From the NCBI GenBank assembly GCA_913051545.1, contig CAJXCD010000001.1:172863-236862 (forward strand): a stretch of DNA of 64,000 nt. Direction: 5' to 3'. The notes below the pieces were generated by a model, which searched no databases, was not told where the DNA came from, and worked only from the letters and a program-made list of their open reading frames with translations. Below, in pieces: positions 1 through 64,000 of this stretch. The stretch is from an uncultured Chloroflexota bacterium. GTDB taxonomy: Bacteria > Chloroflexota > Dehalococcoidia > Lucifugimonadales > CAJXCD01. The translations under genes were made by a program, and so were the position numbers. Every line of letters begins with the position of its first letter. Position 1 is the first letter of the stretch.

Positions 1-164
1 TCGAGGATAATAACAGGGTGGCCTCCCCGATTAAAAACATAGACTTGATCTTTTGAGTCTACTGCTACTGCCGTAGCTTCTAAGTATCTCCATCCATTAG
101 GAAGATTCCCCCAATTTTCCCCAGACAATTCATATGTGAAACTGGAACTACCCAACTGCACCAT
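1..164 (-). CDS. N-terminus of an NHL/six-bladed beta-propeller repeat protein, truncated by the window edge
   Basis: Minus-strand frame not in the ORF track: MVQLGSSSFTYELSGENWGNLPNGWRYLEATAVAVDSKDQVYVFNRGGHPVIIL. 'AVDSKDQVYVFNRGGHPV' is NHL-repeat-like. GGAGG Shine-Dalgarno (complement of cctcc 171-175) lies 6 nt upstream of ATG (complement of 162-164). Confidence 0.75.
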   Translation of the reverse strand, partial: MVQLGSSSFTYELSGENWGNLPNGWRYLEATAVAVDSKDQVYVFNRGGHPVIIL

Positions 165-209
165 TTTGTGCCTCCATTATTTTCTTGTGGCTTCTTTTGT
201 AAATTATAT

Positions 210-935
210 CTACACGCTCTCCAACAATACGCGAACACCCATGTCTTTATACTTCTGGCGGTCTTCTGGGGAGTTCCTGAAGCAAACCGCCACGTTCGTG
301 CCCTCCAACTGCTCAACCACGTGTGCTATGCAATCATCCACGCTTTTGAACGGGTGATACGGGTGGAGTTCAAGACTAAAACTTAGGTCAGCCGGGCCGA
401 ACGAAAGACAATCTACCCCAGATTTAGCAAATTGCCTTGCTTTGGCTACGGCTGCCACTGACTCAACCTGCATCCACAGCACCCCTGTCTCTCCCCACCA
501 TTTTGCATACTCAAGGCGGTCAGGTGCATCTCCCAGGCCAAATCTAGCCTTGCCACCCCAACTTCTTACCCCCCGGGGAGAATAATAAAAATTGCTTACA
601 GCATCATCAACAGTGTCGTCAAGTTCCACCTGAGGCACTTCTATACCTCCCGGACCTAAATCTAAATAGTTTCCAACAAGGTATGTATGGCGCGTATGCT
701 TGATTCGAAACTGCACATGAACTCCTAGTTCGTGTGCCATCTTGCAGAAATCAGTCAAGCGATCCTCGTCATATGGCGAGTGCTGGCTATCGATTAAAAC
801 AAATTCGTAGTTTCCGCCCCCAATCAGCTCCTCTAGGAGTCTGCGGTCAGTGTTGATAGATATTGAGGCTCCTACTACGGTTTCACCTGCATTAATACGC
901 TTCTTCAAGGTGAACAACTTGTCGTCTTGATTCAT
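210..935 (-). CDS. HpcH/HpaI aldolase/citrate lyase family protein
   Basis: 241 aa; 'FVLIDSQHSPYDEDRL', 'VPQVELDD', 'GVLWMQVESVAAVAKARQFAKSGVDCLSFGPADLS' typical of the HpcH/HpaI TIM barrel. Confidence 0.88.
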   Translation of the reverse strand: MNQDDKLFTLKKRINAGETVVGASISINTDRRLLEELIGGGNYEFVLIDSQHSPYDEDRLTDFCKMAHELGVHVQFRIKHTRHTYLVGNYLDLGPGGIEVPQVELDDTVDDAVSNFYYSPRGVRSWGGKARFGLGDAPDRLEYAKWWGETGVLWMQVESVAAVAKARQFAKSGVDCLSFGPADLSFSLELHPYHPFKSVDDCIAHVVEQLEGTNVAVCFRNSPEDRQKYKDMGVRVLLESV

Positions 936-1335
936 TAATTTCTCCTGTACTTAATGTCGGGGCAATCACAAAGGCAATGCGGAGTCGTAACACAACTTTC
1001 GCAAGTCTAATAATCAGCATGCTCGGTGTCAACGCCCCATCCAGCTACATGCTAAAGATTGGAGTAAGCAATAATTCATAAAGCCTGTGGGTGTTCAATT
1101 AACGCTTGAATCGCAAAAACACATAGACAAATTTTCTACTGTAGTACTTGAAGATGTCAACGGGATGACTATTTCAACCCAAGGCAATGACCCAACCTAT
1201 CGAAGCGAAGCTTCTAGTACAAAACACTGGACATGCAGAAATCATGGCCCAAACCGTATCCTCAGACCACATCCCGTTCAGAAACCACTGCCTCTATTCT
1301 ACATTGTAGGCTAAATCTAAAAGATATCTACAAAA

Positions 1336-2460
1336 TCAGGGCACCAAAAGAGCCCTAGTAACTGAAGTCCCCTTGTCTTTACCAGACCACTCCGCCTGTT
1401 TAAAGGCTTGCTCAATTTGTTCAAGGGGAAACTTGTGCGACATAACATCCAGAATCGGGTATTTTTCCTTAGCACGCACCAAAAAATCTAATGCTACGGG
1501 TAGGATGTAAGGGTCATAATGAACTGTGGGAACAATCCTGGTAACTCCCCACAGTATCTTGGAGATATCTAGACTAACACTGCTATTTGGCCAAATGTTG
1601 CCTATCTCCACGTAAGTGCCTCCTTTACGAAGCATCTCGAGACCCTCGGGAACAACCTGTGGGAATCCTACCACCTCAACAACAACATCAGCCCCCCAGC
1701 CACCAGTTAATTCTCTAACCTTTTCAACTCTAGATTCTGCTGTTACAAAATTACTCAGGTCAATAGTCTCGTCTGCCCCACAGTTCGAGGCCAACTCTAG
1801 CCTATTTGCCAAACCATCCACAACAATAACCTGGCCTGCTCCCATCTCCTTCGCTGCGGCAGTTGCATTTATCCCCAGACCCCCTGCACCTTGTATAACT
1901 ACGGTGTCACCCATGCGCATGCCAGACTGGTGGAGCCCATATATGACTTGTGATACTGCACAGTTCACACCTGCCACGGCCTCCTCTGGAAGTTCGTCTG
2001 GAACCTTAAAAACGAAATGGCCAGGCCTCAGATAATAGTAGTCCGAAAACCCTCCGCTACAATAGGGATACTCTTCCACAGATGCCCTGAAGTCGAATCT
2101 ACTAGGACAGTTATTTAATTCGCCGCGCATACATATGTAGCAACGCCTGCACGGCTGAAAGTATGTGTAAACTACCCTATCCCCTTCCTTCAGTGGCCTC
2201 CCCATAGAATCTGTAGAAATTCCCTGCCCAAGTGTATCTACAATTCCAGCCATCTCGTGACCCATGATCACAGGACCTTGCTTCCCCTTCGGTATGATAG
2301 GTTTCAGATCACCTCTCCAGTAATGCAAATCAGAGCCGCAAATACCCGCAGATGTTATTTTTATTAGAATTCCACCCGGCTCTACTGGAGGGGGAGGGAG
2401 TTCGGTTATTTCAAAATGGAACGGCTCCGTAAATATGGCTGCTTTACCCATTACCATCAA
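1336..2460 (-). CDS. Zinc-binding medium-chain alcohol dehydrogenase
   Basis: 374 aa; 'AGICGSDLHYWRGD', 'GHEMAGIV', structural zinc CxxCxxC region 'CRRCYICMRGELNNC', 'GAGGLGINA'. Confidence 0.9.
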   Translation of the reverse strand: MMVMGKAAIFTEPFHFEITELPPPPVEPGGILIKITSAGICGSDLHYWRGDLKPIIPKGKQGPVIMGHEMAGIVDTLGQGISTDSMGRPLKEGDRVVYTYFQPCRRCYICMRGELNNCPSRFDFRASVEEYPYCSGGFSDYYYLRPGHFVFKVPDELPEEAVAGVNCAVSQVIYGLHQSGMRMGDTVVIQGAGGLGINATAAAKEMGAGQVIVVDGLANRLELASNCGADETIDLSNFVTAESRVEKVRELTGGWGADVVVEVVGFPQVVPEGLEMLRKGGTYVEIGNIWPNSSVSLDISKILWGVTRIVPTVHYDPYILPVALDFLVRAKEKYPILDVMSHKFPLEQIEQAFKQAEWSGKDKGTSVTRALLVP

Positions 2461-2590
2461 ATTTCCTCCAAGACCGTTTGGTTTTTTTCTTCGCGTGAAT
2501 CGGCGCTACTATAGACGTAGCCTTTCTTGCTGTCAATGTACTTCAATTTAAATCCCTGAGATAAACCTCATCTGCATAGAAAGACTTTGG

Positions 2591-3844
2591 TTACTCCTGA
2601 AAACGCCTTATGACGATGCTAGCATTTTGACCACCGAAGCCAAAACTGTTTGAAATTACTGTATCAACCCGCTGTTTTCTAGATAGATTTGGCACGTAAT
2701 CCAAGTCGCATTCCGGATCAGGGAAATCGTAATTAATTGTGGCATGTATTTCACCTGTTTCAATTGTCTTGACGCATACCACCGCCTCAAGCGCACCGGC
2801 GGCACCCATGCCATGGCCCGTCATGGATTTAGTAGAACTGATCGGGATATTGTAAGCTTTTTCTCCAAAGACTGTCTTTATGGCAAGCGTTTCCGAAAAG
2901 TCATTTTTCGGAGTAGAGGTCCCGTGGGCGTTAATATAGTCTACATCAGCTGGGCTAACTTTGGCTCCTTCCAATGCAAACCTCATTGCTCGAGCTGCCC
3001 CGCCACCATCTTCATCGGGTTGAACTGCATGATAGGCATCAGACGAAACACCAAGGCTGATAACCTCCGCCAGTATATTTGCCCCACGGCTCTTGGCATG
3101 ATCTAGACTTTCAATAACAAGTATGCCCGCCCCCTCAGCTGGTACAAAACCGTCTCTTTCGGCATCAAAGGGGCGACTGGCAGACTCTGGCTTATCATTG
3201 CGCTTGGAAGACAAAGCCTTTATGACATTAAATCCACCAAGGCCTAGCTGGCAGATTCCCGCCTCTGTACCTCCTCCAAGCACAACATCTGCTACCCCCC
3301 TCTTAATAACTTCTGCGGCTTCACCAACACCCTGTGTGCCTGCCGCACATGCAGTTATAACTGTGGACGAATACCCCTTGAGCCCAAAAATTCTGCTAAC
3401 ATTTGCCGCTGCCATGTTAGGTAATACCATCGGTATAAAGTAGGGGCTTACTTTCATGCCTCCTCTTTCTGACATCACCCTTGCGTTGTCCTCCGTAGTA
3501 GGGAATCCTCCATTCCCGTTACCTATCACCACCCCCATCCTTTCTTCATTGGTATTTGCCGTTTCCAGGCCAGAATCTTCGATCGCTAGTCTGGCAGCCG
3601 CAACGGCCAATTGGGAAAATCTGGCCATTCTTTTTGCATCTTTTACTTCCATATATTGTGTCGGGTCGAAGTCGTTGACTTCCCCCGCCACTTGACAAGG
3701 AAATGGAGTAGCGTCACACAAGGTTATCGGCCCTATGCCGGATCGACCAGAAACCAAATTTGACCAGTATTCTACGACCGTATTACCGATGGGACTTATG
3801 ACCCCCATGCCTGTTATTACTGCCCGCCTATGGTCGTTTTTCAT
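2591..3844 (-). CDS. fabF: Beta-ketoacyl-ACP synthase II
   Basis: 417 aa; 'RRAVITGMGVISPIGN', active-site 'TACAAGTQ', 'NAHGTSTPKND', 'KSMTGHGMGAAG'. Confidence 0.93.
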   Translation of the reverse strand: MKNDHRRAVITGMGVISPIGNTVVEYWSNLVSGRSGIGPITLCDATPFPCQVAGEVNDFDPTQYMEVKDAKRMARFSQLAVAAARLAIEDSGLETANTNEERMGVVIGNGNGGFPTTEDNARVMSERGGMKVSPYFIPMVLPNMAAANVSRIFGLKGYSSTVITACAAGTQGVGEAAEVIKRGVADVVLGGGTEAGICQLGLGGFNVIKALSSKRNDKPESASRPFDAERDGFVPAEGAGILVIESLDHAKSRGANILAEVISLGVSSDAYHAVQPDEDGGGAARAMRFALEGAKVSPADVDYINAHGTSTPKNDFSETLAIKTVFGEKAYNIPISSTKSMTGHGMGAAGALEAVVCVKTIETGEIHATINYDFPDPECDLDYVPNLSRKQRVDTVISNSFGFGGQNASIVIRRFQE

Positions 3845-3859
3845 AATACGGCCTCTCTT

Positions 3860-5257
3860 TCATACCGCCTGAATATCCGAATTCACACTCCCCATATTAG
3901 GATATAGTTCAGGCACCATTTTATAAACACCTTCTAGAATCTCTGCCGCAACAGACAGTGATCCCGTACATAATATTATTGAGTCTTTTCCCATGGAAAT
4001 GGCCCTTTCTAATCCTGCAAAAACACTATCTTCCTCATATGAGACCTTTATTCCCTGCTTTTTTGCTACGCTTGATATCACTTCAGCATCAACTGCCTTT
4101 GGGTGCCTTGACTTAACGGCCACAAGGGGTGAATCGAGCTCCTTTAGAGACTCAAGCATACTGTCCAAACTGTGTCCATGCAGTGCACCAAACAAAAGAA
4201 CGACTCGATTTATACCAAACATAGCTGATACATTTTCAGAAAGCCTTTTAATAGAAGACTCATTATGTGCACCGTCGACGACTAACGTTTTGCCGCTGAC
4301 CTTTAATATTTGGAACCTGGCAGGCCAATCCACACACTTTATACCGTCTCGAATGTTTTCGTGGTTTATCTCTAATCCTTGCTGATTTAGAGTTTCAGCC
4401 ACTGCTACAGCAGTGGCGGCATTCTCTATCTGATAATCGCCCAGCATCGAGGTTTTCAACTCATATCGATTTTTGGATCCGCGAATGTAGAAACTCTGCC
4501 CGTCTACATTCGCTTCACATACCTGTATCTTATACCTATCAGATACGGATATTACAGGTGCCTCCATCTCTTCCGCCCTTTGTTTTATGGACTTCATGGC
4601 ATTTTGAATTTGGGGCGCAACAACGACCGGGGTCTTGCGCTTTATAATGCCTGCTTTCTCTCTGGCAATTTCACCGACAGTTGGTCCTAATGTTTCAACG
4701 TGGTCTAAACTGATCGGGGTTATTGCACAAACTTGTGGCAGTATCACATTGGTGGCGTCAAGCCTTCCCCCCAAACCCACTTCTATCACTTGTATATCTG
4801 TCTTTGAGCGCTGAAAGTGTAGAAAGGCCAGTAAGGTAATGGCCTCAAAAAAGGTTGTGCTTCCGTACCCAAATTTCTTTTCGGTCTTCTTGATTGAAGG
4901 CCATACTTCTTCTAGCCTAGCGCAAAAATCGGATTCTGAAATCGGTTTTGCGTCTATGCGAATCCTTTCTGTCATTTTATGTAAGTGTGGAGATGTATAT
5001 AACCCTACTTTATATCCGGCCGTCGACAAGACGGATGCAATCATTGCAGAAGTGCTACCTTTGCCGTCTGAACCTGCTACGTGTATCGATGGTACTTGCT
5101 TGTGTGGATCGCCCATATGACCCAATAGGTATTGCATACGTTCCAGTCGGAACAAGGATCGGTTGGGTATGCTCACCGACCTCTCAAAATCAACTAGGCC
5201 ACCTAGTTTATCTATAGCCTCTTTGTAACTCATCTGTGCTGTCGAAATCCCAGTCAT
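3860..5257 (-). CDS. folC: Bifunctional folylpolyglutamate synthase/dihydrofolate synthase
   Basis: 465 aa; 'HVAGSDGKGSTSAMIASVL', 'GLYTSPHL', 'EVGLGGRLDATNVI', 'VVDGAHNESS'. Confidence 0.93.
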   Translation of the reverse strand: MTGISTAQMSYKEAIDKLGGLVDFERSVSIPNRSLFRLERMQYLLGHMGDPHKQVPSIHVAGSDGKGSTSAMIASVLSTAGYKVGLYTSPHLHKMTERIRIDAKPISESDFCARLEEVWPSIKKTEKKFGYGSTTFFEAITLLAFLHFQRSKTDIQVIEVGLGGRLDATNVILPQVCAITPISLDHVETLGPTVGEIAREKAGIIKRKTPVVVAPQIQNAMKSIKQRAEEMEAPVISVSDRYKIQVCEANVDGQSFYIRGSKNRYELKTSMLGDYQIENAATAVAVAETLNQQGLEINHENIRDGIKCVDWPARFQILKVSGKTLVVDGAHNESSIKRLSENVSAMFGINRVVLLFGALHGHSLDSMLESLKELDSPLVAVKSRHPKAVDAEVISSVAKKQGIKVSYEEDSVFAGLERAISMGKDSIILCTGSLSVAAEILEGVYKMVPELYPNMGSVNSDIQAV

Positions 5258-5432
5258 ATATCTAATGCACGGAAGCCTGCCGTATCCTCCAGATTAATTA
5301 TTTGTAAATGTTTGGTAAGAGCCGCCTACAAAAATAGCCGTGTTGATTCCATCTCGAATGTTCTGTTTAGTGTTTTCGCCCTCATCTTAAGTAAGACGTG
5401 TGTGTCTTTTCCCTTTTTTAGACAGCCCCTCC

Positions 5433-6089
5433 TTAACTCGGACCTAAACACACCTTCGCACTGTTTTTATCATCCTTACTCCTGTGTGCCTCTATGGTTC
5501 GTGAGTTCTGCCAATCACATTTATGTATGTCCATCTTTACGAAATCCATACCCTCTCTGCGCACATTCTTCGTTTCTAGAAACCCAGCTTTCGCAAAGGA
5601 GCTGCGCGCCCTCGCATTCCATTCGAGTGTATGTAGATAAACCCTCCCAATCGGTGTGGCTTCAAATATATGACATAGCAAGACCAGTACGGCATCTGTA
5701 CCGTAACCCATACCTTGATATCTTCTGTCCCCTATCATAATGCCAAGTTCCGCCTGTCGTCTCCTCGGGTCAATGTCGTAATACATGCAATTTCCAATGT
5801 GAATGCCTTCAATTGTGTCCACTGCTAAGCGCTTCGAGCTCGAATTTGGATAATCTAACTCTCCCCTGGAGTACTTCATGAACGCACTGTATGACATTTT
5901 AATGGGCCTTGTTGCATCAAGCTTAGATAGCTCTGGGTCCGTACGCCAAGCGTAATCATTCACTGAATCTTCAAGAAGCTTGTCTCTTAATACGACCTTC
6001 GCCCCTTGCAAAAACAATTTCGAATGACTTTTACTTTCTTGCTCTCGCCTTAACCATGGCAATGCTTTTTTCAACAACTCGCACCTCAT
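5433..6089 (-). CDS. GNAT-family N-acetyltransferase
   Basis: 'ELGIMIGDRRYQGMGYGTDAVLVLLCHIF' acetyl-CoA motif and 'NARARSSFAKAGF'. The true start is probably internal, near LFLQGAKVVLRD, because the longest ORF overlaps the upstream NUDIX gene by 59 bp. Confidence 0.85.
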   Translation of the reverse strand: MRCELLKKALPWLRREQESKSHSKLFLQGAKVVLRDKLLEDSVNDYAWRTDPELSKLDATRPIKMSYSAFMKYSRGELDYPNSSSKRLAVDTIEGIHIGNCMYYDIDPRRRQAELGIMIGDRRYQGMGYGTDAVLVLLCHIFEATPIGRVYLHTLEWNARARSSFAKAGFLETKNVRREGMDFVKMDIHKCDWQNSRTIEAHRSKDDKNSAKVCLGPS

Positions 6090-6477
6090 TCTGATAGGTC
6101 ATTGCCCTAAGGGCTAGCGGGGCCGCAAACCATTCTACGATATCAAATTCGTAGTCATGCAAAGAAGTGTCGCCACCTACCGCTTCCATCAAATAGTAAT
6201 TCACCTGCTTATGGCAAAGCGAATCATTTTCTGGTGAAGTGAACCAATACTCAATGATATCTATAAAGGACCCCAAATTAATTTCTAGCCCTGTTTCTTC
6301 TTTTGCCTCTCTAGAAGCTGTCTCTTCAATAGTCTCGTTGAGCTCAGGTGTCCCTTTGGGTAATGCCCATAATTTAGGTGAACGCCTGCCGCACAAGACA
6401 ATCTCAATATCGTCTCCGCAAAAACGATATATAACACCTCCGGCTGAGAGGCGTTCTTCTACTGCTTGACTTGACAT
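6031..6477 (-). CDS. NUDIX hydrolase
   Basis: Nudix box 'GTPELNETIEETASREAKEETGLE' and 'SAGGVIYR'. Confidence 0.92.
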   Translation of the reverse strand: MSSQAVEERLSAGGVIYRFCGDDIEIVLCGRRSPKLWALPKGTPELNETIEETASREAKEETGLEINLGSFIDIIEYWFTSPENDSLCHKQVNYYLMEAVGGDTSLHDYEFDIVEWFAAPLALRAMTYQNEVRVVEKSIAMVKARARK

Positions 6478-6562
6478 TAACTAGACGTCTGACCTCACTC
6501 AAATTTTATTTCGGACAAAATAGGATAGTCAAGGCATTTTGGGGATTAATTTACTTTCGACC

Positions 6563-6591
6563 TTGCTCATTTTTCGGTGCCATTGTATACT
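6563..6591 (+). promoter_or_regulatory. Sigma70-type promoter for the pyr operon
   Basis: TTGCTC (6563-6568), 17-nt spacer, TATACT (6586-6591), immediately upstream of the PyrR-binding leader. Confidence 0.65.
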
Positions 6592-6622
6592 AATCGAGGA
6601 TGGATGGCGCATCCCTTTAAAT

Positions 6623-6746
6623 CAGTCCGGTGAGGCTGGCAAGGCGCGGAAATTTGTAAGTTTGTAGTTAGATCAAAGCCTTACCTAACTATGAATCAGG
6701 ATCGATTGTTTGGCCTCTTGCCTCTCACTAGCAGGAGGTTTTTTTT
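6623..6746 (+). promoter_or_regulatory. PyrR-dependent transcription attenuator leader of the pyr operon
   Basis: AGTCCGGTGAGGCT (6624-6637) matches the PyrR binding-loop consensus ARUCCNGNGAGGYU as recalled. GGCAAG (6638-6643) can pair with CTTGCC (6717-6722), which contains part of the 5' arm of the downstream terminator, so it could act as antiterminator. Confidence 0.88.
6714..6746 (+). terminator. Intrinsic terminator of the pyr attenuator
   Basis: Stem CCTCTTGC (6714-6721) / GCAGGAGG (6731-6738), 8 bp with one G-U pair, 9-nt loop, followed by T8 (6739-6746). Confidence 0.88.
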
Positions 6747-6783
6747 GCCCGCGTCAATCTCGCTGAATAAATTTGGGCACGCA

Positions 6784-7350
6784 TTGTCCAACCCTAATGA
6801 AAAGCGCGTTTTAGATGACAGTCAGGTTCATCGTGCCATTTCTCGTATCTCCCACGAAATTCTAGAGAAAAACAGCGGGACGACAAATATTGTGCTTGTA
6901 GGGATTCACACGCGCGGAGCAATGCTGGCTCGTCGCCTTTACGAGGCAGTTCAAAGCATAGATGAAGATCGAGAAGTATCTCTTGGCACACTCGATGTCG
7001 GATTATACAGGGACGATTTTTCGCGTGGGGCAAGACCACATGTTAGACCGACCATCATCCCTGTCCCCCTGGACAGTCGACTTACAGTTCTCGTTGACGA
7101 CGTGCTTTATACAGGAAGAACAGTCCGGGCTGCCATGAATGCCCTTATAGATTTCGGACGCCCTCAGCAAATTCAACTAGGGGTTCTTGTGGACCGTGGA
7201 CACCGTGAACTGCCTATAAAAGCTGATTATGTAGGAAAAAACATACCCACGTCGAGAGACGAAGATGTGCGCGTAAGGATCAAAGAAGAAGATGGGCTAG
7301 ATGAGGTTGTTGTTGTCAATCATGGAGAACAGGATGAAGAAACCAAATAG
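6784..7350 (+). CDS. pyrR: Bifunctional pyr operon regulator / uracil phosphoribosyltransferase
   Basis: 'KRVLDDSQVHRAISRISHEILEKN', 'LVGIHTRGAMLARRL', PRPP loop 'VLVDDVLYTGRTVRAAM'. Start revised from ATG 6691 to TTG 6784 because 6691-6746 lies in the attenuator terminator. Confidence 0.9.
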   Translation: MSNPNEKRVLDDSQVHRAISRISHEILEKNSGTTNIVLVGIHTRGAMLARRLYEAVQSIDEDREVSLGTLDVGLYRDDFSRGARPHVRPTIIPVPLDSRLTVLVDDVLYTGRTVRAAMNALIDFGRPQQIQLGVLVDRGHRELPIKADYVGKNIPTSRDEDVRVRIKEEDGLDEVVVVNHGEQDEETK

Positions 7351-8338
7351 CCCACAAGAACAGGCAGCACCAAAAAGATGCCACGTCTTGGACTTAGACG
7401 ACTTCTCGGAAGGAGAAATACAAAGCGTCTTGTCTGACGCTTCTGCCATGTCCGAAATTCTTGACCGTGACATCAAAAAGGCGCCCACTCTACGCGGCAA
7501 AAGTATTGCCACTATGTTTATGGAACCCAGTACGAGAACTCGGTCCTCTTTCGAGCAAGCAGCCAAGATGCTCAGTGCAGACGTGATTAGTATTGGTGTA
7601 TCAGGCAGTAGCTCTGAGAAGGGAGAATCCACTTATAACACAGCCCTTACCCTTCAGGCCATGGGCATAGACTTGATAGTCGTAAGACACCCATTGTCTG
7701 GAACGCCAAACTTTCTGGCTAAATATTTGAATGCTTCCATAATAAATGCCGGGGATGGAAGCCATGCCCACCCTACACAAGCCCTTCTCGACTTGTACAC
7801 CATCAACAGTAAATTTGGGAGGATACGTGATTTACGCGTGGTTATAGTAGGTGACATTCTCTATAGCAGGGTCGCGAGGTCAAACCTGTGGGGACTCACA
7901 AAAATGGGTGCCCAGGTTGTGCTATGTGGCCCTCGAACTCTCATCCCTGATGACTTTGTAGCTAACCAACATTGTCTCGACAATCACCCTTTTAAAACGG
8001 TAACCGTTGAACACTCCATTGATCGCGCCATTGAAGGCGCCGACGTTGTAATGGCATTGCGTCTTCAACTGGAGCGTCAAAGTGCAGGCCATCTCCCTTC
8101 ACTCAAGGAATATTCTCAAATGTATTGTGTAACCTCAGAAAGGCTACTCGTTGCGAATCCTGACGCTTTGGTAATGCACCCCGGCCCATTAAATGAGGGT
8201 GTTGAAATTGACCCGGAGGTTGCACATGGAACTAAGTCTGTAATAGAAGACCAGGTAACCAATGGACTTGCTATTCGGATGGCCCTCCTATATCGACTAA
8301 TTGCCCCGACAGAATCTGGAGTAAGTGTAAGCTTTTGA
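7301..8338 (+). CDS. pyrB: Aspartate carbamoyltransferase catalytic subunit
   Basis: 'MFMEPSTRTRSSFEQAAKML', 'HAHPTQALLDLYTI', 'HPGPLNEGVEI'. The start may be ATG 7322. Confidence 0.94.
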   Translation: MRLLLSIMENRMKKPNSPQEQAAPKRCHVLDLDDFSEGEIQSVLSDASAMSEILDRDIKKAPTLRGKSIATMFMEPSTRTRSSFEQAAKMLSADVISIGVSGSSSEKGESTYNTALTLQAMGIDLIVVRHPLSGTPNFLAKYLNASIINAGDGSHAHPTQALLDLYTINSKFGRIRDLRVVIVGDILYSRVARSNLWGLTKMGAQVVLCGPRTLIPDDFVANQHCLDNHPFKTVTVEHSIDRAIEGADVVMALRLQLERQSAGHLPSLKEYSQMYCVTSERLLVANPDALVMHPGPLNEGVEIDPEVAHGTKSVIEDQVTNGLAIRMALLYRLIAPTESGVSVSF

Positions 8339-8456
8339 TGAACCACCGAACCAACAATGACCCCTTCCTTTTCTCTGGCTATGAGATTAGTTGTCGGCAA
8401 TATCAGAATTCACGCTCTCCCCTACCGGAATCCATGATTGGGAACATTGATATCCC

Positions 8457-9785
8457 ATGAAGCCAATCCTGATTAAACAAGGTAGGTTAATCGATCCTGA
8501 GCAAGGACGAGACGAAATATCTGATGTACTCCTAATGAATGGTCTCGTAGAGGCCGTCGGTGCCAACCTAACCGAACCTGACGGTGCAACAATTGTAGAT
8601 GCACAAGACTTGGTCGTTTCACCAGGATTCATAGATTTACATTGCCATCTTAGAGATCCTGGACACAGGGGGAAGGAAACGATTGCAACAGGCACGGCCG
8701 CCGCCGCGCGTGGCGGATTTACAACTCTGTGTGCCATGCCAAATACAGATCCGCCTTCGGACAACCGACCTGTCATTGAATATGTACTAGCTGCAGCTCG
8801 AGAGTCCGGCCTAGCGCGAGTCCTGCCCATCGGGTGTGTTACAAAAGGCAGCGAAGGGCTAGAATTGGCAGAAATGGGAAATCTGGCCGAGGCAGGTGTT
8901 GTAGCCTTTAGTGACGACGGCTCTCCTGTATCTAGCCCTCACATCATGCAACAGGCCCTTCTCTATGGCTCCCAATTAGGATTGCCAATAATTAATCACT
9001 GTGAAGACACTTCCTTGTCTGCAAATGGCTCGATGAACGCAGGATGGATTGCTACTCGATTGGGCTTAAACGGAATACCGAATTCTGCAGAAGAAGTGAT
9101 GGTTACCAGAGACATTCACCTAGCCGAACTAACAGGCGGCCATGTGCATATCGCTCATGCCAGCACCGCGGGAACCACTGAATTAGTCAGAAAAGCCAAG
9201 GCCAAAGGCGTACACGTCACATGCGAGGTCACGCCACACCACTTGACCCTAACTGACAAGGCCGTGCTAGGCACAGACCCCGATGTAAGTGCTTTTGGCC
9301 CCTTGTCATCCGGGGCTTACGACACTTTGGCTAAAGTTTCGCCTCCGCTTCGGTCCAACACCGACCGCATGTCTATGATTGCCGCGCTGAATGACGGTAC
9401 CGTTGACTTCGTATCCACCGACCATGCGCCTCATGGCATTACAGACAAAATGTGTAGTTTTGGCGACGCCGCGAACGGAATCAGTGTACTAGAAACTGCT
9501 CTGGGATCTTTAATGTCTCTTGTCCACACCAAAGCATTGTCTCTGCCTGTAATGATTGAAAAGCTCACGGCGTCGCCAGCAAAATTTCTTGGTTTGAACA
9601 TTGGCACATTAAAACCTGGCTTCTCGGCTGATATTACGATCATCGACCCTGACTTGGACTGGGTTGTGGATCCCTCCAAGTTCACATCTAAAGGCAAAAA
9701 CACACCTTTTTCGGGAAAGTCCTTAAAGGGCTCCGTCATAACCACGATTTACCAAGGGGAAATAGTCTATGGGGCTTCTACTTAA
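8457..9785 (+). CDS. pyrC: Dihydroorotase
   Basis: 'DLHCHLRDPGHRGKETIATGTAAAARGGFTTLCAMPNT', 'STDHAPHG'. Confidence 0.94.
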   Translation: MKPILIKQGRLIDPEQGRDEISDVLLMNGLVEAVGANLTEPDGATIVDAQDLVVSPGFIDLHCHLRDPGHRGKETIATGTAAAARGGFTTLCAMPNTDPPSDNRPVIEYVLAAARESGLARVLPIGCVTKGSEGLELAEMGNLAEAGVVAFSDDGSPVSSPHIMQQALLYGSQLGLPIINHCEDTSLSANGSMNAGWIATRLGLNGIPNSAEEVMVTRDIHLAELTGGHVHIAHASTAGTTELVRKAKAKGVHVTCEVTPHHLTLTDKAVLGTDPDVSAFGPLSSGAYDTLAKVSPPLRSNTDRMSMIAALNDGTVDFVSTDHAPHGITDKMCSFGDAANGISVLETALGSLMSLVHTKALSLPVMIEKLTASPAKFLGLNIGTLKPGFSADITIIDPDLDWVVDPSKFTSKGKNTPFSGKSLKGSVITTIYQGEIVYGAST

Positions 9786-10895
9786 ATGTCCGTAAAAGAC
9801 GCTTATCTTATTCTACAGGACGGCTCTACCTTTAAAGGAGTGTCCTTTGGGGCAGAGTGCCATGCCATTGGAGAAGTCGTGTTTAGTACTTCCATGACAG
9901 GCTACCAAGAGATGCTTACAGATCCTTCTTTTGCTGGCCAAATTGTAGTGCCAACATACCCACTTATCGGCAACTACGGCATCAACGATCGAGATAACGA
10001 GTCCAGCAAAGTTCAAGTTGCTGGATTTGTTGTGCGTGATTTGTGCGAACAACCCAGCCACTCCCTAAGCACATCGAACTTACATAATTTTTTACTAGAC
10101 CATGGCGTTCCGGGGATCAGCGGGGTGGACACGAGGGCCGTGACTCGTCGTCTCCGTAGACACGGCGTTATGATGGGATCTATCGCTGTTGGCCAAGATA
10201 TAAAAACCGCCAGAGACGCTCTTCTTAATACCCCTAGCTATGGAGACATAGATCTAGTACCTAGCGTCAGCACAGATCGTTTTTCTATCTGGACAAAAGG
10301 TAACGGCAATAATCATTCTCGCGATCAGAATTACAAAGTTGTTGTTTATGACTATGGTGTCAAGAATAATATTTTGCGAATGTTACAAATCAAGGGGTGC
10401 GACACAATATCAGTTCCGGCGAATACGCCCTCTCAGGACGTATTAAGTCTTAACCCAGATGGGCTAGTCCTGTCCCCTGGGCCAGGTGATCCTGAACTAC
10501 TAGACTATGCTGTAGAATCGGTCTCCAGTCTTTTAGGACACTTCCCTGTACTGGGGATATGCCTGGGCAACCAAATTATGGCTCGTGCATTTGGCGGTAA
10601 AAATTACAAGTTAAAGTTTGGACACAGAGGAGGGAATCATCCGGTTCGAGATGTTGCGACTGGACGAGTCCACATCACTGCTCAAAACCACGGATACTCT
10701 GTGGATGCAGACAGTTTGCCTGCTGATGTAGAAGTAAGTCACCTTAGCCTAAACGACGGGACTGTTGAAGGACTGCGACATAAATCCATTCCCGCCATGA
10801 GCATACAATACCACTCTGAAGCATCTCCTGGACCACTAGATAATGCGTATATTTTTGACATATTCTTTAAGATGCTGGAGGACTGGACATCATGA
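9786..10895 (+). CDS. carA: Carbamoyl-phosphate synthase small subunit
   Basis: 'TSMTGYQEMLTDPS', glutaminase 'PVLGICLGNQIMARA', 'QYHSEASPGP'. Start codon abuts the pyrC stop. Confidence 0.94.
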   Translation: MSVKDAYLILQDGSTFKGVSFGAECHAIGEVVFSTSMTGYQEMLTDPSFAGQIVVPTYPLIGNYGINDRDNESSKVQVAGFVVRDLCEQPSHSLSTSNLHNFLLDHGVPGISGVDTRAVTRRLRRHGVMMGSIAVGQDIKTARDALLNTPSYGDIDLVPSVSTDRFSIWTKGNGNNHSRDQNYKVVVYDYGVKNNILRMLQIKGCDTISVPANTPSQDVLSLNPDGLVLSPGPGDPELLDYAVESVSSLLGHFPVLGICLGNQIMARAFGGKNYKLKFGHRGGNHPVRDVATGRVHITAQNHGYSVDADSLPADVEVSHLSLNDGTVEGLRHKSIPAMSIQYHSEASPGPLDNAYIFDIFFKMLEDWTS

Positions 10896-10959
10896 TCAGC
10901 CTTGCGGTCCGATATTTTATGCCGTCTAATATTTTAAACTGGCTCTGTGAGATATTCAG

Positions 10960-13900
10960 GTGAATACTCAATCAAATATTCACATAGAAAAAGTTCTGGT
11001 CATCGGCTCAGGTCCAATTATTATTGGTCAAGCCGCTGAATTCGACTACGCTGGCACCCAAGCGTGTAAGGCCCTTCGGGAAGAAGGGATTACCACCGTT
11101 TTGGTCAATTCCAATCCTGCGACGATTATGACAGATGAGGGTATCGCTGACAAAGTGTACATTGAACCTTTAACAGTTGATGTCATATCAAAAATAATAG
11201 ATGCAGAGCGACCTGATGGCATACTTCCCACTCTAGGAGGACAGACTGGCCTTAACCTTGCTGTGGATCTTGCAGAGTCTGGGGTGCTGGACAAATTCTC
11301 AGTGAAATTACTGGGCACTCCCCTAGAGGCCATCAAGAGTGCAGAGGACCGTGAACTTTTTAGAAAATTACTTGTAGGCATATCGGAGCCTGTGCTTCCC
11401 AGCACTACGGTTTCTTCAGTAAGTGAAGCTAAGGAAGCACTAAGCCGATTAGGGCTCCCTTTAGTGGTTCGCCCCGCGTATACCCTAGGGGGCACAGGAG
11501 GAGGAATAGCCAATACCGTGGAAGAGTTTATTGCGATAACCTCTTCCGGACTAGCAGCTAGCCCAATTACTCAGGTTCTTGTAGAAAAATCCCTGGTTGG
11601 GTGGAAAGAAGTCGAATATGAAGTTATGAGAGACGGTGCAGATAACTGCATAACCGTCTGTAATATGGAGAATATGGACCCTATGGGAGTTCACACAGGG
11701 GACAGTATAGTAGTGGCCCCTAGCCAAACGCTTTCAGACAAAGAGTACCAAATGCTGCGGTCTTCGAGCCTGAAAATTATTCGGGCTCTGGGCATCGAAG
11801 GCGGCTGTAACGTACAGTACGCTCTCGCACCAGGAGAAGTGGTGGCGAATGTACTTGCAGATAACGAAAATCTTGACGGTAGCTATTACGTCATTGAGGT
11901 GAACCCTCGAGTAAGTCGCAGCTCTGCTCTAGCAAGTAAGGCCACAGGATACCCAATAGCAAGAGTAGCAGCAAAAATTGCAGCAGGCAAAAGGCTTGAC
12001 CAAATTCAAAATGCTGTTACTAAAAAAACGTTAGCCGCGTTTGAGCCTTCTCTCGACTATTGCGTGGTCAAAATCCCAAGGTGGCCTTTCGATAAATTTC
12101 CTATAGCAGATAGGCGTATTGGTACCCAGATGAAGGCCACAGGTGAAGTGATGGCCATCGACCGTTCCTTCACGGCTGCTTTCTTGAAAGCTATTCGTTC
12201 CCTCGAAATTAGTGGCCGGGATCATTTATGGGAGGACCCGAACTGGAAAATTGAAGCTGGAGCAATTGGCTCATCTCGGTTCGAAAACGTTGCCTTGCAC
12301 CCAAACGACGAGAGGTTGTGGGCCATCCTGTATACCCTTAGAAAAGGCATAGGGCCAGAGAACCTTTCACAAATCACAGGCATAGACCCTTGGTTTACCC
12401 GGGCTTTAGCCTCAATAGTCTCTATGGAAGCTCGTTTAATTTCAGATACTCTAACGGAGGATTTATTAAGAAGAGCCAAGCGCTTAGGCCTGTCTGATTC
12501 AGCTATTGGGGTATTGGCTGACAGACCATACGAATCTATACGAAAATTGCGAGAGCGCTGGGATATTCGTCCAGTGTATAAAATGGTTGACACCTGTGCC
12601 GCTGAATTTGAAGCACAGACGCCTTATTTCTATAGCACATATGAACAAGAAAACGAAGCACTTCCTCTCGGAGGGAAAGCAGCACTTGTTGTTGGAAGTG
12701 GGCCTATCCGAATCGGACAAGGCATCGAATTCGACTACTGCTCTGTCCACGCTGCATGGGCCTTACAGAGCCTTGGGTTCAAAAGTATTATTGTCAACTC
12801 TAACCCCGAAACTGTTTCCACAGATTTTGATACCAGTGACAGGCTCTATTTTGAACCCCTTGATGACGAGAGCGTGCGAGATATTATCGAGAACGAGCGC
12901 GGGGTTGATGGTGAAGTCAACCTGGAAGCTATTCCTTCTGTAGTCCAGTTTGGAGGTCAAACCGCTATAAACCTTTCTCAGTCGCTCGACTCAGCCGGCC
13001 TACCGATTCTAGGCTCCTCTGCCAAAGCTATAGATACCGCATCAGACCGGCATCTTTTCGAAGAATTCCTTTCGGGAATCGGGATCCCCAATCCTCCTGG
13101 AGCAGCCGTAACTAGCGTTAAGAACGCCATAACAGTCGCCAACGAAGTTGGCTACCCAGTCTTGGTTAGGCCTAGCTATGTTCTTGGCGGAAGAGGAATG
13201 GAGGTTGTCCAAAACGAACCTGAGCTAGTACGCTACGTTACATCAGCGTTGGAAATGTGGGAACGCCGCCCTGTGCTTATTGATAAATATTTTGAAGGCC
13301 GCGAGGTGGAAGTTGATGCGGTGTGCGACGGAGAAAGCGTGTTAATCCCCGGCATTATGGAACATGTTGAACGGGCAGGTGTACACAGCGGAGACTCCAT
13401 GGCAATATACCCTGGCATTACCCTCACTGCGGAAGAGGTTGACACCGTTGTCGACTACACAACAAGGGTCGGTTTAGCCCTAGGGGTAAAAGGATTAATG
13501 AACATCCAGTATGTCCTGTTAGGGGGACCTACCTACCGCAATCCGGGACAACCACATCGCCTAGCAGGCGACACAGAAGTTTATATTATAGAAGTTAACC
13601 CACGCTCAAGCCGGACAATTCCTTTCATTTCTAAAATGGCGGGCGTCCCAATGGTACGGCTAGGCGTATCAGCAATGATTGGGAAAACCCTCAAAGAACA
13701 GGGATATGCCGGTGGCTTGTGGCCTAAACAATCTGCCATCGGAGTTAAGGCGCCTGTTTTCTCTATGTCTAAATTAGCCGGCGCCGACACATATCTTGGG
13801 CCGGAAATGAAGTCCACCGGGGAGGTCATGGGCATTGACAGTAAATTCCAGCCCGCGGTAGCCAAAGCGCTCCAGGCAGCTGGACTACTAATTCAACACG

Positions 13901-14301
13901 GTGGAACTGTTCTGCTAAGCATCTCAGATCGAAACAAAAAAGACGCCGAACCCCTGATTCAAGCCCTCTTTGCCAATGAGTGCAAATTTTATGCAACGCG
14001 GGGAACAGCCGCGATGATAGAGGCCCTTGGCATTCCTGTTGCCGCTGTGCCCAAGCGTCTAAACGAAGGGCACCCAAATGTCGTTGACCTAATCCTAAAC
14101 GGTTCTGTTGATGCCGTTGTCAATACTGTTACAGGGGACCGCGAGGCCCTTCAGGACGGATTCGAAATCCGACGGAATGCAGTTGAGCACGGCGTTCCTT
14201 GTTTCACCTCCATCGATACTGCTCGGATTGCCGCAGAAACCCTGCTTGATTCAGACAAGCCTTACTCTATAAAGCCTTTCCCCGAACATCGAAAAGGGTA
14301 A
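10960..14301 (+). CDS. carB: Carbamoyl-phosphate synthase large subunit
   Basis: 1113 aa; duplicated ATP-grasp halves ('[28 protein letters not shown]' and '[28 protein letters not shown]'), C-terminal MGS domain. GTG start. Confidence 0.95.
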
Positions 14302-14478
14302 CACTCCCTGGTGGGTTTTGCTTTTTCAGCCTTGTCGCGGGGGGGGGTTTTCTAGACCGAAAAAATGTTCTAAACATCATCCTACGGGGTGTTGCCGTAC
14401 CGCGCACGCCTGTACGGCCTGATCTACGACTAATATCTGCCCAAAATTTCCTGAGTTAGATCACATGCCTAGGGCCCC

Positions 14479-14518
14479 CTATAACACGGCGCTTAGCAAC
14501 ACGAACGGCGTGTTATAG
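14479..14518. repeat. 10-bp perfect inverted repeat in the carB-dnaA intergenic region
   Basis: CTATAACACG (14479-14488) / CGTGTTATAG (14509-14518), 20-nt loop. Confidence 0.8.
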
Positions 14519-14533
14519 CCCTAAACAGGACTT

Positions 14534-14566
14534 CATGAATTTCAAAAAAATATCCTGAAATTCATG
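14534..14566. repeat. 11-bp perfect inverted repeat upstream of dnaA
   Basis: CATGAATTTCA (14534-14544) / TGAAATTCATG (14556-14566), 11-nt loop aaaaaatatcc. Confidence 0.85.
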
Positions 14567-14696
14567 TCTCTAAGGCTTGCAATGCCACACTCCTAACATG
14601 TTAGTATCACTCGTGTTCGGAGGACTGGCAACATTCTCAGCACCTCTCGTTATTTGTTTAATATTTGTCTTCATTTTTGTCGGAGATTATGCGTTT

Positions 14697-16061
14697 ATGG
14701 TCACAGAAAATAGGGTAGCCGATACGTGGAAGGCTGTTCTTGGAAAACTCCAGATCCAGGTTACTCGACCAAGTTACGATACTTGGCTGAAAGGAACCGT
14801 AGGCCTATCTTGCATTTCGGGTGAGATGGTCATAGGAGTCCCTAATGCCTTTGTTGCTGAAATGCTGGACCGCCGAATGCATTCTTTAATCTCAAAGACT
14901 CTGACAGACGTCCTGGGAAAAGAACACACCCTCCGATTCGAAATCACAGGATCCGTTTCTCCTGCAGAACATGATGATGTAGAAAGTGCACTTAGCCAGC
15001 CTGAAGAACGACAACCCGCCCAGTCCATGACCATTCGCGGGACTAGGATAAACCCTCGATATACTTTCGAGTCCTTCGTCGTCGGCAAGTCTAACGAACT
15101 CGCCCATGCAGCATCTTTGGCGGTAGCTGAAAGCCCAGGGACTTCTTATAACCCCCTCTTCATCTACTCCGATGTAGGGCTAGGAAAAACCCACCTATTA
15201 AACTCTATCGGGCTACGCCTGTCAGCCAAAGGGCTATCTCTGGAATATGCCACAACCGAAGAATTCACGAATGGCTATATCAAAGCTATCCGCGAGGGCA
15301 AGACCGACGATTTCCGAGATCGGTACCGCTCAGCCGATATTCTTCTCCTAGATGACATTCAGTTTATCATCGGGAAAGAGCAAACACAGGAAGGATTCTT
15401 TCACACTTTTAATTCTCTACATGCATCATCTCGGCAAATCGTGATCACTTGCGACAGACCGGCGACGCACTTAATGCTCCTAGAAGACCGAATACGCTCC
15501 AGGCTTACAGGAGGCCTAGTCGTAGACATTCAAAGGCCTGATCTAGAAACTCGCCAAGCTATTCTTGGCTCAAAGGCAGATGCCATTGGAGTTCATTTCC
15601 CAATTGAAGTTCTTGAATTTCTAGCTGAAAAGGTCGATTCCAATATAAGAGACCTTGAGGGATGTCTGAACCGAATTTCCGCATATACGCAACTTACATC
15701 AAGCCGGGTGTCTCTCGAAATCGCCGAGCGCTGCGTCAATGACATATTGCATTTGGGAGGTGCTAGAAAACGAGTTTCTGAAATCGAAATCCTCGAAACT
15801 GTCTGTGGGTATTTTGCGATAGATCAAGCCTCCGTCAAAGGAAAGGGAAGGGATAAGCCGACTACCCTAGCTCGACAGGTAGCGATGTATTTACTCAGAG
15901 AAGAATCTAAATTACCTCTAAGCGCCATAGGTAGATTCCTCGGGGGCAAGGACCATACTACTGTTCTTCATGCTCACCAGCGCATATCTAATCAAATTTC
16001 TTCAAATTCCCACCTCCGCAAGGACCTAGCCAATCTCCGCGAAGAGCTCGCGCGGTTGTAA
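14697..16061 (+). CDS. dnaA: Chromosomal replication initiator DnaA
   Basis: 'YNPLFIYSDVGLGKTHLLNSIG', 'DILLLDDIQFIIGKEQTQEGFFHTFN', domain IV 'GRFLGGKDHTTVLHAHQRI'. Start moved from 14577 to ATG 14697 (MVTENRVADTWKAVLGKLQ); the 40-aa hydrophobic extension is atypical. Confidence 0.93.
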   Translation: MVTENRVADTWKAVLGKLQIQVTRPSYDTWLKGTVGLSCISGEMVIGVPNAFVAEMLDRRMHSLISKTLTDVLGKEHTLRFEITGSVSPAEHDDVESALSQPEERQPAQSMTIRGTRINPRYTFESFVVGKSNELAHAASLAVAESPGTSYNPLFIYSDVGLGKTHLLNSIGLRLSAKGLSLEYATTEEFTNGYIKAIREGKTDDFRDRYRSADILLLDDIQFIIGKEQTQEGFFHTFNSLHASSRQIVITCDRPATHLMLLEDRIRSRLTGGLVVDIQRPDLETRQAILGSKADAIGVHFPIEVLEFLAEKVDSNIRDLEGCLNRISAYTQLTSSRVSLEIAERCVNDILHLGGARKRVSEIEILETVCGYFAIDQASVKGKGRDKPTTLARQVAMYLLREESKLPLSAIGRFLGGKDHTTVLHAHQRISNQISSNSHLRKDLANLREELARL

Positions 16062-16080
16062 CTTTCTTTTTTTCTTAGTG

Positions 16081-16284
16081 TCACGTGTTAATAAATTGTT
16101 ATCTAATGTTAATCCTCCAAGTAATATAGTGGACAAAAATACCTACTAGTTCATTATCAACAGTAAGTAAAGTTACTTTCCACATAAAATCGCTTCATCA
16201 TCCACCATCTAAGACTGGTGGATTTCGGGTGGATAATGTTTTATCCACCTGCTTATTACATATTACTGTTATACTCCATGCATC
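16081..16284. other. oriC: Candidate replication origin (oriC) between dnaA and obgE
   Basis: AT-rich tract with DnaA-box-like sequences: TTATCAACA (16154-16162), CTTTCCACA (16176-16184, weak), and a perfect inverted pair GGTGGATAA (16228-16236) / TTATCCACC (16241-16249), each one mismatch from TTATCCACA. Confidence 0.55.
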
Positions 16285-17553
16285 ATGTTAGATACTATTG
16301 AAATTAAAATACGTAGTGGTAATGGTGGTAATGGATCAATTAGTGGAAGGCGCGAAAAATTTGTGCCAGAGGGAGGACCCGATGGTGGTGATGGAGGCAA
16401 CGGAGGGTCAATAACAGTTTATGCAGATCCTAATGAAAATACATTACAGGGATATAGGTACAAGAAATATTTTAGCGCTGAGAATGGTGGCAATGGATCA
16501 GGCAAACTTCGACACGGGAAAGACGGTGAAGGGATTCTATTAAAAGTTCCGGTGGGAACGCAAGTGTGGTCTTTAGAAGGAAAGAGGGAACAACTTATAT
16601 ATGATCTAAATACTCCTAAAGCAGCCGTAGTGTTGGCTAAAGGAGGCAGGGGTGGTAATGGGAATGCTAAGTTCAAATCTTCGATCAACCGTTTCCCGCT
16701 ACTCGCGGAAGGTGGAGAACAAGGGAAACGGTTGATTGTTAGATTCGAACTCAAGTTGATATCGGATGTGGGAATAATTGGTTCCCCAAATGCAGGAAAA
16801 TCAAGTCTATTGGCAGCTGTTACAGCTGCTAAGCCGAAGATAGCTGATTACCCTTTCACAACGACAGAGCCTATTCTAGGAGTAGTAGTGCATCAAGACG
16901 TTGATTTCGTAATGGCTGACATACCTGGGTTATTGGAGGGAGCACACGAGGGGGTAGGCTTAGGCAGAGAATTCCTCAGGCACATCGAGAGAACCAGGCT
17001 GTTGCTTCATGTGGTGGACGGGAGCTTAGAAAATCCCTTGGAGGAATACAAAAAAGTTAGGAAGGAAATAGGTTTGTACAGCGAGGCAATGTTAGGGAAG
17101 CCAGAAGTAGTGGTTATAAATAAGATAGACGTAGTCAATAATGCCACAGGGCTTCAGGAAGAAATCGCTAAAGTCCGAGGGGAGGGGGTGAAGGTCATGT
17201 GGATATCAGCAGCTACAAGGGAGGGGCTAACTTCTCTAATGAATGGGGTTGTTGGGAAACTCAACGAGCTCCGCGATTCTTTCCCAGAAGGCGTTATTCC
17301 AAAAACTAATGCTGTAACCACATTGGTCCCTGAATCCGCTCCCCCGTCGATAAAAGAAACCGATGGAGAATATGTTGTCCGAGATGCCCGATCAGAGCGG
17401 ATTTCAAAGATGGTTGATCCAAGCAATTGGGATGCGAAGGTTCAATTTTACGAACATCTTCGGAGGAGCGGAGTGATTGCAGCCCTCGAAAAAACAGGAA
17501 TTTCAGGAGGAGATATCTATAGGATAGGGAACCTGAAATTGGAGTGGGCTTAA
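16285..17553 (+). CDS. obgE: Obg-family GTPase
   Basis: Glycine-rich N-terminal Obg fold 'IRSGNGGNGSISGRREKFVPEGGPDGGDGGNGG', G1 'GSPNAGKSSLL', 'NKIDVV', C-terminal OCT domain. Confidence 0.95.
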   Translation: MLDTIEIKIRSGNGGNGSISGRREKFVPEGGPDGGDGGNGGSITVYADPNENTLQGYRYKKYFSAENGGNGSGKLRHGKDGEGILLKVPVGTQVWSLEGKREQLIYDLNTPKAAVVLAKGGRGGNGNAKFKSSINRFPLLAEGGEQGKRLIVRFELKLISDVGIIGSPNAGKSSLLAAVTAAKPKIADYPFTTTEPILGVVVHQDVDFVMADIPGLLEGAHEGVGLGREFLRHIERTRLLLHVVDGSLENPLEEYKKVRKEIGLYSEAMLGKPEVVVINKIDVVNNATGLQEEIAKVRGEGVKVMWISAATREGLTSLMNGVVGKLNELRDSFPEGVIPKTNAVTTLVPESAPPSIKETDGEYVVRDARSERISKMVDPSNWDAKVQFYEHLRRSGVIAALEKTGISGGDIYRIGNLKLEWA

Positions 17554-17554
17554 T

Positions 17555-18166
17555 TTGAAAACAGGAATTTTTGGGGGCACATTTGATCCTCCTCATTTGG
17601 GCCATGCATTAGTCGCAGAACAGGCTCTGCGGCAGTTGAACCTTGATCGCATCCTTTTTATGCCCGCCTCCAACCCATGGATGAAAGATCGAGAGAGAAT
17701 CACAGAAGTGGATAATAGGGTGGAAATGACAGTACTCGCAACAGAAGGCAATGACAAGTTTGTCGTGTCTCGGATGGAGGCGGACAGGGCAGGTCCTACT
17801 TATACCGCTGATACTTTGAGGGAGCTGAGAGAACAAGGGGAAGAAGAGATTTACCTAATTGTTGGCCTAGACACCTTAGCAGAGATTTCATTATGGCACA
17901 CGCCCAAATACATCGTCGAGATGGCAACTATAGTGGGGTATCCTCGGGATGGTTTCGAAAAAATTCCTGCGAGGCAACTGGATGCGGTCAAAGAAGGAGC
18001 TTCGAGAGAAGTGGTGTTGCTAACCGGTCCCACGGTAAGCATTAGCTCAACTCGTGTACGTGCTTATGTGTCAAAAGGACATTCTGTCGAAGGATTAGTT
18101 CCTGCCGCTGTGAACGAATATATTTCCGAGAAGGGTCTTTATGGAGGTACAGATGCGCGAAGCTGA
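17555..18166 (+). CDS. nadD: Nicotinate-nucleotide adenylyltransferase
   Basis: 'MKTGIFGGTFDPPHLGHALVAEQAL', 'PTVSISSTRVRAYVSKG'; TTG start. Confidence 0.93.
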   Translation: MKTGIFGGTFDPPHLGHALVAEQALRQLNLDRILFMPASNPWMKDRERITEVDNRVEMTVLATEGNDKFVVSRMEADRAGPTYTADTLRELREQGEEEIYLIVGLDTLAEISLWHTPKYIVEMATIVGYPRDGFEKIPARQLDAVKEGASREVVLLTGPTVSISSTRVRAYVSKGHSVEGLVPAAVNEYISEKGLYGGTDARS

Positions 18167-18716
18167 AATTGAGGCGGTGCTGGAAATAGCAAAGAGCCTC
18201 AACGCACTTCTCTTCGGCGAATTCCAGCTATCAGCCGGTGGAACAAGCAAATATTATTTTGATGGAAGGCTTGTGACCTTAGATCCTGAAGGAGCGTACA
18301 GGGTAGCGAAGGCAATCCTTCCTATTGTTTGGGACTGTGGTGCTAGTATTGTTGCTGGACCAGCTGTTGCCGCCATTCCAATAGTCGCATCAATAGTGAC
18401 GGTTAGTTTTCTCGAAGGCAGTCCAGTATCTGGACTGATAGTTAGGGGTGAGCCCAAGAAGCATGGCGCAAAAAGGGAGATAGAAGGCACCTTTAAAAAG
18501 GGGGATAAGGTCGTAGTGGTAGATGACACTTGCAGTACGGGGGGAAGCTTGCTCCATTCCATCTCGGCATTAGAAGCCGCCGGATGCAGCATTTCTAAAG
18601 TCGTATGCATCTTGGATCGCAAGGCTGGTGGCAGCGACGCTATTAAAGGTAGAGGTATCCCTTTTGAGTCTCTTCTAGAGGCTGACCAAAATGGCAAAAT
18701 AGCGGTGTCTAGTTAA
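18141..18716 (+). CDS. pyrE: Orotate phosphoribosyltransferase
   Basis: 'FGEFQLSAGGTSKYYFDGRL', 'IVAGPAVAAIPI', PRPP motif 'VVVVDDTCSTGGSL'. Confidence 0.91.
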   Translation: MEVQMREAEIEAVLEIAKSLNALLFGEFQLSAGGTSKYYFDGRLVTLDPEGAYRVAKAILPIVWDCGASIVAGPAVAAIPIVASIVTVSFLEGSPVSGLIVRGEPKKHGAKREIEGTFKKGDKVVVVDDTCSTGGSLLHSISALEAAGCSISKVVCILDRKAGGSDAIKGRGIPFESLLEADQNGKIAVSS

Positions 18717-19810
18717 TGGGACTTTTGGAACCCAGAACCCCGAATCCCGCTCATGGAAAGATGCGGTATATCCACTGATCGATTCGAATCAGGGGTTGTA
18801 TGGCCGATTACGGAAACGCTATTAGAGATCCCTTTGAAAAGAGATAATGCCTCGTCAGCCTGCGGGGCGGAAACGACAACACATAGTCCCGTTCCCATGT
18901 TGAAAACTTCGTACATCTCTTGGTCAGTTATTCCACCAGCTTTCTGAATCATTCGGAAAATTGGCTGAGGTTCAGGGGGGGTATCAATAACATATCCTAC
19001 GTCAGACTCTAGTCTGGGTAAATTCAGGAATCCGTCTTGGGTGATGTGGGCTATTCCACGTACGTCGATGTTGTTTCGAAGCAGACAGAGGACCTCTTCC
19101 GTGTACACGCGGGTCGGGGTCAATAAAGCCTCTCCGATTGTTTCGCCAAGCTCGGGTTCGTATATCGAAAGGGCTGCCCTGCGCTCTTTCAGGCTTTTGT
19201 CGTCCGTGATGCCGAGGGCCTTCCTGGCCAATGTGAGTCCGTTACAGTGGACACCTGAGCTTGGTATGCCGAGAATGACATCGCCAGGCTCGATAGATTT
19301 TCCCGTTATTATTGAGGCTAGTTCCACTGCGCCAATACATGTGCCGGCGAGGTCAAATCCACCCCCCTCCTCCTCGCCTTTGAGGAGCTCCGGCAATTGT
19401 GCAGATTCACCCCCGGCAATGGATATTTTAGCTAACATTCCCCCTGCTGACAGCCCCTTCGCGATGTCGGATACCATCTCAGGGCGGATTGTCTGGACTG
19501 CTAAATAGTCAACTAGAGATAATGGCTCTGCGCCTACGCAGAGAACATCATTTACATTTATGGCCACACAGTCTATGCCAACAGTGTCATATTTCCCAAT
19601 CAATTGGGCGATGATGGCCTTTGTTCCAATGCCATCTGTGGACATAGCAACCCCTAGGCTTCCGATGCTAATTACATTTGCGAAGTGGCCAAAATCTAGT
19701 TGGACATGTTCCCTGTCAGACCAGGTTCGACGAAGTAGGCCAAACACGGTCTCCATGACGTCATCTTGTTTTCGCGTGTCTACGCCTGCGGATCGATATG
19801 TCAAATCCAT
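18713..19810 (-). CDS. purM: Phosphoribosylformylglycinamidine cyclo-ligase
   Basis: 'MSTDGIGTKAIIAQ', 'DCVAINVNDVLCVGAEPL', 'GVHCNGLTLARK', 'FNMGTGLCVVV'. Confidence 0.93.
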   Translation of the reverse strand: MDLTYRSAGVDTRKQDDVMETVFGLLRRTWSDREHVQLDFGHFANVISIGSLGVAMSTDGIGTKAIIAQLIGKYDTVGIDCVAINVNDVLCVGAEPLSLVDYLAVQTIRPEMVSDIAKGLSAGGMLAKISIAGGESAQLPELLKGEEEGGGFDLAGTCIGAVELASIITGKSIEPGDVILGIPSSGVHCNGLTLARKALGITDDKSLKERRAALSIYEPELGETIGEALLTPTRVYTEEVLCLLRNNIDVRGIAHITQDGFLNLPRLESDVGYVIDTPPEPQPIFRMIQKAGGITDQEMYEVFNMGTGLCVVVSAPQADEALSLFKGISNSVSVIGHTTPDSNRSVDIPHLSMSGIRGSGFQKSH

Positions 19811-19941
19811 TTATATAGGTTGTCTCTGTATAAAAATAATAGGGCCCAAGGCCAAGTATATCAGACTGAAGTAATTTCCAGCCTATGGGGTGGTGAGGTA
19901 TAATCCATCTTCTCGTACTAGGATGATTAGGAGGGTTTCTC

Positions 19942-20850
19942 GTGCCAGAATACACAGCATATTTCAATGGTGAATGGGTGCCTTTGCGCAATGTCAATAT
20001 AGACGTGTCTACTGACAGAGGGTTTTATGTAGGGGATTCTGTTTTTGACGTTGCCAGAACCTTTAATGGCAAGAGCTTCCGAATGAAAGAGCATGTAGAT
20101 CGCCTGTATCGGTCTTTAAGCTATGTCAGGATAGACCCTGGAATATCTGTAGGGGAAATGTATGATGTAAGTGAACAGGCGATTCAACGGAATGAGCACC
20201 TGAGGGCGCAGGCAGGAGACTACACAGTGCATCAATTCGTAACCCGCGGTCACGGGCGTCGTGCCTGGCAGGCGGTGGACCCAACGGTTTGTGTCCGGGT
20301 ATCTCCCGTTGATTTCGCTAATTTTGCGCATTTATACGAGGGGGGCATGCATGCCGCGGTTACGAATTCAAGAAGCTATGATCCATCTTCACTCGATCCA
20401 AAAGTTAAACATTACTCTAGGCTTAATTTCAATTTAGCCGAACTAGAAGCGAATGATATTGATTCTGGTGCACTACCCATATTATTGGATCAAGCCGGGA
20501 ACGTTACGGAAGGCACGGGGTACAATGTCTTTATCGTCACAAACGGCATCCTGCGTACACCAGGTGACAGGAGTATTCTTCAGGGAGTTTCTAGAGGAAT
20601 GGTTTTTGACCTCGCGAGACAACTGAAAATTCCTTTTGTTGAAGAAGATCTGCAGCCTTATGATGTTTACACCGCAGATGAAGCCTTTTTCTGTACAACA
20701 TCGTGGAGCATAATGCCTGTGACATATGTCGATAGAAGGCCTATAGGGAATGGTAAACCTGGCACATTAACCACGCAGTTGATATCGGCATGGAGTGAAT
20801 CAGTGGGTGTAGATATTGTAGGGCAAGCCGTCCGCTTTGCAACAAAATAG
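19942..20850 (+). CDS. Class IV PLP aminotransferase (branched-chain / D-amino acid aminotransferase-like)
   Basis: 'DRGFYVGDSVFDVARTFNGKSFRMKEHVDRLYRS', 'VKHYSRLNFNLAELEA', 'GNVTEGTGYNVFIV'; GTG start with taggaggg Shine-Dalgarno. Confidence 0.9.
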   Translation: MPEYTAYFNGEWVPLRNVNIDVSTDRGFYVGDSVFDVARTFNGKSFRMKEHVDRLYRSLSYVRIDPGISVGEMYDVSEQAIQRNEHLRAQAGDYTVHQFVTRGHGRRAWQAVDPTVCVRVSPVDFANFAHLYEGGMHAAVTNSRSYDPSSLDPKVKHYSRLNFNLAELEANDIDSGALPILLDQAGNVTEGTGYNVFIVTNGILRTPGDRSILQGVSRGMVFDLARQLKIPFVEEDLQPYDVYTADEAFFCTTSWSIMPVTYVDRRPIGNGKPGTLTTQLISAWSESVGVDIVGQAVRFATK

Positions 20851-20982
20851 ACAGGACTATTTTTGCAATAACTTTCTGTAATACAGTCCGCTTGTAGCCA
20901 TACAGTAATGAAGAATAGGTATTTTTATGGTGTAAAAAGGGAGTCTGTGTCTCATGGGCCCTAAGCAAACAGCTATTTCTCT

Positions 20983-23900
20983 ATGATAAAAGCAAGCGTG
21001 CCTTTTAAACACGTGGCCACAATAAAACCCTCCTCTTGGCTGCTACTAGCGATATTGGTGTTGGCTGTAGCTGTCAGGACATACGGTATTAATTGGGATG
21101 ATGGTTACTTGTGGACACCTCATCCTGACGAACGGGCTATCCTGATGAAAGTAGGCCAGTTGCAAATCCCGCCGCTGGATCAGGTTGCCATAATTTTTGA
21201 TTCTAATAAGAGTACGCTTAACCCTAAGTGGTTTGCATATGGGGGTTTGCCTATCTACACCCTCAAGCTTTGCCAATTAATCCTTGAGTCCCTTCCTGGT
21301 GTCGAAATAAACGATTTGAGAATACTGGGGAGGGCGTTATCGGTGTTGGCAGATGTGGCAACTGTTTGGGTCGTCTTCAAACTCGGAGCGTCTGCTTACA
21401 GCCGTAGAGCAGGAGTGCTTTCAGCCGCATTCGCGTCGATCGCTGTGATACACGTACAGCTAAGCCATTTTTACACCGTAGACACTTTGTTGGTATTTTT
21501 TACCGTTGCCTCTATCTACTTCTTGATCCGGGTGTCTAAATACGGAAAGTTGAAAGACTCTCTCCTTGCCGGTATGCTAATAGGTTTTGGTTTGGCTACA
21601 AAAATAAGCCTTTTGCCTATTCTGTTCCCGTTTGTGGTCGCCCATTTTTTCTACTTGATTTCCGCAATTGAAACGGGAGGGTCTAGGAATGGAGACCTGC
21701 TTAGATTGGTGCAATCCCTGATTAGGAATGCCGTCATCGGGATTGCGGCATCTGTTGCGGCCTTCATCGTGGTTCAGCCATATGTGATTTTGGACTGGTC
21801 GCAATTCCTTGGCGACTTTACTGAACAGTCAGAAATGGTACGCAGGATAAGAGACTATCCCTATACTCGGCAATACGTAGACACTACCCCATACCTCTAC
21901 CATTTAAGACAACTGACTACGTGGGGCTTGGGTCTCCCCTTAGGGATTACTGCGTGTGTTGGGCTACTGTACTTTTCATTCAGGGGCCTTGGTATCAGAC
22001 AAAGCATCTATTACTTAAGTTTTGGGGTTCTGATCCCCGCCATTATATTGATCATGTGGTCAAATGTTGTAGCGATAGTTTTTGCGTCCGTAGTTGCAGT
22101 CGTAGCGGTCCTAATGTCAGGGCTTTTTAGAACCCGAGAATTTCGACAGGATGCCCTGTTGATTTCTTGGGTTATTCCCTACTTCTTAATTGTAGGTGCC
22201 CTGGACGTAAAATTTTCTAGATATCTACTTCCAGTTACTCCATTCTTGGTCATTTTCGCTTCAAAAATGATTTGGTCTCTGTGGGACAAAGCAGGGGCCA
22301 AATTGACATTGTCAAAGTCAGTGATAGTGATTATGTTGGGGTTACTTCTGGGATCGACAGGTGTTTACACGCTGTCGTATATGTCCATTTATCAATTTCC
22401 TCATACGGCCGTAAGGACATCATCCTGGCTACAGGAAAATGCTGAAGCGGGGGCAGTTGTTCTCAAAGAGCATTGGGAAGAAGGTGTCCCTGATGCCAGC
22501 GGGTTCCAAATAAGAGAACTGCCAATGTATGAACCGGATTCGATGGAAAAGGTTAGCAAAATAGCCACACTGCTTACAGGGGCTGACTACATATGGTTTT
22601 ACAGCAACCGCCTTTATGGAACCATTTCTAGACTCGAGGAGAGGTATCCATACAGCGCAAATTATTACAAGCAGCTATTTAGAGGTGCTCTTGGGTACGA
22701 ATTAGTTAACGTGGAAACCTCTTATCCGAAAATCGCGAATTTAACCTTTCAAGACGACACATTTACGAGGTCTGGCTTAGAGCCCCCTGAAGGGATAGGA
22801 AACTTTTTACCAGAAGGATTGAAAATCAGTTGGGGTCACGCTGACGAAAGCTTTACAGTTTACGACCATCCCATGGGTATGGTGTTTCGAAATGTGGGGA
22901 GATACAGTGCTGAGGAAATGGAATCTATTTTGTTAGGTGCTGTTGCCAGCCAGCCCTTAGAAAATGTACTGCCAGAAATAGGGTTGATGTTGTCCTCCGA
23001 GCAGCGACAAAAACAGCGGGAGGGAGGAACATGGACAGAAGTATTTAGATTAGATAGTGCATCCAACCGATTTCCAGTGATTTTTTGGCTACTATTTATG
23101 CAGTTATTTGCGATTGTGATTCTTCCTGTCGCATTGATATTATTTTCACCACTCCCAGACAGTGGTTATCTATTCTCAAAAACGTTTGGCCTGTTAGTTA
23201 TTCCATTTGGCCCATGGTTGTTTGCCAGCTTGGGGTGGTCTTCGTTCTCAGGTGTTTCCATAGCGATTGCCCTTGTAGTTATTGGTGTGTCGTCACTTGC
23301 AGCCCTCGTTATAAGATGGAGACAGTTAGCGGAGATTTTAAAGAAGAAATGGCAAATATTTGCTATTGAAGAGGCGATTTTCCTAGTAGCTTTCTTTGTG
23401 TTTGTGGCTCTGAGGATGGGAAACCCAGACCTCTGGCATCCTTATTTAGGCGGTGAAAAGCCAATGGATTTCGCCTATCTGAATGCAGTAATTCGTTCAA
23501 CATATATGCCACCCTACGACCCGTGGCTAGCAGGAGGGTTCCTCAATTATTATTATTGGGGTTATGTTATGGTGGCGTCGCTGATTAAAGTGACTGGTAT
23601 TGTTCCCGAGGTAGCCTATAATCTTGCTGTAGCTCTGTTCTTTTCTCTAACAGCCTCAGGGGCCTTTGGGCTGGTTTATAACCTTGCAGAGAAGAGCAGG
23701 TTAAATTTGCCTGTTCCTAGACCTTGGAGGACATCTGTCTTGGCAGGTTTAGCGGGCACAACGTTAGTTGTGGTAATTGGCAACCTTGATGGCGCATCTC
23801 AGGTGATAGAGGGGTTATGGAGGGCAGTGACTCAAGGTCTTTCCTTCTGGCACCCGAGGGGCGAGTTCGATTTTTGGCGTAGTAGCCGAATGATGCCTCC

Positions 23901-25464
23901 AGGTAATGAAATCACTGAGTTCCCGTTTTTTACCTTTCTTTTTGCAGACCTCCACGCCCACATGATAGCTATTCCTTTTACACTGCTAGTTCTGGGGGTG
24001 GCTCTTACAATACTGTGGTCTAAGTCTGGATGGAGCATTTCTGGCATAGTCCGACTGGGTACTATAGGATTTGCCGTTGGGGCTCTTAGAGTGATCAACA
24101 CATGGGACTATCCCACATATCTAATATTGTCGGCGGGAGCCATTTATTTGGCTGAGTACTTTAGGCATGGAGGAGCGTCTCTGAGGGTCTTGCTAAATTC
24201 GACTGCAAAAATAGCCTTTGTTTTTTCAGTCGGATACATAGCCTTTCTGCCGTATCATGCTAACTATGAAATTTTCTTCGCTGGTCTGGATTCTACTATT
24301 GGGAAGACGGCACTGTGGCAATTTTTGGGTATAAACGGACTATTTGCTTTCATAATGGCTACGTTCTTCTTTAAGGAAATAGGCGTATGGTTCTCGGGGG
24401 TATTTGGGAATGCGGTAGTGCAAATAGGGGTGGGGCGTCTTCAAGACGGGAAGCGAAGCCTTTTAAGCCGAACACACAATTTAAGTGACAGTCAGCGCGT
24501 TGGAATATGGCTATCCCCTATAGTTATATTTGCCGTACTAGGTGTTGTGTTGGTAAGTTCACTGACAGACTTTTTTGGAAGTACGGCTCCTACACTACTT
24601 ATATTTGCATTGATAGTGGCAGCGGTCGGCATTAAGTTTATGCAATCCTCTGACCAGAATGCCCCACAACTAACACTCATTTCGCTGATGGTATTTGTAG
24701 GAACTGGCCTTGCGCTGGGGCTGGAATTTTTTCGTGTAGAAGGGGATGTTGACAGGATGAATAGCATCTTTAAATTTTATCTTCAAATATGGATACTTTT
24801 TTCTGTAGCTTCTGCTTATCTACTGTGGCATATGTCTAAAGAGTGGCACCTTCGGATACGGGAAAGGAAAATATGGACTCAGGTATGGGTTTATATTTTG
24901 GCGTTATTGGTAATAGGGTCAGTGGCATATCCGATTCTTAGCGTTCAGCCTAGGTTGGATAGCAGGTTCAATTCCCTCGGCCCAACACTAAACGGAATGG
25001 AGTACATGCGCTTTGCGAACTATGATGACAGAAATGGTGAAATAGATCTGTCGTCAGACCTTGAGGGGATAGAGTGGTTAAGAAGGAGCGTACAGGGATC
25101 CCCTGTCATTTTAGAAGGTGTTACCCCAATGTATCGGTGGGGAGGTAGGGTTTCAATATATACGGGCCTTCCTAGCGTTATTGGATGGCAGTGGCATCAA
25201 GAGCAGCAGCGGTGGGGTTACAAGCGAGAGATTTCCTCACGAATTACAGACGTGAGAACTATATACAGTACTGAAAATTTCCAAGAGGCACTTGAGTTAA
25301 TAGTAAAATATGAAGTGGAGTATATATATATAGGTCAATTGGAATGGAACTACTATCCCATAGAAGGGCTAGAAAAATTTACCGCCAATAGAAACGATCA
25401 AATACAAAGAGTCTTTAGCAACTCAAACGTTACGATTTACAAGGTCAAAAAAGATGCGTTTTAG
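20983..25464 (+). CDS. Giant membrane protein: GT-C/PMT-like N-terminal half fused to a DUF2298 / Chlor_Arch_YYY-like C-terminal half
   Basis: 1493 aa, many TM segments. N-half has 'TPHPDERAI', typical of GT-C enzymes. C-half has 'GGFLNYYYWGYVMVASLIK' (YYYxG signature), 'FADLHAHMIAIPF', 'RVINTWDYPTYL'. Confidence 0.8.
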   Translation: MIKASVPFKHVATIKPSSWLLLAILVLAVAVRTYGINWDDGYLWTPHPDERAILMKVGQLQIPPLDQVAIIFDSNKSTLNPKWFAYGGLPIYTLKLCQLILESLPGVEINDLRILGRALSVLADVATVWVVFKLGASAYSRRAGVLSAAFASIAVIHVQLSHFYTVDTLLVFFTVASIYFLIRVSKYGKLKDSLLAGMLIGFGLATKISLLPILFPFVVAHFFYLISAIETGGSRNGDLLRLVQSLIRNAVIGIAASVAAFIVVQPYVILDWSQFLGDFTEQSEMVRRIRDYPYTRQYVDTTPYLYHLRQLTTWGLGLPLGITACVGLLYFSFRGLGIRQSIYYLSFGVLIPAIILIMWSNVVAIVFASVVAVVAVLMSGLFRTREFRQDALLISWVIPYFLIVGALDVKFSRYLLPVTPFLVIFASKMIWSLWDKAGAKLTLSKSVIVIMLGLLLGSTGVYTLSYMSIYQFPHTAVRTSSWLQENAEAGAVVLKEHWEEGVPDASGFQIRELPMYEPDSMEKVSKIATLLTGADYIWFYSNRLYGTISRLEERYPYSANYYKQLFRGALGYELVNVETSYPKIANLTFQDDTFTRSGLEPPEGIGNFLPEGLKISWGHADESFTVYDHPMGMVFRNVGRYSAEEMESILLGAVASQPLENVLPEIGLMLSSEQRQKQREGGTWTEVFRLDSASNRFPVIFWLLFMQLFAIVILPVALILFSPLPDSGYLFSKTFGLLVIPFGPWLFASLGWSSFSGVSIAIALVVIGVSSLAALVIRWRQLAEILKKKWQIFAIEEAIFLVAFFVFVALRMGNPDLWHPYLGGEKPMDFAYLNAVIRSTYMPPYDPWLAGGFLNYYYWGYVMVASLIKVTGIVPEVAYNLAVALFFSLTASGAFGLVYNLAEKSRLNLPVPRPWRTSVLAGLAGTTLVVVIGNLDGASQVIEGLWRAVTQGLSFWHPRGEFDFWRSSRMMPPGNEITEFPFFTFLFADLHAHMIAIPFTLLVLGVALTILWSKSGWSISGIVRLGTIGFAVGALRVINTWDYPTYLILSAGAIYLAEYFRHGGASLRVLLNSTAKIAFVFSVGYIAFLPYHANYEIFFAGLDSTIGKTALWQFLGINGLFAFIMATFFFKEIGVWFSGVFGNAVVQIGVGRLQDGKRSLLSRTHNLSDSQRVGIWLSPIVIFAVLGVVLVSSLTDFFGSTAPTLLIFALIVAAVGIKFMQSSDQNAPQLTLISLMVFVGTGLALGLEFFRVEGDVDRMNSIFKFYLQIWILFSVASAYLLWHMSKEWHLRIRERKIWTQVWVYILALLVIGSVAYPILSVQPRLDSRFNSLGPTLNGMEYMRFANYDDRNGEIDLSSDLEGIEWLRRSVQGSPVILEGVTPMYRWGGRVSIYTGLPSVIGWQWHQEQQRWGYKREISSRITDVRTIYSTENFQEALELIVKYEVEYIYIGQLEWNYYPIEGLEKFTANRNDQIQRVFSNSNVTIYKVKKDAF

Positions 25465-25466
25465 CT

Positions 25467-25500
25467 ATAAGGCTAGAGGGGTATCTCGCCCAAGCCTTAT
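25467..25500 (+). terminator. Possible hairpin terminator after the giant membrane protein gene
   Basis: ATAAGGCT (25467-25474) / AGCCTTAT (25493-25500), inner GGG/CCC pairing, just after the stop codon; no T-tract. Confidence 0.35.
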
Positions 25501-25593
25501 GAAATTGACACTCTACAAAGGCAAGAATACAATGCACGTACTTATTATTGCGGGTGTTTTACGCACCTCAACTCAGCACGGAGGAGACATGCA

Positions 25594-25833
25594 ATGTCAA
25601 CAAAGGCATACATTCTTATCGAAACAGCGGTCGGCAAATCCCGCCACGTAACTACTGTACTGGACAGCGTGACAGGTGTAGAGACAGTGGACCCTGTAAC
25701 CGGGCCGTACGATATCATTGCAGTGATACGCGCAAACGGACTTAGTGCAGTAGGGGATATTGTAACCAGTAATGTACATACGATTGACGGCGTTGTCCGG
25801 ACGGTTACGTGTTTGTCGGTTAATAATAATTAA
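25594..25833 (+). CDS. Stand-alone Lrp/AsnC ligand-binding (RAM) domain protein
   Basis: 79 aa 'AYILIETAVGKSRHVTTVLDSVTGVETVDPVTGPYDIIAVIRANGLSAVGDIVTSNVHTIDGVVRTVTCL'; no HTH; ggagg Shine-Dalgarno. Confidence 0.85.
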   Translation: MSTKAYILIETAVGKSRHVTTVLDSVTGVETVDPVTGPYDIIAVIRANGLSAVGDIVTSNVHTIDGVVRTVTCLSVNNN

Positions 25834-25959
25834 CCTAATGTGAAGTCCTTATTTATGCAGAAGACTGGGCTGCAACGTTTTACCCCGAGGGCGCCGCGTT
25901 TGGGAGAAAACTTTAAGTGTGTTGGGGAATTTATACCTCGATTTAGGCTGGTTTTCTAA

Positions 25960-27237
25960 ATGGCGCTTGAAACTGCGTTTGCGATAGATACTTCAAGCAT
26001 AAAGTACGGCCCAGGAGTCACCCAAGAAGTAGGGTTCGATATGCGGAGCCTAGGGTGTCAAAGGGTGATGGTGGTGACGGACGTTGAAATGGCGTCCAGC
26101 GATTCTGTTATTACAACCCTCTCTTCTCTAAGGAAAGAGTCCGTAGATGCTGTTCTTTTTGACCGCGTACGAATCGAACCCACGGATGGTTCTTTAAAGG
26201 CAGCCATAAACGTTGCGTCAGAGGGTATGTTTGACGGATTCGTTGCGGTAGGGGGCGGTTCTTCTATAGATACAGCGAAAGTAGCTAATCTTTACTCTAC
26301 CTATCCAGCAGAATTTTTAACCTATGTGAATCAGCCAATAGGCTTAGGAAGGCCGGTTCCGGGACCACTAAAACCACTCGCAGCGATTCCTACAACTACA
26401 GGGACTGGTAGTGAGACAACAGGCGTAGCCATTTTTGACCTGGAAGAGATACATGCCAAGACAGGAATTTCTCATAGAAGACTCCGGCCAACAATAGGCT
26501 TGGTGGATCCAGAAAACACAAAAACACTTCCTAGAATGGTTGTCGCCTGCAGCGGCTTAGATGTTCTTTGTCATGGACTAGAGTCATTTACGGCTCTTCC
26601 GTTCAGCCAAAGGCTAAAATCGGATAACCCAGGCATGCGACCTTCCTACCAGGGGTCAAATCCGATAAGCGATGTATGGTCGCTCAAGGCGATTGAAATG
26701 GTGTCAAAAAACATTGAAAGGGCAGTAAATGACCCAGGAGACTATAAAGCTAGAAGTAATATGCTGTTAGCGGCAACATTTGCGGGAGTGGGCTTTGGTA
26801 ATGCAGGGTGCCACTTGCCTCACGGCATGTCATATCCCGTTTCAGGGATGGTGCGGGAGTATATTCCTGACGGTTATCCTAAAGACCACCCAATTATTCC
26901 TCATGGTATGTCTGTTGCTCTTAATGCTCCGGCAGTTTTTAGATTTACGGCATCTTCTAATTTAGAAAGACACCTGCAGGCAGCTAAGGTTTTGGGAACT
27001 GATGCCTGGAAGGCAAGCTTAGATGAGGCTGGTGATATTTTGTCCGCAGAAATCATAACTATTATGAAGAAAATTCATATGCCAAACGGGCTCAATTCGG
27101 TAGGTTTTAATAATAATGATGGACCATCTCTAGCAAAGGGAACTTTACCACAACACAGGGTTACCAAGCTTTCGCCTAGAGAGGCCAATGAAAATGACCT
27201 TAGCCAGCTCTTCGTGGAGTCCATGAAGCTTTGGTAG
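25960..27237 (+). CDS. Iron-containing alcohol dehydrogenase, hydroxyacid-oxoacid transhydrogenase-like
   Basis: 'GGGSSIDTAKVANL', 'PTTTGTGSETTG', 'FGNAGCHLPHGMSYPVSGMVREY...DHPIIPHGMSVALNAPAVFRFTA' resembles the ADHFE1/HOT subgroup. Confidence 0.87.
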   Translation: MALETAFAIDTSSIKYGPGVTQEVGFDMRSLGCQRVMVVTDVEMASSDSVITTLSSLRKESVDAVLFDRVRIEPTDGSLKAAINVASEGMFDGFVAVGGGSSIDTAKVANLYSTYPAEFLTYVNQPIGLGRPVPGPLKPLAAIPTTTGTGSETTGVAIFDLEEIHAKTGISHRRLRPTIGLVDPENTKTLPRMVVACSGLDVLCHGLESFTALPFSQRLKSDNPGMRPSYQGSNPISDVWSLKAIEMVSKNIERAVNDPGDYKARSNMLLAATFAGVGFGNAGCHLPHGMSYPVSGMVREYIPDGYPKDHPIIPHGMSVALNAPAVFRFTASSNLERHLQAAKVLGTDAWKASLDEAGDILSAEIITIMKKIHMPNGLNSVGFNNNDGPSLAKGTLPQHRVTKLSPREANENDLSQLFVESMKLW

Positions 27238-27308
27238 GCAGCGGTCGATACTTTAAGACTCGCGCACAGGTTAAAGAGAAATCCGCAATAAAGTTATAGG
27301 AGAAAAGG

Positions 27309-28133
27309 TTGGCAAATCCTAAAAGCAAGAGTGGGAAAACAGCAATGCAGATAGCCAGAGAGACCGCGTTGATGGCTGGAGAGATATTACAAGATAGATT
27401 TGGTAGGGTCGGAGAAATTTCTCAGAAAGGTAGGGGTAATATTGCAACTGACGTGGACAGATATGTAGAGGAAAAAGTGTTGTCGGTTCTGCGAGAAGAG
27501 TACCCTGGGGTATCTATGCTGGGGGAGGAAACAGGGTCTACAGGACGAGATGATTTAGAGGATCCTGTTTGGGTGGTTGATCCTCTTGACGGCACGCGAA
27601 ATTACGCCTCGGAGATTCCTTTCTATTCAGTTGTTATTGGTTTTGTGGTGGACGGGAAGCCCGTTGTTGGAGTGAACTACGATCCTGTCCGCAAGGATTT
27701 GTACGAAGCCGAATTAGGTAAAGGTGCATTTTTAAACGGGGAAAGGATAAATGTTTCAAAGAAGACGACTGTCAAAGAATCTGTGTTGGGTATGGACTTA
27801 AGCTATTCTAACGAAGGTGCCAGGAAGGGACTTGGTCTAGTCTCCGAAGTTTGGCCGAACATGCAAACACTGCGCATAATGGGATCTTCGGCTCTTGGCA
27901 TGTCTTACGTCGCTTCTGGGCGCATTGATCTCTACTTCAACTATCAATTATCACCCTGGGATCAAGTTGCAGGACTTCTTTTAATTGATGAGGCGGGCGG
28001 TTTGGCAACTGATCGAAACGGGGAGACCGCAGGCTTATACAGTGACGGGATAATAGTATCTAACAGGCACTTGCACGCCGACTTTCTCGAGGTCACTAGG
28101 GGGATGCGCTGGAGAGAAAAGAGTCCATTTTGA
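27309..28133 (+). CDS. Inositol monophosphatase family protein
   Basis: 'EYPGVSMLGEETG', 'VWVVDPLDGTRNYASEIPFYSVVIGFV', 'LSPWDQVAGLLLIDEAGG'; TTG start. Confidence 0.9.
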   Translation: MANPKSKSGKTAMQIARETALMAGEILQDRFGRVGEISQKGRGNIATDVDRYVEEKVLSVLREEYPGVSMLGEETGSTGRDDLEDPVWVVDPLDGTRNYASEIPFYSVVIGFVVDGKPVVGVNYDPVRKDLYEAELGKGAFLNGERINVSKKTTVKESVLGMDLSYSNEGARKGLGLVSEVWPNMQTLRIMGSSALGMSYVASGRIDLYFNYQLSPWDQVAGLLLIDEAGGLATDRNGETAGLYSDGIIVSNRHLHADFLEVTRGMRWREKSPF

Positions 28134-28199
28134 AAATTCTGCACAGGGAAACTACCCTGAAAGACATGCATGGTAACTGAAAAGCCTGAAAGGATGTGT

Positions 28200-28406
28200 C
28201 TACCTGCTTGTAGTAGTGCGGCGCCTGCGGATTCGTCTGAGGCTGCGGGCCTTTTCCAGACGATCCTGCTCTCCCTTGGATCGGAAATATCTTCGGTTAC
28301 GTAGTTCCCTCAATATTCCCGAACGTTGCATTTGGGTTTGGAACCGCCGGATAAGCTGTTCCCCATCTTCTCCATCCCGTATCGTTACGAAAGACAAATA
28401 AACCAC
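28200..28406 (-). CDS. rpsU: 30S ribosomal protein bS21-like
   Basis: 68 aa 'VTIRDGEDGEQLIRRFQTQMQRSGILRELRNRRYFRSKGEQDRLEKARSLRRIRRRR': S21 layout with basic tail. Confidence 0.8.
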   Translation of the reverse strand: MVYLSFVTIRDGEDGEQLIRRFQTQMQRSGILRELRNRRYFRSKGEQDRLEKARSLRRIRRRRTTTSR

Positions 28407-28588
28407 CCTACATTTAGGTTAAGCACGATCGACGATCAATTATAACATGTCTTAGGAAGGCGGTGAAGCAGAAAATCATATTCACAGCATTTTCCACTGT
28501 TTTTTTTGTGTCAGGGATGTAAAGTGTCGGAGTTAAGAATCGTTATAACGCTCTTTGTGTGCAGAATGTGCAGAGCACTCGGTATTTT

Positions 28589-28834
28589 TTAGCGGGACCC
28601 AGGAGTTATCATCTCTTGTAGGGTTACGCCGATAACGACGAATCCGGCCAGTAAGCCAACAACTAGAGCGAAGAAGGCCAGCACAAAAAGGAGCTTTATC
28701 AGAGCACCAAGTAGGCCGCCTATTACGGGAACTTTCTCGGCAAATTCAGTCCATTCACCAACACGATCCCATGCAAGTCCAATAGGGCCGCGTTTTTTAG
28801 ACACTTTTCTGGAACGCTTGGGCGTTGACGTCAT
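28589..28834 (-). CDS. Small single- or double-TM protein of unknown function
   Basis: 81 aa, basic N-terminus then 'VPVIGGLLGALIKLLFVLAFFALVVGLLAGFVVIGVTLQEMI'. Confidence 0.6.
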   Translation of the reverse strand: MTSTPKRSRKVSKKRGPIGLAWDRVGEWTEFAEKVPVIGGLLGALIKLLFVLAFFALVVGLLAGFVVIGVTLQEMITPGSR

Positions 28835-28970
28835 ACGTAATTCCTCCGGTAAAAGAGTGTATGCAGTTAGAGTGTTTTTGTCAACGCATAAAACCTGTCT
28901 TAAGGCAAGCTGAAGAGGTGTAGGTTGAGCGTGGAACGCCTGTTATAAAGGATTGTATATAGACAGCGAT

Positions 28971-29711
28971 TCAAAGGTTTTTTGAACTCAGTAGAGTTTT
29001 TACAGAATATTGTATTGACGCAAAGCGTTTCCCAAGCCATAGACGGACAGAGTAACTGGACAGCAGTGTTAGTAGAAGAGCTTCAAATATAGTGGCAATT
29101 GCAATTGCCACGGTCGCATCGAAGAAAAAATTTTGAGGGAACATTGCAATCAGGTAGTGGCGACTTGGATCCAATTGCCATAAATCATTACTGAAGCTAA
29201 TCAAATGAAACATCAGAAAGACAGACTCGAAAGATATTGCTGAAAGCAAACCAGTAATGACGATTATGGTTAAGGTTAGTATTCCAGACATGAGGAAATA
29301 TTTGGCTAATTTTCCCACGAATTTCCCGCGAGTTATTACTAGGATTAGTGTAGAAAAAATAACTATATATGCGATTGAAACCTCTTGGAATCGATATAAA
29401 CCAACCACCAGGTTTTTAACATCCTTCATGTGCAAAACTTCTCGCTCACTATATATATTTCGACGGATTCCGTTAACTGGCACCTTGAGTTCAAGTAGTT
29501 CCTCTCTGTTAGAGAAATACTCTGTGATCTGTTCAGATGCATGCAGTAAGTCTTTTCTCTCGATGCCTGTTTTGGCAGCAATTTCGTACTTGTCGAATCC
29601 GTATTCGTATAGAAAAGGTGAGTTAATTAATATTCGTGTGTTAGTTCCAATCAATGCTAAAGGGACAGCAATAAAGAGAAGGGTGATCGAAAGTAATTTA
29701 AGTATTTGCAT
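28971..29711 (-). CDS. DUF1461-like (TIGR01906-like) integral membrane protein
   Basis: 'LIGTNTRILINSPFLYEYGFDKYEIAAKTGIERKDLLHASEQITEYF', 'FSNREELLELKV', 'EREVLHMKDVKNLV', later TM helices. Confidence 0.8.
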   Translation of the reverse strand: MQILKLLSITLLFIAVPLALIGTNTRILINSPFLYEYGFDKYEIAAKTGIERKDLLHASEQITEYFSNREELLELKVPVNGIRRNIYSEREVLHMKDVKNLVVGLYRFQEVSIAYIVIFSTLILVITRGKFVGKLAKYFLMSGILTLTIIVITGLLSAISFESVFLMFHLISFSNDLWQLDPSRHYLIAMFPQNFFFDATVAIAIATIFEALLLTLLSSYSVRLWLGKRFASIQYSVKTLLSSKNL

Positions 29712-29743
29712 AGTGCGGTAGTCTATCAGAGTAGTAGTTCTGT

Positions 29744-30601
29744 GTGTTGCGGGTATACGAAGCCGCTGTTAACATCACTTCAGGTAGACCTTGTGCCGAG
29801 AGTGGAGCAATGCGGGGACACAGAAAATTTCCGAGCACTTTTGAAGGATTGTTGCAATTGGGGGAAGCCCTTAGGGGTCCCGGGGGGTGTGCGTGGGATA
29901 AATCCCAGACCACCACCTCGCTTAAATCATTGTTTCTGGAAGAGTGCTATGAGTTCGTCGAAGCGATTGATTCTGGAAGCGATGAAAATATAGTCGAAGA
30001 GATGGGAGATGTGCTGTTTCATATCGGGTTACAGCTCTGTATGGCAAAGGAGAAAGATTCATTTCGGGAATCTGACGTTTTTAGTGCAATTGTAGACAAA
30101 ATGATTAGAAGGCACCCCCACATTTTTGGTGGATCCAAAGTTTCTAGCATTGAAGATATAGAGAAACAGTGGAGCGACATTAAGAGGGGTGAAAACGACA
30201 ATAAAACAGATTTGGCCAAGAATCTCGACAACGTCCCGAAGTCGATGCCTGCACTGTTGCGAGCTAAGGCGTTTCAGGACATAGCTGCGGAGACGGGTTT
30301 TGACTGGGAGGATGTTGATGGGGTATTAGATAAAGTCCTCGAAGAAATCCAAGAATTTCGTCAGGCAAAGACTAAAGAAGATGTACACGCAGAATTAGGA
30401 GATGTTTTATTTTCGATTGTTAACCTAGCGCGTTGGGTCGGTGCTGACTCCGAGGACGCGCTTCGGGCATCCAGTGAGCGCTTCAAGGGCCGATTTAAAT
30501 CTATGCTGAATCAATCCTCGAGAGATGGAATTTCATTTAGTAGATTGGATAGTGATCAGCAAAATTTATTGTGGCAACATGCGAAGACCGAAAAAGATTA
30601 G
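29744..30601 (+). CDS. mazG: MazG nucleoside triphosphate pyrophosphohydrolase (two MazG domains)
   Basis: 'LRGPGGCAWDKSQTTTSLKSLFLEECYEFVEAIDSGSDENIVEEMGDVLFHIGLQ' and second 'KVLEEIQEFRQAKTKEDVHAELGDVLFSIVNLARW'. Confidence 0.92.
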   Translation: MLRVYEAAVNITSGRPCAESGAMRGHRKFPSTFEGLLQLGEALRGPGGCAWDKSQTTTSLKSLFLEECYEFVEAIDSGSDENIVEEMGDVLFHIGLQLCMAKEKDSFRESDVFSAIVDKMIRRHPHIFGGSKVSSIEDIEKQWSDIKRGENDNKTDLAKNLDNVPKSMPALLRAKAFQDIAAETGFDWEDVDGVLDKVLEEIQEFRQAKTKEDVHAELGDVLFSIVNLARWVGADSEDALRASSERFKGRFKSMLNQSSRDGISFSRLDSDQQNLLWQHAKTEKD

Positions 30602-30649
30602 TGACGGATTGACTATAACCACTCCAGTGAAAAAACATAGAAAGTCTAG

Positions 30650-32452
30650 GTGGCACAAATGACTGAATTTACGACTAGGCCTGTAATAATGGGGTCGAGA
30701 GGAGTGGTCACGTCGGGGCACTATCTAGCTACCGCAGCAGGGTTCCGCATAATGGAGAATGGAGGTAATGCGGTTGATGCAGCAGCAGCGATGTCATTTT
30801 GCGTTAATCTTTTAGAGCCACATATGAATGGGATAGGAGGGGAAGTTCCAACACTTATTTATTCTGCTGGAGATTCGAAAACTTATGCCGTTAGTGGCGT
30901 CGGGTGGTCGCCGGGTAGTTTCTCAATTGAATGGTGTCAAAAGAATGGGATAGAAGCAATACCAGGGGACGGATATCTACCGGCCTGTGTTCCTTCCGTG
31001 GTAGACACTTGGGCGGTTGCCCTAGCCCGATTTGGAACGATGACAATGACGCAGGTGCTAAGGCCAGCAATAGAATTGGCGGAAGGCGGGTATCCATTAG
31101 ACTCGGAACTACAGGAATTTCTAAGTAATAACAAGTCAAAGTTTGACACTCACTACCCTACAACAGCCCAAGTTTACTATCCGGATGGCAAAATTCCAAG
31201 CGTAGGTGATTTAGTGCACAACATTGAACTTGCAAACGTTTTGAAGTCTATGTGTGCCGCGGAGGAAAAAGCAGGAAGGATGAATAGGATTGCGGGTATT
31301 GAAGCAGCAAGAGACGTTTTCTACAAAGGTCCAGTAGCTGAAAAGATAGTCGAATTTATAACAAATAACCCAGTAGAAGATGCCACCGGTAAAGCCAACC
31401 GGGGTTTGATAAGTTACGAAGATATATCGGAATGGCATGCGACAGTAGAGGACCCCGTAACCTTGAACTATCGAGGGCTAGATGTTTATAAATGCCCAAC
31501 GTGGACCCAGGGGCCTGTTTTTCTGCAACAATTGGGAATATTGGAGAGGTTTGAGTTGAGCAGCATGGAGCATAATTCTAGCGACTATCTACATATTCTT
31601 ATCGAAACATCCAAGCTGGCATTTGCAGACAGAGAGGTTTACTACGGTGATCCTCTATTCGACGAGGTTCCGCTTGGAGAGCTACTGTCTAGCGATTATT
31701 CTCGGGAAAGGAAAGACATGATAGGAAATAAAGCATCCCTCGATTTTAGGCCTGGGGATGTTGGCAAAGGGATTCGAGAAAATATCTATAACTTTGATCA
31801 AAATGCTGTTGTTATGACTGATGCCAAATTGGCAGAGAAAGATTTTGGTCTCGGGGGAGCCCACTTAGGAGACACGACGCACCTAGACGCAGTTGACAGA
31901 GAAGGCAATATGGTAGCGGCCACTCCCAGTGGAGGATGGATTGGAACGTCACCCGTTATCAGGGGTTTAGGTTTTCCCTTAGGGACTCGCGGACAAATGT
32001 TTTACCTTGACCCGAATCGTGCTAATGCATTGGAGCCGCGTAAAAGGCCACGAGCGACACTCACCCCATCGATTGTTACTAGAGGCAAAGACCCCCTGAT
32101 GGCTTTTGGCACACCTGGGGGTGATGGACAAGATCAATGGACGCTCCAATACTTCCTAAATCAAGTCGAATTTGGGATGAACATTCAAAAGGCCATAGAT
32201 GCCCCCACGGTAACTTCCCTCCATTTCCCTTCCTCGTTCTATCCTAGAGATGCATACCCCGGTCGAGTTGTAGTAGAGTCTCGGGTGCCAGAAGCGGTCA
32301 GAAAAGAACTAGAGAATAGAGGACACGAAGTCATTGCTACTGGGCCATGGACAAACGGGAAGGTGATGGGAGTTTCTATCGATACTAAAAGGGGCTTGAT
32401 TTCGGGCGGTGCTTCGCCGAGGCGACATTCTGGCTATGCAATCGGATGGTAG
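30650..32452 (+). CDS. Gamma-glutamyltransferase family (Ntn hydrolase)
   Basis: 'GSRGVVTSGHYLATAAGFRIMENGGNAVDAAAAMSFCVNLLEPHMNGIGGE', nucleophile region 'GDTTHLDAVDREGNMVAATPSGG'; GTG start. Confidence 0.9.
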   Translation: MAQMTEFTTRPVIMGSRGVVTSGHYLATAAGFRIMENGGNAVDAAAAMSFCVNLLEPHMNGIGGEVPTLIYSAGDSKTYAVSGVGWSPGSFSIEWCQKNGIEAIPGDGYLPACVPSVVDTWAVALARFGTMTMTQVLRPAIELAEGGYPLDSELQEFLSNNKSKFDTHYPTTAQVYYPDGKIPSVGDLVHNIELANVLKSMCAAEEKAGRMNRIAGIEAARDVFYKGPVAEKIVEFITNNPVEDATGKANRGLISYEDISEWHATVEDPVTLNYRGLDVYKCPTWTQGPVFLQQLGILERFELSSMEHNSSDYLHILIETSKLAFADREVYYGDPLFDEVPLGELLSSDYSRERKDMIGNKASLDFRPGDVGKGIRENIYNFDQNAVVMTDAKLAEKDFGLGGAHLGDTTHLDAVDREGNMVAATPSGGWIGTSPVIRGLGFPLGTRGQMFYLDPNRANALEPRKRPRATLTPSIVTRGKDPLMAFGTPGGDGQDQWTLQYFLNQVEFGMNIQKAIDAPTVTSLHFPSSFYPRDAYPGRVVVESRVPEAVRKELENRGHEVIATGPWTNGKVMGVSIDTKRGLISGGASPRRHSGYAIGW

Positions 32453-32463
32453 AAGGATTCGTA

Positions 32464-33365
32464 TGGGCACTCTTCTAGACAGTCTTATAGTATCTGAAAT
32501 CCAGTCACTCGCAGTAGACGCTGCATGTGGAGCGGGGCAAATTCTAAAGAACTATTTCGGTTCTCAGATCCAAGTGGATTATAAAGGGAAGGGACAAAGC
32601 GATCCTGTAAGCGTGGCTGACACTGAGAGTCAGGCATACTTAGAAAATCGGATAAAGGATAAATTTTCTGACCACGGTATTTTGGGCGAGGAAGACAAGT
32701 TGTCCAAGGACACTCCTGCACCGGATATTGTTTGGGTTTTAGATCCCCTCGACGGAACTAGAAATTTTGTGGGTGGGCTTCCGGTTTATGCGTGTTCGGT
32801 GGGTGTTTTGTTTAAGGGCAGGCCTGTGGTAGGGGTTATTTACATTCCATGGCCTAATGAGTCAGGAGCAATCATTGTTAGCGGAAAGAAAGGAGATGGA
32901 TCCAGAATCGGATCGGATTCAGTCAGTGTATTTGATGCCGATTCTCCATCTTCCAATTTAATGATAGGGCTTCCTTCATCGTTCATGTCTTCTTATAAAT
33001 TTGTTAATAATAGAAAGAAGGGCGTGGGCGAAGTTAGGGTGGTTGGAAGTATCGCTTATGAAATGGCAATAACGGCCATGGGAATATACCAGTATAGTTT
33101 TGTTGCCAGTGGACGCTTGTGGGATGTAGCTGCTGGTGTGCTAATAGTAAATGAGGCAGGAGGCCAGACGCTTGTTGGTGTTTCAAATAGTAAAACAGAG
33201 AAGAATTCAGGAAAGATTTTAAAATGGGAAAAACTAGAATCTTTTTTTCCCGAATTCACAAGTGGCGTTACAACATTAGAAGACATGAGGTCTTGGTCTA
33301 TGCCTTTATTGGTTGGGGGTTCAGGGGTAACGTCATCCATTGCTCGTTCTCTTAGGAAAAAATAG
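32464..33365 (+). CDS. Inositol monophosphatase family protein (second paralogue)
   Basis: 'DHGILGEEDKLSKDTPAPDIVWVLDPLDGTRNFVGGLPVYACSVGVLF', 'GRLWDVAAGVLIVNEAGG'. Start revised from 32409 to ATG 32464, which reduces overlap with GGT. Confidence 0.88.
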
Positions 33366-33406
33366 GATAAGGCTATAACCCAAAGCTCACAGGTCACCGT
33401 ATTACC

Positions 33407-34147
33407 TTATTCCAATGGCCAAGGGATGTTAAAGCGAGGATCTAGTTGAGGGATGACAGGGGTATGGATTAGGAAATCTGCACGTTTTTGTAGGGCGTCT
33501 ATCTCTGGTACTGAGATGAGGTTGGTCAAATCTTCTTCGTACGAAGCGCTTGCCCCAGAGATTTTTTCGGAAAAAGATGCTATATCTGCCAAGATATGCT
33601 CAGGTATTTTCTTGCCCCATAATTCGAGCATAACGGTTCGCATCTTAAAGGCTGAATGAAAAGCCAGGCCATGATCCACACTCCAAATAGTTCCGTGTTT
33701 ATCCTTTAGGCAATGTCCGCCCTTTCTGTCAGCATTATTTATAAGGAAATCGAAAGCGGCAAAATACATGAATTGCTCAAAATAGTCATCGACTAGGTCA
33801 AAATATGTTACCCGTGGATCTGATTCCACGTAAAGTTGCATTGTGCCTATTCCTCGAGGGCCGTCCCTGATAACAGTTATGGGAACATTGGGCCATCCTA
33901 GTCTACGGCTTATTAGAAATGCGGCTCGTTCTCTCTTATATAGGGTGCCGTTAGGGAAATCAGAAAGAGGGAATTCTCCTGATTGTGGTTTATATATCGC
34001 TTTAAGGGTATTTCCTCTTCCTGCATTTATGTGAACAAGGAAAGTTGCATTTGAACTCCATGCGATCCGTTGACCGCGAACGATATCTCCGCTATTTAGC
34101 AGGGAAAGGGTTTCTTCGGCAGTTAAGTCAAGGGGCTTGAATGACAT
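33407..34147 (-). CDS. SCO1664-family protein (PI3/4-kinase-like fold)
   Basis: 'GDIVRGQRIAWSSNATFLVHI', 'KAIYKPQSGEFPLSDFPNGTLYKRERAAFLISRRLGWPNVP', 'FLINNADRKGGHCLKDKHGTIWSVDHGLAFH'. Confidence 0.85.
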   Translation of the reverse strand: MSFKPLDLTAEETLSLLNSGDIVRGQRIAWSSNATFLVHINAGRGNTLKAIYKPQSGEFPLSDFPNGTLYKRERAAFLISRRLGWPNVPITVIRDGPRGIGTMQLYVESDPRVTYFDLVDDYFEQFMYFAAFDFLINNADRKGGHCLKDKHGTIWSVDHGLAFHSAFKMRTVMLELWGKKIPEHILADIASFSEKISGASASYEEDLTNLISVPEIDALQKRADFLIHTPVIPQLDPRFNIPWPLE

Positions 34148-34179
34148 ATGAATTTGACCGGTAATCGTAAGCTGTACTT

Positions 34180-34767
34180 CTAGCTTAGGGTCTCACCTTT
34201 GTTTCTCGCTCGATGTCCGTTACTGAGGGGGCAGACGTGCCTAGCTATGTCAATTGGCTCTCCGCAAAGTGGACAAATAGGCCGCCCTGCTGCACAGACG
34301 TCGATTGCTTCTTTGGCAAACACATTAAGAAGTTTTGGGTTAATCCTAAATCGTAATCTAGGGACATCTTGAACCTCATGGAAATCTATGGCGATTTGAT
34401 CTGAATTGTCGAGGCGGCCAATAGCTATGCGTTCAGGCTTGAATTCTAAATGGATTGGATTTGTCATGTCCGGTGCCTTCTCTTGCAAATATTCTTCCCC
34501 TTGTATATTGGGGAGATTTGCTAGATACTGTTGAACTGCTAATGCAAGCTGCAGGAGCTGTTCTTTCTCTACCCAAACTACGGCAGACCCATCCTCTCCG
34601 GATCCAACAATCCGAAAGGTGCGCCGTCCAGGCTCCCCTATCGATTCACAAGACAAATTAGAGACATTTAATGTATCCACGAAGCACACACCAGTGAGAA
34701 GTAGGCAATTTTGTTTCATTAACAGGATATCAGCAAGATTGATAGTTATCCATCTGCAACGACACAT
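34180..34767 (-). CDS. DUF3090-family protein with C-terminal zinc-knuckle-like motif
   Basis: 'GEPGRRTFRIVGSGEDGSAVVWVEKEQLLQLALAVQQYL' and 'GRPICPLCGEPIDIARHVCPLSNGHR'. The N-terminal start is probably downstream of that in the track. Confidence 0.82.
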   Translation of the reverse strand: MCRCRWITINLADILLMKQNCLLLTGVCFVDTLNVSNLSCESIGEPGRRTFRIVGSGEDGSAVVWVEKEQLLQLALAVQQYLANLPNIQGEEYLQEKAPDMTNPIHLEFKPERIAIGRLDNSDQIAIDFHEVQDVPRLRFRINPKLLNVFAKEAIDVCAAGRPICPLCGEPIDIARHVCPLSNGHRARNKGETLS

Positions 34768-34878
34768 TGGTAAAGCGCTTTGAGATGTAATTGATTGACC
34801 AAAGATGTATGCTTATGGTGTGTAAAGACCAATTAACATATAGGTGGTAAAAGACCACTTTATTTAGGAGGACAGATT

Positions 34879-35811
34879 ATGAACCGAGCCGAACTCAAAG
34901 GTTTGATACAGGGTATACCTGCGACAATTCCAACACCGTTTGATGACAATTATCGATTGGATTTAGCCAAAATGACCGACCTCACGCGTTGGTGGGTGGC
35001 GAGCGGATTAGGAACTAGTACATCCCCGTTGAAAGTGGCTGCTGCTATGGGAGAAGGACCGGAGTTAAGCGAAGACGAATGGCCTCATCTTCTAAAAACG
35101 GTTGTAGATGCCGCAGGGAGTGATGCGAATATAATGTGTGCATTGAAACCTAAAAACACGTTGCTCACGATAGAAGATGCCAAGAGAGCTCAGGACCTTG
35201 GTGCTATCGGGCTCCAAATAGACCTGCCCTTTTTCCATCATCCAAATCAAGACGATATAGTTAGGTTTTTCACGGACATCTCTGATGCTATCGACATCGG
35301 AATAATGATATACAACACTTTCTGGTTTGGTTTTGACGACATGTCTTTGCAAGCCGATACGGCGCTCCGATTGGCAGATGCGGAACATGTAGTCGCCATA
35401 AAATGGAACGTCCCGTCGGGGCAAGACTACGATGAGATGCGCAAATTCTCCAAGACATTCAATGTGATAGATAATTCTGGCCAAGCTGTTCGTTGCCACA
35501 AAAATGGAGGCCGTGGGATTATTAGCGGAATGGCGGCAGTGCATCCGGCCCATCCCTTGAAAGTTTGGGAATTACTAGAGAATAGAAAATATGATGAGGC
35601 GCAGACTGAAATAGATCAGGCTAAAAATGCTATGGGTCCTTGGGGGGAAAAATATAGCAAAAGATCAGGAGGGTATTGGCAAGTTAAGGCTTACATGGCA
35701 GCGATGGGTCGCCCTGTAGGTCCTCCCCGACCTCCGACAATTGGTGCAACCGAGGAAATGATACAGGAGATGCGTAATATATTTGTGGGTATGGGATGGC
35801 CAGTCATTTAA
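34879..35811 (+). CDS. Dihydrodipicolinate synthase / N-acetylneuraminate lyase family protein
   Basis: 'GIPATIPTPFDDNYRLDLAKMTDLTRWWV', 'IMIYNTFW', Schiff-base region 'VVAIKWN'. Confidence 0.87.
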   Translation: MNRAELKGLIQGIPATIPTPFDDNYRLDLAKMTDLTRWWVASGLGTSTSPLKVAAAMGEGPELSEDEWPHLLKTVVDAAGSDANIMCALKPKNTLLTIEDAKRAQDLGAIGLQIDLPFFHHPNQDDIVRFFTDISDAIDIGIMIYNTFWFGFDDMSLQADTALRLADAEHVVAIKWNVPSGQDYDEMRKFSKTFNVIDNSGQAVRCHKNGGRGIISGMAAVHPAHPLKVWELLENRKYDEAQTEIDQAKNAMGPWGEKYSKRSGGYWQVKAYMAAMGRPVGPPRPPTIGATEEMIQEMRNIFVGMGWPVI

Positions 35812-35836
35812 GTAAGACCAAAATTCACAATATAAA

Positions 35837-36628
35837 TTAGGTGGCTTCTTCCCTTGCTGCACTTAGTGCAATTAATGCTGCCATGTGCCCTGCACCAAAT
35901 CCGTTGTCGATGTTCACTACGGCTACACCGGGGGCACACCCGTTTAACATAGACAAGAGTGGGGTAATGCCCCCCAGATTGGAGCCGTATCCAACACTTG
36001 TAGGAACACCTATAACGGGTGCTCTAACCAAACCGGCTATCACGGATGGTAATGCTCCTTCCATTCCTGCAATTGCCACAATCACTGTGGCTGCTTGCAA
36101 TGTTGGTAAGGCCGCGAAGAGCCTGTGTATGCCTGCGACACCTATATCAAAAACTTCTTCGGCCCTGCATCCCATCAGGGAAGCTGTAATTGTAGCCTCG
36201 CGTGCTATAGGGATGTCTGACGTTCCCGCCGTTGTGATGACGACTCCGGGTACGCTTGGGGTACCTTTCCTGCGGTCGATTGTGATTGCACGAGCGGTTG
36301 AGTCGTAATTTGCATCTTTAACCACCTTTTTTAGAGATTCAAACATGGTTAATGAAGCTTTAGTTACCAGAACGCAATCAGATTTTTCTAGTTGTGTGTT
36401 GGTGATCTGGATTAAATTTTCCGGTGTTTTCCCCTGTCCTAAAATAACCTCTGGGAAGCCGGTTCTCAGGCTACGGTGATGATCCGGCTTAGCAAATCCC
36501 AGATCTTCGTAAGGAAGATCTGCCAATGCCTTGAGTGCGTCGTCGGTAGTTAAGGATCCAGCCCTAACATCCTCTAATAATTTATTGAGTCGTAGTTCGT
36601 CGATAGTCTTCCTCCTGAGTGAACCCAT
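35837..36628 (-). CDS. larB: Nickel-pincer cofactor biosynthesis protein LarB
   Basis: 'DHHRSLRTGFPEVILGQGKTPENLIQI', 'VVITTAGTSDIPIAREA', 'VGVAGIHRLFAALPTLQAATVIVAIAGMEGALPSVIAGLV'. Confidence 0.93.
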   Translation of the reverse strand: MGSLRRKTIDELRLNKLLEDVRAGSLTTDDALKALADLPYEDLGFAKPDHHRSLRTGFPEVILGQGKTPENLIQITNTQLEKSDCVLVTKASLTMFESLKKVVKDANYDSTARAITIDRRKGTPSVPGVVITTAGTSDIPIAREATITASLMGCRAEEVFDIGVAGIHRLFAALPTLQAATVIVAIAGMEGALPSVIAGLVRAPVIGVPTSVGYGSNLGGITPLLSMLNGCAPGVAVVNIDNGFGAGHMAALIALSAAREEAT

Positions 36629-36680
36629 GGCGCGAGCCTAATGGAGAGGAGTATATGATGTGTGGGTGTCTTGAGTAAAG

Positions 36681-37601
36681 ATGCGTGGAAGAAGGAAGGC
36701 GGTCTCGTGTTATCATTGCTTCAATGCTTACTTGGTACTTTCTAGGAGAGACTGTTCGATGATTTTGAATTCACAAGAAGCCACGCCACTCAAGGAAAAG
36801 CTGTTTGAGTTAGAATCGATACTTTCTGAGATGGAGTCGGTAGTAGTTGCCTATTCAGGTGGCGTAGACAGCGCACTACTTTCCTCAGTTGCACACCGTA
36901 AATTGGGCCGTAATGCATTGTCTGTGATTGCTGATTCCCCTAGCCTAGCCCCTGCAGAATTGGAAAATGCCAAGAAATCAGCTGTCGAGATGGGTATACG
37001 CCATAAGGTGATAAAAACGAATGAGATCAATAGGTATGATTACCGAGCCAATGGACCAGACAGGTGTTATTTTTGTAAAGATGAACTTTACGCACACTTG
37101 GATAAAATAGCTAAGAAAGAAGGGTTTTTATGGGTGGTAAATGGGACTAATACAGATGACTTAGGAGATCATAGGCCTGGTCTAGAAGCAGCTAAGAACT
37201 ATGGAGTCAGAAGTCCGATGGTGGAAGCAGGAATGTCTAAGCAAAACATTAGAGATTTATCGCTTGAATTAAACCTTGCCACTTGGGATAAGCCTGCGCA
37301 GGCTTGTTTGGCTTCCAGAATCCCATATGGGACCATGGTTTCGGAAGAAACTTTGTATAAGATTGCTGATGCGGAGAAGTTCTTGCGAGATATGGGTTTC
37401 AGCCAGCTTCGAGTACGACACCACGACTCTATAGCTAGGATAGAACTAGAAATATCTGAGATAGAGTTGATAATGAAGAAAGAAATAAAAGATCGGGTTG
37501 TAGAACATTTTAAATCCATAGGCTATTTGTACGTTACTCTTGATTTGGCAGGTTTTCGGTCAGGTAGTCTCAACGAAGAACTTTCGAGAGGCAAAAACTA
37601 G
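36681..37601 (+). CDS. larE: ATP-dependent sacrificial sulfur transferase LarE
   Basis: PP-loop 'VVVAYSGGVDSALLSSVAHRKLG', 'DRCYFCKDELYAHL', 'NGTNTDDLGDHRPGLEAAKNYGVRSPMVEAGMSK', 'KPAQACLASRIPYGT'. The true start is probably ATG 36759. Confidence 0.93.
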   Translation: MRGRRKAVSCYHCFNAYLVLSRRDCSMILNSQEATPLKEKLFELESILSEMESVVVAYSGGVDSALLSSVAHRKLGRNALSVIADSPSLAPAELENAKKSAVEMGIRHKVIKTNEINRYDYRANGPDRCYFCKDELYAHLDKIAKKEGFLWVVNGTNTDDLGDHRPGLEAAKNYGVRSPMVEAGMSKQNIRDLSLELNLATWDKPAQACLASRIPYGTMVSEETLYKIADAEKFLRDMGFSQLRVRHHDSIARIELEISEIELIMKKEIKDRVVEHFKSIGYLYVTLDLAGFRSGSLNEELSRGKN

Positions 37602-37637
37602 CGTCCGAATGTAACCCACTCTTTATTACAAGAATGC

Positions 37638-38426
37638 TTATCTGCCTTGAAATGACGGTTTGGTCCCGGCCACGAAAGATTTTTGCCCCTCCTGAAAATC
37701 CAAACTGTCAAAAATAGCGAATGGCAGATCCGACTCTTCTTCGTTTAGGTTACTAAGAGATGGGTTTTTCAAAACGGTCTGCAGTATTTCCTTGTGTCCT
37801 TTATGGGATAGTGGTGCTAGCTGTGCCATTTCATTGGCTAAACTGTAACAAACCTTATCTGCGTCTTGAGTAGACACCAAGGAATTAATCAGTCCAATTT
37901 GGAAAGCTGTTTCTGCGCTGATAATTTTTCCAGACAGTAATAAATATGATGTGTTCCCAGGCCCGATTAGGCTTACAAGACGACGCATCTCTTTATAGCC
38001 TACTAGAATTCCAAGATGTGCCACAGGGACTCCAAACCTGGCATTGTTACTAGCTATTCGTATGTCAGTTGCCAGAGACAACTCGCATCCTCCTCCGATA
38101 CAGAAACCTTTAATTAGGGATATTGTAGGTTTTTCGATCGATTCTATTGCGTCCATCGCCCCATCAAACGCTATGGAATAATCTTTGGCTAGGTTAGAGC
38201 TATTGCGATGGTTGGCGAAATCTTTAATGTCTGCTCCAGCAGAAAAAGCCTGATCCCCTGCACCAGTCAGCACAACCACCCTGACCCTTGAACTGCTCGA
38301 TAGGTTATTGGCGATTTCCCTCAATTTAATCCAGCCTTCATAATTGATGGCGTTACGCTGGTCGGGTCGGTTGAAAGTAATGGTAGCAATGCCATTTTGT
38401 TCTTCTACAAATAGGTCACTATTCAT
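37638..38426 (-). CDS. Enoyl-CoA hydratase/isomerase family protein
   Basis: 'ATITFNRPDQRNAINYEGW', 'VVVLTGAGDQAFSAGADIKDF', 'IKGFCIGGGCELSLATDIRIASNNARFGVP'. Confidence 0.92.
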   Translation of the reverse strand: MNSDLFVEEQNGIATITFNRPDQRNAINYEGWIKLREIANNLSSSSRVRVVVLTGAGDQAFSAGADIKDFANHRNSSNLAKDYSIAFDGAMDAIESIEKPTISLIKGFCIGGGCELSLATDIRIASNNARFGVPVAHLGILVGYKEMRRLVSLIGPGNTSYLLLSGKIISAETAFQIGLINSLVSTQDADKVCYSLANEMAQLAPLSHKGHKEILQTVLKNPSLSNLNEEESDLPFAIFDSLDFQEGQKSFVAGTKPSFQGR

Positions 38427-38472
38427 AATCTAGTTTCCTTAAGTAAGTCCATTTAAAAACCCCCTGTGAATA

Positions 38473-39252
38473 TTAGAAAGAGGCATAGCCCCCGTCCACT
38501 GGGATAACAGCCCCCGTAATGTAGTCGGAAGCACTGCTCGAAAGAAAAACAGCGGTGCCTCCTAGTTCAGGCGGTTCGCCCCACCGGCCGGCAGGAATCC
38601 TAGAGGTGATCGAAGAATATCTTTCAGGGTGCTCGGTCTTTATTTTGGACGTCAAATCAGTATGTATCCATCCGGGCAGGATCGTATTAGCTTGAATATT
38701 ATCTTTAGCCCAAGCTACCGCCAGGCTCTTAGTGTACTGTACAACACCTCCCTTACTGGCTCCATATGGGGCACCCCAGTCAATCCCAAAAATTGATGTC
38801 ATAGATCCAATATTGATAATTTTGCCACCACCGCCTTGAGCCATATGGGGGTGCACCTCTCGTGAACACAAAAACATGCTGGTTAAGTTAGTGCCTAACA
38901 CTTTTCCCCACTCGTCTATAGAATATTCTTGAGGAAATTTTCGTATGTTGGTTCCAGCGTTGTTCACAAGGACATCAATCTTTCCAAATCTGCTGACAGT
39001 CATGTTGATAGCTGACTGAACCGAATTCTCATCGGTGGCATCTAATTCAGTGCTCAATGCCGTGGCGCCCATCGAAGTAAGCTTCAGGACGGCTGATTCA
39101 GATTTAGACGTGTTGCGAGCTGCTATTACTACTGATGCGCCTGCGTTTGCTAGCTCCGTCGCTATGCCAAATCCAATTCCTCCATTTCCTCCTGTTACCA
39201 TTGCTACTTTGCCACTGAGGTCGAACATGCTAGTGTTTTTCATTTTCTCCAC
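38473..39252 (-). CDS. Short-chain dehydrogenase/reductase
   Basis: 'VAMVTGGNGGIGFGIATELANAGASVVI', 'VNNAGTN', 'YGASKGGVVQYTKSLAVAWAKDNIQANTILPGWI', 'GAVIPVDGGYAS'. Confidence 0.93.
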   Translation of the reverse strand: MEKMKNTSMFDLSGKVAMVTGGNGGIGFGIATELANAGASVVIAARNTSKSESAVLKLTSMGATALSTELDATDENSVQSAINMTVSRFGKIDVLVNNAGTNIRKFPQEYSIDEWGKVLGTNLTSMFLCSREVHPHMAQGGGGKIINIGSMTSIFGIDWGAPYGASKGGVVQYTKSLAVAWAKDNIQANTILPGWIHTDLTSKIKTEHPERYSSITSRIPAGRWGEPPELGGTAVFLSSSASDYITGAVIPVDGGYASF

Positions 39253-39312
39253 GATATACTCTCCATTGCATAACGGCGATGTGTTGTTAATAAGAGATGT
39301 TCTGAGAAGCAG

Positions 39313-40140
39313 TCAGGTGTATGCGCCTGGCACGATATGGTCCCCTAATAAGCGAAGTTGTCGAGGGGTTGCATTCGCAAGTAAGGTCTCATCAAAGGCA
39401 AATTTATTTAGGTAAGGAGGCATGCGCTGTGATATCCATCTACTCGAATAGTGTACCTGGACTAAATAACGACTCTTCGTACTATTATTAGCACTGCCGC
39501 GATGCCATATTTCACTGCGGAACATTACAACGTCCCCTGCGTTAACTATAACGCTTTGTTCTTTCGCACCGTTCCACTCCATCTCGTTTTCTTCAGGTGT
39601 CCTGCCTGCGCGGTGGCTGCCAGGGATCATTTTAGTTGGACCCAATTCTTCTGTTATATCATTTAGATAATAGTGTGCAGTGGCAATAAATATGGGTATT
39701 TTGACCCTAGGGTTAATAGCTACATCTGCTGGCAAGGGTATAGGAGACCAGTCAACGTGTAAGTGTTGATCTGGCCGTCCGGGGCCAGATCGCCAGGCTG
39801 ACATCCCAATTATGTGGCAATCTTCTCCTAGCGCAGCCTCAGCAAGTTCTATAACTCGAGGCCGATCAAGACAATTGAAGAAAACACGGTCTCGATTAAA
39901 TGCATTTTTTATATGGATACTGGTTTCACTGCGAGTATTACCAGACCACACTTCGTCCCCTGGGTCTCTGATTAAATCATTAGCTTCTGCAATAGGAGTT
40001 AGGCAGTCTATGGCGTCCCTAAGTTCCATAATCTCGTTAGCATTTAACATATTAGGTACGTAAGCATAGCCAGACTCTTCAAGGTCATGCAATCGGTCAT
40101 TAAGATTTTGGCGATCTCTAAGCAGTATGTTTTCTGACAT
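39313..40140 (-). CDS. Phytanoyl-CoA dioxygenase (PhyH) family protein
   Basis: 'GYAYVPNMLNANEIMELRDAID', 'DQHLHVDWSPIPL' (HxD), 'ELGPTKMIPGSHRAG', 'GDVVMFRSEIWHRGSANNS'. Confidence 0.9.
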   Translation of the reverse strand: MSENILLRDRQNLNDRLHDLEESGYAYVPNMLNANEIMELRDAIDCLTPIAEANDLIRDPGDEVWSGNTRSETSIHIKNAFNRDRVFFNCLDRPRVIELAEAALGEDCHIIGMSAWRSGPGRPDQHLHVDWSPIPLPADVAINPRVKIPIFIATAHYYLNDITEELGPTKMIPGSHRAGRTPEENEMEWNGAKEQSVIVNAGDVVMFRSEIWHRGSANNSTKSRYLVQVHYSSRWISQRMPPYLNKFAFDETLLANATPRQLRLLGDHIVPGAYT

Positions 40141-40240
40141 GGTATCTCCGTTTAGCGGCTCTTTATATAAACTGATTAGCTGACTATAGATTTAATGCGA
40201 GGGAATTTAGATTGCATATTTTTGATTTCCACAAATTCCG

Positions 40241-41062
40241 TTAGTTTTCCTCTGTGTTTTGCTTAAGGGTTCTAAGCAATGTTCTCACCTTGGCTTCTCT
40301 TAACGGGCGAATCATACTATGAATTCTTGAGCTTTTACTACTGGTAAAGGACGGATGAGGTTCAAAAATAGACTTGTAGCCTGAGTGTTTGATGAGCGAG
40401 CCAATCTCGTAATGAGTTGAGGGTTCCGCAGCGAATTTCAAGGCTATGTACCTACGGTTGGGAAAACTATCAAAAACGGCGTGGAACAGGCTTTGGGAGA
40501 AGAAAACTAAATCTCCAGGGGAAGATTCCAGGGAGATGCTCGGTACATCTTTCGAATTAATGCCAAGGCCGGGAATGGGGTTCTTTTTTTGTCTATCGTG
40601 ATTCGCTTGAAGGGGCCACAGGTCAGTGTGGAACGGCAATTTGTGAGACCCTGGTATTACCCTCAGGGCGCCTCGTTTCACGGAAGTCTTGTCGAGGTAA
40701 ACTATTGCCTTTAAACGAGGGTATTTGATTTCTTGGTCACCAGGTCTGTCTGCATGCCAGTAGTGCTGTTTGTGGGAAGTAATGTTCCCTTCGGAGCCCG
40801 CCCATATAAAATTAGGGCCTAATATCTGTTTCACAGTATCAAACACCTTGTCATTCTCAACCATTCGTATTAAATCAGGAGCTTTCTCAACGACCGCCCA
40901 GACGCTTTGCCCTGTCTCGCTTAAAGGTGAACCATCTCTGTCTTGTAGGAGAACGTTATCAAATGCCTTGGTGATGACGTTCATTTCCATTTCAGAAAAA
41001 GCTTGCCGAACCACAACAAATCCGAAGGTGTCGAAATGGGATTTCTGACCACAAGAAAGCAT
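40241..41062 (-). CDS. Phytanoyl-CoA dioxygenase (PhyH) family protein (divergent paralogue)
   Basis: 'HFDTFGFVVVRQAFSEMEMNVI', 'HYWHADRPGDQEIKYPRLKAIVYLDKTSVKRGALRVIPGSHKLPFH', 'PGDLVFFSQSLFHAVFDSFPNRRYIALKF'. Confidence 0.88.
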   Translation of the reverse strand: MLSCGQKSHFDTFGFVVVRQAFSEMEMNVITKAFDNVLLQDRDGSPLSETGQSVWAVVEKAPDLIRMVENDKVFDTVKQILGPNFIWAGSEGNITSHKQHYWHADRPGDQEIKYPRLKAIVYLDKTSVKRGALRVIPGSHKLPFHTDLWPLQANHDRQKKNPIPGLGINSKDVPSISLESSPGDLVFFSQSLFHAVFDSFPNRRYIALKFAAEPSTHYEIGSLIKHSGYKSIFEPHPSFTSSKSSRIHSMIRPLREAKVRTLLRTLKQNTEEN

Positions 41063-41161
41063 GACTTTCCTCCAAAAAACGGCGTTCGCCTAATTGCTTT
41101 ACAATTATCACGCTTTATAATTTCAATCAAGTATCAAAATCACTCTTCAGGGAGGTGCTAG

Positions 41162-42061
41162 TTGGGCCAAGAACGTTGGTATAAAGGGAGCTTGCATGCC
41201 CATACTACTGAATCTGACGGAGACTACCCTCCAGAAAAGGTTGCAGAATGGCATCGGAACCATGGTTATGATTGGCTTGTCTTAAGCGACCATAACCTTT
41301 TAACCCGACTAAAAAAACATTTGAGTACGCCACTGATGGTTCCGGGTGAGGAAGTAACAGTAAATCTTGAAGGTCAGGAGAAAGCAGTCTACGTAAATTC
41401 TGTGGGTATATCCAAGGTTGTACAGCCAGTTGACGGAGGAGATGTGCTCGGCACGTTGCAGAAGAATGTTAGTGCAGTTTTAGAAGCAGGAGGGATGGCC
41501 TCATTGTGTGCCCCGTACTTCCGACCAGGCTTTGACCATGAATCATTGAAAAAGGTGACCGGATACCGCTTTATTGAAGTATTTAATGCACATCCGTTAA
41601 ACGTGCATGGAGACCCACGCACGTTTAGTTACGAGGGTATTTGGGATGCGATTTTGAGTTCCGGTCAGTTGGTTTACGGGACTGCAACGGACGACACACA
41701 CAATTACAAAGACTATGGAGCTGATAAGGCTAATCCAGGTAGAGCGTGGGTAATGACTAGGGGTGTAGCATTGACGGAAAAAACCATTCTAGAGAGTCTT
41801 TATAGAGGAGATTTTTATTCATCTACAGGTGTGGTTCTAAACGACATAGAAATTACCAACAGCTCTATTTCTGTAGAAATCAAACCGGGACTAATGCAAA
41901 ATTTTGTCACAACATTCATTGGAAGTGAAGGTCGCGAGCTCAACCAACAGTCCGGTCACAAAGCTACATATAAAATTCAAGGCGGAGAAGGCTATGTGCG
42001 AGCGCGCGTGGATTCTTCGGTAGGGTCCAGGGCATGGATACAGCCCGTTATTGTTAAATAA
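41162..42061 (+). CDS. PHP-domain metal-dependent phosphoesterase family protein
   Basis: 'KGSLHAHTTESDGDYPPEKVAEWHRNHGYDWLVLSDHNLL', 'IEVFNAHPL', 'YGTATDDTHNYKDYG'. Confidence 0.85.
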   Translation: MGQERWYKGSLHAHTTESDGDYPPEKVAEWHRNHGYDWLVLSDHNLLTRLKKHLSTPLMVPGEEVTVNLEGQEKAVYVNSVGISKVVQPVDGGDVLGTLQKNVSAVLEAGGMASLCAPYFRPGFDHESLKKVTGYRFIEVFNAHPLNVHGDPRTFSYEGIWDAILSSGQLVYGTATDDTHNYKDYGADKANPGRAWVMTRGVALTEKTILESLYRGDFYSSTGVVLNDIEITNSSISVEIKPGLMQNFVTTFIGSEGRELNQQSGHKATYKIQGGEGYVRARVDSSVGSRAWIQPVIVK

Positions 42062-42140
42062 AATCTGGCGTCATGTAATATTGGGATATAATCTAGGTCA
42101 AAGGCACTAATAAGCCCTGAATCAAGGGGGAATCTTTAGA

Positions 42141-42977
42141 ATGATGCACTATGCTGACCCGAAATTCATTTCTGAGGGATTTAGGAGAGAACTCCGTCAC
42201 ACGGAGCCAGTATGTTTAGGCGAAGGGGTAATCAAAATTAGCTTGCAGTATCAGGATGTGGTAAACGACCAGGGAGTATCAGTGGAAGTCATCGGACAGG
42301 AGGAAGGGTCCGAAGTGTCAGTGCTAAGATACTACTGTTACGACCACGACCCGCACTATTTTTATGGACCTGAGAGCAAAGGGGATCGGAAGAACATAGA
42401 TAAAGTCACAGATGGTGACCCGTTGGAATGGGTGATAGGGCAACTTGAGAAGCGATTTAAGGCTTTAGTGGTTCGTGCCGGATACCCAAAAATCGCCGAC
42501 GCGATAGATATTAAGACTATTGATCCATTGATTGCTACAGTGGGTGTAACCGCTCGCCAGATAGCAACCGACGAAAGATCCACCGTTAAACATAACAGGG
42601 GAGATATAGTTCTTGAGGCAGGCCCTGTCAGATTTGGTGTTGAGGATCGTGAGCCGGGAATAGCTATTCACGTTCTTGGTGATGTAATGGGTGAAGAAAT
42701 TGAGCTGTTGGCTTTCGATTGTTTTGATATTGACCCACACTATCACTATGGACCAAGAAATAAAAACAAAAGACTGTATTTAGATACTGCGGCCAATCCA
42801 GACCCTCTGAATTGGTGTTTGGGCTTACTCAGGGGGGGCAAATTGGCTCCAATGCTTCAGCATGCTGGTTATCATGACCACGCAGCTCGCCTAAACCCGG
42901 TCGTAGTTGCCTCTACGGTAATTGAACTAGAGAAAGTGGCCAAGGAAATGCAACATACCAGGGGTGAGCGTCCCTGA
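42141..42977 (+). CDS. Protein of unknown function: two tandem copies of a DPHYxYGP-motif domain
   Basis: 278 aa. Copy 1 'VEVIGQEEGSEVSVLRYYCYDHDPHYFYGP...DPLEWVIGQLEKRFKALVVRAGYPKIADAID' aligns with copy 2 'IHVLGDVMGEEIELLAFDCFDIDPHYHYGP...DPLNWCLGLLRGGKLAPMLQHAGYHDHAARLN'. Confidence 0.85.
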   Translation: MMHYADPKFISEGFRRELRHTEPVCLGEGVIKISLQYQDVVNDQGVSVEVIGQEEGSEVSVLRYYCYDHDPHYFYGPESKGDRKNIDKVTDGDPLEWVIGQLEKRFKALVVRAGYPKIADAIDIKTIDPLIATVGVTARQIATDERSTVKHNRGDIVLEAGPVRFGVEDREPGIAIHVLGDVMGEEIELLAFDCFDIDPHYHYGPRNKNKRLYLDTAANPDPLNWCLGLLRGGKLAPMLQHAGYHDHAARLNPVVVASTVIELEKVAKEMQHTRGERP

Positions 42978-43005
42978 GACGAACAAGAAAACTAAAGTTG
43001 TATTA

Positions 43006-43731
43006 TTAACTACTATCTGGATTTCTGTATCGTTGTCCTGAATGAGTGGATTCTACAAGGTTGCCGTCCCGGATTTCTTTTACTTGATCTGCCATTGATA
43101 GTAGGGTGGAGTCGTGTGTTGCTGCAACGACACTAATTTTCTGTGATCGTACCATCTCTTCAAACAGTCCAAAAATGGATCTTGCATTGACAGAATCAAG
43201 TTCGCCCGTAGGTTCGTCAGCCAGTAGCAAAAGGGGGCGACTCACCATCGCTCGAGCTATAGCAACTCTCTGCTGCTCACCTCCAGAAAGTTCATAAGGT
43301 CGGTGTTTGGCCCTAGCAATGAGTCCGACATTTTCGAGTGATTCCCAAGTTCTTTCTTCTCTTTCTTTGGCCTTTACGCCCGAGATTCTTAGAGGAAGTT
43401 CTACATTTTCGAAGGCACTGAGAAGGGGAAGAAGCCCAAAAGACTGGAAGACGAAGCCTACCTTGTTGCGGCGGATCTCAGTTAATTCGCGCTCATTCAT
43501 TTCTGCCATGTCCTGTTCCTCGAAAAGCACCTTGCCGCTAGTGGGTTGGTCAAGTCCTGCTATGAGGTTCAACAACGTTGTCTTGCCAGAGCCTGATCTT
43601 CCGACTATGGCCACAAATTGACCAGTATTTATTTCTAGGTTCACATTTTGGACGGCCTTAACTTCTTGGGTACCAATAGAATAAGTTCGTCCGAGTTCAA
43701 CTGCTGCTAGTATTCTTTGGGGATTAGTCAC
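43006..43731 (-). CDS. ABC transporter ATP-binding protein (MacB/LolD-like)
   Basis: Walker A 'GRSGSGKTTLLNLIAG', signature 'LSGGEQQRVAIARAMV', Walker B 'LLLLADEPTGELD'. Confidence 0.94.
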   Translation of the reverse strand: MTNPQRILAAVELGRTYSIGTQEVKAVQNVNLEINTGQFVAIVGRSGSGKTTLLNLIAGLDQPTSGKVLFEEQDMAEMNERELTEIRRNKVGFVFQSFGLLPLLSAFENVELPLRISGVKAKEREERTWESLENVGLIARAKHRPYELSGGEQQRVAIARAMVSRPLLLLADEPTGELDSVNARSIFGLFEEMVRSQKISVVAATHDSTLLSMADQVKEIRDGNLVESTHSGQRYRNPDSS

Positions 43732-44618
43732 TTCTGTTCCTCTTCTGGCACTAAGGTTACTCGCCCGTCTTCAACTACAACCCTGGCCCTCTCTTTAATC
43801 TGAAGCTGGTCAAGATATTCTTTTGGTATTTGGACCCTTCCTGCACCGTCTACAAGCGTAAATTCTTCTAGTTTGGCATCTACTTGAGCTTCACCGGAAA
43901 TTTTTTCGTACGAAACCTTCCTGCGAACCTCCGTAGACATTTTGCCATCTCGAATCATTACAAGTCGTCCAACCTTGTAGGCTATGTCAGGGTCGTGGCT
44001 GACAATCATTATCGTGGTGTTAAATTCCTGATTGATCTTGCCGAAAAGGTCTAAAACCTCACTCGCAGTTGCATCGTCTAATTCGCCGGTTGGTTCATCT
44101 GCCAATAACAACGGAGGTGTGTTCGAAAGGGCAACTCCAATTGCAACACGTTGTTGTTCTCCACCAGATAATTTTTCAGGGGTATGATCCATGCGATCTG
44201 ATAAGCCGACAGTTTCTAAAAGATAACGAGCCTTTTCTTCTCTCTCTTTGGAAGGCACATTTGTCAACATCATTGGCAGGGAGACGTTTTCTAGTGCTGT
44301 AAGATACGGGAAAAGATTTCGGCTAGTTTGTTGCCATACAAATCCCACTTCGTGGCGTCGATACGTCTCAACGTCTTTGGAGGTCATTCGCAAAAGATCT
44401 GTTTGCCCAACACTTACCCTTCCGGCTGAAGGCGTGTCATAACCTGCTAGAATGTTGAGTAAGGTTGACTTACCGCTGCCACTTGCACCGACCACCGCTA
44501 CAACCTCCCCTTCATCTACGACAAGGTCTAGCCCTCGTAAGGCCACTACCTCCAAATCGGCTATCTTGTATATCTTAAATAGATCTTCACAAACAATGTA
44601 TGCTGTTGTTGACGTCAC
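43728..44618 (-). CDS. ABC transporter ATP-binding protein with C-terminal SpoVT/AbrB-like domain
   Basis: 'GASGSGKSTLLNILAG', 'LSGGEQQRVAIGVALS', 'LLLADEPTGELD'; tail 'FTLVDGAGRVQIPKEYLDQLQIKERARVVVEDGRVTLVPEEE' is AbrB-like. Overlaps the downstream ATPase by 4 bp. Confidence 0.9.
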   Translation of the reverse strand: MTSTTAYIVCEDLFKIYKIADLEVVALRGLDLVVDEGEVVAVVGASGSGKSTLLNILAGYDTPSAGRVSVGQTDLLRMTSKDVETYRRHEVGFVWQQTSRNLFPYLTALENVSLPMMLTNVPSKEREEKARYLLETVGLSDRMDHTPEKLSGGEQQRVAIGVALSNTPPLLLADEPTGELDDATASEVLDLFGKINQEFNTTIMIVSHDPDIAYKVGRLVMIRDGKMSTEVRRKVSYEKISGEAQVDAKLEEFTLVDGAGRVQIPKEYLDQLQIKERARVVVEDGRVTLVPEEEQK

Positions 44619-44639
44619 TCTAGTTATCTCCAGATATTA

Positions 44640-47600
44640 CTATTGTTGTTCACCCATTCGAAGAAGCTTAGTCATCGACACTCGTCTTATCAGCCATAAT
44701 ATACCAAGGCTTATCACTAAAAATACAATCACCATGATCCCATAGGTTACCATTAATGATCCCCAGTCCGCTTGCATTATAAAGGGAGGTTCTACTTCTC
44801 TTCCCCAATCGTCGTGACCCAAGAACGGCATTATGGTAGCCCCAAGTCGCCCTCCCATCCAAATTCCCAGTGCCATGCCTAAGGTTATAACAAGTGCTTG
44901 CTCTAGCCAGACCATAGTCATTAATTGTTTCATTGAGAAGCCTACGGTTCTTAGGAGCGCAAACTGTATTTGCCTACTTTGGAAAGATATGTAAGCGTGT
45001 ACTAAAAATCCGAAACAACTAAGTAGCAAAACTGTTCCAAATGCTACAAATAACAGAGCTCTCCATCCGGCCTGAACAAGAGGGTCTATACTGGAATCTT
45101 CGAGTTTAGTTGCTCGATCACGGATTAATAGGCTTTGGTATGTTTCAATTGACGACACGGCACTTAACAATTCTGTGTTGTTGGCATCTTCCGTTGCTTT
45201 TATCCACACGCCGTTTGGAACGAGTTCCCTATCTATTGCACCTAGGTTTGCGTACTGTATAAGGGTATCTAGATCCGTGAGAAGAAACAGCTTTTCAGAT
45301 CCTTGTAGTGTGGGGAATAGATCCATGCTTCCTTTGATTTGTACCGGAACCCTATATCCAGCTACGGACACGTCTAGTCGATCTCCGGGTTCATTACCTG
45401 AAATATCCATGAAAGACGAGCTTGCAATTACTGGGATCGGGTTCATTGATGAACCATGGAAGATTCCTCTGGTTGTTAGAGACGTTCCTTCAGACCAAGT
45501 GAATAAAGCTGACCCAGAACTACCATCTTTGCCGTTTGTTGATAAGCTAAGCACGTCAGTCACCGCATTGGGTTCAGTAACTAAAACACCCCAATTATCA
45601 ATATCACCAACATCCTCAAATCTTTCCAAAACAGTTTTAGCGCCGTCATTGTCGGATACCCAAATCTTGTCGATTAGAATAGAACCAGACTGAAGCTTGG
45701 CTGAGCCACCTGCATTGGCGCCGCTATCGTGTACTCGGAGAGACATTAATTTGAGCGGCCCGTCTGGCTGTAGTTCTTGGTGAGAATTCCCTGTTAGATC
45801 ACCGTTATATACTGTCCATTCTGCCGATTCTAACGACCCCATGTTGTAAGTCACGTATCGTCCCTTACTGTCCTTCACTCTGGCAGATAATTTTATCGCA
45901 GGGCGTCTTCGGTCAGATTTTAGGGTAACGGAGAGAGTTGAGGAGCCTTCAGGTATTAAGAGGCCGTTGTTTTGGTTAAAATTACTTATTGAGCCTACAA
46001 GTTCTGCAAATGGCTCTTCAGAAAAATCTTCTCTTATCCAGGCGACGTCTTCGAATGTTTTCCCGTCAAGTGCAAACATCACATATTGCTCACCTCCAAT
46101 TTTTGTGAGGATGTTACCGTTGCTTTTCAGTATTGGACTGACCATTTCAACTCCAACAACATCTTTGTAAGCATCTTCAAGGGTGGGCCTTTCCGCAGGG
46201 TACGGTGTGGCAGTAGGGGTAGGTAAGTTTCTCCTTCTCCACCATCCCCTCCTAGGGTTGCGTGCACGAGGATTAAACACAGGGGCAATTCCGTCGATGC
46301 GTATATCGCTCCCGGTAGAATAAAGAACCCTTTCTTCAAAACTACGTTCAAGAGTAGCCCCAAAACTGGCGGCAAAAATTCCTAAGCCAGCTGTCAAAAT
46401 TAAAAGCAAGGACAATCGTGCATGATGAGTGGGGTTTCTGGCTAGTTGCCATATTCCCATAACTAAACCAGCAGGAAGTAAGGGGGATAAAATTTTACTA
46501 CTTAAATTCATGAGGAAAGGGAAAAGCCTGAGAAGAACCATTGCTGACGCTAATAGAATAAGTCCAGGTAGAGCGAGTAGAAGTTGATTTGTAACTAATT
46601 CTCCGAAAAGGTTGGTGGCAACTACAGAACCCTGTTCAGACAACTGTCTAAATAGCAGAATTCCCAGCCCCAGCAGCATCACATCAACGTAGTAACGCTG
46701 AAAGGCGGGTTGTTCTTCAGGTCGAGCAGACTTTTGGCGATGACGCGTGACACCTATTTTAGAAGCCTGCACAGCGGGAATCAAAAGCGCTATGAAGCTT
46801 AGGAGTCCACCAATGGCGCTCATTGAATAGGCGCCTTGAGACATTGTCACATCTAATGCGTTTCCATCTGACAAACCCGAAAATGCAGGCGTGAACCCGA
46901 GCAAACTTACTGTGGAAGCTGCAATGAAGGGCGCAACTAGAGCTGACAGTGTAGCTATGGTTGCGCCTTCAATCGCAAATACAGAAACTATTTGTCGTGG
47001 AGTTGCCCCCCGGCTTCTTAGTAGGGCTACCTCTCCCGCACGCTCTTCTACTGTTAGCGAAGACAGGGTCACTACGTAATATAAGACAACCACTGATATC
47101 AATATAAGCACGACAAACATGGGCAGTTTGTTAAAAAATAACCTGCGGTCGTATTCGCTTAAAGACAGATCTATTACGGTGGTTTGTTGGTAGCCAGACA
47201 GAAGCTGTCCAAGGGAAACACTTGTTGATCGGACATTTTCCAGTACAGATTCGGCGTTTGTAGCCTTGATCTTGTCGCGGTCTATCGTCAGGTGCCATGC
47301 GTAAATTCCATCCATGCTTGGCAACGAAGGCCCCAGAACATCTAGGAATGAGGTTTTAGAAATATGGAACGGTACCACGTTGAAACCTGATCCTAAAGAA
47401 GAGCTGAGAAATTCCCGCTCGATATGCCAATATTCGCTGTCTGGGGCGTTTCTCTCAAAAACACCACTGATGACGACTTCTATCAAACCAAAATTCGAGT
47501 CCCAGGGAGGAGCTGCTACTAATGAATCTCCGACAGTTACACTGAATGCAGAGGCCGCTTCAGAAGGTATCATCGCTTCTACAATTAAGGTGCCTTCAGT

Positions 47601-48080
47601 TTTTTTAATTTGCTGCTCGCTAGGGAGTCGTCCCCCGGGAAGTAGATTAATGTTGTCTGTGAAGTTAGGGACATGTGCGAAATAAGTTCTCGAATTGTCT
47701 TTGCCGAGCGGCTCGTTCTGTTCGGGATAGCCCAAGAAAAAGGTAGGTGTTTTCAGTGCAGTGTTTTCTTTAGAAACGATCCACCCGATATCCCGCTGTA
47801 TGGCTTGAGCGACAGTGCCCTTAACTAAATCAAACTCTTCACGAGTTAGGGGCCCACGTTCACCCTTTACTGTCAGGTCAATTTCTGTTTGCGTATGTTC
47901 GTTAAGGGCTGACTTCAAGGCCAGCTCTCTGAGTGCGTCAAAATAAATCACTGTGCCTGCCATTACGGCTGAGCACAAAACAACCCCAGTGATTACAGAA
48001 GAGAGCAACTTCCAGTGCGCCAGACTTCTTTTGATTACTAGTTGCCATGCTGAGAACAATATAGTGGTTAAACTATTCAT
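44640..48080 (-). CDS. Giant FtsX/MacB-like ABC permease (1146 aa) with extracytoplasmic beta-sandwich-like insert
   Basis: N-terminal TM then large ectodomain; 'LSSLTVEERAGEVALLRSRGATPRQIVSVFAIEGATIATLSALVAP' and C-terminal 'RQIQFALLRTVGFSMKQLMTMVWLEQALVITLGMALGIWMG' are FtsX-like core segments. Confidence 0.88.
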   Translation of the reverse strand: MNSLTTILFSAWQLVIKRSLAHWKLLSSVITGVVLCSAVMAGTVIYFDALRELALKSALNEHTQTEIDLTVKGERGPLTREEFDLVKGTVAQAIQRDIGWIVSKENTALKTPTFFLGYPEQNEPLGKDNSRTYFAHVPNFTDNINLLPGGRLPSEQQIKKTEGTLIVEAMIPSEAASAFSVTVGDSLVAAPPWDSNFGLIEVVISGVFERNAPDSEYWHIEREFLSSSLGSGFNVVPFHISKTSFLDVLGPSLPSMDGIYAWHLTIDRDKIKATNAESVLENVRSTSVSLGQLLSGYQQTTVIDLSLSEYDRRLFFNKLPMFVVLILISVVVLYYVVTLSSLTVEERAGEVALLRSRGATPRQIVSVFAIEGATIATLSALVAPFIAASTVSLLGFTPAFSGLSDGNALDVTMSQGAYSMSAIGGLLSFIALLIPAVQASKIGVTRHRQKSARPEEQPAFQRYYVDVMLLGLGILLFRQLSEQGSVVATNLFGELVTNQLLLALPGLILLASAMVLLRLFPFLMNLSSKILSPLLPAGLVMGIWQLARNPTHHARLSLLLILTAGLGIFAASFGATLERSFEERVLYSTGSDIRIDGIAPVFNPRARNPRRGWWRRRNLPTPTATPYPAERPTLEDAYKDVVGVEMVSPILKSNGNILTKIGGEQYVMFALDGKTFEDVAWIREDFSEEPFAELVGSISNFNQNNGLLIPEGSSTLSVTLKSDRRRPAIKLSARVKDSKGRYVTYNMGSLESAEWTVYNGDLTGNSHQELQPDGPLKLMSLRVHDSGANAGGSAKLQSGSILIDKIWVSDNDGAKTVLERFEDVGDIDNWGVLVTEPNAVTDVLSLSTNGKDGSSGSALFTWSEGTSLTTRGIFHGSSMNPIPVIASSSFMDISGNEPGDRLDVSVAGYRVPVQIKGSMDLFPTLQGSEKLFLLTDLDTLIQYANLGAIDRELVPNGVWIKATEDANNTELLSAVSSIETYQSLLIRDRATKLEDSSIDPLVQAGWRALLFVAFGTVLLLSCFGFLVHAYISFQSRQIQFALLRTVGFSMKQLMTMVWLEQALVITLGMALGIWMGGRLGATIMPFLGHDDWGREVEPPFIMQADWGSLMVTYGIMVIVFLVISLGILWLIRRVSMTKLLRMGEQQ

Positions 48081-48183
48081 TTAAAATTACTCATGATCAA
48101 TCTTGATATGCTTTTGAACCGAACATTTAAATAATATCAGTTTAGTAAGTTTATGGTGTTTAATAGAGTGCCCGATTTTATCA

Positions 48184-51100
48184 TTATTGTGACTCCGTGC
48201 CTCTCGCAAGGGTACCAAGATCGACTTTCGCTATGCTTCGACCGATTATGGCTAATGAAACGATAAATATTATAATTACACTAGCTAAAACGGGTGCCAA
48301 AAGTCCCCAGTCAGTGATTAAAACAAATGGGGGAACCACTGGCTGGCCGTTTTCCGTGATTGCCAGTGGTGCTACCATCAGTTTGCTCATTTGGATTCCT
48401 GTCCATACGCCCAGCCCTATGGCCAACCCTGCGATTCCGAGGTGCTCGAACCCAAGCACGCTGACCATTTGCGATCGTGAAAGCCCCATAGCCTTTAAAA
48501 ACCCTATCTCATACCTGCTTTTGATCGCGAAAATCAACAAATATGAACCATATCCAAAAGATGCGGAAAGAATCACAACAAATAATGATAGCAACACCGC
48601 TCCACTCCACCCGGCTGAGCTGAAAGGATCTTTACGGACGGACTCTAGGTTTAAGCCACCATCATCTATGTCGGCAATCATTTCTGTCACATCATCCAAC
48701 ACTTGTTCCATAGGTTCTGATGGACGGGTTTTCTTAAGAAAAATTTCATTAGGTCTCATTTCGGTAGTACTTCTGGCGGCCGGATTGCCTACCAAATTTA
48801 CGGTCCCGAGCAGCATTTTCAAGTCAGCGATAATGAATGCGCTTCTGCCTTCCAGTATAGTCGGGAAATAGTCGACTGATCCTTTTACCACTGCTGGAAT
48901 AGAACGGCCAGAAATATCTATAAAAAATACGTCTCCTATGTCATATCCAGTATTGTTTGACAACGACTGGCTAATTACAACAGGAATGTGGGGGTCTGAT
49001 CCAGTTAGACTGCGGTAGAAACCACGCACTCCCAGCGCTGTGTCTGTGCCATACGTAAACAAGCCAGATCGGACTCCATTATATGCAATATTATTGGTAA
49101 CAGAAAATTTATCTCTGGATAGATTTGCTGTGACAATTGGAATCCATTGAGGTGATTGCTGTTCAAAGTCTATTAGAATTCGTTTCTCATTAGCCCAAAT
49201 TGAATCCGGGTCTTCTGTCGAGACGTATATGTCATCTATCCATAGAGATCCCGCTCGAGCAGTAGTAGCGACTCCAGACCTAAATAGCTGGATAGATACA
49301 AGTTCCAACTCTTGTTGTGGTCCGGAGGAGGGCAATTTCCCAGTGTGAAGTCTCCAGTCTGAATGACCTAGCTTGCCCATAGAAACAGTTTTTATTCTGC
49401 CAGATTCATCTTCAAACACTAACCAAAGGGCCAAATTTGGGTTTGGTTTTTCAGGCTTTGCCCACAGGCCAATAGTTGATGATCCATCCGGAATAACGAT
49501 CTTTTTTGAGAAATCGGATGGGTTAAGAGCGGACATGACCTCATCCAAGGATATTTCAGAAAAATCCTCTCTGAAATACCAGTCTAATTCTGTAACTTTC
49601 TCCGATTCTAAGGCAAATACTTGGACGGCTTCTCCATTCACATATCCACTGGTACGAATGGCTAGAGACGCGGAAGATATGTCGGGTGACTTTAGGTATT
49701 TGTCCATAACACCAGATAACCCACCTGGTGTATAGAGGGGGATGCCGGTTACTCTCATGTCTGTTGGCAGTTCATACCGTATTCGGTCTTCTTGGCTTTG
49801 TAGTAAAGTTCCTCCAACAGTTGTGGCTAATATGCTAAGGCCAGTGGCCAGCATTAGAAGCAGGACTAGCCAAGTATATTGGAGGGGATTTCGTGCCATA
49901 CGGGATAGTCCCACCGAAACCCAAACAGGAAATAATTTAGAAGCATATTTAAGTAAACGGAAAGCAATTTGGAGTGGAACTAACGACAAAATGCCAATCA
50001 TAGGAATGAACAATAAGTCGCCACTCTCGATCGGGTCTAGATATAGAAATCCTGCTGTAAGTGTTGCCTGAACGATAATTCCAGCCCAGAACAAAATTGG
50101 TGCTACGAACCTGTTTGATAGTCTGTAGACTAGGCCAATTCCGATTACTAGGACAAACACAGGGATTAAAGTTGTGAATTCCCCTCCCTGTATCGTACGA
50201 AACAGCAACACAGATGCGATAGACATAACAGAAAAAGCAGATATTATGTGTATCAGTTTTGGGGAATCTCCGTTAATGAAACTTACAAACAGTGGGAATA
50301 GCCTTAGAAATACGAGTGCGGCTACCAGCATGAATATGCCTGGGGCTAGAAGCAGTGCTTCATTCACTCCAACGTCTCCGAACAAGCCCTCTGATATGAA
50401 CTGGCCTCTAGCTTGTAATTCCCAGTAGAATAGACCTCCCGCAACTACTAAGGCAATATCTATGTAATACCTATGCATGAAAGGTATTGAAGGAGGTCTG
50501 GATGTTCGAAGTTTTTGTAACAGGGGGCTAATTCTGCTTGTAAGTAGAGGGGGTACAAAATAAAGGACGAAACATAGTAAACCTATAGCACCTAGCGCTA
50601 TTAATGCCAAATCTGAAACACGGGCAGGAAGGGTGTTGCCTGAAGTGACAGCTGAGAAATACGGTAATTTACCAGCCGCCGACACCAAGAAAAATGCTAA
50701 TGGAGCAGCGACTACCATAGAAACCAAGGCTAATAAGATACCCTCGATACCGTATATTCGGGCTATCTTAACCGATCCCATGCCTCGGGATCTTAGTAAG
50801 GCTGCATCTCTTATCCTGCCCTGCACTAAATATCCAACTAGCATGAGTACGTAGAAAAATACTGTAATTACCATTGCTGACGATAATAGAAGTAGTGGCA
50901 CAGATGAGAAAAAACTTTTGCGATTAATGTTTTTTATCAAGTTTTGAACTGGTCCCATGCTGATTGATATCTGGGAGAAAGATCTATTAAATGATTCGAT
51001 CTCAAGCTCTGTGGCATTACTCTGTACCTGAGGCATTTCTGGTCGTCGCGTTTGACTTGAAGGCACTGTCCAGACTGGACTTAATAGGCCCTCTGGAAAC

Positions 51101-52695
51101 CTTTTGGAATATACGTCGATCATCATGTCTCTTGTAATGAATAAAACCACAGGGGGTTCTTCCGGATCGACACTTACTCCTTCCGGAGGCGGTTCCCCAA
51201 AAGGAGGGATACCCAATGGAGGTTGTTCAAAGAGTTCGCCGACAATATTCCAGAAAGGATCGCTTGGGTCAGATTTCTCAAAAACACCTGATATTTTTGC
51301 TGAAAGCTGGATGGTTGAGGCTATGGTTGTAGTTCCGCTCAGTGGCCAGTGTAAAGTGACTATGTCGCCTTGGTCGATGTCAAACGCGGATTTAGTTGCC
51401 GAACTTATGGCAGCTTCAATAATTGGCCCCTCCGGACCGTCAATTAATTCGCTTGATGGCATTTTACCCGACAAGAGACGTCCGTAGCGTTCAATATTGG
51501 ATAGGTGTTGAAATGAACCTCTTGCTACTATTTCTCCCGTGTCTCGAATTTCTGGCAGGGGTCTGTTTGGCAGCTCAACTAGATTAGTGCTGCCTTTGAA
51601 ATATTCCTCATGTCCCCCTCCTACGCCTGATATTGATCCTGCAGAAGCTGGTGTGCTAATAGGAACGTCTTCAAATCCGCGACGGATAGCAGATTCAAAT
51701 GAATCTAACCTTCGATTTGCATCACCAACGGTAGTATTTTTTAGCAACTTCTTGCTGGATCGAACAGTCCATATGGGGTCAATTACTGTACCGGGATAGG
51801 TTGGACCAACAATATCTAGCATCGCTTTTCGAGTTACAAACAAGACAACAGGAGGTTCGTTGGGGTCAACATTGATTCCTGGTGGTGGGGCTTCGCCTTC
51901 CGGCGGCAACCCTAAAGGGGCCTGGTCCAGAAATATATGCGAGTCGTCCCAGTAGCCATCATAGGTTGCTAAGCTAAATATGTCGGAATCCGCCCTGTCA
52001 AAAATTCCAGCGACCTGAGCATAGAGGACGTGGGGGGAACCAAGGTCGGGTGTGAGGGTTAAGATATCTCCTACGGCTAAATCAAAATGCAGTCGTGTGT
52101 TCACGCTAATCGCGACTTCTACCGCAGGACCTTTGTACGTCGCAACCATCTCACTCCCAGGCATTCGACCCCCGCACCGGATCTCGTTTCCATTGCTATC
52201 AAAGGAACTACAACTGAAGGTTGCGTGTGGCTCAAGATTAGATAGGTATTGGAACGACCCTCTTGAAGTTATTGGTCCTTGGTTTTCAAATCCGCAAGTT
52301 GCTCCAATGCCTCCGCATTCACCTTGGTCTCTCCCTGAAGGAAGCGGTCGTGATGGTAGCCCAACCAAATTGGTGCTGGTCTTGTAATAAACTTCTCGAC
52401 CAATAAAAATATTTCCCAAATCTTCTTGGATTGCGTTGTCTAGTGACTCATTCACTTTGTACAGGGCAGGTTCCGTTAATGGTATGTCTGATGCAAATAT
52501 CTGGAACGTCAGAAATTTTGCTTGCATTCGATCCAATGAGGTTTTGAAGGAAATTTGTTGCAAGGACTCTAGATACATGGGTGTAGCGGATACTACGGAC
52601 CCGATGATCACAAAGCCCACAAATATACTAACTAGAAGTTTCCAGTCGATACCTATGCGACGCCTGCCAAATTTTAGGCCAAAGGTGTTTCTCAT
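48184..52695 (-). CDS. Giant FtsX/MacB-like ABC permease (1503 aa) with duplicated ectodomain and beta-sandwich-like insert
   Basis: 'VGYLVQGRIRDAALLRSRGMGSVKIARIYGIEGILLALVSMVVAAPL' and 'KSRYEIGFLKAMGLSRSQMVSVLGFEHLGIAGLAIGLGVWTG' FtsX-like segments; internal duplication at aa ~104-315 and ~367-548. Confidence 0.88.
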   Translation of the reverse strand: MRNTFGLKFGRRRIGIDWKLLVSIFVGFVIIGSVVSATPMYLESLQQISFKTSLDRMQAKFLTFQIFASDIPLTEPALYKVNESLDNAIQEDLGNIFIGREVYYKTSTNLVGLPSRPLPSGRDQGECGGIGATCGFENQGPITSRGSFQYLSNLEPHATFSCSSFDSNGNEIRCGGRMPGSEMVATYKGPAVEVAISVNTRLHFDLAVGDILTLTPDLGSPHVLYAQVAGIFDRADSDIFSLATYDGYWDDSHIFLDQAPLGLPPEGEAPPPGINVDPNEPPVVLFVTRKAMLDIVGPTYPGTVIDPIWTVRSSKKLLKNTTVGDANRRLDSFESAIRRGFEDVPISTPASAGSISGVGGGHEEYFKGSTNLVELPNRPLPEIRDTGEIVARGSFQHLSNIERYGRLLSGKMPSSELIDGPEGPIIEAAISSATKSAFDIDQGDIVTLHWPLSGTTTIASTIQLSAKISGVFEKSDPSDPFWNIVGELFEQPPLGIPPFGEPPPEGVSVDPEEPPVVLFITRDMMIDVYSKRFPEGLLSPVWTVPSSQTRRPEMPQVQSNATELEIESFNRSFSQISISMGPVQNLIKNINRKSFFSSVPLLLLSSAMVITVFFYVLMLVGYLVQGRIRDAALLRSRGMGSVKIARIYGIEGILLALVSMVVAAPLAFFLVSAAGKLPYFSAVTSGNTLPARVSDLALIALGAIGLLCFVLYFVPPLLTSRISPLLQKLRTSRPPSIPFMHRYYIDIALVVAGGLFYWELQARGQFISEGLFGDVGVNEALLLAPGIFMLVAALVFLRLFPLFVSFINGDSPKLIHIISAFSVMSIASVLLFRTIQGGEFTTLIPVFVLVIGIGLVYRLSNRFVAPILFWAGIIVQATLTAGFLYLDPIESGDLLFIPMIGILSLVPLQIAFRLLKYASKLFPVWVSVGLSRMARNPLQYTWLVLLLMLATGLSILATTVGGTLLQSQEDRIRYELPTDMRVTGIPLYTPGGLSGVMDKYLKSPDISSASLAIRTSGYVNGEAVQVFALESEKVTELDWYFREDFSEISLDEVMSALNPSDFSKKIVIPDGSSTIGLWAKPEKPNPNLALWLVFEDESGRIKTVSMGKLGHSDWRLHTGKLPSSGPQQELELVSIQLFRSGVATTARAGSLWIDDIYVSTEDPDSIWANEKRILIDFEQQSPQWIPIVTANLSRDKFSVTNNIAYNGVRSGLFTYGTDTALGVRGFYRSLTGSDPHIPVVISQSLSNNTGYDIGDVFFIDISGRSIPAVVKGSVDYFPTILEGRSAFIIADLKMLLGTVNLVGNPAARSTTEMRPNEIFLKKTRPSEPMEQVLDDVTEMIADIDDGGLNLESVRKDPFSSAGWSGAVLLSLFVVILSASFGYGSYLLIFAIKSRYEIGFLKAMGLSRSQMVSVLGFEHLGIAGLAIGLGVWTGIQMSKLMVAPLAITENGQPVVPPFVLITDWGLLAPVLASVIIIFIVSLAIIGRSIAKVDLGTLARGTESQ

Positions 52696-52723
52696 TTATT
52701 TGTAGCCGCTGTACAGATTACAG

Positions 52724-52743
52724 CGTTATATAAAGATATAACG
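52724..52743. promoter_or_regulatory. Palindromic candidate operator upstream of the ABC operon
   Basis: CGTTATAT-AAAG-ATATAACG perfect 8-bp inverted repeat, 28 bp upstream of the 1503-aa permease start. Confidence 0.4.
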
Positions 52744-52866
52744 TTAGCAAATAGAATTTTGTTTAGTTAGGTTGCGTGATTTTACAGTATGTTTGTTGTT
52801 TTGTGAATCGCAACTGAGTATTTATAATGGAATTTACTTCTGTTTCTATAACACGAGAGGTGGGAT

Positions 52867-53022
52867 ATGGGGCTCTATATTGCTTTCGTAATTATTTTCA
52901 TTGCTACTCTTATTTCCTTTTTTGCAGGGTCGATTTCTGGAGATTTAACGTTGCTCTATATAGGGGTTGCAGGTGTTTTGGTGTTATTCCTTGTAAGGCG
53001 ATTGTTCCTCCCCAGAGATTAA
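52867..53022 (+). CDS. Small two-TM membrane protein (51 aa), missing from the ORF track
   Basis: MGLYIAFVIIFIATLISFFAGSISGDLTLLYIGVAGVLVLFLVRRLFLPRD; preceded by gagaggtg Shine-Dalgarno-like sequence. The tracked ORF 52827-53033 is a different frame. Confidence 0.65.
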   Translation: MGLYIAFVIIFIATLISFFAGSISGDLTLLYIGVAGVLVLFLVRRLFLPRD

Positions 53023-53127
53023 AGGGTTATTAAATAACTTATTTCTCCTTAGTATAAAAAAGCTGGTCGCTGCTCACTGGTTGGGCTATACTCATGAATC
53101 TACTGGCAAATATAAAGTACATTAGAC

Positions 53128-53445
53128 ATGAAAGATAAAATCGTTGGCATAAACAAAATACAGATCAAAGAATTTCAAGTAATTGTGCTATGGGCGGATG
53201 GACACGAGAGTATTTATGAAGCCAAGTACCTGCGCATCAATTGTGCGTGTGCTGAGTGCGTTGAGGAATGGAGTAACAGGCCCCTTCTCGACCCCGCTTC
53301 TGTTCCTGCTGACCTCCATGCAGAAGACTATCTGATTGTTGGAAAGTATGCTGTTCAATTTCTTTGGAGCGACACACACTTTACAGGGATTTATCCCTTC
53401 GCAATGCTGAGAGATTTGTGTACTTGTGAAGAGCATTCTGGTTAA
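53128..53445 (+). CDS. DUF971 (gamma-butyrobetaine hydroxylase-like N-terminal) domain protein
   Basis: 'VIVLWADGHESIYEAKYLRINCACAECVEEWSNRPLLDP', 'YAVQFLWSDTHFTGIYPFAMLRDLC'. Confidence 0.9.
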   Translation: MKDKIVGINKIQIKEFQVIVLWADGHESIYEAKYLRINCACAECVEEWSNRPLLDPASVPADLHAEDYLIVGKYAVQFLWSDTHFTGIYPFAMLRDLCTCEEHSG

Positions 53446-53515
53446 GGGCTGAAATTTACAAATCAGCGCAATGCTCTCTCAAATACTTACAAGGTATATT
53501 TGTTTTGGGTTGTGG

Positions 53516-54301
53516 CTATGTTTTGATTGCTGACTGTAGGGCGTCACGAAGCCCGAAGAGATTTAAGGTTTCAATTTCGTCGCCAAAGATCTGATTCATG
53601 ATTGTGATGGAGGCCTGCCCTGCCCTAATGGCCCAAACATCCGTACCTGTTTTTGGGTCTTCTTTTGAGGGCTGATGGTGCTTTATCCAGTAGTGGGACC
53701 TTCTGCCCACGTTTTCCTTTTCAACTTTACCCATGTATGCTTTTGGTCCAAGGGTTGTAAATTGAACTCCCTTGACCTCTTCAATGTTTCTGTCAGGCAA
53801 ATTCAGATTCAGGATCAAAGATTTAGTAGTCTCTATATTCAGTAAGTGATTCACGGCAGCCCTGCCAACCAATGCTGCTACATCGTACCTAACCGGCATG
53901 CCGTTGGTGTACTCAGATGAAATTGCTATAGAGGGGATGTTTCTATAGTAACCCTGGAGCGCAGCTCCTACAGTCCCAGAGCCGAAAACATCTAGCCCTA
54001 AATTAGCTCCGGGATTAATCCCTGACACAAGTACGTCGAATGGTTCATCAAACATTGCCTCTGTGGCCAGAATGACGCTATCAGAAGGGGTGCCTTGAAC
54101 AACATAAGATTTTACTCCTTCTACGTAGGAAGGGAATTCCTGTGTGCGTAACACAGAACTTATGGTCATGGCTGTGCCAACTCCACTCATGTCTCGGTCT
54201 GGCGCAACGACATATATATCCCCCAGCCCTTCGAGTGCTTTCGCAATATGCCATAAACCTTCAGCGTATATACCGTCATCATTTGTTATGAGTATTTTCA
54301 A
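53516..54301 (-). CDS. surE: 5'/3'-nucleotidase SurE
   Basis: 'MKILITNDDGIYAEGLWHIAKALEGLGDIYVVAPDRDMSGVGTAMT', 'GTPSDSVILA', 'LVSGINPGANLGLDVFGSGTVGAALQG'. Confidence 0.95.
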   Translation of the reverse strand: MKILITNDDGIYAEGLWHIAKALEGLGDIYVVAPDRDMSGVGTAMTISSVLRTQEFPSYVEGVKSYVVQGTPSDSVILATEAMFDEPFDVLVSGINPGANLGLDVFGSGTVGAALQGYYRNIPSIAISSEYTNGMPVRYDVAALVGRAAVNHLLNIETTKSLILNLNLPDRNIEEVKGVQFTTLGPKAYMGKVEKENVGRRSHYWIKHHQPSKEDPKTGTDVWAIRAGQASITIMNQIFGDEIETLNLFGLRDALQSAIKT

Positions 54302-54340
54302 AGTTGTCTTTTTCTTGTAGGCTTTTATGCACCAAGCATT

Positions 54341-55165
54341 TTATTTTAAGGTGGTATTGTCTATAAGACGTGTTTTGCCAACCCATACCGCTAATGAAAT
54401 TAATGCAGGCTTTTCTAGTTGTTCAACCTCTTCCAATGTGAAAGCGTCAGATATGCTGATGTATTCTAGTCGAGCTAGTGGCTCTGTTTCTATCATGGTT
54501 TGCATACCTTTCTTAATCGTTTGGGCGTCCTTGGTACCCATGCTTTCTGCTAAATTTAAAGATTTGTGTAGGATAGTAGCCGCCTTGCGTTCGGCTGGAC
54601 TTAGATGAACGTTCCTACTGCTTATGGCTAATCCATCCGTTTCCCGTACAGTTGGCATCATTATGATCTCGGCCCCTAGGTTTAGATCAGAGTTCATCTT
54701 GTTTATTATCACGCCCTGCTGTGCATCTTTCTGGCCAAAATAGGCGCGGTCTGCACGAGTCAAAGAGAGTAATTTGCAGACCACGGTAGATACGCCGTCA
54801 AAATGACCATTGCGAAATTGGCTTTCAAATATTCTTGACGCCAGGCCTAACCTTACAATGGTATCGAACCCTCTGGGGTACATCTCTGTTATGGGTGGCG
54901 TAAATGCAATGTCGACACATTCTTCCCTAAGTATGCCCAAGTCGTTTTCTAGGCTTCTTGGGTATAAATTTAAGTCATCGGTGCTTTCGAATTGCAGGGG
55001 ATTGATAAAAATGCTTGCGACCACTGTCTTGTTTTCCGATCTAGCCTTACGGATAAGAGAAATATGACCGCTATGCAGCGATCCCATAGTAGGCACTAGC
55101 CCCAGTGGCACCTTCCCTTCTTTAATCACAGCCCTAAGGCCATCTATAGATTTACATATTTTCAT
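54341..55165 (-). CDS. panC: Pantothenate synthetase
   Basis: 'GLVPTMGSLHSGHISLIRKARSENKTVVASIFINPLQF', 'RADRAYFGQKDAQQ', 'RETDGLAISSRNVHLSPAER'. Confidence 0.95.
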   Translation of the reverse strand: MKICKSIDGLRAVIKEGKVPLGLVPTMGSLHSGHISLIRKARSENKTVVASIFINPLQFESTDDLNLYPRSLENDLGILREECVDIAFTPPITEMYPRGFDTIVRLGLASRIFESQFRNGHFDGVSTVVCKLLSLTRADRAYFGQKDAQQGVIINKMNSDLNLGAEIIMMPTVRETDGLAISSRNVHLSPAERKAATILHKSLNLAESMGTKDAQTIKKGMQTMIETEPLARLEYISISDAFTLEEVEQLEKPALISLAVWVGKTRLIDNTTLK

Positions 55166-55167
55166 GC

Positions 55168-56010
55168 TTAAATCGTGGTCTCATCCAACAAGGCTTCGTA
55201 GACAATTTTGTCAATCGAATAACTTTCGTTGGCATCAGGGAATGAACTTTCCTTAACATCTTTCGTATAATCTGAAATGGCTTTAACAATGGATTCATCT
55301 AAATCGGCATACCTTCTGGCATGCCTTGGACGAAAATCAGGCAACAAACCTAGCAAGTCGTGAAAAACTTGTACCTGTCCGTCACATTCTGCACCTGACC
55401 CGATTCCTATGGTTGGTATAGACAGTCGCTGGGTAATTATCCCTGCCAGTTTTGAAGGGATCAACTCCAATACGATGGCGTAAACCCCTGAATTTTGAAG
55501 GGCTACGGCATCATTTAGTAATTCACGGGCTGATTCCAGTGTTTTCCCCTGGATACTGTATCCCCCGAGTTGATGTATCGACTGGGGTGTTAGCCCTATA
55601 TGACCCATCACTGGCACGCCGGCATCAACGATTCGGCTTACGGTGCCCGTGACCTTTCTTCCACCTTCCAGTTTTACGGATTGAGCGCCTGCTTCACTGA
55701 GCATCCGGCCAGCGTTTTGAACAGCGCCTCTAACATCTGCCTTGTAGCTCATAAATGGCATGTCTGCTACTACATGGGATTCTTTAGTCCCTCTTACTAC
55801 AGCCTTGGTGTGTGACACTATGTCATCCATTGTTACAGGTATTGTTGAGTCATAACCTAGAATGCATTGCCCAAGACTATCTCCAACGAGAATCAACCTT
55901 ACCCCTGCCCGTTCAACAAGTCGGGCTGCCGTATAGTCATAGGCTGTGATCATAGGGATCGACTCACCTCGACGTTTCATTTCACCTAGTTCCTGAATTG
56001 TTAAACGCAT
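55168..56010 (-). CDS. panB: 3-methyl-2-oxobutanoate hydroxymethyltransferase
   Basis: 'MITAYDYTAARLVERAGVRLILVGDSLGQCILGYDSTIPVTMDDIVSHTKAVVRG', 'HIGLTPQSIHQLGGYSIQGK'. Confidence 0.95.
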   Translation of the reverse strand: MRLTIQELGEMKRRGESIPMITAYDYTAARLVERAGVRLILVGDSLGQCILGYDSTIPVTMDDIVSHTKAVVRGTKESHVVADMPFMSYKADVRGAVQNAGRMLSEAGAQSVKLEGGRKVTGTVSRIVDAGVPVMGHIGLTPQSIHQLGGYSIQGKTLESARELLNDAVALQNSGVYAIVLELIPSKLAGIITQRLSIPTIGIGSGAECDGQVQVFHDLLGLLPDFRPRHARRYADLDESIVKAISDYTKDVKESSFPDANESYSIDKIVYEALLDETTI

Positions 56011-56126
56011 ATTGGTACCTCCTCATTATTTCTCACTCCGAGTGAGGGCCAGCGCTTGTAACTCCTAGTAGTCAGTGACTATTTGTTCTACAAGGATGTA
56101 CCTAATTATCGTACACTGCATTTGGT

Positions 56127-56876
56127 TTGGAAGGAAGGGGTCCCAAAGTAACATTTAACCCGAAGAAGGTTCTAAGGAAAATTTTCGATTTAGATGTTTC
56201 TCATGGTAGGCTTAATTCTGACCTTAATTATCAAAATGGAGTGCTTGTGGAAAAGCTTAATTTGGGGAAAACAGTAGTTGTTAGAGAAATTTGGAACGGG
56301 AGAATTTGGTCTGGCAGGCCGTTTGTACTTGTCGAAGATGAACCAGATATGTTAGTTATGTTCATGCCGGCTGGCACTCGTTGGATAAAACCTGTAACAC
56401 TTTCAGGTGGCTTGCTTAGGATACCTAAGGAGGAATGGAAGCTTGCAGAAGCCAGAATTCCTATTCATATGCTAGTTTTTGCTAAGCCAGGCGCAGATCA
56501 TAGCATTAGGATGATTTGGGCAGAGCCAGAATTTAAATTTGTTCGATGGTACGTTAATTTAGAACAACCGTTAGTACGAACAAAGATGGGTTTCGATTAT
56601 ATGGATCATGTTTTAGATATTGTGGTCAACCCAGACTTGTCAGGATGGAAATGGAAAGACGAGGATGAATTGCAGGAGGCGATTGAGCTAGGCTTATTAT
56701 CTTGTATCAGGGCAGATCAATTGAGAACGGAAGGAATGCGAGTTCTTAAAATGATTGAAGAGAGGGAGCATCCATTTGATGGTAGTTGGCTTGATTGGTG
56801 CCCAGATCCCCATTGGCAGAGCCCCGAATTGCCACAAGGCTGGAATGATACGACACTTTATCCTGCGGGATTTTGA
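56127..56876 (+). CDS. DUF402 domain-containing protein
   Basis: 'EIWNGRIWSGRPFVLVEDEPDMLVMFMPAGTRWIKPV', 'FKFVRWYVNLEQPLVRTKMGFDYMDHVLDIVVNPDLSGWKWKDEDELQEAIELGL'; TTG start. Confidence 0.88.
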   Translation: MEGRGPKVTFNPKKVLRKIFDLDVSHGRLNSDLNYQNGVLVEKLNLGKTVVVREIWNGRIWSGRPFVLVEDEPDMLVMFMPAGTRWIKPVTLSGGLLRIPKEEWKLAEARIPIHMLVFAKPGADHSIRMIWAEPEFKFVRWYVNLEQPLVRTKMGFDYMDHVLDIVVNPDLSGWKWKDEDELQEAIELGLLSCIRADQLRTEGMRVLKMIEEREHPFDGSWLDWCPDPHWQSPELPQGWNDTTLYPAGF

Positions 56877-56949
56877 TGTACAAAAAACATATATGCCTTA
56901 TTCAAATATGGTCGCAGTGATTTTGGTTGTATAGAAATTTCAGATACGG

Positions 56950-57903
56950 TCATTTCTCCAAGAAATCTTCTAATAGCCTTTGCATATCTAGGGCAACAGA
57001 TTCTGAAACATTACCTTTCTTTAGTGCATATGGTAAGGAAGCTAGGGCCATTTGGCAGTAAACGGTTAAAATATGAGGAGCTTGGGCAGATAAGGCTACT
57101 AGGTGTTTGCGTATCGTGCCAATGTCACCCCTAACGTACGGACCTGCAATTGCGTTGGGTATACCTATAGATTTAAGGGTCGCTGCATTTCCTTCGATCA
57201 TCGGTATAAGAGATTTAAGAGCAGTGCCCTGATCTATTCCAAATTCATTCCACATATCAGCTACCGCACCTGCGAGTCCGGTGAGCAATCCGCCCATCAT
57301 AACTACGGAAGCGTGGTAGAGTGGTTTGTCGTTCGGTTTGAGATATACGGGCACACCTCGCAAGTTAACTGTCATTGATTCAAGAAAATCAAGCATTTGT
57401 CCGGTTGCTTCAATCGCGAAAGTAGAGCCTGGCAGGGTTTCTACGGCATCTTCAACCGATGAAAAAGTCTGAAGTGGATGGATTGCTGCAGTGATTGCGC
57501 CTTTCTTTGCCGCTCCCGATAACACGTCCGTAGATGCTACGCCTGAGCAATGTATTACACCCTGTCCGTACTTCCATTGGGTATTTGCGGCTATGTCGCA
57601 AATTGAATCATCTGTCGCGGTAATAAATACTACGTCACAATTATCTGCTACGTGATTTGGGTCTTGATAAGCTTTGCTAGCAGGAATAAGACTGGAAAAA
57701 CTCTTTGCTGAGTTGAAGGATCTGCTGCTGATAGACGATACCGTGTAACCGTTGCGGCTCAAGATAACTGCTAGTGATTTACCTACCATACCCGCACCTA
57801 TGAAACCTATTCGAGAATCCTTGTCAAATTTTGTCATTTTGTTGGAGCTCCTAAAGTGTAAATTCTTTAATGCCTTGGAGACCAAAGGCGTATTATAGGG
57901 CAA
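56950..57903 (-). CDS. Rossmann-like / DUF2520 domain protein
   Basis: 'RIGFIGAGMVGKSLAVILSRNGYTVSSISSRS', 'CDVVFITATDDSICDIA', 'VIHCSGVASTDVL', 'AAIHPLQTFSS'. The start is probably internal, at MTKFDKDSRIGFIG. Confidence 0.88.
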   Translation of the reverse strand: MPYNTPLVSKALKNLHFRSSNKMTKFDKDSRIGFIGAGMVGKSLAVILSRNGYTVSSISSRSFNSAKSFSSLIPASKAYQDPNHVADNCDVVFITATDDSICDIAANTQWKYGQGVIHCSGVASTDVLSGAAKKGAITAAIHPLQTFSSVEDAVETLPGSTFAIEATGQMLDFLESMTVNLRGVPVYLKPNDKPLYHASVVMMGGLLTGLAGAVADMWNEFGIDQGTALKSLIPMIEGNAATLKSIGIPNAIAGPYVRGDIGTIRKHLVALSAQAPHILTVYCQMALASLPYALKKGNVSESVALDMQRLLEDFLEK

Positions 57904-58021
57904 TAAATCGCATTACACACAAATGAGACGCCAGAAAGTTATCATGGAGCACCAATTACGGTTACGGGGTTTATAATTACTGAGACAGGGTTAACTCAAA
58001 AATTCTTTACATGTGATATTG

Positions 58022-58987
58022 ATGAATTTTTCAAATAGACGCACAGGTTGGGGAGGCAGAGAAGTTAGTTCACCGCGACTTTCAGAGGTATATGCTGCGG
58101 CAGATCGCATTGATGATGTGGTTGTGTCAACTCCGGTGGTTTTGTTTAATGGGGACAGTGGCACTGAAGGCATCTATTTGAAGCCGGAGATACTCCAAGC
58201 CACAGGGTCGTTTAAGATTCGAGGTGTATATAATTGGGCATTATCCATACCGGATTCCCAGGTCAAGAAAGGCTTGAGTACAGCCAGCGCTGGCAACACT
58301 GCTATAGCATTAGGTTATGTGGCGAATCTGCTTGGGACAAAAGCACATTCCGTTCTGCCGGATAGTGTGCCAGAGGCTAAGTTGAAGTCATTGCTTAAAT
58401 ACAAGGTCGAGCCACAGCCCATGCCTTTGGGTCAAGTTTTAAGCTATATGCTTGAAGAGAAGTGGAGGGAGGCTGACTACAACTACCTAAATCCGTGGGG
58501 AGACCCCCGTATGATAGCAGGTCACGGTACAATTGGCCTCGAGATTATGGAACAGTTACATGGCGTAGAAACGATATACATTCCTGTAGGTGGCGGCGGT
58601 TTGATTGCGGGAGTGGGAAGTGCTATCAAGATGATTAATCCTTCAGTTCAGATTATTGGCGTTCAGTCGGAATCTTGTCCGACATTGCATTCTTCATTCA
58701 GGGAATGCCATCCAGTTTGGGTTAATGTTCAGTCTACAATATGTGATGGAACAACCGTACCCTTAATTGTTGACGAAATGTTCCCGTTGCTTAGGGATGT
58801 TATTGACGATGTTCATATAGTGTCCGAAATGGCAGTTTTGGACGCTATGGAAATGTTGATTAGGAATAATGGATTTGTTGTGGAAGGGTCTGGAGCCCTG
58901 TCACTTGCGGCAGCCGTTGAAACCCCATATTCTTCTAGGGGAAAATCAGTTTGTCTTCTCACAGGGAAAAACAGAGATGGTATTTAA
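58022..58987 (+). CDS. Threonine ammonia-lyase-like PLP (fold II) enzyme
   Basis: PLP lysine 'QATGSFKIRGVYN', 'STASAGNTAIALGYVANLLG', 'IPVGGGGLIAGVGSAIK'. Start revised to ATG 58022. Confidence 0.87.
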   Translation: MNFSNRRTGWGGREVSSPRLSEVYAAADRIDDVVVSTPVVLFNGDSGTEGIYLKPEILQATGSFKIRGVYNWALSIPDSQVKKGLSTASAGNTAIALGYVANLLGTKAHSVLPDSVPEAKLKSLLKYKVEPQPMPLGQVLSYMLEEKWREADYNYLNPWGDPRMIAGHGTIGLEIMEQLHGVETIYIPVGGGGLIAGVGSAIKMINPSVQIIGVQSESCPTLHSSFRECHPVWVNVQSTICDGTTVPLIVDEMFPLLRDVIDDVHIVSEMAVLDAMEMLIRNNGFVVEGSGALSLAAAVETPYSSRGKSVCLLTGKNRDGI

Positions 58988-59156
58988 GAATACGACACAA
59001 AAAATTAGATGATCAGTGTCGTTTTCCCTTTCCTGCCTTGTTGGACAAATTCCGGTGGTAGATGTGGGCAGAACTTTATGAAAGAATCACGTATGGTGTA
59101 AAATGGCAATCTGGTTAAGAATTTTGATAGCTATCTTCTCAAGTGGTGAAAATTAA

Positions 59157-60539
59157 TTGAATGATTATGACGTAGTCGTTTTAGGTAGCGGTCCCGGGGG
59201 ATACGTCGCAGCTATCCGTTCAGGGCAACTCGGGTTAAAAACTGCGATAGTAGAGCGCTCAGATCTAGGGGGCGTTTGTCTCAATTGGGGATGTATACCA
59301 AGTAAGTCTTTGATACACAATGCAGAAGTTTTGTCAGTTTTTAAGAATGCCGCTGATTACGGCATAAATATTGACAATTTAACATTCGATTTTGGGAAAG
59401 CAATTGATCGTAGCAGGGATGTTGTAGATCGTTTGACCAGCGGGATAGGATTTTTACTTAAGAAAAACAAAGTTGAACACATTCGAGGAACTGGTGTGTT
59501 GGAAGCCAGAAATTTAGTGCGCGTAGAGGAAGCCGACAGAACTATTTCAGCCAAAAATGTAATTGTAGCCACCGGAGCCACTTTCTTAGAAATCCCATCT
59601 CTTCCTGTAGATGGCGAAATTGTGATTACCAGTCGAGAAGCCATAATCAAAAAAGACCTACCAGAAAGAGCCGTAATTGTAGGAGGAGGAGCCACTGGGG
59701 TTGAGTTTGCATATATCTATAACAATTATGGTGTGGATGTAACCATTGTAGAGCTTCAGTCTAGGTTAGTGCCTTCGGAAGACGAAGAGATAAGCAGAGA
59801 ACTGGAGAAGTCCCTGTCCAAACAGGGAGTGAAGGTGATGACAGGATCCAAGGTGGAAAGTGTGCAAGTACACGGCGAAGAGGCTGAATTAATTGTATCT
59901 GACGGAGTCAATGAAACCAAGATGGTCTGTGGCATTGTTTTGGTAGCTGTTGGCGCCCGTGGAAATGTAGACGGGATTGGTCTGGAGGAAATTGGAGTAT
60001 CCACTAATCGAAATTTTATTGAGATAGATGACAATATGATGACTAATGTTGGAGGCGTGTATGCGATTGGTGATGTTACAGGCAAAATGTTGCTAGCTCA
60101 CGTAGCTTCGGCACAAGGCGTAACGGCCGTAGAAACTATAGCTGGCTTGGATCCTCCTAAACTAAATTATGACCTCATGCCTAGGGCTACATATTGCCAC
60201 CCTCAAGTCGCAAGCTTTGGTCTTACGGAGAGTCAGGCCAAGAAAGCTGGGCACGAGGTTCGAATTGGTAAGTTTCCTTTGTCCGCCAGCGGGAAAGCGA
60301 TGGCTTCTAATGAAACAGAAGGGATGATTAAACTGGTATTAGATGCTGAAATCGGTGATATCCTCGGTGTGCATATGATAGGTTCGAGTGTGACAGAGTT
60401 GTTGGGAGAACTGTCGTTAGCGAGGATGCTTGAGAGTACTGACAAGGAGCTCGGTTGGTTAGTGCACCCTCACCCAACAATCTCCGAAATTGTGAAAGAA
60501 GCAGCTTTGGCCTCTGTGGGTGAGGCAATTCATGCTTAG
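59157..60539 (+). CDS. lpdA: Dihydrolipoyl dehydrogenase
   Basis: 'DYDVVVLGSGPGGYVAAIRSGQLGLKTAIVERSDLGGVCLNWGCIPSKSLIHNAEV', 'HPHPTISEIVKEAAL'; TTG start. Confidence 0.95.
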   Translation: MNDYDVVVLGSGPGGYVAAIRSGQLGLKTAIVERSDLGGVCLNWGCIPSKSLIHNAEVLSVFKNAADYGINIDNLTFDFGKAIDRSRDVVDRLTSGIGFLLKKNKVEHIRGTGVLEARNLVRVEEADRTISAKNVIVATGATFLEIPSLPVDGEIVITSREAIIKKDLPERAVIVGGGATGVEFAYIYNNYGVDVTIVELQSRLVPSEDEEISRELEKSLSKQGVKVMTGSKVESVQVHGEEAELIVSDGVNETKMVCGIVLVAVGARGNVDGIGLEEIGVSTNRNFIEIDDNMMTNVGGVYAIGDVTGKMLLAHVASAQGVTAVETIAGLDPPKLNYDLMPRATYCHPQVASFGLTESQAKKAGHEVRIGKFPLSASGKAMASNETEGMIKLVLDAEIGDILGVHMIGSSVTELLGELSLARMLESTDKELGWLVHPHPTISEIVKEAALASVGEAIHA

Positions 60540-60577
60540 TCAGAAATGACTTCTGTGTAAGTTTTCTGAGGACAATT

Positions 60578-61552
60578 ATGAAAGTTCCTGCAAATTTAGG
60601 AAAAGAAGAAGCAATTGGTCTTTATGAGCAGATGCTGCTTATAAGAAGATTTGAAGAGCAGAGTGATCGGTTATACAAATCAGGGAAAATCAAGGGGTTT
60701 TGTCATTTGTATATAGGGCAGGAGGCTATTGCCGTTGGTGCTATTTCAAGCTTAAGGCCGGATGATTATATAATCACGCACTATAGAGATCACGGGCATG
60801 CCCTGGCGAGAGGGATGGATCCTAAGGTGGTAATGTCGGAGCTTATGGGAAAGGTCACCGGTAGCAGCAGGGGTTTAGGCGGATCAATGCATCTTTTCGA
60901 TGTTGAAAAGCGATTTATGGGTGGACATGCAATAGTTGGCGGACAGCTTCCTTTAGCGACAGGGCTTGCAATGGCTATTAAGCATAAGAAAGATGACCAA
61001 ATTGTACTTTGCTTTTTTGGAGATGGAGCAGTGAACGAAGGCGAATTTCATGAGTCAATGAACCTTGCGTCAATGTGGGGTTTGCCTGTTCTGTTTTTCT
61101 TAGAAAACAACCTCTATGGTATGGGCACACACGTTGATTTTACCCGTTCGGGCGGCAGGGAAATATACACGTCGGCAGACGCTTATGGAATACCTGCTAC
61201 TCAAGTAGACGGGATGGACGTTCTTGCAGTTCAGGAAGTCACGAGGCAGGCAATCCAGCGTATACGAACAGGTGAAGGTCCTGTATTTGTTGAAGCCATG
61301 TGTTACAGGTTCAGGGGGCATTCAGTCCAAGACCCTATGTTTTATAGGGACAAGGAAGAAGTTAAAAAATGGGAGGCCCGGGACCCAATTAATATTTTTG
61401 AACAGATGATGATAAATGATGGAATTCTTGAATCAGAAGACATACAAGAAGTAGCAAAATGTGTAGGCCAGGCAGTATCCGAGGCAGTCGATTTTGCCGA
61501 TGGCAGTGATGAGCCCGGTTTTGAAGCAATTGACCAAAATATATATAGCTAG
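60578..61552 (+). CDS. pdhA: Pyruvate dehydrogenase E1 alpha subunit
   Basis: 'RRFEEQSDRLYKSGKIKGFCHLYIGQEAIAVG', ThDP motif 'FFGDGAVNEGEFHESMNLASMWGLPVLFFLENN', 'YRFRGHSVQDP'. Confidence 0.94.
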   Translation: MKVPANLGKEEAIGLYEQMLLIRRFEEQSDRLYKSGKIKGFCHLYIGQEAIAVGAISSLRPDDYIITHYRDHGHALARGMDPKVVMSELMGKVTGSSRGLGGSMHLFDVEKRFMGGHAIVGGQLPLATGLAMAIKHKKDDQIVLCFFGDGAVNEGEFHESMNLASMWGLPVLFFLENNLYGMGTHVDFTRSGGREIYTSADAYGIPATQVDGMDVLAVQEVTRQAIQRIRTGEGPVFVEAMCYRFRGHSVQDPMFYRDKEEVKKWEARDPINIFEQMMINDGILESEDIQEVAKCVGQAVSEAVDFADGSDEPGFEAIDQNIYS

Positions 61553-61561
61553 TTTAAAATT

Positions 61562-62539
61562 ATGCCTGAGATAACACTTAGAGAAGCACTCAAATTAGGT
61601 CTTAGAGAAGCCCTTGATTGTGATGACAGGGTGTTTATCATGGGTGAAGACATAGGCCTATTCCAAGGTTCGTATGCTGTCACTAGCGGTTTCTTGGATG
61701 ATTATGGGCCTGACCGCATTAAAGATACGCCTATATCAGAGTCTGCCATAGTTGGGTGTGGCGTAGGTGCAGCAGCAGCGGGACTTAAGCCTATTGTGGA
61801 AATAATGACAATTAATTTTATGCTCTTGGCAATGGATCAGATAGTAAACCATGCAGCTAAGTTGAGGTACATGTCTGACGGACAGCTTGAAGTTCCGTTG
61901 GTGATTAGGACAGTAACTGGAGGAGGAGGGCAGTTAGGAGCCACTCATTCTCAAAGTTTTGAAGGTTGGTTTGCTTCGGTGCCTGGACTCTATGTTGCGG
62001 CCCCTTCTGACCCTTATGATGCATTGGGTCTTTTGCGGACAGCCATTGATGATAATAACCCGATAATCTTTGCTGAACATGCTAAGTTATACCAAGTCCG
62101 TGGAGAAGTTCCAGATGAATACTATTCTATTCCGTTAGGTAAAGCGAAGATTAAGAGGGCAGGGAGTGATGTTACACTTGTTGCATACTCGCGTGCTGTT
62201 CATACTGCCCTAGAGGCTGCTGGTTTGCTATCTGAAAAAGGCGTGGAGGCTGAAGTGATAGATTTGCGTACTCTGAGGCCTCTTGATATGAACACAGTGT
62301 TAGAGTCCGTGCGGAATACAGGTCGCGCTGTGGTAATTGAGGAAGGTTGGAAAACAGGAGGATTCGCGGGCGAGTTAGTTAGCAGAATACAGGAGGAAGC
62401 GTTCGACGATTTAGATGGTCCTGTAGGTAGGGTGTGCGGCTTAGACGTACCGGCGCCATATTCAGGAAGGCTTGAATCGAAGGTGTTTCCAGAGCCACAA
62501 GGTGTAGTAAATGAAATCGAAAGGCTTTACGGACTGTAA
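61562..62539 (+). CDS. pdhB: Pyruvate dehydrogenase E1 beta subunit
   Basis: 'ALREALDCDDRVFIMGEDIGLFQGSYAVT', 'DTPISESAIVGCGVGAAAAGLKPIVEIM', 'EGWKTGGFAGEL'. Confidence 0.94.
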   Translation: MPEITLREALKLGLREALDCDDRVFIMGEDIGLFQGSYAVTSGFLDDYGPDRIKDTPISESAIVGCGVGAAAAGLKPIVEIMTINFMLLAMDQIVNHAAKLRYMSDGQLEVPLVIRTVTGGGGQLGATHSQSFEGWFASVPGLYVAAPSDPYDALGLLRTAIDDNNPIIFAEHAKLYQVRGEVPDEYYSIPLGKAKIKRAGSDVTLVAYSRAVHTALEAAGLLSEKGVEAEVIDLRTLRPLDMNTVLESVRNTGRAVVIEEGWKTGGFAGELVSRIQEEAFDDLDGPVGRVCGLDVPAPYSGRLESKVFPEPQGVVNEIERLYGL

Positions 62540-62567
62540 GTCAAAGACCATATAAAGGGGGTGTACC

Positions 62568-63899
62568 CTGATTACTGAATTAAATATGCCACAAATGGGT
62601 TATGACATGGAGGAAGGAACCGTAGTTAGATGGCTAGTTTCAGAAAATTCAGAAGTTAAAACAGGTGACGCTGTAGCTGAGATTGAAACTGATAAAGCCG
62701 TGGTGGAACTAGAATCGACGGGCGATGGGCTTCTGAGGAAGATTTTGGTTCAAGAGGGTTCTACAGTACCTGTGGGACAGACTATAGCTGTGATTGCTGA
62801 AATGGATGAAGAAATTCCCGAAGTCTATGCATCGGATCTAATTACACCAGAGGCTTCTCCGATTGATTCTGTAGATGCGAATTTTCTCGAAATTGAGCAG
62901 GGGGATACAAATTCCTCAGTTATACCTACATCCAGTGCAGAAGCAATCCTTTCGGCAGAAGTTCGTGCTTCTCCAGTGGCGAAAAAGTTGGCTTTAGAAA
63001 GAGGGGTTGATTTAACTAAAATAATTGGCACTGGGCCTGGTGGTAGAATAACTAAGGACGATGTGCTCTCATTTGAGGCCACGGAGGGTGTTTCTGAAAC
63101 ACTTGAAATGGATATAACTCCCGATAGTGAATTAGGGGAGATTCCCGTCAACCGTGTAGATATTGATGATGTTGAAATGGAAAATTCCGTCAGTCTCAAT
63201 TTAGATGGTGCGGATGATCGTGTAACACCTTTAACGAAAATGCGACAGCAAATAGCTAGAGTAACTTCGAGTAGCAAAAAAGAAAAGCCACATTTTTACG
63301 TCTCTGCAGAGATAGATATGACTGAAGCTTTAGGGCTCCGCAGGAAGATAAATTCTGATATGTCTGCAGAAGGGATTAAGGTTACCGTCAATGATATGGT
63401 CATCAAGGCTAGCGTAGGGGCTTTATCAAAATTTCCGAAATTCAACTCCGCCTTTACAGATGAAGGGATTAAGTTTAATGCGTCAATTAACATTGGGGTT
63501 GCTATAGCAGAAGAAGAGGGTTTGGTCCTTCCTGCAATTCTTAACTGCCAAGAAAAATCATTGGCAGAAGTATCTGTCGCAAGTAAAGATTTAGTTAAGC
63601 GCTCTCAGGAAGGTACACTTCAATCTCATGAGTATACTGGGGGAACATTTGGAATAAGTAATATGGGTATGTTTGATGTATCTAGCTTCGTAGCAATTAT
63701 CCATCCCCCTAATACTGCCATGTTGGCGGTTGGGCGAATTGAAAAAAGACCAGTGGTGCGCGAAGATCAAGTAACAGTAGCTGATATGATGTCTGCGACG
63801 CTTTCTGTGGACCATAGGGTAGTAGATGGAGTTGAAGGCGCGAAGTTCATTGTAGAAGTTAAGCGTCTTTTAGAAAATCCTCTTAGTTTGTTGGTATAG
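62568..63899 (+). CDS. pdhC: Dihydrolipoamide acetyltransferase (E2)
   Basis: Lipoyl domain 'EIETDKAVVELES', PSBD 'ASPVAKKLALERGVDLTKIIGTGPGGRITKDDV', catalytic 'HRVVDGVEGAKF'. Track start is ATG 62586; a CTG (62568) or ATT (62571) start is proposed because it restores the usual 'ITELNMPQMG' N-terminus and sits next to the Shine-Dalgarno. Confidence 0.92.
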   Translation: MITELNMPQMGYDMEEGTVVRWLVSENSEVKTGDAVAEIETDKAVVELESTGDGLLRKILVQEGSTVPVGQTIAVIAEMDEEIPEVYASDLITPEASPIDSVDANFLEIEQGDTNSSVIPTSSAEAILSAEVRASPVAKKLALERGVDLTKIIGTGPGGRITKDDVLSFEATEGVSETLEMDITPDSELGEIPVNRVDIDDVEMENSVSLNLDGADDRVTPLTKMRQQIARVTSSSKKEKPHFYVSAEIDMTEALGLRRKINSDMSAEGIKVTVNDMVIKASVGALSKFPKFNSAFTDEGIKFNASINIGVAIAEEEGLVLPAILNCQEKSLAEVSVASKDLVKRSQEGTLQSHEYTGGTFGISNMGMFDVSSFVAIIHPPNTAMLAVGRIEKRPVVREDQVTVADMMSATLSVDHRVVDGVEGAKFIVEVKRLLENPLSLLV

Positions 63900-64000
63900 A
63901 ATGCCTTCATGGGTATCCCGAGCAAAGCCTAGATACGCCCTGTTAGCAATTTTGGTTTGGGCCTCACTCTCCTGGACCAGAATATGTAAAGGAATTTAGC

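Follow-up and report, generated by a model that had tools for sequence, protein, structure and literature searches.

The described families closest to the gene studied here are TumE (PF20126, formerly DUF6516), a group of toxins, and two Pfam domains, DUF7700 (PF24777) and DUF7718 (PF24839). TumE is an alpha+beta protein that is toxic to E. coli and inhibits translation; an RNase activity has been proposed for it but is unproven, and it has no confident match in the PDB (PMC10584680). The Pfam entry for DUF7700 carries no function, and we found neither a function, structure or experiment for any DUF7700 protein nor a paper naming DUF7700 or PF24777. We describe, from the present data, a tandem form of DUF7700 in which a conserved Arg-Asp-His-His quartet is divided between the two copies. 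The gene lies in a 64,000-nucleotide stretch of DNA (the window) from an uncultured marine Chloroflexota bacterium of the SAR202/Dehalococcoidia type.

A tandem DUF7700 protein

The gene (42141..42977, plus strand, as are all its features below) starts with ATG and encodes 278 aa, and it matches PF24777 with 207 bits in two stretches. The N-terminal copy, with a degenerate site, occupies 42225..42542 (residues 29-134, E = 7.3e-28), and the C-terminal copy, which retains Asp-His-His, occupies 42612..42938 (residues 158-266, E = 4.7e-33). Scored separately by hmmscan, the halves reach 97.1 and 113.9 bits, respectively, well over the curated cut-off of 25 bits, and both cover nearly the whole profile. 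Both copies also have the residues that are invariant in relatives (Gly, Cys, Tyr-x-Tyr, Asp, and Trp). No family match for the protein was found in NCBIfam, PHROGs or PADLOC, and a sequence search of the PDB returned no match. The first-pass annotation had placed the protein in an unknown family; Pfam already holds that family under a name, although the domain is indeed uncharacterized. The window protein is thus an ordinary member of a known uncharacterized family, and what is new is the division of the quartet between its copies.

The first-pass annotation had also recognized two homologous halves and proposed a tandem duplication, quoting CYDHDPHYFYGP from copy 1 and CFDIDPHYHYGP from copy 2, which they do carry. 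The two halves share 38% identity over 72 residues (BLASTP: E = 1e-18), and since each half on its own also matches PF24777, the duplication stands far above chance. Between the domains lies the motif TVKHNRG (42582..42602, residues 148-154), which is near-invariant across tandem proteins (H151 in 58/58, R153 in 54/58, and G154 in 54/58).

The predicted structure agrees with the duplication. An AF2 model of the whole protein (58-sequence alignment; pLDDT 90.5, pTM 0.73) has two similarly folded halves, where a model without two equivalent subdomains had been named beforehand as grounds for giving up the proposal. Each half is predicted as a six-strand antiparallel meander followed by helices, and the C-terminal domain modeled alone (residues 147-278, 87 domain sequences) reached pLDDT 94.6 and pTM 0.89. 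Foldseek searches of the PDB with the full model and with one domain gave no significant match (best E = 0.06, TM at most about 0.35), so the DUF7700 fold is unrepresented there at that sensitivity. Against viral structures the best E was 0.007, but with a TM of 0.24 this match is not meaningful.

Division of the quartet between the two copies

Four positions define the putative site: Ala191, Asp193, His200 and His202 in copy 2, which correspond to Arg63, Tyr65, His72 and Phe74 in copy 1. Single-domain relatives have the whole quartet (Arg-x-Asp...His-x-His) in 21 of 22 cases. C-terminal copies read A/T-D-H-H in 89/89 and have Arg in 0/89, the lost Arg being replaced by Ala in 70 and by Thr in 19; in the window this residue is Ala191 (42711..42713). 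The stretch from Asp193 to Pro205 (DCFDIDPHYHYGP, 42717..42755) includes Asp193, His200 and His202, each present in 89/89 C-terminal copies. N-terminal copies keep Arg in 88/91 (Arg63 in the window, 42327..42329) and have D/E-H-H in only 60/91. Copy 1 of the window reads R-Y-H-F, with the Asp and one His gone: comparison with relatives places Tyr65 (42333-42335) at the Asp position, and in the motif DPHYFYGP (42348..42371, residues 70-77) Phe74 replaces the second His (HYFY). Other residues also distinguish the copies in a comparison of 58 proteins, with Glu168, Arg170, His177, Glu188, Arg211 and Asp215 invariant (58/58) in the C-terminal copy and Gln44 invariant in the N-terminal copy.

Part of our sample (loci L073-L152) came from a pattern scan with motifs containing [AT]FDCF and HYHYGPR and is therefore biased. 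Because the scan selected some of the quartet letters, we redid the counts with only those proteins that the Pfam HMM recovered by itself. Here N-terminal copies have Arg in 30/30 and Asp-His-His in 22/30, C-terminal copies have Arg in 0/30 and Asp-His-His in 30/30, and 20 of 21 single-domain proteins have the whole quartet. A divergent single-domain subfamily (L055, L064, L067, and L072) has a GHWH motif (FDCHxxxGHWH) in place of FDCFxxxPHYHYGP.

Judging from these alignments, retention is asymmetric, and the copies are not equal sites. The Asp/His/Tyr-rich motif of both halves had been taken for a possible paired site; this does not hold, as copy 1 of the window protein is without the Asp and one His and the C-terminal copies are without Arg in 89/89. 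What did hold is the conservation of the motif, on which the same proposal had been made to depend: that of copy 2 is strongly conserved among relatives. A tree built from 90 tandem proteins requires a minimum of two losses of the triad from N-terminal copies, one in a clade of 28 proteins (SH-aLRT 100) in which both His are gone, and one in the window protein together with L039 (SH-aLRT 98).

We favor, at a probability of roughly one half, the reading that the window protein is a tandem pseudo-dimer derived from one ancient duplication, with a divided quartet and one functional site mainly in the C-terminal half. Its single-domain ancestor would have had the site Arg-x-Asp-x(6)-His-x-His on a beta-hairpin, and one ancient duplication would have placed two DUF7700 alpha+beta domains in tandem. 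Of the two, the C-terminal copy would then have lost the Arg but kept Asp193, His200 and His202 together with invariant residues of its own, while in the N-terminal copy Arg63 and the invariant Gln44 would have stayed, and the Asp and one His would have gone in the lineage of the window protein. The resulting site would lie mainly in the C-terminal copy, with Arg63 and Gln44 perhaps completing it from across the domain interface. The anatomy, the family, the single duplication and the pattern of retention and loss are shown by the comparisons above and below; from them we infer that the protein works through the quartet, with only one such site, and that this site is composite. A conserved quartet divided between copies makes one working site likelier than two, and the window protein therefore probably has one site instead of two. 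Two caveats apply to this single-site reading. As 22 of the 30 HMM-found N-terminal copies hold the full quartet, both halves could be active in many members, the C-terminal copy then acting without Arg; and the invariant residues may be structural.

The geometry of the C-terminal copy bears on another reading, in which Asp193, His200 and His202 would bind a metal as a 2-His-1-Asp site and the protein would serve storage, sensing or oxygenase-type chemistry. In the AF2 model, strands 185-195 and 200-203 form a predicted beta-hairpin with Asp193 and the two His on facing strands, and from the predicted registry Asp193 would lie opposite His202 with His200 on the same side. An Asp and two His so placed, and universal in C-terminal copies and single-domain proteins, would suit a metal, and some relatives lie near monooxygenase and dehydrogenase genes, though such genes are common in these genomes. 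A plain metal site, however, leaves unexplained why single-domain proteins retain Arg with Asp-His-His, and Foldseek found no metal-protein fold match in the PDB. We regard a metal-binding protein as possible but doubtful.

The divided quartet provides a short list of residues for mutation, and the natural series of single-domain, intact tandem and half-degenerate tandem proteins offers a test of whether one composite site is sufficient.

Comparison with TumE and DUF7718

DUF7700 resembles TumE in its conserved Arg-x-Asp...His-x-His motif and in an alpha+beta fold without a PDB match. The quartet is present in 50 of 51 TumE sequences and is whole in DUF7700 single-domain proteins (21/22), whereas in the window protein it is split over two copies. 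DUF7700 differs from TumE in lacking profile homology and an adjacent antitoxin gene, in having domains in tandem, and in the absence of copies on mobile elements among the phages, plasmids and viral contigs searched.

It is unlikely that DUF7700 represents a remote offshoot of TumE (DUF6516), the RNase-type toxins, and acts on translation. Such an offshoot would account for the shared quartet, set on a hairpin-like motif with a helix after it, for a pattern (R.D.{6,7}H.H) that is rare in background proteins (3/1433), and for the alpha+beta architecture without a confident PDB match described for TumE too (PMC10584680). The profiles are less favorable. With hhalign, the most divergent DUF7700 single-domain proteins gave 60% against 13 TumE proteins in one shallow comparison, but only 6% over 22 columns against 51 TumE proteins, barely above shuffled columns, and other DUF7700 subgroups gave <2%; we consequently rejected kinship by profiles, as the 60% was gone once 51 sequences were used. 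Pfam scans of the window protein and of the divergent single-domain proteins gave no TumE match. The toxin reading is further opposed by the lack of a recurrent same-strand partner gene at DUF7700 loci, so that no two-gene toxin-antitoxin arrangement was found, and by the absence of plasmid, phage and viral-contig copies and of a PADLOC match. That DUF7700 works like TumE is a lead; that it is a TumE is not supported by these comparisons.

By this analogy DUF7700 proteins may be enzymes. Given that DUF7700 and the TumE family share the quartet, we tentatively suggest acid-base or metal-assisted phosphoester hydrolysis, possibly in RNA and not as a toxin-antitoxin module; since hhalign does not connect DUF7700 with TumE, this weak suggestion stands on a short motif. 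A bolder form, which we consider unlikely, would make DUF7700 an enzyme family not described before, whose fold is still missing from the PDB. In tandem proteins the half-sites (Arg from copy 1, Asp-His-His from copy 2) would build one composite catalytic center, single-domain proteins would form homodimers whose sites are whole, and TumE-type RNases would be distant kin.

DUF7718 has a comparable motif of its own (R-Y-D...H-R-D), and divergent DUF7700 single-domain proteins match PF24839 weakly and in register (0.002-0.025, 14.9-18.4 bits). These matches are, however, under the 25-bit Pfam cut-off, and hhalign gave at most 24%. A Pfam scan of the window protein returned no match to PF24839.

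Distribution and duplication history

DUF7700 is present in about a third of the sampled genomes in the order of the window (54/147), sometimes in multiple copies, in 13/400 genomes of its phylum, and in 11/95 genomes of the phylum that contains Rokubacteria. In the phylum of an alphaproteobacterial relative it is present in 1/398 genomes, the one being the center genome itself. The closest named relatives of the window protein come from uncultured Dehalococcoidia/SAR202 genomes (the best, L073, with 56% identity), and others are named as Tectomicrobia, Entotheonella, Alphaproteobacteria, Acetobacteraceae, and Gammaproteobacteria. Throughout the SAR202-type group, and here and there in Rokubacteria, Tectomicrobia/Entotheonella and Proteobacteria, there are tandem proteins of about 265-340 aa and single-domain proteins of about 130-200 aa, both kinds sometimes within one genome. 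No match was found in phages, plasmids or viral contigs. Two apparent fusions, L090 (961 aa) and L114 (563 aa), were rejected, as their extra parts look like spurious GC-rich open frames.

In a tree of domains, N-terminal and C-terminal copies form separate groups, and the identity between an N-terminal and a C-terminal copy is nearly the same within one protein (39%) as between different proteins (40%). Separate groups and equal distances point to one old duplication, and these sequence comparisons make a single ancient origin of the tandem form, followed by its spread, the most likely history.

Gene neighborhood

A PHP/CehA-type gene (41162..42061, plus strand; NF038032 CehA_McbA, 68.5 bits against a cut-off of 80) ends 79 bp upstream of the tandem gene on the same strand, as the first-pass annotation had stated, and from this proximity a joint function had been proposed. 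When the neighbors of about 115 DUF7700 loci are clustered, with those of the closest relative, L039/L073 (56% identity), among them, the PHP gene is a singleton, unique to the window genome. The gap and the shared strand are all that favor a phosphoesterase acting jointly with the tandem protein; with a PHP neighbor at no other of these loci, we judge the partnership extremely improbable and the gene to lie outside the system. Further upstream, two adjoining phytanoyl-CoA-dioxygenase-like genes (39313-41062, minus strand) were recognized by eye only.

No recurrent close same-strand partner was found across the roughly 115 DUF7700 genes. The neighbors that do repeat are ordinary metabolic genes (SDR, luciferase-like monooxygenase, MFS, PurH-type, SprT-like, and chorismate synthase genes). 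Many of these lie on the opposite strand, and they are confined to subclades, a pattern that fits local synteny there.

One genome, G273, raises the question of a partnership with carboxymuconolactone decarboxylase (CMD)/AhpD-type redox enzymes. There, a CMD domain and a single DUF7700 domain share one open frame of 313 aa (L212:1927-2868), the only convincing DUF7700 fusion seen, and at L206 a single-domain DUF7700 gene lies 26 bp downstream of a CMD/AhpD-type gene. These two cases are confined to G273, however, and CMD genes searched in 13 other DUF7700 genomes are never adjacent to DUF7700, which leaves such a partnership very unlikely.

In the CMD/AhpD-type gene at L206 (7859-8413), a TGA stands in frame where the CxxC motif would have its second Cys (C-R-H-TGA). 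Since a hairpin lies just downstream (z = -1.97) and G273 encodes SelB, the product of this gene is likely a selenoprotein; AhpD-like selenoproteins are already known (e.g., PMC1088965). Many CMD-family matches in eight genomes (G006, G065, G142, G233, G273, G368, G507, and G534) have exactly one in-frame TGA and in no case TAA or TAG. This pattern suggests that CMD proteins containing selenocysteine are widespread among SAR202 and related Chloroflexota.
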